Below, piece after piece: positions 1 to 50,897 of a stretch of 50,897 nucleotides of DNA (positions are counted from its first letter, which is position 1; each line of letters begins with the position of its first letter). The notes under the pieces are model-generated. The model saw only the letters and a program-made list of their open reading frames with translations, had not been told where the DNA came from and ran no database searches. The position numbers were made by a program, and so were the translations under genes. This DNA is from Candidatus Nitrosopumilus sp. (GTDB lineage: Archaea; Thermoproteota; Nitrososphaeria; Nitrososphaerales; Nitrosopumilaceae): contig JAONKT010000002.1 in NCBI GenBank assembly GCA_028377625.1, forward strand, positions 1 through 50,897, written 5' to 3'.

Positions 1-775
1 TCTTTGAAGATCTACCATATGGTAAATCTGTAACAATACCATCAAAATTATTTGAAATTTTAATCAATTCTTGAAAATCTGATTTAAAAATTTTTGATTT
101 ATAATTATTAAAGTTAAGATTTTCTTTACTTATCTCACACATTTTTTCATCAAAGTCTATTCCTATTGCATTGATACCCATAGATTCAGATTCTAGTAAT
201 GTTGTGCCTGTACCACAAAATGGATCACATAAAGTTTGCCCTTTTTTCAATCCAATTAAATTTATCATAACTCTTGTCAATTTCCAATCTAATTCATGAG
301 GATATTTTTTACTTTTTTTAGGACGTTTCATTATTACATTTTTTTCTGCAAACCCAAAAAAATTTTCTTTATTTGTAAAAATCAGATATACTGTGATATC
401 AGGATTTTTCAAATTTACTTTTGCATGAGTAAATTTTGATATCATATCACCCATAGATTTTTCCAATTCTAATGTATTCAATTGATTTGCTGATAAATTA
501 ACTACTCTGCATACAAAACTTTTTGTATTTTTTAGAACTTGAAAATTTTCTTCATCTAAAAATAATCCTGACATTTTTCTCAATATTTGTCCAGAAGTTT
601 TTACAAATGTTGCACGTTCTGAAATTTTTTTCCAATTAGTTTTTGATTGAATAATTACTAGATTTGAAATTACTTTTATTTTTGCAAATCTATCATACAT
701 TTTTACTATTGCAATTATTTCATCAATTGCAAGTTCTAAATAGTCTTTAGATAAAATAAAAAAACTTTCTGGCAT
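1..775 (-). CDS. THUMP/Trm11-type tRNA (guanine-N2) methyltransferase, partial (C-terminus off the left edge)
   Basis: Reverse-strand reading from ATG at 775 gives MPESFFILSKDYLELAIDEIIAIVK...LCDPFCGTGTTLLESESMGINAIGIDFDEKMCEISKENL...FDGIVTDLPYGRSSK: SAM motif DPFCGTGT and catalytic TDLPYG typical of UPF0020/Trm11. Not in the ORF track because it is truncated. Confidence 0.88.
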   Translation of the reverse strand, partial: MPESFFILSKDYLELAIDEIIAIVKMYDRFAKIKVISNLVIIQSKTNWKKISERATFVKTSGQILRKMSGLFLDEENFQVLKNTKSFVCRVVNLSANQLNTLELEKSMGDMISKFTHAKVNLKNPDITVYLIFTNKENFFGFAEKNVIMKRPKKSKKYPHELDWKLTRVMINLIGLKKGQTLCDPFCGTGTTLLESESMGINAIGIDFDEKMCEISKENLNFNNYKSKIFKSDFQELIKISNNFDGIVTDLPYGRSSK

Positions 776-1653
776 TACATTATTGCCTTTGCAATAGCCT
801 TTGAAATATCTACTTTTGATGTTTTTCCTGGAATTGTATTTGTACTAATGATATTTGTAACTCCTGCTTTCTTTATTTTCTTTTCAGCATCATTCATTAG
901 TAATGCATGCGTACATGCAACATAGATTTTTTTACATTTTTGCTTTTTAAGAAATTGTGTAGCTTTGATAATGCTACCACCTGTACTTATCATATCATCA
1001 ACTAATATTAAATCTCTATTTTTAACTTGTTTTAGATTTTTTGTTTTAATTTTTACTGTACCTGTTTTTCTACTTCTTATTTTCTCTAGTGCGATATAAT
1101 CTAAATTGAATTCCTTTGCAAATTGCCTTGCCCTTTCTTTCCCTCCTTGATCTGGTGATACAACTAAGGGATTTTTTAGCCTCAATTTCTTAAAATATCT
1201 AACCAGATCTGGAATTGCAGTAATGTTTTTTGTTTTAATCTTAAAGTAGTTTAATCCCATTACACTATGAATATCAACAACAATTATTTTTGATGCCCCT
1301 GCACCCTTGAATAATTTACCGAGTACTTTCATGGTAACTATTTCTCCTGATAGAAATTCTCTATCTTGTCTTGCATATCCCATATATGGAATTACTACAA
1401 CTACTTCTGATGAATTTTCTTTAGCTTTAGTGATTAATGATAATGCTTGAACTAAGTTAGTATCAACAGGTGGGTAAATTGATTGTACCACAATAGATTT
1501 CTTTTTTGATATTTTTCCAACTAATGTAATTTTACTTTCACCATCAGGAAATACTCTAATTTCTGATTTTACAAAATTTGCTTTAATTTTTTTAGATAAT
1601 TCTTTTGCTAAATTTTCAGAAGATTTTCCTGAAATTACTGTTAATTTACTCAA
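775..1653 (-). CDS. prs: Ribose-phosphate pyrophosphokinase
   Basis: RQDREF, VSPDQGGKERA, DLILVDDMISTGGSI PRPP-binding motif; stop overlaps the start of the downstream methyltransferase. Confidence 0.95.
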   Translation of the reverse strand: MSKLTVISGKSSENLAKELSKKIKANFVKSEIRVFPDGESKITLVGKISKKKSIVVQSIYPPVDTNLVQALSLITKAKENSSEVVVVIPYMGYARQDREFLSGEIVTMKVLGKLFKGAGASKIIVVDIHSVMGLNYFKIKTKNITAIPDLVRYFKKLRLKNPLVVSPDQGGKERARQFAKEFNLDYIALEKIRSRKTGTVKIKTKNLKQVKNRDLILVDDMISTGGSIIKATQFLKKQKCKKIYVACTHALLMNDAEKKIKKAGVTNIISTNTIPGKTSKVDISKAIAKAIM

Positions 1654-1700
1654 TAAGAAAATATGATTTGAAGGGATTCTTAAGTTTTGAGAAATTATTT

Positions 1701-3434
1701 CTATTCGTCGCCTTCTCCACGACCTATATCGCCTAATCCATACTCATCAATTACTTTATTTCTAAACTCTTCTTTTTCATCAATTTCTTTTTGCTCTTTC
1801 TTTTCGTCCCCTTGATATACAGTTCTAATTGGCCATGGTATTCTAATATCATATTTCTTGAACTCTTCATACATAATCATCCTTAGATCAGTTTTTGTTT
1901 TAAACTGGGCCCCATAATCTTTAACGTATAACCACATTGAAAAATCTAATGCGGAATCGTTGAATTGATTAAATCTTACCACTGGTTGTGAAATATCTAC
2001 GTGTAAATCCTTGTCACATCCACAACTTGATTTATTTTCATCTAAGTATGAACATCTGTTTTGTCTAACTAGGTGTCTTCCTTTACCATCTTTAATTTCA
2101 ATCATGCCACGTTTTCCAATTTTTACTAAAATTGCTGCAACTTGTTTAGGATCATTAAGATATGAAACACCTACAGTAACTACTGCAGGAACAAGTTTGT
2201 TTTCTTTTGTATAGTTGATAATTTGTGCTGTTACCAATTGTCTTGTAGGAATTATTGCTACAGACTCATGTAATCCATCTCTAACATATGTAACTCTAGG
2301 AGTAATTTTATGGACATATCCATTATATCCTGACTCCAATTGCACTCTTTCACCTTCTTTGAAAATATTGTCTTTTCTGATCATTAAATATGCAAAATAA
2401 TTTTGCATTGTTTCTTGTAATGCTAAACCAATACCAATGGCAAGTCCTCCTGTTGCAGTAGCTAATACAAACAAATCTACTCCCCACCAGGATACAACTC
2501 CAAGAATTGTTGCAGCAAAAATTCCTACAGGTAAAATTTGTTTAAATGATTTAGGAATTCCTTCTCTTTTTTTACGTGCGTATCCTACTGGTCGAGAACT
2601 TGGAATTAATGGCTCAAAACCATTTAACCTTTTTTCTTCTCTCCAAATATCAATTGCAAATATTTCATCTGGTTTTGCACCAGGTTTTAATTTTCTTCCT
2701 GATTGATTATTTCCAGTAATACAATTGTTAAAATATTTTAAATATTTCTTTCTTTCAGATTCTTTCCATTTTTCAAATGGATTAGTTACTAATTTTTCAT
2801 AACTTCCAATGGGATTTCCTTTTGAAGTGCGATACTGTTCTAACTTCATGATTCCTTCTTTTGTTTTACGGAGATTTTTAAATTCTTCGTCAGTAAAATC
2901 TTCAGGTGTTATAGTTGGTGGAATCCATTTGTATAATTTATGAAAAAGATCATCATCATCTGAAAAACCTTGCATATCATACCAAACTTGAAAATCTTGT
3001 TTTTCGAGAATTGATTTATCTCGTTTTGTAAGCATGATTGGAATTAAATGAGAAATTGTATAACCAATAACCAGAATGTTGAAAGTGTTGAGAATCTTTG
3101 CAAAAGTTTCTTCAGGAGTTAATTCCATTGTTGATAAATTTGTATCATTTTCAAATAATTCTGAAGTTTGAATATATGCATTAGTTGATGAGATTAAAGC
3201 AATTGCAAAAAATGGCAATACTGCATTTTGTACAAATTTTGATAAGTGTGGTCTAGTGTAAAATATTTTTTTTGATTTTATTAATGAGGAGAATGTTCTA
3301 TATGCAGCAACAATAATTATAATTCCAACTATCATTATGATGAAAGCTAATTGAAGTGATTCTGATGACGCCAATAATTGTGAAACAGTATCAAATTCAC
3401 CAACTGAAATTTGTGAAATATCTCCTTCGGCCAT
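1701..3434 (-). CDS. MscS-family mechanosensitive ion channel
   Basis: Several TM helices plus MscS core (ATATGGLAIGIGLALQETMQNYFAYLMIRKDNIFKEGERVQLESGYNGYVHKITPRVTYVRD). Confidence 0.88.
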   Translation of the reverse strand: MAEGDISQISVGEFDTVSQLLASSESLQLAFIIMIVGIIIIVAAYRTFSSLIKSKKIFYTRPHLSKFVQNAVLPFFAIALISSTNAYIQTSELFENDTNLSTMELTPEETFAKILNTFNILVIGYTISHLIPIMLTKRDKSILEKQDFQVWYDMQGFSDDDDLFHKLYKWIPPTITPEDFTDEEFKNLRKTKEGIMKLEQYRTSKGNPIGSYEKLVTNPFEKWKESERKKYLKYFNNCITGNNQSGRKLKPGAKPDEIFAIDIWREEKRLNGFEPLIPSSRPVGYARKKREGIPKSFKQILPVGIFAATILGVVSWWGVDLFVLATATGGLAIGIGLALQETMQNYFAYLMIRKDNIFKEGERVQLESGYNGYVHKITPRVTYVRDGLHESVAIIPTRQLVTAQIINYTKENKLVPAVVTVGVSYLNDPKQVAAILVKIGKRGMIEIKDGKGRHLVRQNRCSYLDENKSSCGCDKDLHVDISQPVVRFNQFNDSALDFSMWLYVKDYGAQFKTKTDLRMIMYEEFKKYDIRIPWPIRTVYQGDEKKEQKEIDEKEEFRNKVIDEYGLGDIGRGEGDE

Positions 3435-3579
3435 AATTTGTCTTGTTACTTAGTTTAATTTTCTAGAATAAAATGTTAAGCCATTTTGATTATTTAAAAA
3501 GAAAAATTCAACAATTTTTCATTTTTTCACGCCTAGAATTGTTGTAACATTTAACAAGGGTAAGGGCACTAATTACAAA

Positions 3580-4926
3580 ATGACCTATCAAAAATCAATA
3601 TGGAAAGATACCCCTTCCATGAAATCTTATACATTATCTAACTTTCGTCAACTTCCACAAATTCAACAACTTTCTGAAGAAAAACAGTTTGAAATGGAAG
3701 TTGTAGGAAATGTTTTACCTTTTAAAGCAAATAACTATGTAGTTGAACAATTAATTGATTGGAATAATATACCAAATGATCCAATTTTTGTTTTAACATT
3801 TCCTCAAAAAGGAATGTTGAAACCTGAGCATTATGAAAAAATGTCTACTGCATTAAAAAATAATGCTGATAAAAAAGAAATAGCAACCATTGCAAATGAA
3901 ATTCGTTTACAATTAAATCCACACCCAGCAGGTCAAATGGAACTTAACGTTCCAACATTAAAAGATGGAACTAAACTCTATGGTATGCAACACAAGTACA
4001 AAGAAACTTGTCTTTTTTTCCCTAGTCAAAGTCAAACATGCCATGCATATTGTAGCTTCTGTTTTAGATGGCCACAATTTGTTGGTATGGATGAAATGAA
4101 ATTTGCAATGCAAGAAGGTGAACAACTAGTTCAATATGTTAGAGAACACCCTGAAATTACTGATGTATTATTTACTGGTGGTGATCCAATGATCATGAAA
4201 GCAAAAATTTTCTCAAAATATATTGATACTTTAATTGAAGCAAATCTTCCAAATCTTAAAACTATTAGAATTGGAACAAAAGCACTAGCATATTGGCCTT
4301 ACAAATTTTTAACAGATTCAGATTCTCAAGAAATGTTAGATATTTTTAAGAAAATCACTGATAGTGGGTTACATCTTGCATTTATGGCTCATTTTAATCA
4401 TCTAAATGAATTATCTACTGATGCTGTAAAAGATGCAATTAAAGAAGTACGAAAAACAGGGGCTCAAATTAGAACTCAATCACCGCTTTTAACACATATC
4501 AACGATGATGCAGAAATGTGGGCAAAAATGTGGACAAAACAAGTTGAATTAGGTTGTATACCATACTACATGTTTGTAGTAAGAGATACAGGGGCTCAAC
4601 ATTACTTTGGAATTTCTTTAGTTAAAGCACATGAAATTTACAAAAAAGCATATTCTTCAGTAAGTGGAATAGCAAGAACTGTTCGTGGACCAAGCATGTC
4701 TGCTACACCTGGTAAAGTCCACGTAATGGGTACTACAACTGTAAATAATGAAAAAGTAATAGTTTTGAGGTTCATACAAGGCCGAAATCCTGATTGGGTT
4801 GATATTCCATTTTTTGCAAAATATGATGAAAATGCAATTTGGTTAGACGATTTAGAACCTATTTCTGATGAAAAATTCTTTTTTGAAGAGGGCATGATGG
4901 AATTTCAAAAAACTAAACTAAATTGA
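3580..4926 (+). CDS. KamA/lysine 2,3-aminomutase-family radical SAM protein
   Basis: Radical SAM cysteine motif CHAYCSFC (CX3CX2C), FTGGDPMIM, IRIGTKALAYWPYK, C-terminal ATPGKVHVMG possibly equivalent to the KamA PLP-lysine segment. Confidence 0.85.
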   Translation: MTYQKSIWKDTPSMKSYTLSNFRQLPQIQQLSEEKQFEMEVVGNVLPFKANNYVVEQLIDWNNIPNDPIFVLTFPQKGMLKPEHYEKMSTALKNNADKKEIATIANEIRLQLNPHPAGQMELNVPTLKDGTKLYGMQHKYKETCLFFPSQSQTCHAYCSFCFRWPQFVGMDEMKFAMQEGEQLVQYVREHPEITDVLFTGGDPMIMKAKIFSKYIDTLIEANLPNLKTIRIGTKALAYWPYKFLTDSDSQEMLDIFKKITDSGLHLAFMAHFNHLNELSTDAVKDAIKEVRKTGAQIRTQSPLLTHINDDAEMWAKMWTKQVELGCIPYYMFVVRDTGAQHYFGISLVKAHEIYKKAYSSVSGIARTVRGPSMSATPGKVHVMGTTTVNNEKVIVLRFIQGRNPDWVDIPFFAKYDENAIWLDDLEPISDEKFFFEEGMMEFQKTKLN

Positions 4927-5013
4927 GACTAATTACCATAAAATTTACCTGACTTGATTGACAATTCTATCTTACTAGATAATATTAGTAAAATAATTTT
5001 TAAAATACAATAA

Positions 5014-6459
5014 TTGGATACTAAACAAGTTTTACAAACTATACAAGATGAAAACATATCTTTCATTGATTTTTGGTTTGTAGATATTTTTGGTGAACTT
5101 CATAATGTTGGGATGCCAAGCTATGCAATTGATGAAAATAGTTTTGTAAACGGTCTTGAAAAATTAGATGCTAGTTCAATTGTTGGATTTAAATCTGTAA
5201 ATAATTCTGATATGATTTTAATGCCTGATCCAAATTCATTTAAAATTTTACCCAATGATTATGATCCTGGACATAGAAAAAATGCACGCATATTTTGTGA
5301 TCTTTATGATGGTAGTACAAGAAAAGAATCACGATATAATAGAGATTCTCGAGGAATTGCACATAAGGCAGCTGAAAAACTAGGAGAATTTGGTTTTACT
5401 CATACAAACTGGGGTCCAGAAATAGAATTTTTTGTTTTTGATTCCATCAATGTTTACCCATCTCCTTATGCAGCAACTCATTCCGGTGGAGGTTCTGGTT
5501 ATTCCATTGAATCTAAAGAATCACCTTGGGCTAAAGGAAATGTTAGTACTGCAATCGATATCAAAGAAGGGTATTATCCATCACAACCAAAAGATACACT
5601 TGAAGGATTTCGAAAGGATGTATGTGATGATTTGTATAATTATTTTGGAATAAAAATTGAAGCTGAACATCATGAAGTTGCAACTTCTGGTCAATGTGAA
5701 ATCAATTTAGTTTATGATGAGATGATTGGTATGGCAGATAATGTAATTGCAGTTAAAAATTTAGTTAAAGTAAAAGCTAAAAGAAAAAATAAAGTTGCAA
5801 CTTTCATGCCAAAACCAATTTTTGGTGATAATGCATCAGCTATGCATACACATCAAAGCTTATGGAAAGAAAATAGTAATGTGATGTATGATCAAGATGA
5901 TCAAGTTGCACAAATGAGTCAAACTGGTAGATACTATGTTGGTGGAATTCTAAATCATGCATCAGCATTATGTGCAATTTCAAATCCTACTACTAATTCT
6001 TACAAACGTCTCGTTCCTGGATTTGAAGCACCGGTGAATGTTTGTTGGGGATTAGCAAATCGATCTACTGCGATCAGAATTCCAATGTATAATAGAAATC
6101 AAGAAAAAAGTAAAAGGATAGAATATCGTGTGCCTGATCCAACTGCAAATATCTATCTTTTAGAGGCTGCACTACTTTTAGCAGGATTAGATGGAATTAA
6201 AAATAAAATTGATCCTGGTGATCCTATTGAAGAAAATGTATACAAACTTTCTTCAGAAAAGAAAAGAGAATATAATATTGGTTCTTTACCAGTTTCATTA
6301 AAAGGTTCATTAGATTCTCTTGCAAGTGATTCTAAATTTTTAGAACAAGTCTTTACATCTGATTTTCTAGAAACATATTCTGAATTAAAATATAAAGAAT
6401 ATACTGCATTTGCACAAACACCCACAGCTTGGGAAGTTTCAATGTATGCAGATGCATAA
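5014..6459 (+). CDS. glnA: Glutamine synthetase (type I family)
   Basis: WGPEIEFFVF, AEHHEVATSGQCEI, NASAMHTHQSLWK, NRSTAIRIP, KRIEYRVPDPTANIYL; TTG start. Confidence 0.93.
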   Translation: MDTKQVLQTIQDENISFIDFWFVDIFGELHNVGMPSYAIDENSFVNGLEKLDASSIVGFKSVNNSDMILMPDPNSFKILPNDYDPGHRKNARIFCDLYDGSTRKESRYNRDSRGIAHKAAEKLGEFGFTHTNWGPEIEFFVFDSINVYPSPYAATHSGGGSGYSIESKESPWAKGNVSTAIDIKEGYYPSQPKDTLEGFRKDVCDDLYNYFGIKIEAEHHEVATSGQCEINLVYDEMIGMADNVIAVKNLVKVKAKRKNKVATFMPKPIFGDNASAMHTHQSLWKENSNVMYDQDDQVAQMSQTGRYYVGGILNHASALCAISNPTTNSYKRLVPGFEAPVNVCWGLANRSTAIRIPMYNRNQEKSKRIEYRVPDPTANIYLLEAALLLAGLDGIKNKIDPGDPIEENVYKLSSEKKREYNIGSLPVSLKGSLDSLASDSKFLEQVFTSDFLETYSELKYKEYTAFAQTPTAWEVSMYADA

Positions 6460-6512
6460 TTGGTACAAATCTCAAAAAGAACATTTTTAAAATTAGATTT
6501 AATTTTCTCATT

Positions 6513-7190
6513 ATGAAATATTATTTTTTGCTTCTTTCATTATTACTCATTCCAAGCTTTGCTGGAATTGCATATGGACATACAGTTGATGCAGTTGGAG
6601 AATATCGTATAGAAATCGGTTGGATGAATGAACCAGTTATGTCTGGTGAAACAAATGGTCTTGAATTGTACGTTAGTCCGATAATAGATTGTCATGATAT
6701 TTCAATACCTATGGAATGTGCAAACTCACAAGAATTCCAAAATGGAATTGAGGGATTAAAAAAATTATTGAAAATTCAATTTGTATATGATAAAACAGAA
6801 ACAATTACTTTACCTCTAGTAGCTGATCATGATATTCCGGGAAAATACTATGCTTTCATTACTCCAACTGTATCTGGATACTTTCAAGCAAATTTGATTG
6901 GGAAAATTTTAGATACGCCTGTTAACTTATCCATGCATCCACCACCAATTTCAGAAAGATCTTATATTGAATTTCCTGAATCAGCTGATCTTGCATTAAA
7001 TGAAGTAATTAATGATAATACAAAACTTGTTGAACAAATTACTTCTCTAGAAAATAGTATCAAAAATCTAGAAAATTCTAGCAATCAAATTCAGGATGAA
7101 ATAGATGGATTGTATATTATAGTAATGCCCATAGGAATAATTGGTATTATTATAGCTATAATTGCTCTATTAAAAACAAGAAAAAATTAA
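6513..7190 (+). CDS. Exported membrane-anchored protein with C-terminal TM helix
   Basis: Signal peptide MKYYFLLLSLLLIPSFAGIAYGH at internal ATG 6513 (track start 6429 would overlap glnA and precede the signal peptide); C-terminal TM IVMPIGIIGIIIAIIALLK. Confidence 0.72.
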   Translation: MKYYFLLLSLLLIPSFAGIAYGHTVDAVGEYRIEIGWMNEPVMSGETNGLELYVSPIIDCHDISIPMECANSQEFQNGIEGLKKLLKIQFVYDKTETITLPLVADHDIPGKYYAFITPTVSGYFQANLIGKILDTPVNLSMHPPPISERSYIEFPESADLALNEVINDNTKLVEQITSLENSIKNLENSSNQIQDEIDGLYIIVMPIGIIGIIIAIIALLKTRKN

Positions 7191-7298
7191 TTTTATGAGT
7201 AATTTTTTTATATAATTATCCAAATCATTGATATCTTGTTATGTAATAAACTACAAGTATAGTAAAATGGGTACTGATCCTAACTAGGTTGATGAAAA

Positions 7299-8453
7299 AT
7301 GGTTGAATCTAATTATGATATTTTAGGGATTGTAGAAGGAACAACAGAGAAAGAAATTAGAGATGCATTTAGAAGATTAGCTTTACAATTTCATTCTGAT
7401 CGTGGTGGAGAAAATGAACAATTTATTAAAATTAAACAAGCATATGATGATCTAAAAATTGGAAAAAAATATCCAGACACAGATATTGAAAAAATAAAAA
7501 ACTCTAGAGTTTTTTCGGATGAAACTGAAGAAGACGTTAGAAGAAAAAATCAGATTTTAGGTCAAGAATTATCTAAAGAAATGAAAAGTGCTGAAGAATG
7601 GGTTACTGCATTAAATGAATCAAATTCTACAGCAAGTAGATTATTTGGTTCAAAAACTCTCGGTGAAATTGAATTAGAAAGAAAAGCAACTGGTACTTTG
7701 TCCATTAAAGGAAATTTTATGGCTGGAAGTTTAACTTATGATGGTCCAATAATCATGCAAGGAAGTATTACTAGTCCATCGTGGACTCAAGAATTTAAAA
7801 CCAACATACATCTAACTAAAGGAGATTTCAAATTTATTGATCCATTAGAAAATAAATATAAAATTGAAAATGGAGCTAGAATTATTGTAGATAATGGTAA
7901 TGCTGTTATTGGTAATATTTATGGTAGAAAATATAGAGTTGAGGATAAAGAAGGTAGAGTTGGAATTTTTCAAATTCAAGAACATAGAACAAGCATTTCT
8001 GCTCCAAATGGAAAAATTATTGCTGAAGATATTGTAAATACTGTTTCTCTTGATGCTGATACTATCATGGTTCTTAATGTAGAGCAGGATTCAATATTAT
8101 CTGCTCGTGAAATTTTATTTTATGGAGGGAAATTAACTTTTGATTGTATTATTAAATTAAAAGAAAATGGTACAATAAGATTTTTTGAAAATTTTTCTAT
8201 ACAGGGTTTAAGTGGAGACGCAATAATTGAATTAGAAAATGGAAAAAAAATTAGACTCTTTGATCTTAAAACTAAAAAAATCAAAGATTTATCTGATGAA
8301 TTAATTTCAAATAAAGAAAATTATTCCAAAGATGCAACTTTAGTTGGAAATGGCTTTACAATTACATATGACATGCTAAACAATCTTTCAAAAAAACCAG
8401 AAACTAAACAAAAAAGTAGTTGGTCATCAAAATTTGGATTTTCTAAAAAATAG
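7299..8453 (+). CDS. J-domain (DnaJ-like) N-terminus fused to a beta-rich C-terminal region
   Basis: YDILGIVEGTTEKEIRDAFRRLALQFHSDRGGENEQFIKIKQAYDDL is a J-domain with HSD instead of HPD; downstream part is rich in short alternating beta-like segments. Confidence 0.75.
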   Translation: MVESNYDILGIVEGTTEKEIRDAFRRLALQFHSDRGGENEQFIKIKQAYDDLKIGKKYPDTDIEKIKNSRVFSDETEEDVRRKNQILGQELSKEMKSAEEWVTALNESNSTASRLFGSKTLGEIELERKATGTLSIKGNFMAGSLTYDGPIIMQGSITSPSWTQEFKTNIHLTKGDFKFIDPLENKYKIENGARIIVDNGNAVIGNIYGRKYRVEDKEGRVGIFQIQEHRTSISAPNGKIIAEDIVNTVSLDADTIMVLNVEQDSILSAREILFYGGKLTFDCIIKLKENGTIRFFENFSIQGLSGDAIIELENGKKIRLFDLKTKKIKDLSDELISNKENYSKDATLVGNGFTITYDMLNNLSKKPETKQKSSWSSKFGFSKK

Positions 8454-8538
8454 TTAATTTTTTCCTTATTTTGATAAATTGTACATTAAGATAGAAAAAT
8501 AAAATAATAAAAAATAAATTAAAAATTGTAGAACTAAT

Positions 8539-8838
8539 CTAATCGATTAATTCAGTCCAACCTTTAACGAAGACTGAGTCTTTGTGGAGTGGAACTGGTT
8601 GTCCAACAGTAAAGTCCATTGGTCTCATCCAAAAGATTGCTTTTGTTGGGCATACACCGATGCATGCTCCATCAGTAATACATCTCTCTGGGTAAAAGAC
8701 AAATGCTTTACCTCTTTTCCAGCCTTCGACTGGTTTTACTCTAAGGACATCTGGACCAAGTGTTGTACAGATTTCGACACATAGTGCGCATCCGATACAC
8801 ATTTGTTCACTGATGTCTGGAAGTATTGCTACAGGCAT
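8539..8838 (-). CDS. Ferredoxin with two [4Fe-4S]-type cysteine clusters
   Basis: CIGCALCVEIC and CITDGACIGVCPTKAI cysteine motifs. Confidence 0.9.
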   Translation of the reverse strand: MPVAILPDISEQMCIGCALCVEICTTLGPDVLRVKPVEGWKRGKAFVFYPERCITDGACIGVCPTKAIFWMRPMDFTVGQPVPLHKDSVFVKGWTELID

Positions 8839-8954
8839 TATAAAATTAAATCGTGATTTGAGCTTAATATAATTTTCCTAAGTTTATGATGCTATAACGC
8901 TGTTTCAAATTTAATAACGTCGTTTAAAATTAGATCGCTTGAAATTTTATTTTA

Positions 8955-9533
8955 CTATTGATCGATCTTTCTAATTTTAAGATGATTTTGAATTTTTTTG
9001 AGAAAATAGATGTTTGATTTCGGTGATTTCATAATGTGTTTTCCTCCTGGTGACAAAATCCATTCATTATTGTCTTTTTTTCTAGCCATTGCAGTAATTA
9101 CAACTGTGGAATTACTTTGTTTTCCTAAAGATGAAAGTAACATTATACATGAATTAACGAACCTCGCAGATTCCAAATCATCAAACAAATTGTAAATCCC
9201 ATTAAATGAATCAATTATAATTAAAAATTCTTTTTTTGATACTTTAGTAATAATTTCTGATAATTTTTTTTCCCAATTTTGTTTATTTGGTTGAAAAATT
9301 ACTAAATTTTCTCTTTTTTGAATCATTTTAGATTCAATATACCCTGAATATAACAAATCCATATCTACAAAAATAATTGGATTTTGTACAGAATTAATTA
9401 ATTTATTTAAAAATTCAATTTTATGAAAAGAATCTGAACATAATATCAAACTAGGTATGCCTTTACTAAATTCATTTTTGATATTTTCTAAATTACTCTC
9501 TAAAATTATCTCAGGATTTTTATCCAACAACAA
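8955..9533 (-). CDS. RecA/RadB-like fold protein lacking an evident Walker A
   Basis: FLIIIDSFNGIYNLF (Walker B-like) then SSLGKQSNSTVVITAMARKKDNNEWILSPGG resembles the C-terminal RecA/KaiC/RadB core; the expected GxxxxGKT is replaced by GIPSLILCSDSFHKIEFL. Confidence 0.5.
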   Translation of the reverse strand: MLLDKNPEIILESNLENIKNEFSKGIPSLILCSDSFHKIEFLNKLINSVQNPIIFVDMDLLYSGYIESKMIQKRENLVIFQPNKQNWEKKLSEIITKVSKKEFLIIIDSFNGIYNLFDDLESARFVNSCIMLLSSLGKQSNSTVVITAMARKKDNNEWILSPGGKHIMKSPKSNIYFLKKIQNHLKIRKIDQ

Positions 9534-9556
9534 AATAGGATTTTACAGATATAATA

Positions 9557-10705
9557 ATGAATTTGATGTCAAAAGATATTTCTGATGATTTTCCTTCAGC
9601 AAACAAAGTTTATCTAAATAATGCATCTGTGTCGTTAATGCCTTCTCAAAGTATTGATTCCATGAAGGATTTTTTAATTTCATACAATTCACTAGGTCCT
9701 GATTCTAAGGATTCAGAATTATTTATAACTGAAAAATTAGATAATATTAGAAAAATTATTGCAAAAATAATTTGTTGTAAACCTGAAGAAGTAATTTTAA
9801 CTCAAAGTACTACTGATGGAATTAATATTGTTGCAAATGGACTTTCATTTGGTAATTCATCCAATATAATAATTCGTGGAATGACTCATGAACATCATTC
9901 AAATTTTTATCCATGGATCAAATTAAAAGATCGAGTTTCAATTAGAAATCTTCCAATAGATGATGATGGATTTTTTGAATTGAATGACTTAAAATCAAAT
10001 ATTGATGATAAAACAAAATTAGTAGCTATAAGTCATGCTCTCTACAATACTGGCTCAATTTTACCAATAGAAAAAATTTCAAAAATTATTGATAATGAAG
10101 TTCCATTTTTTGTTGATAGTGCACAAACCATTGGTTGTATTGGAGAACATGATGTCTCTAAATTAAAATGTAATTTTATGTCCTTTAATGGCTCTAAATG
10201 GCTATGTGGGCCAATGGGAACTGGTTTATTTTACTGTAATAGAAAATCAAGTGAATTACTAGAACCAAAAACAATTGGTGGTGAATCTGCAATTATTGAA
10301 AATGATAATTTAATTTTTAAAGATTTACCAGATAAATTTCAAACTGGTTTTAGAAACTATGTTGGAATTGTAGGATTAGAATCTTCTGTAAAATATTTGT
10401 TAAATTTTGGTATGAATAATATTCATAAAAAAAATCAATATTTATCTAATCTTTTTAGAGAGGAATTAGAAAAATTACCTAATATTATTTTATACGGTCC
10501 AGATGATCCAAATAAACGAACTAGTATTGTATCATTTAACATTAAAGGTTTTGATTCACAAAAAATTGTAGATAAATTTGAAAAACAAAATATTATTTTG
10601 GCTGTCAGAGAAATAATGGAAAAAAAGATTATTCGTGTATCTCCTCATTTTTTTAATACTGAATCAGATATGCTTAAACTAATTGATGAAATAAAAAAAT
10701 TATAG
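9557..10705 (+). CDS. Class V aminotransferase / cysteine desulfurase (SufS/Csd)-like
   Basis: TQSTTDGINIVANGL, THEHHSNFYPW, VDSAQTIG, FNGSKWLCGPMGTGLFY (PLP lysine), FQTGFRNYVGIVGLESSV. Confidence 0.85.
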   Translation: MNLMSKDISDDFPSANKVYLNNASVSLMPSQSIDSMKDFLISYNSLGPDSKDSELFITEKLDNIRKIIAKIICCKPEEVILTQSTTDGINIVANGLSFGNSSNIIIRGMTHEHHSNFYPWIKLKDRVSIRNLPIDDDGFFELNDLKSNIDDKTKLVAISHALYNTGSILPIEKISKIIDNEVPFFVDSAQTIGCIGEHDVSKLKCNFMSFNGSKWLCGPMGTGLFYCNRKSSELLEPKTIGGESAIIENDNLIFKDLPDKFQTGFRNYVGIVGLESSVKYLLNFGMNNIHKKNQYLSNLFREELEKLPNIILYGPDDPNKRTSIVSFNIKGFDSQKIVDKFEKQNIILAVREIMEKKIIRVSPHFFNTESDMLKLIDEIKKL

Positions 10706-10957
10706 GTTTTCTTGTTCTTCAATTACCATCATAGTTAATGTTGATTGAACTTTGCTAATTTTTCTAATTCTATTTGTAATAATTGCTCGTAATTTTTCAG
10801 CATTATCTGATGATATTTTCAAAACTATATCATATACTCCATAAACCCCTCTTACTTCATATTCTACACTTTCTTCAGCAAGAATTTGTTTTATTTCAGT
10901 AATAATTGATACATCTGTACCTAAATCTGAATTCAATAACACATAAGCAGTAGGCAC
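10700..10957 (-). CDS. Stand-alone Lrp/AsnC ligand-binding (RAM) domain protein
   Basis: AYVLLNSDLGTDVSIITEIKQILAEESVEYEVRGVYGVYDIVLKISSDNAEKLRAIITNRIRKISKVQSTLTMMVI; no HTH. Confidence 0.85.
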   Translation of the reverse strand: MPTAYVLLNSDLGTDVSIITEIKQILAEESVEYEVRGVYGVYDIVLKISSDNAEKLRAIITNRIRKISKVQSTLTMMVIEEQENL

Positions 10958-11107
10958 AATTTTATTTTTAACAAAACAGTATTTAACTTTTCATAATTTA
11001 AAAATAAATTATTTTTGAATTACATTTTAATAATTTTAATTCAATTATATTATTTTTAATATTTTTTCGTAATGCTAAAAACATAGTAAATTTCATTACA
11101 TGATAAT

Positions 11108-11602
11108 ATGAGTAAACCTGGTAATATTTGGAGAAAAGTTCATGGAAAAATTACAAAAAAACCTACTAACTTTTCTTGGTTAATTGAAGAAAAATTAGCT
11201 GGTTCTGGAATTCCGACATCTATGGATGAATTTGATTGGCTACTAAATCAAGGAGTAAAATCCATTGTTACCATGACTGAAAATGCTTTACCTGGTGAAT
11301 GGACTAAAAAAATTGATTATCTCCATGTACCAACTGCTGATTTTCATGCTCCTGATATGGAAGGAATAGATTCTGCAGTAGAATTTGTTCATAATCAAAT
11401 TCAAAACAATCAATCAGTAATGGTTCATTGTGCTGCTGGATTGGGAAGAGCTGGAACAATTCTTGCATGTTATTTTATTAAATATGAAAAATATTCTGCT
11501 GTTCAAGCTATCGAAAAAATTAGAAAAGAGAGACCTGGTTCAATTCAGTCTGATGTACAAGAATTAGCTATAAGTTATTATGAAAAATATGTAAGAAATT
11601 AG
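11108..11602 (+). CDS. Dual-specificity/PTP-type protein phosphatase
   Basis: Active-site P-loop VHCAAGLGRAGT (HCX5R) and DFHAPD. Confidence 0.9.
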   Translation: MSKPGNIWRKVHGKITKKPTNFSWLIEEKLAGSGIPTSMDEFDWLLNQGVKSIVTMTENALPGEWTKKIDYLHVPTADFHAPDMEGIDSAVEFVHNQIQNNQSVMVHCAAGLGRAGTILACYFIKYEKYSAVQAIEKIRKERPGSIQSDVQELAISYYEKYVRN

Positions 11603-11603
11603 T

Positions 11604-11750
11604 TTAAACAAATTCAGAAACTAATTTTCCGTCAACATTTTTAATTTTCAATGTTATGTTTTCTTGAAAATGTAAAGTCAATCCACCTTCAGCATCTGGA
11701 TCTTCAACCTTTACCAATTCCAACATTTTGATTTTGTCAAATTTTCCCAT
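11604..11750 (-). CDS. Small conserved-looking protein (48 aa), paralogue of the next ORF
   Basis: Reverse ORF MGKFDKIKMLELVKVEDPDAEGGLTLHFQENITLKIKNVDGKLVSEFV*; below the track cutoff; similar to 11761..11913. Confidence 0.68.
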   Translation of the reverse strand: MGKFDKIKMLELVKVEDPDAEGGLTLHFQENITLKIKNVDGKLVSEFV

Positions 11751-11760
11751 TCATAATCAC

Positions 11761-11913
11761 CTATTCTGGAATTGATACGGTTTCAATTTTTCCGTCAACT
11801 GGTTTGATAAACATAAACCTGTTATCTTTTAAGATGAATGTAATTCCACCCTCTTTATCAGGTTCTTCAACTTCAAGAATTGGTTGTCCTAATAGACCAT
11901 CGTATTTTGCCAT
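11761..11913 (-). CDS. Small conserved-looking protein (50 aa), paralogue of the previous ORF
   Basis: Reverse ORF MAKYDGLLGQPILEVEEPDKEGGITFILKDNRFMFIKPVDGKIETVSIPE*; shares M.K[YF]D...L.VE[ED]PD.EGG[IL]T.......VDGK. Confidence 0.7.
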   Translation of the reverse strand: MAKYDGLLGQPILEVEEPDKEGGITFILKDNRFMFIKPVDGKIETVSIPE

Positions 11914-11943
11914 TACTGATTTAAGAAAAAAGTTCCTTATATC

Positions 11944-12480
11944 CTAATTGATTGTAACTTCTATTTCATTAGAATTATTCTTTATACTTCCTGGTTCAGT
12001 ATAGTCATGTTTTTGCCATGATGAAAATACTTCTGCTCCAATCTTATGTTTACCTTTTCCTAAATCAGATGCTTTGAAAACAAATCTTTCATTAAAGTCA
12101 AGAAATTCTTCTCTAACTTCTTCTTCAGAAAGTCTGATAAATGGTTCAAAGTTTTTTGCTATTTGAACCCAAATTCTTCTATCTTTCATTGGATTTACTA
12201 ATTTTGGATTTCTTGTCCAAAAAATTGCGGCTTTTCGGTATGAATCAATAGTTCTTCCTAGTTCTTTCTTTCTAAATCCACCAGAAGTTAATTTTATACC
12301 ATATTTCAGTTTCATTGAAACATCATTGTTATTGTATGCTTTAGTCCAATTTGCTTCATTGAATGCATTTCTAAGAGCTCCTTCGATTGAAAATTGAACA
12401 TTTATCTCAATATTTTCATCTGATGAGTACTCTTCTTTAGATTTTACGAGCGTTATTTGTGAAATTTTGCTTTCTGCCAT
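11944..12480 (-). CDS. Conserved hypothetical protein
   Basis: 178-aa ORF with typical codon usage; no family recognised. Confidence 0.65.
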   Translation of the reverse strand: MAESKISQITLVKSKEEYSSDENIEINVQFSIEGALRNAFNEANWTKAYNNNDVSMKLKYGIKLTSGGFRKKELGRTIDSYRKAAIFWTRNPKLVNPMKDRRIWVQIAKNFEPFIRLSEEEVREEFLDFNERFVFKASDLGKGKHKIGAEVFSSWQKHDYTEPGSIKNNSNEIEVTIN

Positions 12481-12530
12481 GACTACATTTCATATGATTT
12501 ATATCCGCAATAAGTGCTTTTTCTGAATAC

Positions 12531-12803
12531 ATGAATGCGCAAGTAATCAGTTCAGAAGCAAAAGAACTCAGTATTTCTATTAAAGAAACTGATATTGGGG
12601 TATTATACATAATTCAACACGAACTTCTAAATGCTTCAAATGTTGATTTTGCAGGTGTAATTGTTAAACATCCATTAACTAATGAGTGCTGGATGCGAAT
12701 TAATTCTAGTACCAAACCATTAACTGAAGTTAAAAAATCAGCTGAATCTGCAATTAAAATGGCTGAAGAGTTCAAAGAATTATTTAATTCAAAATTAAGG
12801 TAA
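12531..12803 (+). CDS. rpoL: DNA-directed RNA polymerase subunit L
   Basis: DIGVLYIIQHELLNASNVDFAGVIVKHPLTNECWMRI matches the RpoL/Rpb11 core. Confidence 0.88.
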   Translation: MNAQVISSEAKELSISIKETDIGVLYIIQHELLNASNVDFAGVIVKHPLTNECWMRINSSTKPLTEVKKSAESAIKMAEEFKELFNSKLR

Positions 12804-12809
12804 ATTAGA

Positions 12810-13127
12810 TTGAAATTTTGCCCCAAATGTGAGGTTAAACTAAAAAAAGGTGATTCTGGCCTTGAATGTTCAAAATGTGGGTATACTGAAGGAGAAAAAG
12901 TAAAACAAAAGAAAAAAACTACTACTGAAAATGAACCTGATTTTTCACTTCTTGCTTTTGAAGGGGATGAAGGTGAAGATACTAATCCTACAGTAAAGAT
13001 TGATTGTGAAAAATGTGGTCATGATGAAGCAGTGGCTTGGATGTTTCAAACTAGAAGTGCTGATGAACCAACAACTAGATTTTATCGTTGTCAAAAGTGC
13101 AAGTACACTTGGCGTGATTACACATAA
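12810..13127 (+). CDS. tfs: Transcription factor S (TFIIS-like)
   Basis: N-terminal CPKC...CSKCGY zinc ribbon; C-terminal CEKCGHDEAVAWMFQTRSADEPTTRFYRCQKCKYTWRDYT; TTG start. Confidence 0.94.
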   Translation: MKFCPKCEVKLKKGDSGLECSKCGYTEGEKVKQKKKTTTENEPDFSLLAFEGDEGEDTNPTVKIDCEKCGHDEAVAWMFQTRSADEPTTRFYRCQKCKYTWRDYT

Positions 13128-13161
13128 GGTTTAACTGGAACTTATAGACAAGAAAATTAAA

Positions 13162-13908
13162 TTGACTTTCGGAGCTAAGACAAGTGGTTCAGATGATCTT
13201 AAAGCTATTATTTCTGCAATTTCTACATTAGTCGAAGAAGCAACTTTTGTTGCCACTGCTGAAGGAATTACTTTTAGAGGAATGGATCCGTCTCATGTTG
13301 CTCTTATTGACATATCTTGGCCAAATTCTGCATTTGAAAAATATGAATGTGACAGTGATATTAAATTTGGAGTTCGAATAGATGAATTTTCAAAACTTAT
13401 CAAACGTGCAGATAAAAAAGATAGTATTGAAATCAGTATTTCTGAAGAAAATATGTTACTTGTAACAGTTGGAAAAAATAAAAAATACAAAATACGTCTT
13501 ATTGAAAGTTCTGCAACTGATACACCATTACCAAAAATTCCTTATGATTCAAAAATAATTTTAACTTCATCAAAATTTGATAAAATTCTTGGTGATGTAC
13601 AAGTTGTATCTGATTATCTTACTATCAATACATCTGATTCTAAAGGTGATTTTTCTGGAAAAGGTGACTCTGGAGAAGTAATCATAGATCTTGATAAAAA
13701 TGCTGAGGATATTGAAGAAATTTCTTCAAAAGCTGATAGTGTTGGTACTTACAGCCTTGAATATCTTAATCCCGTAGTTAAAGCAGTAGGCAGTAATGCT
13801 GGTTTCATTACATGTGAATTTTCTAGTGCAAAACCGCTTAGAATTGAGTTCAAAGTTGCAAATATAGGCAGAATTCACTTTTACCTTGCTCCACGCGTGG
13901 AAAGTTAA
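13162..13908 (+). CDS. pcn: DNA polymerase sliding clamp (PCNA)
   Basis: GITFRGMDPSHVALIDI, SLEYLNPVVKAV, PLRIEFKVANIGRIHFYLAPRVES; TTG start. Confidence 0.94.
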   Translation: MTFGAKTSGSDDLKAIISAISTLVEEATFVATAEGITFRGMDPSHVALIDISWPNSAFEKYECDSDIKFGVRIDEFSKLIKRADKKDSIEISISEENMLLVTVGKNKKYKIRLIESSATDTPLPKIPYDSKIILTSSKFDKILGDVQVVSDYLTINTSDSKGDFSGKGDSGEVIIDLDKNAEDIEEISSKADSVGTYSLEYLNPVVKAVGSNAGFITCEFSSAKPLRIEFKVANIGRIHFYLAPRVES

Positions 13909-13943
13909 AGCATTTAAACATTAAATAATTCAGTTAGTTTGAA

Positions 13944-15347
13944 TTGAAACTTATTTTAAAATACGGTGGAACTTCCATATCCAATACAAAAGACATTCAA
14001 GCAGTAGCTAAACATGTTAGTATCTTATCTAAAAAACATCAAATTGTATTAGTTTGTTCTGCAACAAGTGGAACAACTGATGATCTAATTGAAATATCAG
14101 AATCCATAAAAAAAGAAAATAAATCTAAAGCAGAACAAATTGCATCAAAAATCACAAATAGACATAAACAATTAGCAAAACAAACAATTAAAAAATCTGA
14201 TATACAAAAAAAATTATTACTAAAATTAAATGAAGATTTTACTGAACTTCTTGCACTAATAGATGGTTTAGTTTTGTTAGGAGAAGTAACATCAAGATCA
14301 ATGGATTATTTAATATCATTTGGTGAAAGATTATCTGCAAAATTAATTTCATCTGCATTAAATGATTTAGGAAAAAAATCAATTTCTTTAACTGGTAAGG
14401 AAGTAGGTATTGTAACTGATTCTAATTTTAGTGAATCAAAACCACTTATGGATACAACTAGATTAAGAGTATCAAAAAGTATAGATGCATTACTTTCTAA
14501 AAAAACAATTCCTGTAGTAGGTGGATTTTCAGGTGCAGATCAACATGGACATACAACTACATTTGGTAGAGGTGGATCTGATTATTCAGCAACAATAATT
14601 GGATCTTGTATAAAAGCAGATGAAATTTGGTTAATGAGTGATGTTGATGGATTAATGACTGCTGATCCAAAAATTGTTAAAAATGCAAAGTTACTCAAAG
14701 AAGTATCATACATTGAAGCAATTGAAATGGCTTTATTTGGTGCTAAACAAATTCATCCAAGAACATTTGAGCCTCTGTTAACAAAAAAAATTCCAATGAA
14801 AATTAGAAATTCATTCAGTACAAGTAATGAAGGAACTTTAGTTACTGCATCACCTTCAACATCTGTAAAAAATACTGTAAAATGTGTAAGTAATATTCGT
14901 AATAACGGATTAATTGATATCCGAGGTGGCAGTATGATTGGAACCCCTGGAACTGCAGCTAAAATATTTGCAACTTTAGCAAAAGCTGGAATTAACGTAA
15001 TGATGATTTCTCAAAACCCTTCTGAATCAAGTATTACTATTGTAGTAAAAAATACTGATCTTGATAAAGCTGTTAGTGCATTAGAGATGGATCTTTTAGG
15101 AAAAATCATTAAAAAATTAGAAGTAACAACTGGAGTGTCTATTATTGCATTAATTGGTTCTGGCATGAGAGGAACAATAGGTGTGGCATCTAAAGTTTTT
15201 GCTGCAATTGAGAAAAATAAGGTCAATGTATCTATGATTACTCAAGGTTCATCAGAACTTAATCTTGCATTAGTTGTAAAAAATTCTGATACTAATTCAG
15301 CAGTACGTGCAATACATGAGGCATTTACTCTTGATAAAATCAATTAA
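13944..15347 (+). CDS. lysC: Aspartate kinase
   Basis: KYGGTSI, TTFGRGGSDYSATIIG, two ACT domains; TTG start. Confidence 0.94.
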   Translation: MKLILKYGGTSISNTKDIQAVAKHVSILSKKHQIVLVCSATSGTTDDLIEISESIKKENKSKAEQIASKITNRHKQLAKQTIKKSDIQKKLLLKLNEDFTELLALIDGLVLLGEVTSRSMDYLISFGERLSAKLISSALNDLGKKSISLTGKEVGIVTDSNFSESKPLMDTTRLRVSKSIDALLSKKTIPVVGGFSGADQHGHTTTFGRGGSDYSATIIGSCIKADEIWLMSDVDGLMTADPKIVKNAKLLKEVSYIEAIEMALFGAKQIHPRTFEPLLTKKIPMKIRNSFSTSNEGTLVTASPSTSVKNTVKCVSNIRNNGLIDIRGGSMIGTPGTAAKIFATLAKAGINVMMISQNPSESSITIVVKNTDLDKAVSALEMDLLGKIIKKLEVTTGVSIIALIGSGMRGTIGVASKVFAAIEKNKVNVSMITQGSSELNLALVVKNSDTNSAVRAIHEAFTLDKIN

Positions 15348-15384
15348 GACAAATCATTTAAAGTAATAAAATTAGTCAAAATCA

Positions 15385-16845
15385 TTGAAAAAAATTATTA
15401 TTATTTTGATTATTGGAATTTTTATCACTAGTATAATTTCTGTTTCATCTTTTTCAGATCAATATGTTGATGCTGGTTCTACCAAAAAAGTTCACTTTAC
15501 GCAAACATTTTCATCTTTTCAGGATCCTGGATTGGGACATGAAAATTATCAATTAGCATTAATTTTATCTCCTAATGAGGGCACAATTTATGACGGTTCT
15601 ATGACATTCACGTCTAGTGAATCTGTCAAAGTAGTTGTTTTACATGAAATTAATTCTAATGATGTACAAGGTCAAGACATATGGACTGTTAATGAAAATA
15701 CAATTTATGGACTATCATTAATTGATCCAGAAAAAAAATCAGGTTCTTTTGAATTTACAGGAGCTGGAGTTGGATTACATTCAACTAATTCTAAAGAATT
15801 TACTACTACTGTTAGTGTTGATGGTTGGATTAGGGGACAACCTACTGAAATTCTTACACAAAAACTTGAATTTGAAAATGAAGATTCGTCATTATTACTT
15901 TCAAGAGTAAATGTTGCATCTACAATTCCAATGCATAAAGGAATGCATAATGGAAATGAACTTTTTTACATAATTACTGATGCTAGTGAAAAAAATTATG
16001 TTAATACTATTTCAGAAAAACAAAAATGGAATATTCAATTATCTAAATCTATACAAGATATTCCAGAGAATATTTCTCAAAAAATTTTTATTTTTAAAAA
16101 TGGAATTAAAGGTGATGGAATTTTTGGATTTCAAAATGAAATTTTTTCTAGTACACCTGAACAATCAGATTATTCAGCATTAGGATCCATTATCGAAGTT
16201 ACATGGAAAAAAGGTCAAAAGGAAATAATTTTTGAATCAGAATCAGATATAATTGATGCTGAAAAATCTGGTAGAATTGAATTTAATGAAACAAATGTAA
16301 TTGTTAATGCTCCTCAAATTAAGTGGCTAGATGGACAAATGAAAATACGCTCAGATAATCAAATTAATAATGAAATGTCATTTTCTGGAGGTCAAATTAC
16401 TGAAATAAATGAAGATGAACTTTTTGTAACTTTTGTAGCTCATAGAAGTTGGGATTCTGATGGAAGAACTATTTACTATATTGTTACTGATGCAACTCCA
16501 TTAGGACCAGCAGAATTAATGGGTGTTGCATATTCACCTACATCTTCAAACCTTTCAACTCATTCATCAGTAATTGATCTTTTTCAATTTAAAAATGGAA
16601 TCAAAGGATCTGGTTCATTAGGTTACCAACCAGAAGTCTCAAATTTTTCTTTTAATGAAGAAAATTACAGCCCACTTTCAGAAGTTTATCTTATAGAATG
16701 GAATAATTCTAAATTGGCAAAAATTCTACAAACAAAATCTGATATTGATTCATTTCAAAATGATGACTTACTTACTGTTAGTATTGCTCGACCAACAAAC
16801 AGCGAATACATCATTAATTCCCCAATAATAGATCCATTTCAATAG
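15385..16845 (+). CDS. Exported protein with an internally duplicated ~120-aa domain
   Basis: Signal peptide MKKIIIILIIGIFITSIISVSSFS; repeated YI[IV]TDA...FKNGIKG[DS]G..G[FY]Q; TTG start. Confidence 0.75.
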   Translation: MKKIIIILIIGIFITSIISVSSFSDQYVDAGSTKKVHFTQTFSSFQDPGLGHENYQLALILSPNEGTIYDGSMTFTSSESVKVVVLHEINSNDVQGQDIWTVNENTIYGLSLIDPEKKSGSFEFTGAGVGLHSTNSKEFTTTVSVDGWIRGQPTEILTQKLEFENEDSSLLLSRVNVASTIPMHKGMHNGNELFYIITDASEKNYVNTISEKQKWNIQLSKSIQDIPENISQKIFIFKNGIKGDGIFGFQNEIFSSTPEQSDYSALGSIIEVTWKKGQKEIIFESESDIIDAEKSGRIEFNETNVIVNAPQIKWLDGQMKIRSDNQINNEMSFSGGQITEINEDELFVTFVAHRSWDSDGRTIYYIVTDATPLGPAELMGVAYSPTSSNLSTHSSVIDLFQFKNGIKGSGSLGYQPEVSNFSFNEENYSPLSEVYLIEWNNSKLAKILQTKSDIDSFQNDDLLTVSIARPTNSEYIINSPIIDPFQ

Positions 16846-16893
16846 GAGTTTCGCTAAACGGATAAATTAGTTAATAAAAAAATTATTTTAAAA

Positions 16894-17688
16894 TTGACTG
16901 GTAAACTCTACATTGTTGGTGTTGGTCCTGGACATCACGATCATATGACATTTCGAGCTAAAGAAGTAATTACTGAAAGTGATACAATTGTAGGATATGA
17001 AACCTATGTAAATTTAGTTCAAGATCTAATAAGTGGTAAAACTATTCATCGCTATGCTATGACACAAGAAGTTGAAAGAGCCCATCAATGTATTGATCTT
17101 GCAAAATCAGGAAAAATTGTTTCATTAGTTTCTAGTGGAGATCCTGGAATTTATGGAATGGCTGGATTGATTTATGAGACACTTGCAGCTACAGGTTGGG
17201 ATCCTTCTGATGATCTTAAGGTAGAGATAATTCCTGGAGTATCTGCATTGAATTCTTGTGCATCTATTGTTGGTTCACCTCTAATGACTGATTTTGCAGT
17301 TGTTAGTATGAGTGATCTTATGGTACCATGGGAAATTATTCAAAAACGTGTAAAATCAGCTGCACAGGGGGATTTTGTACTTGTAATTTACAATCCTAAA
17401 AGTCAGAAAAGAATTCATCAATTACAAGATACTCAAAAAATTCTTCTTGAATATAGGAAACCTACAACACCTGTTGCAATTATTAAAAGTGCATATAGAG
17501 AATCCGAAGCTATTGTGATGACAAATTTAGAAAATTTACTTAATTTTGATGAAGAGTTGGGAATGACTAGTACTGTCATTGTTGGTAACTCATCAACATA
17601 TACTTACAAAGATTTAATGATCAATCCAAGAGGATACAAATCAAAATATAATTTAGAAGAACAAACAAATCCAAATCTTAAAGTTTAG
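16894..17688 (+). CDS. cobJ: Precorrin-3B C17-methyltransferase
   Basis: LYIVGVGPGHHDHMTFRAKEVI, VSLVSSGDPGIYGMAGL, EIIPGVSALNSCASIVGSPLMTDFAVVSMSDLMVPWE; TTG start. Confidence 0.93.
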   Translation: MTGKLYIVGVGPGHHDHMTFRAKEVITESDTIVGYETYVNLVQDLISGKTIHRYAMTQEVERAHQCIDLAKSGKIVSLVSSGDPGIYGMAGLIYETLAATGWDPSDDLKVEIIPGVSALNSCASIVGSPLMTDFAVVSMSDLMVPWEIIQKRVKSAAQGDFVLVIYNPKSQKRIHQLQDTQKILLEYRKPTTPVAIIKSAYRESEAIVMTNLENLLNFDEELGMTSTVIVGNSSTYTYKDLMINPRGYKSKYNLEEQTNPNLKV

Positions 17689-18734
17689 AAACTTTTCTTA
17701 ATTGCTTCAGATATCTCTTCACTAAGATCTAGTTTTTCTCTAATTGGAGAAATCACTTTAACAAGATAATTACCAATAGTTTGTTTTAAATCTCCTGGGT
17801 GTATTTTTCCTTTTTCAAAATCATTTTTCAAATCTTTATAATTTGAATATGATACATTACCTCCAAATTTATCCGGTCTCTCAATATCTATTTCATTAAA
17901 TTCATGAAAAATTATTGTTTCAGCAATTGCTAATATGGGATTATTTTCTATAACTCCTTCATCACACCATGCTTTGTTAATTTTTTTCTTAATTTCATCA
18001 TCTGTATTGTGGATAAATATACCTGAATTTGGATCTGATTTACTCATTTTACTAAGTTCACCCCCAAATTCTTCATTTTCTTGTTTTTTTAATCCTGGAA
18101 GTAATTTATGATGAACAGAAACTGGAACTTTCCATTTCATTTTAGGAAAAATTTCTCTAACTAACATGTGTATTTTTCTTTGATCCATTCCAGCATGTGC
18201 TATATCTACATCCAAATAATGAATATCAACTGCTTGCATTGCAGGATAAAGTAATCTGGCAACATCAATTTTTTCATCACTTTCTGAACGTCCCATAATT
18301 GTTAAAGTTCTCATGGTTCTTTTCAATGACATATGTTTTGTAAATTTTACAAGATCTGACCAGTACTCTGGATTTTTTTCATACAACTCTGAACCTAAAA
18401 CAATTTTTGCATCTGGACAAACTAATTTGAAAGCATCTTGATAATATTTCGAAACTTTAGAAATTGTATCCCAATCACCACCTAGTTTATCGTTGATAAC
18501 TGTGTGCCAGTCTGCAAGAAAAATTGTGCAATTTACTCCAGCCTTAATAAAATCATTAATTTTAAAACCAGTACTAATTAAACTGCCTAGATGTAAAAAA
18601 CCAGAAATTTCTAAACCGATGTAATGATTTGGCGATGACTTTTCATCAAATAATTTAGTTAACTCCTCTTCAGTTACAATTTCATCTGTTGTTGGAGAGT
18701 TTTTAATCAAATTTACTTTTTCAACAGTATTCAA
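17685..18734 (-). CDS. tyrS: Tyrosyl-tRNA synthetase (archaeal type)
   Basis: YIGLEISGFLHLGSL, ADWHTVINDKLGG, HYLDVDIAHAGMDQRKIHMLVRE, KMSKSDPNSGIFI (KMSKS). Confidence 0.93.
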   Translation of the reverse strand: MNTVEKVNLIKNSPTTDEIVTEEELTKLFDEKSSPNHYIGLEISGFLHLGSLISTGFKINDFIKAGVNCTIFLADWHTVINDKLGGDWDTISKVSKYYQDAFKLVCPDAKIVLGSELYEKNPEYWSDLVKFTKHMSLKRTMRTLTIMGRSESDEKIDVARLLYPAMQAVDIHYLDVDIAHAGMDQRKIHMLVREIFPKMKWKVPVSVHHKLLPGLKKQENEEFGGELSKMSKSDPNSGIFIHNTDDEIKKKINKAWCDEGVIENNPILAIAETIIFHEFNEIDIERPDKFGGNVSYSNYKDLKNDFEKGKIHPGDLKQTIGNYLVKVISPIREKLDLSEEISEAIKKSF

Positions 18735-18826
18735 ATCAAAACAACTTTTAAAATCTAAGCCTATAAAGTTTTCAAAATTATTACTATATTTTGAATCTTT
18801 GAATATGGGATAATTTTACAATATTT

Positions 18827-19018
18827 ATGACTCTTGAAGAAGGACTGGAATTAATTAATAATTATAAAAAAGGCTTAGAAAAATTTTTAGAAACATTACC
18901 TGAACAATCAGTTCAATTAGGCTCTGAAATGATTCAAACTCTTGCTTTAAATTCTAAAAACCAAATTGCAAATTTAGAAGCAATTGAAAAATCACTAAAA
19001 AGACCTGCAAAATCTTAA
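18827..19018 (+). CDS. Small hypothetical protein
   Basis: 63-aa ORF MTLEEGLELINNYKKGLEKFLETLPEQSVQLGSEMIQTLAL... in a gap between genes. Confidence 0.6.
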   Translation: MTLEEGLELINNYKKGLEKFLETLPEQSVQLGSEMIQTLALNSKNQIANLEAIEKSLKRPAKS

Positions 19019-19039
19019 TCTGTTTAATTTTTAGAGTAA

Positions 19040-19228
19040 TTACTTACAATTTTTTTTATGTTTTCTTAATTCTTCACTATAATCAAATTCAGCACCACAT
19101 GCACGACACATTTCTTTTTTCTTATTGTGGGCTTTTTCTTGATGTTTTTTCAGTCTTTCAGAATCTGGTAATGTAGTTCCACATTTTTTACATTTTAAAT
19201 CATCTTTACTGGATCCAAATAATCCCAT
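19040..19228 (-). CDS. Small double C2H2 zinc-finger protein
   Basis: CKKCGTTLPDSERLKKHQEKAH and CRACGAEFDYSEELRKHKKNC. Confidence 0.85.
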   Translation of the reverse strand: MGLFGSSKDDLKCKKCGTTLPDSERLKKHQEKAHNKKKEMCRACGAEFDYSEELRKHKKNCK

Positions 19229-19321
19229 ACTATTCTAAATATCTAATACTATAAAAAATAATTTTGTATAGATTTTTTTTAAAATAATTTCAATAAATTA
19301 TAAAATTTTATGTTAAAATTA

Positions 19322-19900
19322 TTAATCATCTAAGCTTTTTCTAGGTTTTATACTTAGATAAAATGCATGTGCACTAATAATAAATCCAGCAAGAAAAATT
19401 TTTGTTGCAAAAACTAAATTCCATGGACGATCGGGATCTGGATAAGCTACTGACAACATATCAATATCTGGAACTATTCCATTGATTACACCTGCTGTAA
19501 TCTGTGCATTCAGAACTGTAAAGTTGTATAAAACTTCATAGAAAGCAATTATTGTAAATCCAAGTAACATTAATTGGAGTAAAGCCATTCTAGTTCCAAT
19601 AATTTTATCTCCAGCAGTTCTTCTCCAACCAATTCTAGTAACACAATACCATCCAATTATTGTCGAAAAGAATATCCAAGTAGAAACCCTTGCAAAATTT
19701 TCAAAAGGAATGGTTGTATTGTGTATTACTTCACCCATAACATATGTTCCATTTGCTAACCATTCTAACATCGTTGCATAAACACCAAAAACTAATGATG
19801 AAATCATTATAGCTCCACAAGTGTAGAAAATATACAAATACACTTTGTAACCAGCATCAGTTTTTTCTAAATGTCTAGGTTTCATTCTATGATTTGCCAA
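19322..19900 (-). CDS. Four-TM integral membrane protein, function unknown
   Basis: Hydrophobic spans IFYTCGAIMISSLVFGVYATML, VSTWIFFSTIIGWYCVTRIGW, LLQLMLLGFTIIAFYEVLYNF, LVFATKIFLAGFIISAHAFYLSI. Confidence 0.8.
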   Translation of the reverse strand: MANHRMKPRHLEKTDAGYKVYLYIFYTCGAIMISSLVFGVYATMLEWLANGTYVMGEVIHNTTIPFENFARVSTWIFFSTIIGWYCVTRIGWRRTAGDKIIGTRMALLQLMLLGFTIIAFYEVLYNFTVLNAQITAGVINGIVPDIDMLSVAYPDPDRPWNLVFATKIFLAGFIISAHAFYLSIKPRKSLDD

Positions 19901-19967
19901 TTTTTGAAATATAAAAATTCATACATGTTAAATCAGATTTATAGCGTAACTGTTATGAGACTAATTA

Positions 19968-21050
19968 TTGGAAATACCCATAAACATTCCTTTTCTAGGC
20001 AAGGAAGAAATTTCAGTAGTTACTTCTATTCTTAAAACAGGCAAATTAACCTCTTCTTCAAATCATGGTGGAAAATATGTTCAAGATTTTGAAAAATCTG
20101 TTTCATCATTTGTAAATTCAAAATATACTGTTGCTGTAAATTCTGGTACTGCAGCATTACAAGCAGCACTATATGCATTAGATATTAAATTTGGAGATGA
20201 AGTACTAATCCCATCTTTCACTTTTGTTTCAACGGCAAATTCTGTCACTTCTACTGGTGCAAAACCTGTTTTTGTTGATATTTTAAAAGAAAATTTTACA
20301 ATGGATCCAGATGATCTTAAGAAAAAAATCACAAAAAAAACTAAAGCAATAATCCCTGTACATCTTTATGGTAATGTAGCTTATTTAGACAAAATTTCTG
20401 AAATTGCTAAAAAATTTAGTATACCAATTATAGAAGATTCAGCACAATCATTGGGTTCTACCTATAAGAAAAAACATACAGGAACATTTTTTGAAATGGG
20501 GTGTTTTAGTATGTATCCTGCAAAAGTAATGACTGCAGGGGAAGGTGGATTTATTGTTACAAACAATAAAAAATTTAGAGACAAATTACTAATGATTAGA
20601 AATCATGGAATATTGAATGGATCTGATACAAGATTACTTGGTCTTAATCTAAGATTACCTGAAATTAATGCAGCAATTGCAACAGTACAAATGAAAAAAT
20701 TACCAAAATTTTTACAAACTAGACAGAAAAATGCAGATTTGTTGTCCAAATTACTTTCTAAATTGAATCTTAATCTTCCACAACAACGAAAAAATGAAAA
20801 AGTTAATTGGTATCTGTACACAATTACAACATCAAAACGTAATACTCTTTTAAAAAAACTTAATGCAAAAGGAATAGGTGCAACTTCATATTATCTAAAA
20901 CCTGTACACAAAACACCATTGTATAAATCTAAAATCAAATTACCAATTACTGATTGGGCCTCTTCACATGTGCTCTCTTTACCAATTCATCCTAAAGTAA
21001 CTCAAAAAAATATTGAATTTATTGCAAAAACAATTTCTGAAATAATATGA
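19968..21050 (+). CDS. DegT/DnrJ/EryC1/StrS-family PLP aminotransferase
   Basis: IPFLGKEEISVVTSILKTGKLTSS, VNSGTAALQAALYAL, PSFTFVSTANSV, IEDSAQSLGSTYK, YPAKVMTAGEGGFIVTN; TTG start. Confidence 0.92.
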   Translation: MEIPINIPFLGKEEISVVTSILKTGKLTSSSNHGGKYVQDFEKSVSSFVNSKYTVAVNSGTAALQAALYALDIKFGDEVLIPSFTFVSTANSVTSTGAKPVFVDILKENFTMDPDDLKKKITKKTKAIIPVHLYGNVAYLDKISEIAKKFSIPIIEDSAQSLGSTYKKKHTGTFFEMGCFSMYPAKVMTAGEGGFIVTNNKKFRDKLLMIRNHGILNGSDTRLLGLNLRLPEINAAIATVQMKKLPKFLQTRQKNADLLSKLLSKLNLNLPQQRKNEKVNWYLYTITTSKRNTLLKKLNAKGIGATSYYLKPVHKTPLYKSKIKLPITDWASSHVLSLPIHPKVTQKNIEFIAKTISEII

Positions 21051-21523
21051 ATAAACTAGGTGATACTATTGGTAAAATTTGTGAAAAACTATTACCAATT
21101 TCTGAAGAATTCTATATTGGTAATACTGATTCATCAATCTGTATATGTACGCTATCTAGTATTAAATTATTAAAAGAAATAAAAAATTCTGAAATTATTG
21201 ATAAAATTGCAATTGTTGGAAGACTATTTACTGAAAACAAAGGAATTGACTCAATGATACAGCATGTAAATCAAAATAAAAAAATTAAAACAATTATTGT
21301 ATGTGGAAAAGAAGTTTGGGGTCATAAATCTGGACATTCATTATTTCAATTATATCAAAATGGAATTGATGAAAAAAATAGAATAATTAATTCAACAAGT
21401 CCTGATCCAATTTTGACTGTATCAAAGTCAGAAATACAGTATTTTCAAAAAGAAATTACTCTTGTAAATTTAATTAACGAAACAAATATTCAATTAATTA
21501 TTAATAGAGTTCAGAAAAATTAG
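21047..21523 (+). CDS. MtrA-like (tetrahydromethanopterin S-methyltransferase subunit A-like) soluble corrinoid-domain protein
   Basis: SICICTLSS...IVGRLFTENKGIDSMIQHVNQNKKIKTIIVCGKEVWGHKSGHSLFQLYQNGIDEKNRIINSTSPDPILTVSKSEIQYFQKEITLVNLI follows the MtrA cytoplasmic domain pattern; ATGA overlap with the upstream aminotransferase stop. Confidence 0.8.
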   Translation: MNKLGDTIGKICEKLLPISEEFYIGNTDSSICICTLSSIKLLKEIKNSEIIDKIAIVGRLFTENKGIDSMIQHVNQNKKIKTIIVCGKEVWGHKSGHSLFQLYQNGIDEKNRIINSTSPDPILTVSKSEIQYFQKEITLVNLINETNIQLIINRVQKN

Positions 21524-21864
21524 TAACCATTTTTTTGTCTTTCGTGATTAATTTGGTTTTTTCTCTTGTATTCCTCTAAAATATCATCTGGGGTTAATTT
21601 CAATTCTAATGATGCTTGAACTACAAAATGCCATATGTCAATTAATTCCTCTCTAGCCTCATTTTGATTAAATTCAGTAGGTGTTTTCCACCATTTCCAA
21701 TTTGTAGTTCTTTGTAATTCAACAGCTTCATGCATTATTGCAGTGCATAATGCAGAAACTCTACCCTCTGTATCTTTTGGATATCTATCTAATTTCATTA
21801 TTTCAGACAAACCTTTCTGAAGTTTGAAAATTTCATCTAATCTATCTTCATTTTTTTCTGACAT
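21520..21864 (-). CDS. All-alpha NTP pyrophosphatase / dimeric dUTPase-like protein
   Basis: AIMHEAVELQRTTNWKWWK...NQNEAREELIDIWHFVVQASLEL: ExxE...ExxD helices typical of the dUTPase_2/MazG superfamily. Confidence 0.78.
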   Translation of the reverse strand: MSEKNEDRLDEIFKLQKGLSEIMKLDRYPKDTEGRVSALCTAIMHEAVELQRTTNWKWWKTPTEFNQNEAREELIDIWHFVVQASLELKLTPDDILEEYKRKNQINHERQKNGY

Positions 21865-21900
21865 GATAATTTATTTTTAAAATTATTTACTTAAGTCTTT

Positions 21901-22794
21901 TTAGAATTGGATCATTTTTTCATATGATTTTAAACGTCTTGCTATGTCTCCTTTTTTTATTTTAAGTAAACCATCTAAACCATATCTTTCAACTGCAAAT
22001 GAACCAAGTACGTTTCCATATACTACAGCCTTTTTTATTTCTGAAACTTTTATTGTTTTTTTACTTGCAAGATATCCAATCATTGCACCTGCAAATGAAT
22101 CACCTGCACCTGTAGGATCTACAACATTTTCTAATGAAAATCCTGCTGTAGGAAAAACTACATCATCAAAAAACATCAAAGAACCATGTTCACCTTTTTT
22201 AATTATAACATATTTTGCACCCCACTGTCTCATTTTTTTTGCACATTTGATTAGATTATGTTCTTTTGTGAGTAGTTTAGCTTCTTCATCATTTATTACA
22301 ACTGCATCTACATTTTTTATCATTTTAATTACTGCATCTCTTTTTGTTGAAATCCAAAAATCTATAGTATCACACATTGAAAATTTCACATTATCAAATT
22401 CTTTAATTAATTTAGTATTTTGTTCTGGGTCATTATTTGCAAGATATACAAATTGTGATTTTTTATATTCATCTGGAACAACTGGTTTAAAATTTTCAAG
22501 AACATTTAATTCTGTTTTTAAAGTAGATCTTGTGCTTAGAGTATTGTCATATTTTCCATCATAACGGAAAGTTTTTCCTTTGTTTATTGCTAATCCCTGT
22601 AAATCTAGATATTTTGATAAAATATTATGATTCTTTTTTGAAAAATCATCTCCAACTACTGCAATTAACCCAGTTTTTACAAAATTACTTGATGAAATTG
22701 CTGCATATGTTGCAGCCCCTCCTAAAACATTTTTTAGAGTTTTACTAGGTGTTCGAATTGTATCATAAGCAGTTGATCCAAAAACAGTAAGCAT
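21901..22794 (-). CDS. PfkB-family sugar kinase
   Basis: VLGGAATYAAISSS, VVGDDF, NDEEAKLLT, VDPTGAGDSFAGAMIGYLA. Confidence 0.9.
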   Translation of the reverse strand: MLTVFGSTAYDTIRTPSKTLKNVLGGAATYAAISSSNFVKTGLIAVVGDDFSKKNHNILSKYLDLQGLAINKGKTFRYDGKYDNTLSTRSTLKTELNVLENFKPVVPDEYKKSQFVYLANNDPEQNTKLIKEFDNVKFSMCDTIDFWISTKRDAVIKMIKNVDAVVINDEEAKLLTKEHNLIKCAKKMRQWGAKYVIIKKGEHGSLMFFDDVVFPTAGFSLENVVDPTGAGDSFAGAMIGYLASKKTIKVSEIKKAVVYGNVLGSFAVERYGLDGLLKIKKGDIARRLKSYEKMIQF

Positions 22795-22811
22795 TTGATA
22801 AGAAATTAAAT

Positions 22812-23249
22812 TTATTGTATAAATTTCCTTGTTTGTTCTTCATTTGGATAGTAATCAAATGGAATACTAATTGATGTTATCAATAAATCATATTTTGTGA
22901 TTCCTGATATTTTTACAGATTTAGAACCATCTGAATTAGAATTTGTTTTAAAAGTTCCTTTTACAAAACTTGTACTTACTGGATATAATGTAAAAGATTC
23001 TAAATGACCTTCCCCTACTGTTTCGTCATCATAAAATACAAAGAATTCAGTTTTACCTGCTGGCAGTGTTAACAGTGATGGATTTTTAAATTCTAATTCA
23101 ATTTCATAATTTGATTCTTTTTCATTAATGATCGCATTTTCAGAAAGATTAACTGATATTTGTGATGCTGATTGAATTTGTGAATATCCTAAGAAACCAA
23201 CTAATAGTAAAAATAGAATTATTACACTTTTTTTCTTTAATGATGTCAT
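22812..23249 (-). CDS. Exported protein, probable Ig/LEA-like fold
   Basis: N-terminal TM/signal SVIILFLLLVGFLGYSQIQSAS followed by beta-rich sequence. Confidence 0.6.
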   Translation of the reverse strand: MTSLKKKSVIILFLLLVGFLGYSQIQSASQISVNLSENAIINEKESNYEIELEFKNPSLLTLPAGKTEFFVFYDDETVGEGHLESFTLYPVSTSFVKGTFKTNSNSDGSKSVKISGITKYDLLITSISIPFDYYPNEEQTRKFIQ

Positions 23250-23382
23250 GTTGAACTCTCAAATTTTTTTCTTTTAAGCCAAAATTGCTAAAAAATCCTA
23301 ATTATTTGTGTAAAATTTTTGATTTAATCTTAAATCTCATTAGAGCTATCTCAATAAATCAAAATTAACCCAATTATTCTCA

Positions 23383-23853
23383 TTGGCACGAATTAAACTC
23401 AAACTTGGTGAGAATGAAATTGAAGTTGATTCAAGAGATTTCTATGTTGATAATCAGACATTAGGTGAAATTATAGATAATATCTCTCAATATATGCCAG
23501 AAAACCAGGGCAAAATTGTTTATGAATCTGACATTAAATCTACTTCAAATACTATTGAACACGGTTTAGAAAATTTAGATGATGCAGAGACTTTTGAACC
23601 AGAATTTAGTGAACCAACATATATCAATAATAATGAAATTGAATCAAAACTAAAAATTCTAGAAACTAGTAAATTTTTTGATTCACCAAGAACAGTTGGT
23701 GAAACTGTTCAACAACTTAGAGAATATGGATGGGCTACAAGCTCATTAGATGTCTCAAAATCTTTAGCAAAAATGGCTTTAAATAAGAAATTTACAAAGA
23801 GTTCTACTGAAAATAAAATCTGTTATTTTATTGAACAACCAATATCTAATTAG
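23383..23853 (+). CDS. Conserved hypothetical protein with a possible helical/HTH-like C-terminus
   Basis: 156-aa ORF with TTG start; C-terminal FFDSPRTVGETVQQLREYGWATSSLDVSKSLAKMALNKKFTK. Confidence 0.65.
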   Translation: MARIKLKLGENEIEVDSRDFYVDNQTLGEIIDNISQYMPENQGKIVYESDIKSTSNTIEHGLENLDDAETFEPEFSEPTYINNNEIESKLKILETSKFFDSPRTVGETVQQLREYGWATSSLDVSKSLAKMALNKKFTKSSTENKICYFIEQPISN

Positions 23854-24037
23854 AAGAATAATTACATTTTAAACAGTTAGAAAAAATTTCTCCATCTAAA
23901 TGATTAAAATGTGTATTACATTGTTGACACGTATGATGCATATCAAAATATCCGTCTTTTTCTATAACTCCTATCTTATTTGATTCAAGATTTGTGCTTT
24001 TACACTTTATACAATGACAACCACATTCTATTTTCAT
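23846..24037 (-). CDS. Small zinc-ribbon-like protein
   Basis: CGCHCIKCKS...CQQCNTHF...CLKC cysteine pairs. Confidence 0.65.
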   Translation of the reverse strand: MKIECGCHCIKCKSTNLESNKIGVIEKDGYFDMHHTCQQCNTHFNHLDGEIFSNCLKCNYSSN

Positions 24038-24085
24038 AATTTCTCTCAGATAATCTATGTATAGTTTCTGTATCTATACAAATCA

Positions 24086-24241
24086 TTGGATAAAAAACGT
24101 GAAGTACCAATAGAAATTGATGATCATTTCAAACTTTTTGGAAAAGAACCATGGGAAGTAGAATATGGTGAAAAATGTCCCGTATGTGAAGTTAGAATAG
24201 ATGAATATGGTTTTTGTTCATGTGGGTCTAGCGGAGACTAA
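24086..24241 (+). CDS. Small cysteine-rich protein (51 aa)
   Basis: TTG ORF (M)DKKREVPIEIDDHFKLFGKEPWEVEYGEKCPVCEVRIDEYGFCSCGSSGD*; CPVC...CSC; below the track cutoff; overlaps the end of the next gene convergently. Confidence 0.6.
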   Translation: MDKKREVPIEIDDHFKLFGKEPWEVEYGEKCPVCEVRIDEYGFCSCGSSGD

Positions 24242-25139
24242 TCTTTTTCATAAATGGAACAGTCAAAATTATCAAAAACCCCATTATTAAAGGAAGAAAC
24301 ATTGAAAATTCTGGTATTACAGTAGTTCCAATAATTGTAATTTGTCCTAATGATTCTGGTTTTATAGTAAGTGAAGTACTATTTTCATTATTAGAATATT
24401 TACTATATTGAATTTTTTCGTCATTTAATAATACTACATATGGTCCACCCAACAACTTATGTTCCATATTCACAGTTACAAATTTATTTTTTTCATTAAC
24501 TTTAAAACTAATACTTTTTGTTATTTGATCAAAATTAAATTCATCAATTTGAGACTCTGTTATAATTTCTACATTAAATTTGTCTTCTTCCCAGTTAACC
24601 TCTTTTGTTAATTTTGGAATTTCTGAATAATACTCCACATTAACATATCCTCCGCTGTTTATTGTAACTCCTCTATTATCTCCAAAATTTATTATGTTGT
24701 TATTTAGATAAATAAATTCTATTTTTTCAGAGAATAAAATAGAAAATGTCTTAGGATATCCAATATTTAATGTGAGAAGATTATCTGATTGTCTTAAAAT
24801 ATTTTTTAAATTATATTTAACAATTGTATCGCCACTTGTATTGTCACTTGATGAAAAAATTGTTATGGCACCATAGTCAGAATTATTATTTATTCCAAAT
24901 TCAATTTCTTTTCCATTTTCATCTGTTACTGTAATGCTATCTTGTATGGCACCTTCAAACATATTTACCATTATTAGTTTATTTGAAGATTCGATAACAT
25001 GCATAGCTTGAATATTTTGCGATTCATCTATTATCACTTGAGTTGATTTTTGATATGCTGGTGTTCCAAATTGAGCATTAGCTACAGGTATTGCTATTAG
25101 AGTAAGAATCATTAAACTTGTAATAATTATTTTATTCAT
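24228..25139 (-). CDS. Exported protein with C-terminal PEF-TM-basic tail
   Basis: Signal MNKIIITSLMILTLIAIPVANAQFG; C-terminus VIPEFSMFLPLIMGFLIILTVPFMKKISLR. Confidence 0.78.
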   Translation of the reverse strand: MNKIIITSLMILTLIAIPVANAQFGTPAYQKSTQVIIDESQNIQAMHVIESSNKLIMVNMFEGAIQDSITVTDENGKEIEFGINNNSDYGAITIFSSSDNTSGDTIVKYNLKNILRQSDNLLTLNIGYPKTFSILFSEKIEFIYLNNNIINFGDNRGVTINSGGYVNVEYYSEIPKLTKEVNWEEDKFNVEIITESQIDEFNFDQITKSISFKVNEKNKFVTVNMEHKLLGGPYVVLLNDEKIQYSKYSNNENSTSLTIKPESLGQITIIGTTVIPEFSMFLPLIMGFLIILTVPFMKKISLR

Positions 25140-25616
25140 TTATTCCAGACTAACTTTTATCATTTCAACTTTTTGTAATGGACAATCGTTTCCATCTCTT
25201 TGTTCATTAACAATCTTATCAGCAACATCCATTCCCTCTTTTACCTGACCAAATACAGTATATTCTCTATCTAAAAATGCACTATCTGATGTTACTATGA
25301 AAAATTGCGAGCCTGCACTGTTAGGATCTTGTGATCTTGCCATTGAAACAATACCTCTTAAATGTGATCTTGAACTAAATTCTGCTTTAATATTATATCC
25401 TGGTCCGCCCATTCCCCAGGAACTTTTGTTATCTGTTTTTGTATTAGGGTCGCCTCCTTGAATCATAAATCCTGGAATTACTCTATGAAATAAAGTTCCA
25501 TCATAAAATCCATCTTTAGCTAATTTTTCAAAATTTCTAACAGTTTCAGGTGCTAATTCTGATAATAACTCAAAAGAGATTTTCCCATGATTAGTTTCAA
25601 TATTAACTGTAGTCAT
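25140..25616 (-). CDS. Cyclophilin-type peptidyl-prolyl cis-trans isomerase
   Basis: FHRVIPGFMIQGGDP, GSQFFIVTSDSAFLDREYTVFGQV. Confidence 0.95.
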   Translation of the reverse strand: MTTVNIETNHGKISFELLSELAPETVRNFEKLAKDGFYDGTLFHRVIPGFMIQGGDPNTKTDNKSSWGMGGPGYNIKAEFSSRSHLRGIVSMARSQDPNSAGSQFFIVTSDSAFLDREYTVFGQVKEGMDVADKIVNEQRDGNDCPLQKVEMIKVSLE

Positions 25617-25843
25617 AAACTTGCAGAGATTAAATTATCATAAAAGTCTTTTTATAAAATCATATGAATTTTTTTTATATTTTATTATTTTTTTTAAAAT
25701 AATTTCAACTTTTTTTAATTTACATTAATCTAATTGAAGACTTTAATTTTTGTTAATAAGAATATTGAAAATAATTTTTTGATATGTTATTTTTTTGTTA
25801 ACAAAGTTATAGTGTTATATAGATCGGTTAGAATTTACATATA

Positions 25844-26074
25844 TTGAATCGTACAAACCAAAGCACGATAATTAAAGAAGCAATTAATTCATATCTTGAC
25901 AACGGTGTAACTGACAAACAAGATATCTATACAAAAGTAGTTGATGAACTCGGTGTTCCAAGACCTACAGTAAGAAGGGTCGCAAGAGATCTAAGAACTG
26001 AATTATTACAAAAAATTCAAATCTTACAATCTGATATGCCTAAAACCTCTGTTGCCTCTGAAGAAACTGAATAA
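25844..26074 (+). CDS. Small HTH DNA-binding protein
   Basis: IIKEAINSYLDNGVTDKQDIYTKVVDELGVPRPTVRRVARDLRTEL has a helix-turn-helix pattern; TTG start. Confidence 0.7.
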   Translation: MNRTNQSTIIKEAINSYLDNGVTDKQDIYTKVVDELGVPRPTVRRVARDLRTELLQKIQILQSDMPKTSVASEETE

Positions 26075-26157
26075 TTCGACTCCCTTTTATTTTTAATTTA
26101 TACTATATTGTGATTTTTTGCATTACTATTATAAAGAATGAATTTTTGCAATTAATT

Positions 26158-26625
26158 ATGGGATATTGGCGTAATCATATGGCAACTATCATTACAGGTG
26201 CTTTTGCTATTGTTCTAACCGGACTTTGGGTACCATTTTATGATTATGCACCAATACTAAATTTCGTCTTTATCATGGCAGTACCAATAACTTGGTTCAT
26301 GGTTCTCACTTGTTGGTTATCTCAAAAAAGTGCGGACTATGCACATAATCATGGACATGAACATGTAGTTCATCAAAAAAAAAGCTTGAGTGATACACAA
26401 ACAGTTCAAGTTGAAATTCCTAAAAAAATTGATCTTTCAGAGATTAAACAAATTCAAGATGAATTATCTATTGAACTAAATGAAGTAAAATCATCTGTAG
26501 AACTAAAAGACAGTGAAATTGAAAGATTAAACCAAGAAATTACAAATCTAAAAACTTTAGTACAAATTGAGTCACTAAAAGCTGAATTGGCTAATTTAAA
26601 AATATTATCCTCAAAAAGAAAATAA
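26158..26625 (+). CDS. Two-TM membrane protein with C-terminal coiled coil
   Basis: Start ATG 26158 (MGYWRNHMATIITGAFAIVLTGLW...) preferred over track start 26110; TM spans then a heptad-rich tail. Confidence 0.68.
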   Translation: MGYWRNHMATIITGAFAIVLTGLWVPFYDYAPILNFVFIMAVPITWFMVLTCWLSQKSADYAHNHGHEHVVHQKKSLSDTQTVQVEIPKKIDLSEIKQIQDELSIELNEVKSSVELKDSEIERLNQEITNLKTLVQIESLKAELANLKILSSKRK

Positions 26626-26627
26626 TT

Positions 26628-26747
26628 TCAATCTTTACAGTGACAAGTAACTACACCATGATTCTTTTTACAACTAGGACAACTTACAGCCCCACCATAA
26701 TGACATTTACATGAACATAATTCAGTTGGATCTTTTTTTAAAATCAA
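26628..26747 (-). CDS. Very small cysteine/histidine-rich protein (39 aa)
   Basis: TTG ORF (M)ILKKDPTELCSCKCHYGGAVSCPSCKKNHGVVTCHCKD*; seven Cys and three His in 39 residues. Confidence 0.5.
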   Translation of the reverse strand: MILKKDPTELCSCKCHYGGAVSCPSCKKNHGVVTCHCKD

Positions 26748-26824
26748 TATTACTAGTTTATAGTGATACTATTTGACTTTTACAAAATTAAATTAATTAT
26801 TTCAAATATTTTTAATGTAAATAA

Positions 26825-27355
26825 TTATTCTTTTTTTAGTTTAGATGCAATTTGTAGAGTTTCATCAACCATTTCTTTCAATCTATCTTTTGCACTTTCA
26901 TCTGAAATTTGATTATCTGTAAATATTTCTGTAGTTAGATAAACTGCTTTTGGATTTGTTATTACTCTAAAGTATGATAACAATTGTGTAATGACTGTTT
27001 GAACATCAACAAAACCAATATTTCCAGCAGCTAAAATTGCCATACCTGCAACTTTACCTTCTGTTTTTTTGTAATCAACATATTCAAAGAGATTTTTTAA
27101 TGCAGAACTAAAAAATGAATTATAAATTGGAGAGCCAATTAGCCACACATCTGCTTCCATAATGTCTTTTGCAGCATTTTTAGTTGCTTCATTATACTCT
27201 ACGTCAAATCCTCTATAACATTCAATTTCTCCATCTGAAAGATTGATAAATTTTGTTTCTGAATTTTTTGATTTTGTATATTCATTAACATATTTCATAA
27301 TTATCTGTGTATTTGCAGTTTTTCTAGGACTAGCTGAAATAACTACAATTTTCAT
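26825..27355 (-). CDS. NADPH-dependent FMN reductase / flavodoxin-like protein
   Basis: VVISASPRKTANTQIIM, DVWLIGSPIYNSFFSSALKNLFEYVDY. Confidence 0.85.
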   Translation of the reverse strand: MKIVVISASPRKTANTQIIMKYVNEYTKSKNSETKFINLSDGEIECYRGFDVEYNEATKNAAKDIMEADVWLIGSPIYNSFFSSALKNLFEYVDYKKTEGKVAGMAILAAGNIGFVDVQTVITQLLSYFRVITNPKAVYLTTEIFTDNQISDESAKDRLKEMVDETLQIASKLKKE

Positions 27356-27406
27356 AATTTTAACTATTATCCTTTGTATTTAATTCCTGCAAATTATAAA
27401 ATAAAA

Positions 27407-27499
27407 CGGGCTTGGAGGGCTTCGATCCCTCGACCTGTAACTTAGGAGGCTACTGCGCTATCCATGTTGCGCGTCAAATTGACTCTGCGCTACAAGCCC
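27407..27499 (-). tRNA. tRNA-Arg (anticodon CCU) with an 18-nt intron in the D-loop (27467..27484)
   Basis: Mature cloverleaf GGGCTTG TA GCGC AGCATGGATA GCGC A GTAGC CTCCTAA GTTAC AGGTC GAGGG ATCGAAG CCCTC CAAGCCC G after removing AGTCAATTTGACGCGCAA; all stems pair. Confidence 0.9.
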
Positions 27500-27529
27500 A
27501 GCAGAAAAAATATTCTAAATTATTTAAGC

Positions 27530-28234
27530 CTAATCAAGATTTGTTTGAATTAAATCTTGAATTTCTTTCCAATCTGAATTTTCTTTATGTTCCCATTTTT
27601 CATAATATACTACATCTTTTAGATCTAATCTTGGTAACCAACGTGCAGTTTCAAGATCTGGTTTATCAGCAAATTCATTTACATATCCTAAACACAAGTA
27701 TGCAACAGGAACTACATGTTCTGGTAATCCCAAAGTTTCTTTTAGAATGTCGTTTGAAAGAATACTGACCCAACCTAATCCTATTCCCTCTGTTCTTGCT
27801 GATAACCATAAATTTTGAATTGCACAACATACGCTGTACAAACCAGCTTCTGGAATACTTGATCTACCTATTACAAATGGACCAAATTTGGTTGGATCAT
27901 ATGTTACACAAAGATTGACAGGAGATTCTAAAATGCCTTCAAGCTTAAATGATAGATATTTTGATTTTTTTGGTTCTTCTACTATTTGAGATGAACGCTT
28001 TTTCTCTTCATCAAATGATTCTTTAATTTTCTTTTTAGTGACTTGATCTTTAATTAAAATGAAATTCCATGGTTGAGAAAAGCCTACTGATGGTGCATGA
28101 TGTGCAGCATGGAGGATTTTTGATAATTTCTCTTCTTCAATTGGTTTTGAGATAAAATGTGATCTAACATCCCTTCGTGAATAAATTGCCTTATAGAATC
28201 CTCTTTTTTCCTCATCAGTAAAATTAATTTCCAA
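27530..28234 (-). CDS. bluB: BluB-like 5,6-dimethylbenzimidazole synthase (nitroreductase family)
   Basis: FYKAIYSRRDVRSHFISKPI...AAHHAPSVGFSQPWNFILI...EGIGLGWVSIL...VPVAYLCLGYV. Confidence 0.87.
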   Translation of the reverse strand: MEINFTDEEKRGFYKAIYSRRDVRSHFISKPIEEEKLSKILHAAHHAPSVGFSQPWNFILIKDQVTKKKIKESFDEEKKRSSQIVEEPKKSKYLSFKLEGILESPVNLCVTYDPTKFGPFVIGRSSIPEAGLYSVCCAIQNLWLSARTEGIGLGWVSILSNDILKETLGLPEHVVPVAYLCLGYVNEFADKPDLETARWLPRLDLKDVVYYEKWEHKENSDWKEIQDLIQTNLD

Positions 28235-28316
28235 TATTTACACTCATTTTCTCTTTTTATTCAGCCTTTCTTTTCTTAAACGTTAATAATGTCTGAACCT
28301 TGCTTTCAACTTCAAT

Positions 28317-28390
28317 GGGCCTGTAGTCTAGCTGGTTAGGATACCGCCTCGACATGGCGGTGATCATGAGTTCGAATCTCATTAGGCCCA
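28317..28390 (+). tRNA. tRNA-Val (anticodon GAC)
   Basis: GGGCCTG TA GTCT AGCTGGTTA GGAT A CCGCC TCGACAT GGCGG TGATC ATGAG TTCGAAT CTCAT TAGGCCC A; full cloverleaf, no intron; position 33 is C. Confidence 0.9.
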
Positions 28391-28397
28391 CTTTTTA

Positions 28398-28886
28398 TTA
28401 TTTTTCAGTTCTGAATTCATTTTCAGCAACACTCCATGTACTTTGAGTGATAATCATGCCTTCCGCAACAAAATTAGTTACTTCATTATTTATTATGGAT
28501 TGATACATTTCTGAACCTACTTCTGATTTATTTAAAATGAATGTATTTTTCAAAGGAACTTCAGCACCTCCAAAAATTTGTGCTCTTCCAGGTAACGCAA
28601 CATCTTCAGTAGAATATTTTCCAGAACCTAATAACACATCATCACCATAGAGTTGGTATTCAATTACTGGAACTACGTATATTTTTTCACTAGAATTTTT
28701 TACGAGAAATGTAAGAGTTAATTTTGTTTCATTCTCTCCAGATTCTCTTAATGTAACATCTGTTAATTCAACTTCAACTTGATCAAGTGATACATTATCT
28801 AAACTTGCATAGTAAACAATTCCTCCCATTAAAGCTAAAACTCCAGCTATTGCTGCATAAACTGTAAGTCTACTTTGAAGTGCCAT
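28398..28886 (-). CDS. Membrane-anchored hypothetical protein
   Basis: N-terminal TM LTVYAAIAGVLALMGGIVYYASL; beta-rich extracytoplasmic domain. Confidence 0.65.
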   Translation of the reverse strand: MALQSRLTVYAAIAGVLALMGGIVYYASLDNVSLDQVEVELTDVTLRESGENETKLTLTFLVKNSSEKIYVVPVIEYQLYGDDVLLGSGKYSTEDVALPGRAQIFGGAEVPLKNTFILNKSEVGSEMYQSIINNEVTNFVAEGMIITQSTWSVAENEFRTEK

Positions 28887-28967
28887 TTCAATATGATTCT
28901 TAATCTACAAGTAAAAAACGTTGTCAAGATCCAAATACATAATATTTGATATGATATTTGATAAAAT

Positions 28968-29465
28968 ATGGCTGCAATAGAACAAGCAATTTTAACTTGG
29001 ATTCATCTTGTTTCAGCTGCAATATGGGTGGGGGGTTCACTTTTTATTGGAATTGTATTTTCTCCACTTTTAAAAACTATGACTAGCACTCTTCAAGAAA
29101 GAATGCAAATAATGATCAGAGTTGGAAAACGATTTAACATAATTGCAGTACCTGCATTAATTATTATGATGATAACTGGTCTGTATAATTCCCATTTAAT
29201 ATTAGGTAAACCAAATATTCTTTTTGAAACAAGTTATGGACAATTTTTAGTAATTAAAATCATACTTGTTATTGTATTAATTATTGTATACGCAATACAT
29301 GTTAGAGTAATTCGTAAAGATGTTGAAGAAAAAATTATGTCAAATCAAATGTCTGAACCTGAAATACAAAAATTAAGAAAAAAAATTATTATCCTTGGTG
29401 AAATAACGGTTGTAATTTCTTTGGTGATTCTATTTTTAGCATCATTACTTGATGCTGGAGTTTGA
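28968..29465 (+). CDS. Four-TM membrane protein, CopD-like
   Basis: TWIHLVSAAIWVGGSLFIGIVFSPLL...RFNIIAVPALIIMMITGLYNS...LVIKIILVIVLIIVYAIHV. Confidence 0.72.
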   Translation: MAAIEQAILTWIHLVSAAIWVGGSLFIGIVFSPLLKTMTSTLQERMQIMIRVGKRFNIIAVPALIIMMITGLYNSHLILGKPNILFETSYGQFLVIKIILVIVLIIVYAIHVRVIRKDVEEKIMSNQMSEPEIQKLRKKIIILGEITVVISLVILFLASLLDAGV

Positions 29466-30470
29466 TACTCCTTCAATAATTACTTCAAATCCTTCTGATA
29501 TTTTTCCAATCCCGTATTTACAACCTGTAATTTTTGATGTTACAAACAGATTTGTTTCTAAATGATTTGTAATTTCTTTAACTCGGAATACTGTTTTGCC
29601 TTCTGCTAAACTTGCAGGTACTACAATCATATCAGCTAATTTTTCATCTAACCCAAGTGAATTATTCATAAATTTATTAAAATTTAAATCAAAATTCTGT
29701 GTTTTTTTATTAAACAATGTATCAACCCCCATAATTGAATTATCATCAATACTATACATTAACAATGAAGCTCCAGAATCAATTGCTTTTTCTTCTTTAA
29801 TTATAATTTCTACATTATTTTTTTCTTTACAAATTTTTTCTTTTATTTTTTCTATTTCTTCTTCTATTATTATCAATGGAATTTTTGAAAATGTACAAAT
29901 TAATTTTACATTATTTGTTTTTCTTTCAAAAAAATTCACTAATTTTATTTTTGCTGGATATACTTCTAATTTTATTTCCCCACCGCCCTTTGGGTAGTAC
30001 CCTCTGTTAGTTATTTCAATTGAAAAGTTAATTCCCATTCTAGAATATGCTTCTTTGAGTATATACTGAGTATAATCCATTGATGGACTCCAAAGAACAT
30101 CTGTACCACCTTTAATTGTTAAACTAAGTTTTTTTTGTGAAATTGATACAACCGGAATTAAAACTTGAAGAATTAATGAAATACTTCCTGCTGTTTTAAC
30201 ATCTTCAATTAATTCTAAACTTTCTATATTGCGTGGAATAAATTTTAATTCTGTAGAACCTATTTCAGCTCCAATTACATCTGCATTTGTAATTTTTTGT
30301 AAAATTTTAATTGCAGTTAGATGTTGTGGTTTTAAACCACTATTCTTTCTATTCTTTCTAATATTTTCTAGATGAATTGGTTGGTTTGTTATACATGATA
30401 ATGTAATTGCTGAGCGTACTATCTGTCCACCACCTTCACCATGAGCTCCATTAATTTTTAAAAAATTCAT
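29445..30470 (-). CDS. rtcA: RNA 3'-terminal phosphate cyclase
   Basis: INGAHGEGGGQIVRSAITLSCIT, LKPQHLTAIKIL, RGYYPKGGGEIKLEV, GASLLMYS. Confidence 0.93.
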   Translation of the reverse strand: MNFLKINGAHGEGGGQIVRSAITLSCITNQPIHLENIRKNRKNSGLKPQHLTAIKILQKITNADVIGAEIGSTELKFIPRNIESLELIEDVKTAGSISLILQVLIPVVSISQKKLSLTIKGGTDVLWSPSMDYTQYILKEAYSRMGINFSIEITNRGYYPKGGGEIKLEVYPAKIKLVNFFERKTNNVKLICTFSKIPLIIIEEEIEKIKEKICKEKNNVEIIIKEEKAIDSGASLLMYSIDDNSIMGVDTLFNKKTQNFDLNFNKFMNNSLGLDEKLADMIVVPASLAEGKTVFRVKEITNHLETNLFVTSKITGCKYGIGKISEGFEVIIEGVSNSSIK

Positions 30471-30531
30471 ATTTTTAACTAGTTTGTACTCTTTATGATA
30501 GTTTTTTAAAAAGAAATTTCCTATATTTTGT

Positions 30532-31026
30532 ATGAATGGTTTGTTGATAGGAAGATTTCAACCATTTCACTTGGGTCATCTTGAAGCATTAAAATTCGCA
30601 TTGTCTCAAGTGGATAAACTTTGGTTGGGTTTAGGAAGCTCAAACAGACCTATTGAAAGAAACAATCCGTTTTCTGCTGAAGAAAGAAAGAAAATGATCT
30701 TATCTTCAATTGATGATTCAATCAAAAATAAAATTACAATTTATTTTATTCCTGATTTAGATAATCATGTAAAATGGATTGAAAAAATTGATACTATAGT
30801 ACCAAATTTTGATATTATTTTTTCTAATGATCCATTAACTGATCATCTGTATTCAAAAAGAGCAACTCAAGTAATGGCTATTCCATTTTTAAAAAGAGAT
30901 CAATTATCTGGTACTAGAGTTAGGAATCTGATTAAAAGCGATCAAAAATGGGATGATTTAGTTCCCTCTGGTACTAAACTAATTTTAGAAAATTTGGATT
31001 CAAAAAATCGGCTACAAATTCTTTAA
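30532..31026 (+). CDS. nadM: Nicotinamide-nucleotide adenylyltransferase (archaeal NadM type)
   Basis: GLLIGRFQPFHLGHLEAL, GSSNRPIERNNPFSAEERKKMI, LSGTRVRNLI. Confidence 0.92.
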   Translation: MNGLLIGRFQPFHLGHLEALKFALSQVDKLWLGLGSSNRPIERNNPFSAEERKKMILSSIDDSIKNKITIYFIPDLDNHVKWIEKIDTIVPNFDIIFSNDPLTDHLYSKRATQVMAIPFLKRDQLSGTRVRNLIKSDQKWDDLVPSGTKLILENLDSKNRLQIL

Positions 31027-31065
31027 TTATAAATAAGCCTGAGCATAATCAATTTTGAAGATATT

Positions 31066-32223
31066 TTGGAATATTTAGTAATGTTACCAGGACCTACAAA
31101 TGTCCCTGAACGTGTTACTCGAGCAATGATCGAACCTTCAATTAATCACAGAAGTGATGATTTTGTAAAACTTTACGAAGAATGTGTAAATAATACAAAA
31201 AAAGTTTTTGATACTCAAGGGGATGCTGTTTGTTTATCTGCATCTGGTACTGGTGCTGTTGAATGTTCTGTTGTTAATTTAGTTAAAAAAGATGATAAAG
31301 TAATAATCCCTGTTAATGGTGAATTTAGTACTCGTTTAGCACAACAAATTGAATGGGCTGGTGGACAAACAATTAGAATTGAAACTGAACCAGGTGTTAA
31401 CCCTACATATGATCAAGTAAAAGAAGCATTTGATAACAACAAAGACGTAAAAGCATTCTATTGTGTTTGGAATGAAACTTCTACAGGCACTATGATTAAT
31501 TATCTTGATAGAATTAAAGATCTAACTTCTAGAAATGATTCCTATTATGTCTTGGACGGTGTCTCTATAGTAGGCGGAGAAGAACTTCACATGGATAAAT
31601 GGGGAATTGATATTGCAATGACTGGTGCACAAAAAACATTTGCATGTCCTCCAGGAATTTCACCAATCTGTATTAATTCTAGAACTAGAAAATACATGGA
31701 AGCAAATCCTCCAAATACAATGTATTTCAATTTACCAAGATATTTCAAATATTATGATGAAGCTAAACACACTCCATTTACTCCTGCATTACCAGTTCTT
31801 TTTGCATATAGAGAAGCAATGAGAATTATGTTTGAAGAGGGAATTGAACAAAGAATTCAACGTCACAGAATCTGCTCTGACGCTCTATATTCTGGTTTAT
31901 CAGCACTTGGATTAACACCATTTGCTAAGGAAGATTCACGTTCAACTGTAGTTATTGCATTAAATTATTTAGATGGATTAGAAGATAAAATATTCCGTGA
32001 TACATTAGCTAAAAAATTCAGAATTTTGGTTGCAGGTGGATTTGGTAATCTAAAAGGTAAAGTTTTCCGAGTTGGATGTATGGGTGAAGTAAATGCATCA
32101 CATGTTATGAGATGTATTTCTGGCATTGGTTCAACATTATCTATGATGGGATATGATACAGATTCACAAGCAGGTCTAAAGATCGCAGAAGATAAACTAA
32201 AGGCTCTTCCTAACCCTTCTTAA
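31066..32223 (+). CDS. Class V aminotransferase (alanine/serine-glyoxylate type)
   Basis: MLPGPTNVPERVTRAMIEPSINHRSDDFVKLY, SASGTGAVECSVVNL, DGVSIVGGEELHMDKWGIDIAMTGAQKTFACPPGISPI; TTG start. Confidence 0.9.
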   Translation: MEYLVMLPGPTNVPERVTRAMIEPSINHRSDDFVKLYEECVNNTKKVFDTQGDAVCLSASGTGAVECSVVNLVKKDDKVIIPVNGEFSTRLAQQIEWAGGQTIRIETEPGVNPTYDQVKEAFDNNKDVKAFYCVWNETSTGTMINYLDRIKDLTSRNDSYYVLDGVSIVGGEELHMDKWGIDIAMTGAQKTFACPPGISPICINSRTRKYMEANPPNTMYFNLPRYFKYYDEAKHTPFTPALPVLFAYREAMRIMFEEGIEQRIQRHRICSDALYSGLSALGLTPFAKEDSRSTVVIALNYLDGLEDKIFRDTLAKKFRILVAGGFGNLKGKVFRVGCMGEVNASHVMRCISGIGSTLSMMGYDTDSQAGLKIAEDKLKALPNPS

Positions 32224-32269
32224 GTTTGAGAACGTTTAACTAATATAAGGAAATTCGAAAACGATCACA

Positions 32270-33031
32270 TTGACTTTTGATAAAGGCTCATTAATTTTAG
32301 TAGATTATACTGCAAAAGTAAAAGATGATGATGAGGTTTTTGATACAACTATTGAAGCAGATGCAAAAAAATATTCACTTCATGAAGAAAATGCCAAATA
32401 TCATCCTAAACTAGTTTCTATTGGTGAGACATCTTATCCTGTTCTAAAAGGATTTGATGAAGCACTTGCAAAAACAGCTGTTGGTGATAAACTAACAGTT
32501 GAAGTTACACCTGACAAAGGTTTTGGTGCAAGAGATTCTGGTAAAGTTAGAATGATCCCACTTAGAAAATTAGGTGAGGATGCAGAAAAAGTTTCAGTAG
32601 GTGATACAATTGAAGTTGATAATAAAAGAGGAATTATCCGTTTTATTGGATCTGGTAGAGTTCAAATTGATTATAATCACAGATATGCAGGAAAAACTAT
32701 TCTCTTTGACGTTAATGTACTCAAATCACTTGACTCACCAAAAGACAAAGTTGATGCAATTTTAAAAGAAAGACTTCCTGTTGAAGATGATAAAATTACT
32801 TCTGAATTAAAAGATAAGGAAGTAAGTATAACAATTCCTGAAGAAATTTTACGTGCTGATGGTTTACAAATAATGAAACACTTTATCCAAATGGATATTT
32901 TCAAATTTGTTAATACTTTAGAAAAAATTAGTTTTGTTGAAACTCATATTAACAAACAAGCTCCTGTAAAGAAACCTGAAACAAAAAAACCTGAAACAAA
33001 AAAACCTGAAACAAAAGAAAAAACTGCTTAA
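32270..33031 (+). CDS. FKBP-type (SlyD-like) peptidyl-prolyl cis-trans isomerase
   Basis: GSLILVDYTAKVKDDDEVFDTT, VLKGFDEALAKTAVGDKLTVEVTPDKGFGARD, DYNHRYAGKTILFDV; TTG start. Confidence 0.92.
   Translation: MTFDKGSLILVDYTAKVKDDDEVFDTTIEADAKKYSLHEENAKYHPKLVSIGETSYPVLKGFDEALAKTAVGDKLTVEVTPDKGFGARDSGKVRMIPLRKLGEDAEKVSVGDTIEVDNKRGIIRFIGSGRVQIDYNHRYAGKTILFDVNVLKSLDSPKDKVDAILKERLPVEDDKITSELKDKEVSITIPEEILRADGLQIMKHFIQMDIFKFVNTLEKISFVETHINKQAPVKKPETKKPETKKPETKEKTA
32972..33016 (+). repeat. Three tandem copies of a 15-nt unit (aaacctgaaacaaaa) encoding KPETK in the FKBP tail
   Basis: Copies at 32972, 32987 and 33002. Confidence 0.9.
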
Positions 33032-33032
33032 A

Positions 33033-34097
33033 TTAAATTACTTTAGTAATTTTTGCAAGATTCATTGCAACTTTTTTAGTCATTTTGATTTCTTTCAAAA
33101 TTGTATATCGTTCTGGTCTTAACTCTTGTGCAATCATTAATGCTTCAATAATCATATTTGATTCAAGCCCAATTTGTTTTGCTGTAGTTGGTGCACCTAC
33201 ATCTTTTAATGTTTTAATAATTTTTCTCCAATCTTGTCCTTGCAATTTTGCCATCATTATAGATCCAATCCCACATTTTTCTCCATGAAGTCCAATCCCT
33301 GGTGCAATTTTATCAAGTGCATGTGAAATAAGATGTTCGGCACCAGAACATGGTCGGCTACTTCCTGCAATACATGATGCAACTCCTGCACTGATCAACC
33401 CTTCTACAATTACACGCTCATCTAATCCTTTTTTTGCAAACTCTGAAGAATTTTCCATAACAATTTTGGCACTCATCATTGCTAAATCTGCAGCATATCT
33501 TCCATAGTACTCTTTTTTTCTTTTATGTCCTAATTGCCAATCTTTTACGGCAATAATATTTGCAATGAGATCTCCACAACCACTAGCTAGTAACTTTGAT
33601 GGTGCTTTTTTAATTATATCAATATCTACAAAAACTCCCATAGGTGCAGATGCTACAATTGAATGAGGTTTGTCACTTTTTACAGAAACAAATGGACTTG
33701 CCATTCCATCATGTGATGCAGCAGTTGGTAAACTTACAAATGGAATTGATAAATTGTATGAAATTAATTTTGCAGTATCAACAGAACGGCCACCGCCAAT
33801 TCCTACAATTAAATCTGAATTATCTTGTTTAACATTTTTTTTAATTTTATTAATTGATTTAATTTGGTTATCTGTTGATGTATGCCAAACAAATCTGATT
33901 TTTTTGATTTTTAATGATTTTTCTACTTTAATTTTTAATACTTTTTGAACATTTGTACCACAAATCAACGAAACTTTTTTTGGCTTATTTAATGACTTAA
34001 GAAATTTTCCAAAATCCCCTATATTTTTCTCACCTATTTCTATGAGTCTGGGTAATTCCATTGTGTGTGATTGCATGCGATCTTCATTTTTTAACAT
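33033..34097 (-). CDS. egsA: sn-glycerol-1-phosphate dehydrogenase
   Basis: DLIVGIGGGRSVDTAKLISYNLSIPFVSLPTAASHDGMASPFVSV, SGCGDLIANI, HGEKCGIGSIMMAKL. Confidence 0.93.
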   Translation of the reverse strand: MLKNEDRMQSHTMELPRLIEIGEKNIGDFGKFLKSLNKPKKVSLICGTNVQKVLKIKVEKSLKIKKIRFVWHTSTDNQIKSINKIKKNVKQDNSDLIVGIGGGRSVDTAKLISYNLSIPFVSLPTAASHDGMASPFVSVKSDKPHSIVASAPMGVFVDIDIIKKAPSKLLASGCGDLIANIIAVKDWQLGHKRKKEYYGRYAADLAMMSAKIVMENSSEFAKKGLDERVIVEGLISAGVASCIAGSSRPCSGAEHLISHALDKIAPGIGLHGEKCGIGSIMMAKLQGQDWRKIIKTLKDVGAPTTAKQIGLESNMIIEALMIAQELRPERYTILKEIKMTKKVAMNLAKITKVI

Positions 34098-34172
34098 TAT
34101 TTATCATTTCAAAGGATCAAAAAGTTATTTAAAAGGGTGACATGCCATTTACTTTATCTTAAAAGGTGTATT

Positions 34173-34805
34173 TTGTCAAATAACGTTGAAGAAAAAATTT
34201 TGCATGGGACTACCACTGTAGGTATTAAGGCTAAAGACGGTGTCGTATTGTGCGCAGATATGAGAGCAAGTGCAGGATATTTTATAGCAAATAACAATAC
34301 TATGAAAATTCAACAAATTGACTTGCATGCAGGCTTAACTTTGGCTGGTGGTGTTGCAGATGCCCAAAATATTGTTGATGTATTACGATATCATTCTAAT
34401 TTACACAGAGTTGACAAACAAAATTCAATATCCATTCACTCTTTAGCAAGACTCTGTTCTTTGATTTTCCATCAAAATAGAGGATATCCGTTTATGGCTG
34501 ATATTTTACTTGGTGGTTATGATGCAAATGGTCCTGCATTGTTTAATGTTGACATGTTTGGTTCTGTTGAAGAAAAATCTTATGTAACAACTGGTAGTGG
34601 TTCACCAGTAGCTTATGGTTTACTTGAAGAAGAATATAGAAATGACCTCACAGTTGAAGAGGCAAAAAAAATAGCTTTACGAGCTGTTAAAGCTGCAATC
34701 GTTAGAAACATTGGTACTGGTGATGGAATAAACATCTCAGTAATGGACAAAGATGGATTCCGTCTATTAACCGATGAGCAAAAGAAAGCAGTTATCGAAC
34801 TTTAG
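34173..34805 (+). CDS. psmB: Proteasome beta subunit
   Basis: Propeptide (M)SNNVEEKILHG then TTTVGIKAKDGVVLCADMRASAGYFIANN; TTG at 34173 preferred over track start 34137. Confidence 0.93.
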   Translation: MSNNVEEKILHGTTTVGIKAKDGVVLCADMRASAGYFIANNNTMKIQQIDLHAGLTLAGGVADAQNIVDVLRYHSNLHRVDKQNSISIHSLARLCSLIFHQNRGYPFMADILLGGYDANGPALFNVDMFGSVEEKSYVTTGSGSPVAYGLLEEEYRNDLTVEEAKKIALRAVKAAIVRNIGTGDGINISVMDKDGFRLLTDEQKKAVIEL

Positions 34806-34812
34806 TGATTTA

Positions 34813-36753
34813 ATGCAAAGAAAACAATCTCAAAGAGAATTACCTAATAGTAGCCAGAATGTTATGGCAACCATACTGCAAAGTATGCCCAAAGAAGCAA
34901 GTATTACAAAAATAGAATATGAGGGACCAAGAATTGCACTTTATACAAATTCTCCTAGATATTTACTAGAAAATAATGAAACAATTTCAAAATTAGTTAG
35001 TGTAATCAAAAAACGAATTGTAATTAGAACTGATGAATCAATTAGAAAACCTGAAGATGAATGTAGAAAAATTATTGCAGAACATGTTCCAAAAGAAGCA
35101 AATTTACAAGCAACTCTGTTTGATACATCTACTGGTGAAGTTTCAATTGAAGCTAAAAGACCATGGTTATTACAAAGAAATGCAAAAGAATTCAATCATG
35201 CTGATCTTACTGAAAAAATAGGATGGGTATTAAGAATAAGAAAAGCCACTACTATACCATCACGTACTATTCAAACAATTAATGCAACTTTAAAACAAGC
35301 TTCTACTGAAAGAGGAAAACAAATGAAACAAGTAGGTGATGATATTTTTAGATCTAAATTATCACAAAGAACTGAGGTTTCTCTTCATACACTTGGTGGT
35401 TTTGGACAAGTTGGTAGATCATCAATGTTACTATCAACTCCAGAAAGTAAAATTTTAGTTGATTGTGGAATTAATCCTGGTGCTCGTTCTCCAATGGATG
35501 CATATCCAAGACTTGATTCTTTAGATATTACATTAGATGAACTTGATGCTGTAGTTATTGGCCATGCTCATTTAGATCATACAGGATTTTTACCTGCATT
35601 ATGCAAATATGGTTACAAAGGTCCAATATACTGTAGTGAACCAACACTACCTATGATGAATTTAATTCAATTAGATGCAATCAAAGTTGCAGCTGCTCAA
35701 GGTAGAACCCCGATTTATGCAGAACGAGACGTTAAACAAGTAATGAAACAAACAATTACTTTACCATATGGAAGCGTAACTGATATTTCTCCTGATATCA
35801 AATTAGTTCTTGCTAATGCTGGTCATATTCTTGGTTCAGCATTGTGTCATTTTCATATTGGAAATGGTGATCATAATTTTGTTTATTCTGGAGATATTAA
35901 ATTTGGAAAAAGTATTTTATTTGAAGCTGCAAGTTGGAATTTCCCTAGAGTAGAAACACTGTTGATTGAAAGTACTTATGGTCTTAGGGAAGATGTTCAA
36001 CCAACTAGGCAACAAGTAGAATCATCTTTTATCAATGCAGTTAACAATACTTTGGCAGATGGAGGAAAAGTATTGATCCCAATTCCTGCAGTAGGACGTG
36101 CACAAGAAATTATGATGGTAATTGATCACTATATGAAATCAGGTGAAATGGTTGAAGCACCAGTATTTACAGAAGGTATGATTTCAGAGGCATCAGCTAT
36201 CCATGAATCTTATCCTGAATATCTTGCAAGAGAACTAAAACAAAAAATTTTAGAAACAGATGATAATCCATTTGATTCTGAATACTTTACAAATATTGAA
36301 CATGCAGATGCTAGAGAAGAACCAATGAGAGAAAATTCCCCATGTATTATTTTGGCAACATCTGGAATGTTAGAGGGTGGACCCGTTTTGGAATATTTCA
36401 AAAATATTGCACCAGATCCAAAAAATAAAGTCTTGTTTGTTTCTTATCAAGTAAATGGAACTATGGGAAGACGTGTACTGGATGGCTCTAAACAAGTTTC
36501 TATGTTAGGTAAAGAAGGTAAAATTGAAGTTGTTTCTGTTGGTTGTGGTGTTGAAAAACTAGATGGATTTAGTGGACATAGTGATTACAATCAATTAATG
36601 TCATTTGTACAACGGTTAAGACCAAAACTTCGCCGTGTTTTGGTTAATCACGGTGAACGTTCAAAATCAGAGAATCTAGCTATGAATATTCGTAGAATGC
36701 ATAAATTACCTGCTCATTACCCTCAAGTTCAAGAAGCAATAAAATTATTTTAA
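34813..36753 (+). CDS. KH-domain metallo-beta-lactamase/beta-CASP ribonuclease (aCPSF1/FttA-type)
   Basis: KH-like N-terminus, VVIGHAHLDHTGFLPAL, LVLANAGHILGSA, LIESTYGLR, ILATSGMLEGGPVLEY, GFSGHSDYNQLMSF; likely start ATG 34813. Confidence 0.93.
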   Translation: MQRKQSQRELPNSSQNVMATILQSMPKEASITKIEYEGPRIALYTNSPRYLLENNETISKLVSVIKKRIVIRTDESIRKPEDECRKIIAEHVPKEANLQATLFDTSTGEVSIEAKRPWLLQRNAKEFNHADLTEKIGWVLRIRKATTIPSRTIQTINATLKQASTERGKQMKQVGDDIFRSKLSQRTEVSLHTLGGFGQVGRSSMLLSTPESKILVDCGINPGARSPMDAYPRLDSLDITLDELDAVVIGHAHLDHTGFLPALCKYGYKGPIYCSEPTLPMMNLIQLDAIKVAAAQGRTPIYAERDVKQVMKQTITLPYGSVTDISPDIKLVLANAGHILGSALCHFHIGNGDHNFVYSGDIKFGKSILFEAASWNFPRVETLLIESTYGLREDVQPTRQQVESSFINAVNNTLADGGKVLIPIPAVGRAQEIMMVIDHYMKSGEMVEAPVFTEGMISEASAIHESYPEYLARELKQKILETDDNPFDSEYFTNIEHADAREEPMRENSPCIILATSGMLEGGPVLEYFKNIAPDPKNKVLFVSYQVNGTMGRRVLDGSKQVSMLGKEGKIEVVSVGCGVEKLDGFSGHSDYNQLMSFVQRLRPKLRRVLVNHGERSKSENLAMNIRRMHKLPAHYPQVQEAIKLF

Positions 36754-37023
36754 ATCGTATTCAGGTTTCCAGATCTTTATACTGGATGGTGTAACAATAA
36801 TTCTTTCTTCACCTAATCTTGCAATTTCTGCATCTGCTGTTTTAGCAATTGAATACAAATCTTCAACTACTTTACGTAATTGATCCACATCCTTTTGTGC
36901 CAATGGTGTGACTCTTAGAATTAAAATTATTCCTTTTTTGATATCTTCTTTTATAGAATGAACATCACTACTATCCCTGATTGTTATGGCCTTTAGATAT
37001 GTGGGATTCTCTTGCTTTTGCAT
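36745..37023 (-). CDS. sepF: SepF/DUF552-like cell division protein
   Basis: YLKAITIRDSSDVHSIKEDIKKGIILILRVTPLAQKDVDQLRKVVEDLYSIAKTADAEIARLGEERIIVTPSSIKIW. Confidence 0.85.
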   Translation of the reverse strand: MQKQENPTYLKAITIRDSSDVHSIKEDIKKGIILILRVTPLAQKDVDQLRKVVEDLYSIAKTADAEIARLGEERIIVTPSSIKIWKPEYDLK

Positions 37024-37095
37024 TATGATTGAAAAAGATCCTACTCCTTCAAAAACTCTTCCTTAGTTTTAACTAATTTTTTCAATTTTTTATGC

Positions 37096-38106
37096 CTACA
37101 TTCTAAATTGAATGTAAGACTCTTCTTCTGCACTTTGAGAAGCAATTTCTTCAACTAATTCATTATCTTTGATAGAAACAATCGCTTGTTCATCATTTGG
37201 TGCATCTGAATATCTTAAAGTTATTGATGATGCAAATTTTAAATGTTTTTTTGCATTATAACCTCGTAAAATTGAAACAGGTCCTACAAAATCTTTAGCT
37301 TCAAGTAATATGTCTCCCGGTAATGAAATTGCTTTAATCATTTCATTTTCATCTTTATTTCTTCCAACAATAAATTTAGTTTCTTCATCTAATCTAAAAT
37401 GCCTTCCAATTTTTAAAAGATCAATATCATTTATGGTTGGGTTTTCTGTATGTGAAAACAAATCTTTAGCTTTAATTCCAAAATGTGGTTCTGTTAACAA
37501 ACAACCACCACCTGCATTAGGCGGATTCTCAATTCCATATTTTTTTGCCATATCTAATTGATTCCTTCTTGTTCTTCCTCTAATCATTCCAAGATTTTCT
37601 CTTTTGATTAATCCATCTTTTTCTGGATCTGTTTCTGGTAACAATGCAGCTGATAATGGTCTTACAATTTTTCCAACTAAATCTGATTCGTTTTCAATTG
37701 TTCTTAATGCAGGTGCATGTTGACTCATTGGTCTTTGTCCTAATACTTCACCTGAAATAATAAATTCTGCACCAATTTCTTGCATGTGTTTCTTTGCAGC
37801 ATCAAACATCATAGATCTACAATCAATACATGGATTAAATCCTGCACCAATTCCATGTTTTGGGTGTTTTAACATTTCAATATACTCATCACCAAGATAA
37901 ACTGTTTTTAGATTTACATCCAGATCATCAGCTCGTTCTCTAATTTCAAAACCACATCCTCTTCCACAATCAAAATCACAAAATGGAGTTTTTATTGCAA
38001 CTGCAGAAACATCAAATCCTTGTTCTTGCATCATTTTAATTGCAAGTTGACTATCTAAACCACCTGAAAGTAATGCAACTACTTTCTTCTTTTTCTCTTC
38101 GGACAC
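37096..38106 (-). CDS. PP-loop tRNA thiolation enzyme (TrmU/MnmA-ThiI-like)
   Basis: VVALLSGGLDSQLAIKMM PP-loop, NPCIDCRSMMFDAAKKHMQEIGAEFIISGEVLGQRPMSQ, GGGCLLTEPHFG. Confidence 0.85.
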   Translation of the reverse strand: MSEEKKKKVVALLSGGLDSQLAIKMMQEQGFDVSAVAIKTPFCDFDCGRGCGFEIRERADDLDVNLKTVYLGDEYIEMLKHPKHGIGAGFNPCIDCRSMMFDAAKKHMQEIGAEFIISGEVLGQRPMSQHAPALRTIENESDLVGKIVRPLSAALLPETDPEKDGLIKRENLGMIRGRTRRNQLDMAKKYGIENPPNAGGGCLLTEPHFGIKAKDLFSHTENPTINDIDLLKIGRHFRLDEETKFIVGRNKDENEMIKAISLPGDILLEAKDFVGPVSILRGYNAKKHLKFASSITLRYSDAPNDEQAIVSIKDNELVEEIASQSAEEESYIQFRM

Positions 38107-38177
38107 TCAAATCTTTTTTAAAATTGCTTATACAAACTTTACATCATACATAAATTAAGATTATACAAAATTTTATT

Positions 38178-39242
38178 ATGAAACAAAGAAGAAAAAATCT
38201 TCTAAAATATGCTAAAAAGATAGATTGTGATACTTTAGTAACATTTGAGCCTGAGAATCTATTCTATATGACTGGTTTTTGGGGAGAAGCTATTGGATTA
38301 CTTGAAAAAAATGGAAAAACAACTATCATTGCTCCAGAACTAGAAGTGGGAAGAGCAAAAGATGAATCCGAAGACTGTGATGTAATTACTGCCGAACGTG
38401 GATCTGGATTAATTTCTACATTAATAGAAAAAATAAAAAAAAATTATGTATGTACAGATTGCCAAAATTATTCAACTATGCTTAGCTTAAAGAAATCAAT
38501 TTCAAGTCTAAAATCTTCTACAGAACCATTTTACAATGCTAGAATAATAAAAGATGAAAATGAAATTAAAATCTTAAAAAAAGCTTCTAAAATTATTGAT
38601 GAAATGTTTGATATTTGTTTTAAAAGAATGAAAATTGGACAAAAAGAATCAGAATTACAAACAATTTTGATGACATATGCCATGGAACAAGAAATGTTTG
38701 ACACTGGTTACAAATCTACACTTAATCCATTAATTATTGCTGGAGGTCCAAATGGTGCACTTCCACATGCTCAAGTAAGTCAAAGAAAATTCAAAAATGG
38801 TGATCTTGTTGTAACTGATCTAACATTAAGATACAAAGGATATGTTTCAGATGCAACTAGAACATTTGGATTAGGAAAAATTTCCTCGCAAGCTAATGAT
38901 GCATATGAAGTTGTTAAAGAATCACAAAAACTTGGTTTAAAATCAGTTAAACCGAATATTGATTGTAAAGATGTTGATTCTGCATGTAGAAAATACATTG
39001 AAGAAAAAAATTATGGTAAATATTTTATTCATTCAACTGGACATGGAATTGGATTAGAAGTACATGAGTTTCCAACTGTTTCTTATCGAAGTAATACCAA
39101 ATTAAAAGAAAACATGGCAATCACTGTAGAGCCTGGAATTTATATTGAAAATAAATTTGGAATTAGAATAGAAGATTCACTTATTGTAAAGGATAGACCA
39201 ATTATAATGCATAAATTTACAAAAGATCTACTAACAATCTAA
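38178..39242 (+). CDS. M24-family Xaa-Pro aminopeptidase/dipeptidase
   Basis: VVTDLTLRYKGYVSDATRTF, FIHSTGHGIGLEVHEFP, AITVEPGIYIENKFGIRIEDSLIV. Confidence 0.93.
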   Translation: MKQRRKNLLKYAKKIDCDTLVTFEPENLFYMTGFWGEAIGLLEKNGKTTIIAPELEVGRAKDESEDCDVITAERGSGLISTLIEKIKKNYVCTDCQNYSTMLSLKKSISSLKSSTEPFYNARIIKDENEIKILKKASKIIDEMFDICFKRMKIGQKESELQTILMTYAMEQEMFDTGYKSTLNPLIIAGGPNGALPHAQVSQRKFKNGDLVVTDLTLRYKGYVSDATRTFGLGKISSQANDAYEVVKESQKLGLKSVKPNIDCKDVDSACRKYIEEKNYGKYFIHSTGHGIGLEVHEFPTVSYRSNTKLKENMAITVEPGIYIENKFGIRIEDSLIVKDRPIIMHKFTKDLLTI

Positions 39243-39724
39243 TCATAAAAGTCTACGATGTTTATGATATATTTTGATTCAGGGTTATTTGATTTAATTT
39301 CTTTAGAATCTATATTTACATTCCAATCATAATTAATATCATCACCTTTATCCGATTTGAAATTTAATATGACTTGATATTCTTGTAAATTGATATTTGT
39401 TACGACTACATGTATTCTAGTATTTCTATCATCAAATATTTTCATATTAGGATATTCTTCATTTATTTTATTTTCAATCGCATCTTTTACATTTAATCCT
39501 GATTCATTAGGACCATTATATTGCATTAAAATATCTACTACAATTTGTTCCTCCTCTGAAAGATCAATTAAAAAATTATCCAGATGCTTTTCTGATAAAA
39601 CACCATTTGCACTAATAACAATTAACGCAATTCCTGCAAGATATAGTGGAGCTCTTTTTTTAAGAAAAGCTTTAAGATTATTCTTTTTTGGTTTTTCTTC
39701 TTCTTTTTTATCTTTTTTACCCAT
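39239..39724 (-). CDS. Membrane-anchored hypothetical protein
   Basis: Lys-rich N-terminus then TM PLYLAGIALIVISANGVL. Confidence 0.6.
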   Translation of the reverse strand: MGKKDKKEEEKPKKNNLKAFLKKRAPLYLAGIALIVISANGVLSEKHLDNFLIDLSEEEQIVVDILMQYNGPNESGLNVKDAIENKINEEYPNMKIFDDRNTRIHVVVTNINLQEYQVILNFKSDKGDDINYDWNVNIDSKEIKSNNPESKYIINIVDFYD

Positions 39725-39803
39725 TTTAATCCCTGTAAATAATTAATTATTTGAAGTTATTATTAACTAAACTCCTCATTCTAATTTATCAATAAATTTA
39801 GTT

Positions 39804-39980
39804 TTAATCTTCTTTGATTAATGATTTGATACTTGCAATGTTTTCAGAATTTAATTCAATTTCTTTATGTTCTGCTAAAACATGTTCTGTAACTTGAGTC
39901 ATCAATTCTTCCACACTTTTTGCTGATGCCGACCAATTACAATCCTTTCCTGCATCTTTACAACTAATTGATTTTACCAT
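39804..39980 (-). CDS. DUF1059-like small protein (58 aa)
   Basis: Reverse ORF MVKSISCKDAGKDCNWSASAKSVEELMTQVTEHVLAEHKEIELNSENIASIKSLIKED*; SCKDAGKDCNW and HV...H pattern; missed by the track (<60 aa). Confidence 0.82.
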   Translation of the reverse strand: MVKSISCKDAGKDCNWSASAKSVEELMTQVTEHVLAEHKEIELNSENIASIKSLIKED

Positions 39981-40095
39981 AGTTCTTTGATTTCTTATGG
40001 TTATTTAGGAAATTCGTTAATTTTCATGCCTAGATTTTACAAATACTTGTTTCCATATGTTGTCTTTTTTTACTTGATTCATACTACTACAATTA

Positions 40096-40287
40096 TTGAA
40101 TGTAAATTGTATTTTTTCGTCTTGTGATTTTAAACGTAATAATATTGAGGAAAAAGACTTTCTAAATCATTTGAGTGAAAAACACTCTGATGAAATGTTA
40201 GAAATTTCTAAAAAAGAAAATATGTCTATTAAAGCAGTAGAAATGATTTCTATGTCAAATTCAATTGTATTCATTAATTCTAATTAA
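40096..40287 (+). CDS. Small C2H2-like zinc-finger protein
   Basis: CIFSSCDFKRNNIEEKDFLNHLSEKH. Confidence 0.65.
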   Translation: MNVNCIFSSCDFKRNNIEEKDFLNHLSEKHSDEMLEISKKENMSIKAVEMISMSNSIVFINSN

Positions 40288-40299
40288 GATGAAAAGGGA

Positions 40300-40351
40300 A
40301 GAAATGAGAAGAGGTAAAGGTACTAAAATGACTCCTGTTCTTCTCATTTCT
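40300..40351. repeat. 13-bp perfect inverted repeat (stem-loop), possible terminator or small RNA
   Basis: agaaatgagaaga (40300-40312) / tcttctcatttct (40339-40351), 26-nt loop. Confidence 0.6.
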
Positions 40352-40434
40352 ATGATCGGTTATTCATATTTAATTTAATTTAGATAATAACAAATTGGTA
40401 CATTTAATGAATGAATTATAAAAAATTAAATATT

Positions 40435-41280
40435 TTAATTATTCTTAGCAGTTAGAATAAGAACTTGCCATGGAAATATTATGTCTCCATTCTTTTTTGT
40501 ATATTGAAGAGTTTTTTCTTTAACAGAATTTTTGAATTCCTTACGTTTTGAATATTCTAATTCATTTAATTTTGTTTTTAGAGGTTTTGCAATGTATTTG
40601 ATATAATTTTTCCAATAGTCTTCAAATTTACCTGGACTATAATTAAAAACAAATTCTTTTACAACAATATTTGAAAATCCTGCTTTTCTAATTTCTAATT
40701 TTAATGCAGTTTTATTTCCAAATCTGTCTAAATTTGGTGTACCTGGAGGAACATAATCTGGTATGTATTTTACAGCAGAATCTAAAATGCTACTAAAAAA
40801 TGGAACATTATCTTTACTCCCATGAACTGAAATTCCTATTTTACCAGATTTTCTAAGACTATTTTTCATATTTTTCAATGCTTTTTGTGCATTGGGAAAA
40901 AAAAACAATGCATATTGGCAAGTAATTATATCAAATTTTTTTGAAAAAGTAAAATTCTCTGCATCTGTATTGATAAAATCTAAATTTTTATTTTTTTGAT
41001 TCCATTTTTTTGCTATTTTGATTGCAGTTGTTGATGTATCAATTCCTACTACATAACCATACTTACCAATTTTTTTTTGGATTTGTTTTGTAACTACTCC
41101 AGTTCCACATGCAACATCTAATACTAAATTTTTTTTATTAATTTTTACTAAATCAATTAATTTTTTTGTACTTTGAAATGGTCCTTTATTTACACTTGCC
41201 CATCTTTTATGATATCTTGGTGCAACTTCATTCCAAATTTTCATATTTCTTTGCTTATATTGTGAATGAATTACTTTCAT
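40435..41280 (-). CDS. Class I SAM-dependent methyltransferase
   Basis: NLVLDVACGTGVVTKQIQKKIG, VGIDTSTTAIKIA, FDIITCQYALFFFPN. Confidence 0.88.
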   Translation of the reverse strand: MKVIHSQYKQRNMKIWNEVAPRYHKRWASVNKGPFQSTKKLIDLVKINKKNLVLDVACGTGVVTKQIQKKIGKYGYVVGIDTSTTAIKIAKKWNQKNKNLDFINTDAENFTFSKKFDIITCQYALFFFPNAQKALKNMKNSLRKSGKIGISVHGSKDNVPFFSSILDSAVKYIPDYVPPGTPNLDRFGNKTALKLEIRKAGFSNIVVKEFVFNYSPGKFEDYWKNYIKYIAKPLKTKLNELEYSKRKEFKNSVKEKTLQYTKKNGDIIFPWQVLILTAKNN

Positions 41281-42518
41281 TGTATTTTTGATTCAATTTG
41301 TTTTTTTATAATTTTTGCAATTTTTTCCTTTTTCATCCAACCTGTAGTAATTTTTTTTTCTGAATCTATTATTATGATTTGATTATTTTGAGAATTTTTT
41401 TTATATCTAGATGTTCCAATGTCATTTGCTATGATAATATCTGACGATGATTCTTTTAATTTCTTTTTAGCAGATTTAATTAATTGAGCATTTGTGACAT
41501 TTGTTTCTGCTTTAAATCCAATCAATAGAACATTTTTTTGTATTTTTTTAATATGATCTATAATTTTAGGGGATTTTTTGAGGCTAATTGTAAGATTAGT
41601 TTTTGAACTTTTAATTTTTTTAGTACTTGGATTTTTAGGAATGTAATCAGAAACTGCAGCTGCCATTATAACAATATCAAATTTATTTTTTAATTCTTTT
41701 TTTACAACATCAAACATTTCCTTACTTGTTAGAACATTGATGATTTTTGCACCTTTTGGTGGAATTTCATTTCCTGGTCCATAAACAAATGTAACTTTAG
41801 CACCTGCAGAAACTAATTCTTTTGCTAAACTTACTCCTGTTTTACCAGAACTTTGATTTGTAATTGCTCTAATAGGATCAATTTGTTCAATTGTTGGTCC
41901 AGCAGTCATCAAGATTTTTTTCCCAAGTAATTTGGATGATAATCCAAATTTCTTTAAGACAAATTCAAGAACTTCCTCTGGTTCTGATGCTTTTGCTTTT
42001 CCTTCTATCATATTTGGTGTAATAAAATCTATTTTATTTTTTAGAAATAAAATATTTTTTTTAACTGCAATATTATCATACATTGATGCATGCATTGCAA
42101 GAGCCATCAAAATTGGAGTTTTAGAACCAAATCCTACTGTAAGTACTGTTGAAATCGGTGTATCATCAATTCCATTTGCAAGTTTTCCTAATGTATTTGC
42201 AGTTGCTGGATATACAATAATGAGATCTGATCTTTTATAATCTGCAATATTGATGTGTTCTAATTTTCCTGTTAGTTTTGTGATAACATCATTTCCTGTT
42301 GCCCATTTCATGTAATCAGGTTGGATCATTTTTGTTGACGCTCCACTCATTACACAGGTAACTTTTGCCCCATGTCTCATTAGTAATCTTGCTAATTCAA
42401 TTGATTTGTATGCGGCAACACTTCCTGCAACACATAACACAATTTTTTTACCAGAAAGTTCTGTTCCTTTTGATTCCACTATGTCTAATGATGGATGTTC
42501 TAATTTTCTTTTAGACAA
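41277..42518 (-). CDS. coaBC: Bifunctional phosphopantothenoylcysteine decarboxylase / phosphopantothenate-cysteine ligase
   Basis: KKIVLCVAGSVAAYKSIELARLLMRHGAKV, KILMTAGPTIEQIDPIRAITNQSSGKTGVSLAKELVSAGAKVTFVYGP. Confidence 0.93.
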   Translation of the reverse strand: MSKRKLEHPSLDIVESKGTELSGKKIVLCVAGSVAAYKSIELARLLMRHGAKVTCVMSGASTKMIQPDYMKWATGNDVITKLTGKLEHINIADYKRSDLIIVYPATANTLGKLANGIDDTPISTVLTVGFGSKTPILMALAMHASMYDNIAVKKNILFLKNKIDFITPNMIEGKAKASEPEEVLEFVLKKFGLSSKLLGKKILMTAGPTIEQIDPIRAITNQSSGKTGVSLAKELVSAGAKVTFVYGPGNEIPPKGAKIINVLTSKEMFDVVKKELKNKFDIVIMAAAVSDYIPKNPSTKKIKSSKTNLTISLKKSPKIIDHIKKIQKNVLLIGFKAETNVTNAQLIKSAKKKLKESSSDIIIANDIGTSRYKKNSQNNQIIIIDSEKKITTGWMKKEKIAKIIKKQIESKIQ

Positions 42519-43335
42519 GTTCTTTCCTCAGTTTATTATATTCAGTTTCATCCATTTGAAATTCATTTTCAATTGCAGGAAATTTTTCATCTTTAACTTC
42601 TACTACATATGATTTTACAGCATTTCTTATTTCTTCAGATAATGACAGGTATCTTTTTGCAAATTTTGGTTTTAATTTTTCAAATAGTCCTAACATATCA
42701 TGGACTACCAAAACTTGTCCATCACAATCTTTTCCCGAACCAATCCCTATTGTTGGTACAGAAATTTTTTCTGTAATTAATTTTGCAACTTGACTAGAAA
42801 CCATTTCTAAAACTATGCTAAATACGCCTGATTCTGTAATGATTTTTGCATCTTCAATTAATTTAATTGCATCTTCTTTTGTTTTTCCTTGAACTGTGTA
42901 TTTTTCAGCAGTCTGAGGTAATAATCCTAAATGTCCCATCACAGGTATCTTTGATTCTGTAATTGATTTTATTATTTTACCAACTTCTCTTCCACCTTCT
43001 AATTTTACTGCATCAGCACCAGCTTCAATTAATTTTAATGAATTTGTTACAGCATCTTTTTCATTTTGATATGAATTAATTGGTAGATCTGAAACAATTA
43101 ATGAATTTTTTCTTGCATTTTTTACAGCAGTTGTAAATCTAATCATATCATCCATAGTCACTGAAGATGTATTTTCATATCCGAGCATAACCATTCCTGC
43201 ACTATCTCCTACTAGAATTACATCTACTTCTTCACATAATGTTGCCATTGTAGAGTCATATCCTGTTAAAACAGTAATTTTCTCTTTTCTTTTCATGTCT
43301 ACAATATTTTTGATTGTTTTATGCATTCTTTGCAC
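42511..43335 (-). CDS. panB: 3-methyl-2-oxobutanoate hydroxymethyltransferase
   Basis: ITVLTGYDSTMATLCEEVDVILVGDSAGMVMLGYENT, AGADAVKLEGG, PVMGHLGLLPQTA, TIGIGSGKDCDGQVLVVHDMLG. Confidence 0.94.
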   Translation of the reverse strand: MQRMHKTIKNIVDMKRKEKITVLTGYDSTMATLCEEVDVILVGDSAGMVMLGYENTSSVTMDDMIRFTTAVKNARKNSLIVSDLPINSYQNEKDAVTNSLKLIEAGADAVKLEGGREVGKIIKSITESKIPVMGHLGLLPQTAEKYTVQGKTKEDAIKLIEDAKIITESGVFSIVLEMVSSQVAKLITEKISVPTIGIGSGKDCDGQVLVVHDMLGLFEKLKPKFAKRYLSLSEEIRNAVKSYVVEVKDEKFPAIENEFQMDETEYNKLRKELV

Positions 43336-44059
43336 GCCTCTCTAAATTTTTTTTAATTTCTATAATACACACTTTAAGATTTTTTTTATTATCATATTTA
43401 GATAATTTTCTATTTTTCTTTTTTGATTCAATCACAAGTAGCTTCATTGCACGTGTTACATTATCCACAATTGTAATATTTGCTGTTTGAGCAGTTCTAG
43501 AAAGTGGATTTAAGTCAAATGTAATTATTTTCTTTTTTGCTTTTTTTAATGCAATTGTTCTATCACCGTCTTCTAAAGGAACTAAAACAACATCTGCTGA
43601 AAATATTCCATTTTTATCAACAATTCTGCGTGCACTATCAATTTCTAATAATTTTGTAGATGATTTTTTATTTATTCCTAAAATTTCTTCTGCCCCTGAT
43701 TTTCTTAAAATCTTTGTAATTGCTTTTTTACGTTTTTCACTAGAATAAAATAAATTCACTTCAATTTTTGAATTAGTAGTTTTTGCTAATTGAACTATTT
43801 CTTTAGGACACAAAGCCGCAAAATTTCCATTAACAGAAATCACAGAATTTTCTGCGTTTTTGAGCATAAATGCTGCTGCTTTTATGGCCTCTTTAGCAGA
43901 TTTTGAAGTTTTTTCACCTATAAGATAATCAAATGCTTCACCTCTTCCATGAGCCAAAAGCCCTTCTTTAGCCACTAAATTATCGTCAAATCCTTTAACT
44001 AGTTTTTCACGAATTAATAACGAATTTAATCTGGGATGTGATTTGGGAATTAAAGTCAT
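43319..44059 (-). CDS. 4-phosphopantoate--beta-alanine ligase (archaeal phosphopantothenate synthetase)
   Basis: IPKSHPRLNSLLIREKLVKGF...GLLAHGRGEAFDYLIGEKT, SVNGNFAALCPKEIV, DLNPLSRTAQTANITIVDNVTRA. Confidence 0.88.
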   Translation of the reverse strand: MTLIPKSHPRLNSLLIREKLVKGFDDNLVAKEGLLAHGRGEAFDYLIGEKTSKSAKEAIKAAAFMLKNAENSVISVNGNFAALCPKEIVQLAKTTNSKIEVNLFYSSEKRKKAITKILRKSGAEEILGINKKSSTKLLEIDSARRIVDKNGIFSADVVLVPLEDGDRTIALKKAKKKIITFDLNPLSRTAQTANITIVDNVTRAMKLLVIESKKKNRKLSKYDNKKNLKVCIIEIKKNLERRAKNA

Positions 44060-44068
44060 GATTCTTAA

Positions 44069-44971
44069 TTAATTATTAAGAACTCTTGCACCTGTATCAT
44101 CTAATTCTGATTTAATGATTATACCATCAGAAAATTTTTCTAATATTTTTAAAACTTTATTTTCATTTTCTTTTGGAATCATTGAAAAAATTGTTTCACC
44201 AAATAATGCAATTCCACATTTAATATTATTTTGAGATAATTCATCAACAACTTTATTCATTCTTGGTGTCATTACATTAACATATTTTGCAAATTCTAAA
44301 GACATTTCTTGAAAATGTTCATAGTTTTTTGATTCTAATAATTTATTTACCATTTTTCCTCCAAGACCGTTAATTTGTGGTAATTTTTCTTTGATAAATT
44401 TACTAGTTGAAATTGGGGAAAAGCATATCATAATTATAGAAATTTTATTTAAGGTAATTTTTTGAACGTGTCCAATACCCGGTGCTCCTGGTTTATCTCT
44501 AATTTCAAATCCACCATAATATGATGCTAAAACATCTCCTAATCCTGTTTTACATTCTATTTCAACATCATGTGCTATTTGTGCTACTTGAATTTTAGAT
44601 AATTTACAATCTAATGCATCATTTAATGCAATAGCTAAAGACAATGCAACTGCTGCACTACTACCAAATCCATATCCAACAGGAACATCAATTTCATGCG
44701 TAACATTCAGATATTTATTTTTTGTAGAAAATTTACTGAGAACTAATTCAGAGACTTTCATATCTCCTGATTCAAAACCATTTACTTTAATTGTAAAATT
44801 AGAAATGTCATGTTTTGTTTTATTTCTAATCGTTACTGTAGTCTTAACCCCTTTTTGAATAGAAAACCCTGCACCTAACGAACCTAATTGTTTTGAGTCT
44901 TTTTTGTTTAATTCAGCTTTGAAAAAACCTGTGATATGTGCTGGACAAAATGCCGTTGCCATCATGATCAA
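44069..44971 (-). CDS. Pantoate kinase (GHMP family, archaeal)
   Basis: AFCPAHITGFF, SLGAGFSIQKGVKTTV, VPVGYGFGSSAAVALSLAIALND, GLGDVLASYYGGFEIR. Confidence 0.88.
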   Translation of the reverse strand: MIMMATAFCPAHITGFFKAELNKKDSKQLGSLGAGFSIQKGVKTTVTIRNKTKHDISNFTIKVNGFESGDMKVSELVLSKFSTKNKYLNVTHEIDVPVGYGFGSSAAVALSLAIALNDALDCKLSKIQVAQIAHDVEIECKTGLGDVLASYYGGFEIRDKPGAPGIGHVQKITLNKISIIMICFSPISTSKFIKEKLPQINGLGGKMVNKLLESKNYEHFQEMSLEFAKYVNVMTPRMNKVVDELSQNNIKCGIALFGETIFSMIPKENENKVLKILEKFSDGIIIKSELDDTGARVLNN

Positions 44972-45028
44972 ATTTGCTATATTTGGAAAATATTAATACT
45001 TGGCTTAAATAATATAAATTAGTATAAA

Positions 45029-46006
45029 TTGACTACGTTTACACGACGACTACAAAAGATTGGAAGTAGTATCCTCGTCTCACTTCCAAAAGAGTGGATT
45101 GATGCAAATAATCTAAACAAAAGTCATCAAGTTGAAATTGAAACGAATCAAAATAATCTGTCAATTCGAACACAATTAAGCAAAAGACCCTCAAAAGAAG
45201 TTGAAATTTCATATCCATTATCAGAAGGTGAAGGCATTGTACCGACAATTACTGGTGCATATCTTTTAGGATTTGATATTATTCGTATTGTTGGAAAATC
45301 TTCTATCTCAATTATTGATAGAGAAAGTGTTCGTGGTTCAATGAGAAAATTAGTTGGACTTGAAATTATTGATGAGGATGCAACAAATATCTCTGTTCAA
45401 TTTTTACTTGATGAGACATCAATTAATCCACAAAATATCTTAAAGAGGATGAGTTCAATTGCACTTGGAATGTTTAATGATGTTGTTTTAGCTCTAAAAA
45501 GTGGAGATAAAACAAATCTTGAAACAATTGCAAATCGTGATTCTGAAATAAATAGACAATACTTTCTTCTTGTTAGATTAATTCGAAGTACTATAATGGA
45601 TACCAGGTTAGCTGGTATTTTTAATTTAGAAAATATTGATATTCTTGATTATAGAATTGCTGCAAATACACTTGAAATCGCAGGTGATACTGTTGTTGAA
45701 TTATCTAAGTCATTGATTAAATCAAATTTATCTAAAGCCGAATTAAAAAAATTATACGATTTTGCAAAAGATATAGATGAAATTCAAATTAAATCAATTG
45801 ATTCTTTTATTTCTAATGATAGAATGCTTGCAATTAATGCAATTAGATTACAAAGAACTAATTCAACAAAAATTTTAAAAATTCGTTCTTCTTTAGAGAG
45901 TGAAAAACAAATATCCTTACCATTATTTGATTTAATCTATATGTTTGAAAAAATTTTACAATCTTGGTCAGATATTACAGATTTAGTTAAACCAAGTTAT
46001 CAATAA
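45029..46006 (+). CDS. AbrB/SpoVT + PhoU-like phosphate uptake regulator
   Basis: RRLQKIGSSILVSLPKEWIDANNLNKSHQVEIE N-terminus; helical PhoU-like C-terminal repeats; TTG start. Confidence 0.85.
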   Translation: MTTFTRRLQKIGSSILVSLPKEWIDANNLNKSHQVEIETNQNNLSIRTQLSKRPSKEVEISYPLSEGEGIVPTITGAYLLGFDIIRIVGKSSISIIDRESVRGSMRKLVGLEIIDEDATNISVQFLLDETSINPQNILKRMSSIALGMFNDVVLALKSGDKTNLETIANRDSEINRQYFLLVRLIRSTIMDTRLAGIFNLENIDILDYRIAANTLEIAGDTVVELSKSLIKSNLSKAELKKLYDFAKDIDEIQIKSIDSFISNDRMLAINAIRLQRTNSTKILKIRSSLESEKQISLPLFDLIYMFEKILQSWSDITDLVKPSYQ

Positions 46007-46044
46007 AATAGAATTATACTTTTAGTTACTGATAAAAAAACTAA

Positions 46045-46572
46045 TTACAATAATTTTTTCTTTGCAGCATAAATCATTACTGCACAAATTGTTTTTGAAT
46101 CAATAATTTTTCCAGATTTAATCATTCCAATTAATTTTTTAATATCCATTTTCACAACTGTGATAAATTCATCATTATCTAATTTTAATTCAAATTTCTT
46201 TTTTGTTCCTGATGCTACAAAAATGTTAATTTCTTCTTTGTTGTAGCCTACTGAAGGGAAATATGAGATCAGTTTAGTCATTTTTTTGGCCTCATAACCA
46301 GTTTCTTCAATAATTTCTCTGTATGCACAATCAATAGGTTTTTCCCCTTTTTCTAAAGTACCAGCTGGAATTTCTAAAATATACCCATGTGGAAATCGAT
46401 GTTGTTTAACTAGCAATACTTTGCCCTTTTCATCGAATGCAAGCATTGCAGCTGCCCCTGGATGTTCAATAACTTCTCTTCTAACTTTTCTATGTTCTAC
46501 TTGCATATAGTATGCATTTAATTCAAATAATTTACCTTTGTACAGTTTTTCTTTTTTCACATTAACTTTCAA
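46045..46572 (-). CDS. NUDIX hydrolase (ADP-ribose pyrophosphatase-like)
   Basis: IPAGTLEKGEKPIDCAYREIIEETGYEA NUDIX box. Confidence 0.93.
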   Translation of the reverse strand: MKVNVKKEKLYKGKLFELNAYYMQVEHRKVRREVIEHPGAAAMLAFDEKGKVLLVKQHRFPHGYILEIPAGTLEKGEKPIDCAYREIIEETGYEAKKMTKLISYFPSVGYNKEEINIFVASGTKKKFELKLDNDEFITVVKMDIKKLIGMIKSGKIIDSKTICAVMIYAAKKKLL

Positions 46573-46584
46573 AAGTATTATTAT

Positions 46585-47487
46585 TTAATTTATTTGGTAT
46601 GATAAATGTAATTTAGATGATTTTTTGAAATCAATAATTGCTTTTTTTAACCACTTATTATAAAATGAAATTTTTTTAGGAATAAATAAATCTGCAGATT
46701 TTACATTTTCTAAATTTCTAACTTTTTGTGTTAATTCATCTATTTTGTAAATATTATTACTATACATAAATAAAACAATTTGATTTTTTGCAATAAATGG
46801 AATTTGTAAATAAGTATTAGAAAATTCTTTATTCATTTGTTTTAATGTTTCTTTTAAATTACTTTCTATCCATGTAATTATTGCATATGGAATAAATTTC
46901 TTAATTTTTTTTGGATCATAAATTGTAGTAAATTGAATTCCTTCGTTTTTTTGTAATTTTTCAATACATCTTGTGATTGTTTTTGTTGACATTTTTGTTT
47001 TTTTTGCAATTGTTTCAATTTTTTGTCTTGGATCTTTAATTAACTCTTCTAAAATTTCTAAATCTGTTTTTGTTAAATCTGTTTCAAATCCTGGATTCTC
47101 TGCTTCAAAAATTGATAAAACTTTAAAATCTTTCATTAATTTTTTTGCAAGTTCGATTTTTTGATCTAAATTCTCTTTCACAATTATACTACAAACGGTA
47201 ATCCCACCAACACAGGGTGCTACAAAATGAGGTTCTCCTACTAGACTAACTTGTTCTAAAATTTCTTTCATATTTTCTCCAGAGATTACAAAATACAAAA
47301 TATCGTATCCTAATACTGGTGGTTCAACTTTAATGATAAATTCCTCCACAATCTCTAATTTTTGCATTTTACGTATTCTTGCATTAACTGCTCCTCCAGA
47401 CATTCCTAAATCAATCCCAATTTGTCTGTCTGATTCTCTACAATTGTTTAGTAATTTACTTAGAATTCTAATATCAAAATTGTCCAT
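46585..47487 (-). CDS. Lrp/AsnC-related regulator with two winged HTH segments
   Basis: DNFDIRILSKLLNNCRESDRQIGIDLGMSGGAVNARIRKMQKLEIV and TDLEILEELIKDPRQKIETIAKKTKMSTKTITRCIEKLQ; ATG 47487 preferred over track start 47559. Confidence 0.85.
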   Translation of the reverse strand: MDNFDIRILSKLLNNCRESDRQIGIDLGMSGGAVNARIRKMQKLEIVEEFIIKVEPPVLGYDILYFVISGENMKEILEQVSLVGEPHFVAPCVGGITVCSIIVKENLDQKIELAKKLMKDFKVLSIFEAENPGFETDLTKTDLEILEELIKDPRQKIETIAKKTKMSTKTITRCIEKLQKNEGIQFTTIYDPKKIKKFIPYAIITWIESNLKETLKQMNKEFSNTYLQIPFIAKNQIVLFMYSNNIYKIDELTQKVRNLENVKSADLFIPKKISFYNKWLKKAIIDFKKSSKLHLSYQIN

Positions 47488-47602
47488 TATGTAACTTTTA
47501 GAGCCTCCATAAAATATAGAAATAACTATTATCATATAAAATTGTCTGTAATTTAGCACTAGGAATAATATGTGTTAAATATTAGACTTTTTCAATTATT
47601 TT

Positions 47603-48790
47603 ATGGATTACCGAATGAAATTAGCAAAAAGAATGCTTTTCAATAAAAGAGGTAGTTTGTTTGGTGCAGTTTTAGCTGTAACAATTGGAATTTTAGTAAT
47701 TCATGTAAATTTTGTAATATTTCAGGGTCTTTTTGATGCAATTGTAAGAGACATCAGTGAATATCGAAATGGTGATGTTCTTGTAACTAATGAGGATGAT
47801 TACATCAATAAATCCGATTCAACAATTGTAAGATTTTTTGAAAGAATTTCATATGTTGAAGCGGCGACACCGCGGCTTTCATCGACGGCAGAAATGGAAA
47901 TTACCAAAAATGGAAAATTAATTGAAAAAACTAGAATACCAGTAGTCGGCGTTGATCCATTTACTGACATTAGAGCATCCACTGTATATGAAACTGTTAC
48001 AGAAGGAACTTATGTCTTCTCAAGAAACTCTATTGTGTTAGGAAACACTGTAGCAAATGATCTTGGAGGAGCTGTAGTTGGGGATAATGTTAAAGTCATG
48101 ATTATTGACAGATGGGGTGAAGAACAAACTAAAAGATTTACTGTATCTGGAATTGCCAAGTCACCTGGTGGTCAAGGATTTGATTATAGTGCAGTTATGC
48201 ACATTGATACATTACGTGATATGACAGATAGAATAGATCAAACAGGATCAATTATGGTAAAATTAAATGATCCAAGTATGGCATTTGAAGTAAAAGAATT
48301 TTTCTTAGCATCATTTCCAAATGATGATTTCTTAGCAGAAACAATAGAGGAATCAGCTGAACAACAGCTTGCTGGTTTTAGATCAGGTATAGCAATGATT
48401 AACATGATTGGATATTTTGGAATGATGTCTTCTGCATTTGCGATTGTTACAATTCAAATGATGTTAGTAAATGGAAAAACTAAAGAAATTGGTGTAATGA
48501 GGGCAATTGGTGCTAAAAGAAAAGACATTTTAATAATTTTTATTTTTCAAGGAATGTTAATTGGAGCAATTGGTGCTGGAGTTGGAACTGCAACTGGATT
48601 AGGATATACTATTTATGCAAAAGAAACAAAGATGTCATTCAATAATAGTTTACCACTTGAAGTAACTTACAATTGGGAAAAAATTATTCAAACTGCTTTG
48701 GCTTCATTTGTTTTAGCTATAATTGCATCATTGTATCCATCGTATCGAGCTACAAAATTACTACCTGTGGAGGCGATGAGATCTGGCTAG
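47603..48790 (+). CDS. ABC transporter permease (MacB/FtsX/LolC type)
   Basis: Four TM segments, large extracytoplasmic loop; TIQMMLVNGKTKEIGVMRAIGAKRKDILIIFIFQGMLIG. Confidence 0.92.
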   Translation: MDYRMKLAKRMLFNKRGSLFGAVLAVTIGILVIHVNFVIFQGLFDAIVRDISEYRNGDVLVTNEDDYINKSDSTIVRFFERISYVEAATPRLSSTAEMEITKNGKLIEKTRIPVVGVDPFTDIRASTVYETVTEGTYVFSRNSIVLGNTVANDLGGAVVGDNVKVMIIDRWGEEQTKRFTVSGIAKSPGGQGFDYSAVMHIDTLRDMTDRIDQTGSIMVKLNDPSMAFEVKEFFLASFPNDDFLAETIEESAEQQLAGFRSGIAMINMIGYFGMMSSAFAIVTIQMMLVNGKTKEIGVMRAIGAKRKDILIIFIFQGMLIGAIGAGVGTATGLGYTIYAKETKMSFNNSLPLEVTYNWEKIIQTALASFVLAIIASLYPSYRATKLLPVEAMRSG

Positions 48791-49487
48791 AGTTCTAGAG
48801 GTTAATAATTTAACCAAAATTTATGGTGATGGAGATAACAAAGTAAAAGCTCTTGATGATGTATCTTTTTCAATTGAACGTGGTCAAGTTGTTTTAATTG
48901 TTGGAAGTTCAGGTTCTGGAAAATCTACATTATTAAACATGATTGGACTTTTAGATAGTCCAACAAATGGTAATATTTTCATTGATGAAATTAATACTAC
49001 AACTCTTAATGATAGTCAAATTTCCTCCTTTAGAAATAAAAAATTAGGATTTATTTTCCAATTTTCTAATCTTTTAAGCGATCTTTCAGTATTAGAAAAT
49101 ATATTATTACCAATACAAATTGCAGGTACTAATTCTATTGCTGAAAAAGATGCTATAGAATTACTAAAAGCAGTAGGATTAGAGGATCAAATACATAAAC
49201 GTGCAAATAAAATTTCAGGTGGTCAAGCTCAAAGAGTAGCTATAGCCAGAGGTTTAATCAATAAACCTTCAATTGTTTTAGCTGATGAACCAACTGGCAA
49301 TCTTGATTCAGTTACTTCACAAACAATAGTTGATTTAATGAAATCTATGGCAAAAAATCTTAATCAAACTTTTGTTATTGTTACTCACGATAGAGCACAT
49401 TTTGGAGATGTTGATAAAGTTATTACAATTAAAGATGGAAAAGCATTTGAAGGAGAGGAACCTTCAACAATGGAGATTACTGTATAA
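48783..49487 (+). CDS. ABC transporter ATP-binding protein (MacB/LolD type), proposed non-canonical CTG start
   Basis: ORF continues upstream of the track start 48939: LARVLEVNNLTKIYGDGDNKVKALDDVSFSIERGQVVLIVGSSGSGKSTLLNM (Walker A), then SGGQAQRVAIARGLINKPSIVLADEPTGNLD. Confidence 0.88.
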   Translation: MARVLEVNNLTKIYGDGDNKVKALDDVSFSIERGQVVLIVGSSGSGKSTLLNMIGLLDSPTNGNIFIDEINTTTLNDSQISSFRNKKLGFIFQFSNLLSDLSVLENILLPIQIAGTNSIAEKDAIELLKAVGLEDQIHKRANKISGGQAQRVAIARGLINKPSIVLADEPTGNLDSVTSQTIVDLMKSMAKNLNQTFVIVTHDRAHFGDVDKVITIKDGKAFEGEEPSTMEITV

Positions 49488-50794
49488 TGAATTTCAAATT
49501 TGTATTAATATTATTTTTAATTGGATTTGTTCCATTTATTTTTACAAATTCATATGCTGATTGGAAAGATGGGCCAATTGAGTCAGGAAATTTTGGTGAT
49601 ACTCCATTTGAAAGAAAATTTGGCGATGTTAAATTACTGGATGCATACTTTGGTACACTTGATAATAAAATAGAAGTTGAATCAGGAGACAGTAATGTTC
49701 CGTTTACAATTGTATTAGCAAATGTAGGAACTCAAGATATTACAGGAATTAAAGGTAAATTGGCATTGCCATTAGGTTTTTCAGGCTCAGATGGTCCAGG
49801 TACAACAATTAATGCTAATACAAATACAAATTCTCTAGCTGGTACAAATTTTTCTTTAACTTTCTATGTAAATTTAGATAAAAATGTAGAAATTCAACAA
49901 TATTCAGGAACTGTAAAAGTTGACTATTCAAGATTAAGAGAATCTGGAGTTAGATCAGCATTCTCTACTTTTGATTTTAAAGTGACTGGAGATAGTACTA
50001 TCAATGTAAGATCATCAGATTCATTTCTTACATCATTAAAATCAAATAAAATTATTGTAGATATTGTTAATGATGGAACTGCTCCAATTTCTGCAGTTGA
50101 CGTAATTATTGATAATGCCCAAACATCACTTTCGTCAAATACCGCATCAATTACAAATATTGAAAATGTTTTAATTTTAGAATCAAGCTGGGATCTAGGC
50201 AATATTGTTGGTAATTCTTACACTTCTTTTATTGCAGATGTGTATGTTCCTGAGTCGTTAAAAGGTGATACTTTACGAATTCCTTTATCCATTTCGTATT
50301 ATAATACACATGGTGATAAAGAAACTATTTCCAAAATACTTGATTTCTATATTAGAGGTTTAATTGATCTTACAGTTTTCAATGTAAAAGTTATTGAATT
50401 ATCTGGCACACAAATGGTAATTGGTGAAATAATTAATGAAGGAAATGAAGATGGATTATTTGGATTTGTAACTCTTGATGCTAATGGAGATTCTAATATT
50501 AAATCAAACACTCAATTTATAGATGAAATTGAAACTGATGCCCCAGTTCCATTTAATATTCCAATTGAATTTGATGGCGAACCAGAATATGGTGAGCATG
50601 ATATTACAATTACTGTAAGATACAAAGACAGTGTAAGAGATGAAATTTTCTTACCTTATGAAACTACAATTTTAGTCAATGAAATATCTGAATTTGAGGA
50701 AGATACATTTGATCCTACAATGATTGTTATTCCAATAATTCTAGTTATTGGTGTTGCAATTTTTATTATTCGTAGGCGTAAAAAGGCAGAGTAA
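49487..50794 (+). CDS. Exported CARDB-/S-layer-like protein with C-terminal TM anchor
   Basis: Signal MNFKFVLILFLIGFVPFIFTNSYA; repeated Ig-like segments; C-terminal TM MIVIPIILVIGVAIFIIRRRKKAE; ATG overlaps the ATPase stop (TAATG). Confidence 0.78.
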   Translation: MNFKFVLILFLIGFVPFIFTNSYADWKDGPIESGNFGDTPFERKFGDVKLLDAYFGTLDNKIEVESGDSNVPFTIVLANVGTQDITGIKGKLALPLGFSGSDGPGTTINANTNTNSLAGTNFSLTFYVNLDKNVEIQQYSGTVKVDYSRLRESGVRSAFSTFDFKVTGDSTINVRSSDSFLTSLKSNKIIVDIVNDGTAPISAVDVIIDNAQTSLSSNTASITNIENVLILESSWDLGNIVGNSYTSFIADVYVPESLKGDTLRIPLSISYYNTHGDKETISKILDFYIRGLIDLTVFNVKVIELSGTQMVIGEIINEGNEDGLFGFVTLDANGDSNIKSNTQFIDEIETDAPVPFNIPIEFDGEPEYGEHDITITVRYKDSVRDEIFLPYETTILVNEISEFEEDTFDPTMIVIPIILVIGVAIFIIRRRKKAE

Positions 50795-50834
50795 TCAGTA
50801 TAATTTAAAATCTAAAAAGTGTTAATGATATAAA

Positions 50835-50897
50835 ATGAAAATAAGATTAACAATTGCAATTTTAATAATTGTGTTAACTGTAGGTAGTATAGTTATT
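50835..50897 (+). CDS. Start of an exported/membrane protein, truncated at the window edge
   Basis: MKIRLTIAILIIVLTVGSIVI... signal-peptide-like N-terminus. Confidence 0.55.
   Translation, partial: MKIRLTIAILIIVLTVGSIVI

Follow-up and report, generated by a model that had tools for sequence, protein, structure and literature searches.

We propose, with moderate confidence, that ammonia-oxidizing archaea (AOA) possess an orphan soluble corrinoid carrier of the MtrA family that is detached from the Mtr complex and has been inherited as one AOA clade. The gene under study lies in the window, which is the whole stretch of 50,897 nucleotides of Candidatus Nitrosopumilus DNA analyzed here. An earlier reading, made from the letters of the window alone (the sequence-only reading), had described an open reading frame at 21047-21523 with a series of MtrA motifs in an archaeon of the ammonia-oxidizer type; all the quoted motifs were found, and the type of host was supported. 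The assembly that holds the window is 59% complete, so absences in that assembly mean little. The features at the locus are as follows.

19968..21050, + strand: DegT/DnrJ/EryC1-family aminotransferase (PF01041, E value 1.6e-106)
21047..21523, + strand: soluble MtrA-like corrinoid-domain protein, 158 amino acids (PF04208, 91 bits; MtrA fold)
21230..21244, + strand: codons for Thr62-Glu63-Asn64-Lys65-Gly66 (Glu63 = MtrA Glu54, Asn64 = Asn55, Gly66 = Gly57)
21323..21325, + strand: codon for His93 (= the MtrA cobalt ligand His84; alignment to 5laa/8q3v; identical in 55/55 AOA homologs)
21520..21864, - strand: dUTPase_2/MazG-type gene, convergent with mtrA (PF08761, E value 7.1e-18)

A soluble MtrA domain in AOA

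The Pfam profile of MtrA (PF04208) matched the 158-residue protein with an E value of 7.7e-26 and a score of 91.2 bits against a cut-off of 25, and the sequence matches in the PDB are MtrA chains (8q3v, 5laa, 5l8x, and 9qtq). An AlphaFold model built on 33 sequences, with a mean pLDDT of 86 and unreliable at residues 1 to 18, was compared with known structures using Foldseek. The best E value was 4e-13, and only MtrA structures were matched in the PDB at E values below 0.001, with TM scores of 0.76 to 0.80. Both of the checks on family membership put forward in the sequence-only reading, a profile search and a comparison of the predicted fold with MtrA, thus came out in its favor. The absence of a C-terminal membrane helix, also noted there, was borne out: the final helix (148-157) belongs to the domain itself, and the chain ends at residue 158, ahead of the juxtamembrane segment and helix of MtrA; therefore, the protein has no membrane anchor.

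The gene is under purifying selection, with a dN/dS of about 0.2 relative to five relatives of 79 to 84% identity, and it is present as a single copy in 162 of 250 genomes of the class (146 of the 196 good ones). Together, these two observations place it far beyond chance. Most genomes of families f1, f2, f3, and f5 carry the gene. As follows from named relatives, f1 corresponds to Nitrosopumilaceae and genus g1 to Nitrosopumilus, and f2 and f3 are presumably Nitrosocaldaceae and Nitrososphaeraceae, respectively. Genera g7, g9, g13, g15, and g17 lack the gene, as do some individual genomes; it is degenerate in one genome (G098), and streamlined AOA do without it.

Relationship to known MtrA proteins

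The protein was rejected as the MtrA subunit of the Mtr complex. It scored 83.9 bits with the equivalog model TIGR01111, the cut-off of which is 249; it has no membrane helix; and MtrH was not found in the AOA genomes searched (it is encoded in 6 of the 250 class genomes and in none from families f1, f2, f3, and f5). With a soluble NCBIfam subfamily, PRK00964.1-4, the score fell narrowly below the cut-off (151.2 versus 161 bits). The MtrA-DUF4346 family (PRK00964.1-6) was also rejected, with 97 bits against a cut-off of 568 and no match to PF14251 in the 158-residue chain. In a small tree, the AOA proteins formed one clade apart from methanogen MtrA, with support of 100/99.

The AOA protein shares with the cytoplasmic domain of MtrA (5laa, 5l8x, 8q3v, and 9qts) the fold, the cobalt-ligand histidine and its glutamate partner, the TENxGI loop, and the late YFQK/NLI segment. 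Unlike methanogen MtrA, to which it is 33 to 37% identical, it lacks the C-terminal juxtamembrane segment and membrane helix and has a partly altered nucleotide-tail pocket; its setting differs as well, AOA being aerobic and without MtrB-H. Methanogens also have soluble MtrA homologs of 170 to 180 residues (PMC4915002), which are likewise single-domain proteins with an intact ligand histidine; yet these are 60 to 97% identical to membrane MtrA, whereas the AOA protein belongs to a separate clade. Outside AOA, the closest BLAST match was an MtrA-DUF4346 protein of Planococcus, with 37.6% identity. Such proteins (PRK00964.1-6, here from Planococcus and Paraburkholderia) likewise contain a soluble MtrA domain and occur in organisms without Mtr. 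However, their chains also include DUF4346 and an N-terminal part that contains cysteine, and they reside in metal-resistance loci, whereas the AOA proteins consist of the MtrA domain alone.

MtrA homologs in nonmethanogens are known in general (PMC4915002), and MtrAH has been described in many lineages with an unclear role (PMC9635834). We found no account of the AOA protein in the literature searched, a limited library that cannot prove that none exists. The viral contigs searched contained no relative of it.

The predicted cobalt-binding site

His84 of MtrA, itself hydrogen bonded to Glu54, holds the cobamide in the base-off state, with further contacts from Thr53, Asn55, and Gly57 (PMC4915002). 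His93 of the AOA protein, in the motif WGHKSG, aligns with His84, the position to which the sequence-only reading had assigned it. The conservation of this candidate ligand, which that reading had suggested checking, is complete: His93, Glu63, Asn64, and Gly66 are invariant in the 55 AOA homologs aligned, with T or S at position 62. In the nucleotide-tail pocket (Asp17, Tyr18, Thr53, and Asn64 of MtrA), the AOA homologs mostly keep positions 53 (T/S) and 17 (E/D), and Tyr18 and Asn64 are mostly replaced.

We consider it very likely that the protein binds a cobamide. It would bind the cell's own cobamide in the base-off/His-on mode, with His93 as the lower cobalt ligand held by Glu63. The chances that the cargo is a methyl group seem about evenly balanced; the protein would pass a group bound to the cobalt, with methyl as the likeliest, from one soluble enzyme to another. 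The corrinoid module of MetH works in a similar manner, as a His-on cobamide methyl carrier with a His-acid dyad. However, the B12 site of MetH (DxHxxG) is unrelated to that of the MtrA-like protein, and AOA encode the MetH module separately, in an 832-residue MetH subunit.

A separate branch of MtrA-DUF4346 proteins, in family f16, has lost both the cobalt-ligand histidine and its glutamate partner (L051:8268-9053, L052:7868-8779, L053:7774-8574, and L071:5874-6668). With both residues gone, this branch may no longer be able to bind a cobamide in the same manner.

DegT and dUTPase as positional neighbors

As the sequence-only reading had described, mtrA starts inside the stop codon of the DegT gene (ATGA at 21047-21050), and a dUTPase-like gene is convergent with it, the 3' ends overlapping by 4 bases. 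That reading had gone on to propose a DegT-MtrA functional unit and a link to nucleotide metabolism. In Nitrosopumilaceae, the arrangement is indeed regular: DegT lies directly upstream of mtrA in 20 of the 20 loci with the gene called, and the overlap is short (4, 8, or 20 bases) in most of them, the longer apparent overlaps being artifacts of upstream start codons. The dUTPase gene is kept in place across Nitrosopumilaceae and in several f3 loci, such that it is convergent in two AOA families. Yet the whole mtrA region is syntenic in Nitrosopumilaceae, and in f2, f3, and f5, DegT is not the neighbor of mtrA. Conservation of the neighborhood across relatives, another check suggested earlier, therefore gave a split result, with the pair fixed in Nitrosopumilaceae and absent in other AOA families.

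Genomes that have lost mtrA bear on this point. In G086, a Nitrosopumilus-type genome, a frameshifted mtrA remnant (L156:7290-7800) lies exactly between intact DegT and dUTPase genes, and in G063, G103, and G160, where DegT is also intact, there is no mtrA at this place. Since the region is syntenic and both neighbors outlive mtrA, the overlap with DegT is positional, and neither the DegT link nor the nucleotide link is supported; the dUTPase gene is an old neighbor on the opposite strand. That mtrA forms a functional unit with DegT or serves nucleotide metabolism together with the dUTPase is therefore highly improbable and largely refuted by the patterns of mtrA loss. We judge both genes to be positional neighbors and DegT to have no part in the mechanism. 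A 192-residue membrane protein without a Pfam match is encoded divergently from DegT (19322-19900, - strand) and also has a fixed position in Nitrosopumilaceae.

Candidate partner enzymes

The AOA genomes searched contained no URO-D-type methyltransferase and no full-length TIGR00284 protein. The pterin-binding protein other than MetH, checked in two genomes, scored as a true dihydropteroate synthase, above the cut-off of TIGR01496. The B12-dependent enzymes listed for AOA are methionine synthase, methylmalonyl-CoA mutase, and ribonucleotide reductase (PMC4303638).

The first of these raises the question of whether the MtrA-like protein could be a methyl donor for methionine synthesis, acting together with MetH or a MetE/core enzyme. 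Such a role has a counterpart in methanogens, where MesA and MtrA have been proposed for methionine synthesis, with MtrA as the predicted methyl donor for MesA (PMC7857596). However, the large subunit of the two-gene MetH of AOA contains Pterin_bind, B12-binding, and activation domains of its own, and the mtrA-like gene tracks neither synthase: AOA carry either the two-gene MetH or MetE-type genes, and the gene may be present or absent in both kinds of genome. A methionine-synthase role was rejected because of this distribution and MetH's own corrinoid domain; methionine synthesis is thus unlikely as the role of the protein, and its service as a donor to MetH or MetE is most improbable. The MetH and MetE-type synthases largely replace each other in AOA, and three genomes (G087, G186, and G224) match both.

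Since the cobalt-binding site is kept and the known partner enzymes tested are absent, AOA probably run a so far undescribed B12-dependent step. AOA have been proposed as major global producers of cobalamin (PMC4303638), and a corrinoid protein that nearly the whole clade shares, its cobalt site intact, would add a use of B12 in these very abundant organisms. It would also show a Mtr-type domain working outside methanogenesis, in an aerobe.

A PPOX-fold protein and the cobamide genes

A PPOX-fold protein of the flavin or F420 type is encoded directly upstream of mtrA in 13 of the 14 f2, f3, and f5 loci examined; the two genes are often 1 base apart or overlap by 4 bases. By sequence, it is a PNPOx_N, PNPOx-like protein, and the nearest NCBIfam models are F420-dependent PPOX subfamilies, all with scores below their cut-offs. 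Most Nitrosopumilaceae have a strong ortholog, which is unlinked to mtrA except in genera g5 and g8; in most of the genomes of these genera that were checked, it adjoins the divergently transcribed BluB gene, 7 to 23 kb from mtrA. PPOX orthologs also occur without MtrA, in f4 and f7.

Among 138 AOA genomes, 88 have both genes, 18 have mtrA only, 11 have PPOX only, and 21 have neither (Fisher p of 3.8e-7, uncorrected for phylogeny). Independent pairs drawn from an RpoB tree, whose 75 genomes were selected to take in many discordant cases, gave no support for the association (median p of 1). A model in which the two traits depend on each other fitted better (p of 0.002 with the less complete genomes dropped and 1.5e-5 with all of them), with rates at the bound. 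Thus, adjacency is the main evidence for the link, and co-occurrence is suggestive.

The cobalt of the carrier would become oxidized in aerobic AOA and would be reduced again by the PPOX-fold protein. This assignment of PPOX as the reductase of the MtrA-like protein is tentative; His93 is retained in the MtrA-like proteins of genomes without PPOX. Accessory proteins that act on the cobalt of MtrA under oxidative conditions do exist: in Methanosarcina mazei, the protein MtrI caps the cobamide of MtrA when oxygen is present (PMC12774963). However, MtrI is a small helical zinc-ribbon protein and does not resemble PPOX.

The window also encodes CobJ (TIGR01466, 309 bits versus a cut-off of 246) and BluB (TIGR02476, 238 bits versus a cut-off of 150), both as named in the sequence-only reading. 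This proximity of cobamide synthesis genes would also suit a protein that carries no methyl group, one that acts as a chaperone or reservoir and hands its cobamide to methylmalonyl-CoA mutase, ribonucleotide reductase, or MetH, with PPOX as a corrinoid reductase. No methyltransferase partner was found among the families tested, and the position of PPOX, next to mtrA in most AOA families and next to BluB in g5 and g8, is consistent with such a function. Yet the protein has kept the His-Glu dyad that characterizes methyl carriers, and genera without the gene, such as g9, still carry MetH; therefore, the MtrA-like protein is not needed to supply MetH. We regard a chaperone or reservoir as rather unlikely and favor the orphan corrinoid carrier, which its ligand residues and its PPOX neighbor make directly testable.

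A gene resembling NADPH-dependent FMN reductases lies close behind BluB (26825-28234, - strand). Its product could be the source of the reduced flavin that BluB consumes.

Metal-resistance contexts of other MtrA proteins

A plasmid search yielded MtrA-DUF4346 proteins from the aerobic bacteria Planococcus and Paraburkholderia. On two Planococcus plasmids (L279:2444-6828 and L281:352-4736), the gene lies directly behind those for ArsR/SmtB, an HMA protein, and a heavy-metal P-type ATPase; another Planococcus plasmid (L278:464-1840) also encodes an MtrA-DUF4346 protein. The Planococcus proteins have a cysteine-rich stretch ahead of the MtrA domain. On a megaplasmid of Paraburkholderia sp. PGU19 (L280:5818-7846), the gene is divergent from that of a CadR/PbrR-like MerR regulator (148.5 bits, cut-off 151.45). 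In two non-AOA Nitrososphaeria (f9/f10; L048:145-2416 and L049:6819-9371), an ArsP_1 permease gene is followed by a soluble MtrA gene, with an ArsR gene after it in L048 and a DUF169 gene before in L049.

MtaA has been reported to methylate arsenic in a methylcobalamin-dependent side reaction (PMC13262295), and methylarsenite is exported by ArsP (PMC6205960). The side reaction and the metal genes near MtrA-DUF4346 in Planococcus and Paraburkholderia, as well as the position of MtrA behind ArsP_1 in f9/f10, would agree with a corrinoid-dependent methylation or demethylation of metal(loid)s for detoxification. For the AOA protein, we hold this to be improbable: no metal regulator or exporter is present at any AOA mtrA locus examined, the AOA proteins have neither DUF4346 nor the cysteine-rich parts, and only three unrelated contexts were seen. 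A metal(loid) role is thinkable for the wider MtrA family. It is a long shot that the soluble MtrA proteins as a whole constitute an unrecognized B12-dependent system for metal(loid) methyl transfer, one that works with regulators and exporters of metals in some Nitrososphaeria and in aerobic bacteria and is stripped down in AOA to the MtrA domain and a PPOX reductase. The heavy-metal P-type ATPase of Planococcus has CSC in place of the usual CPC.
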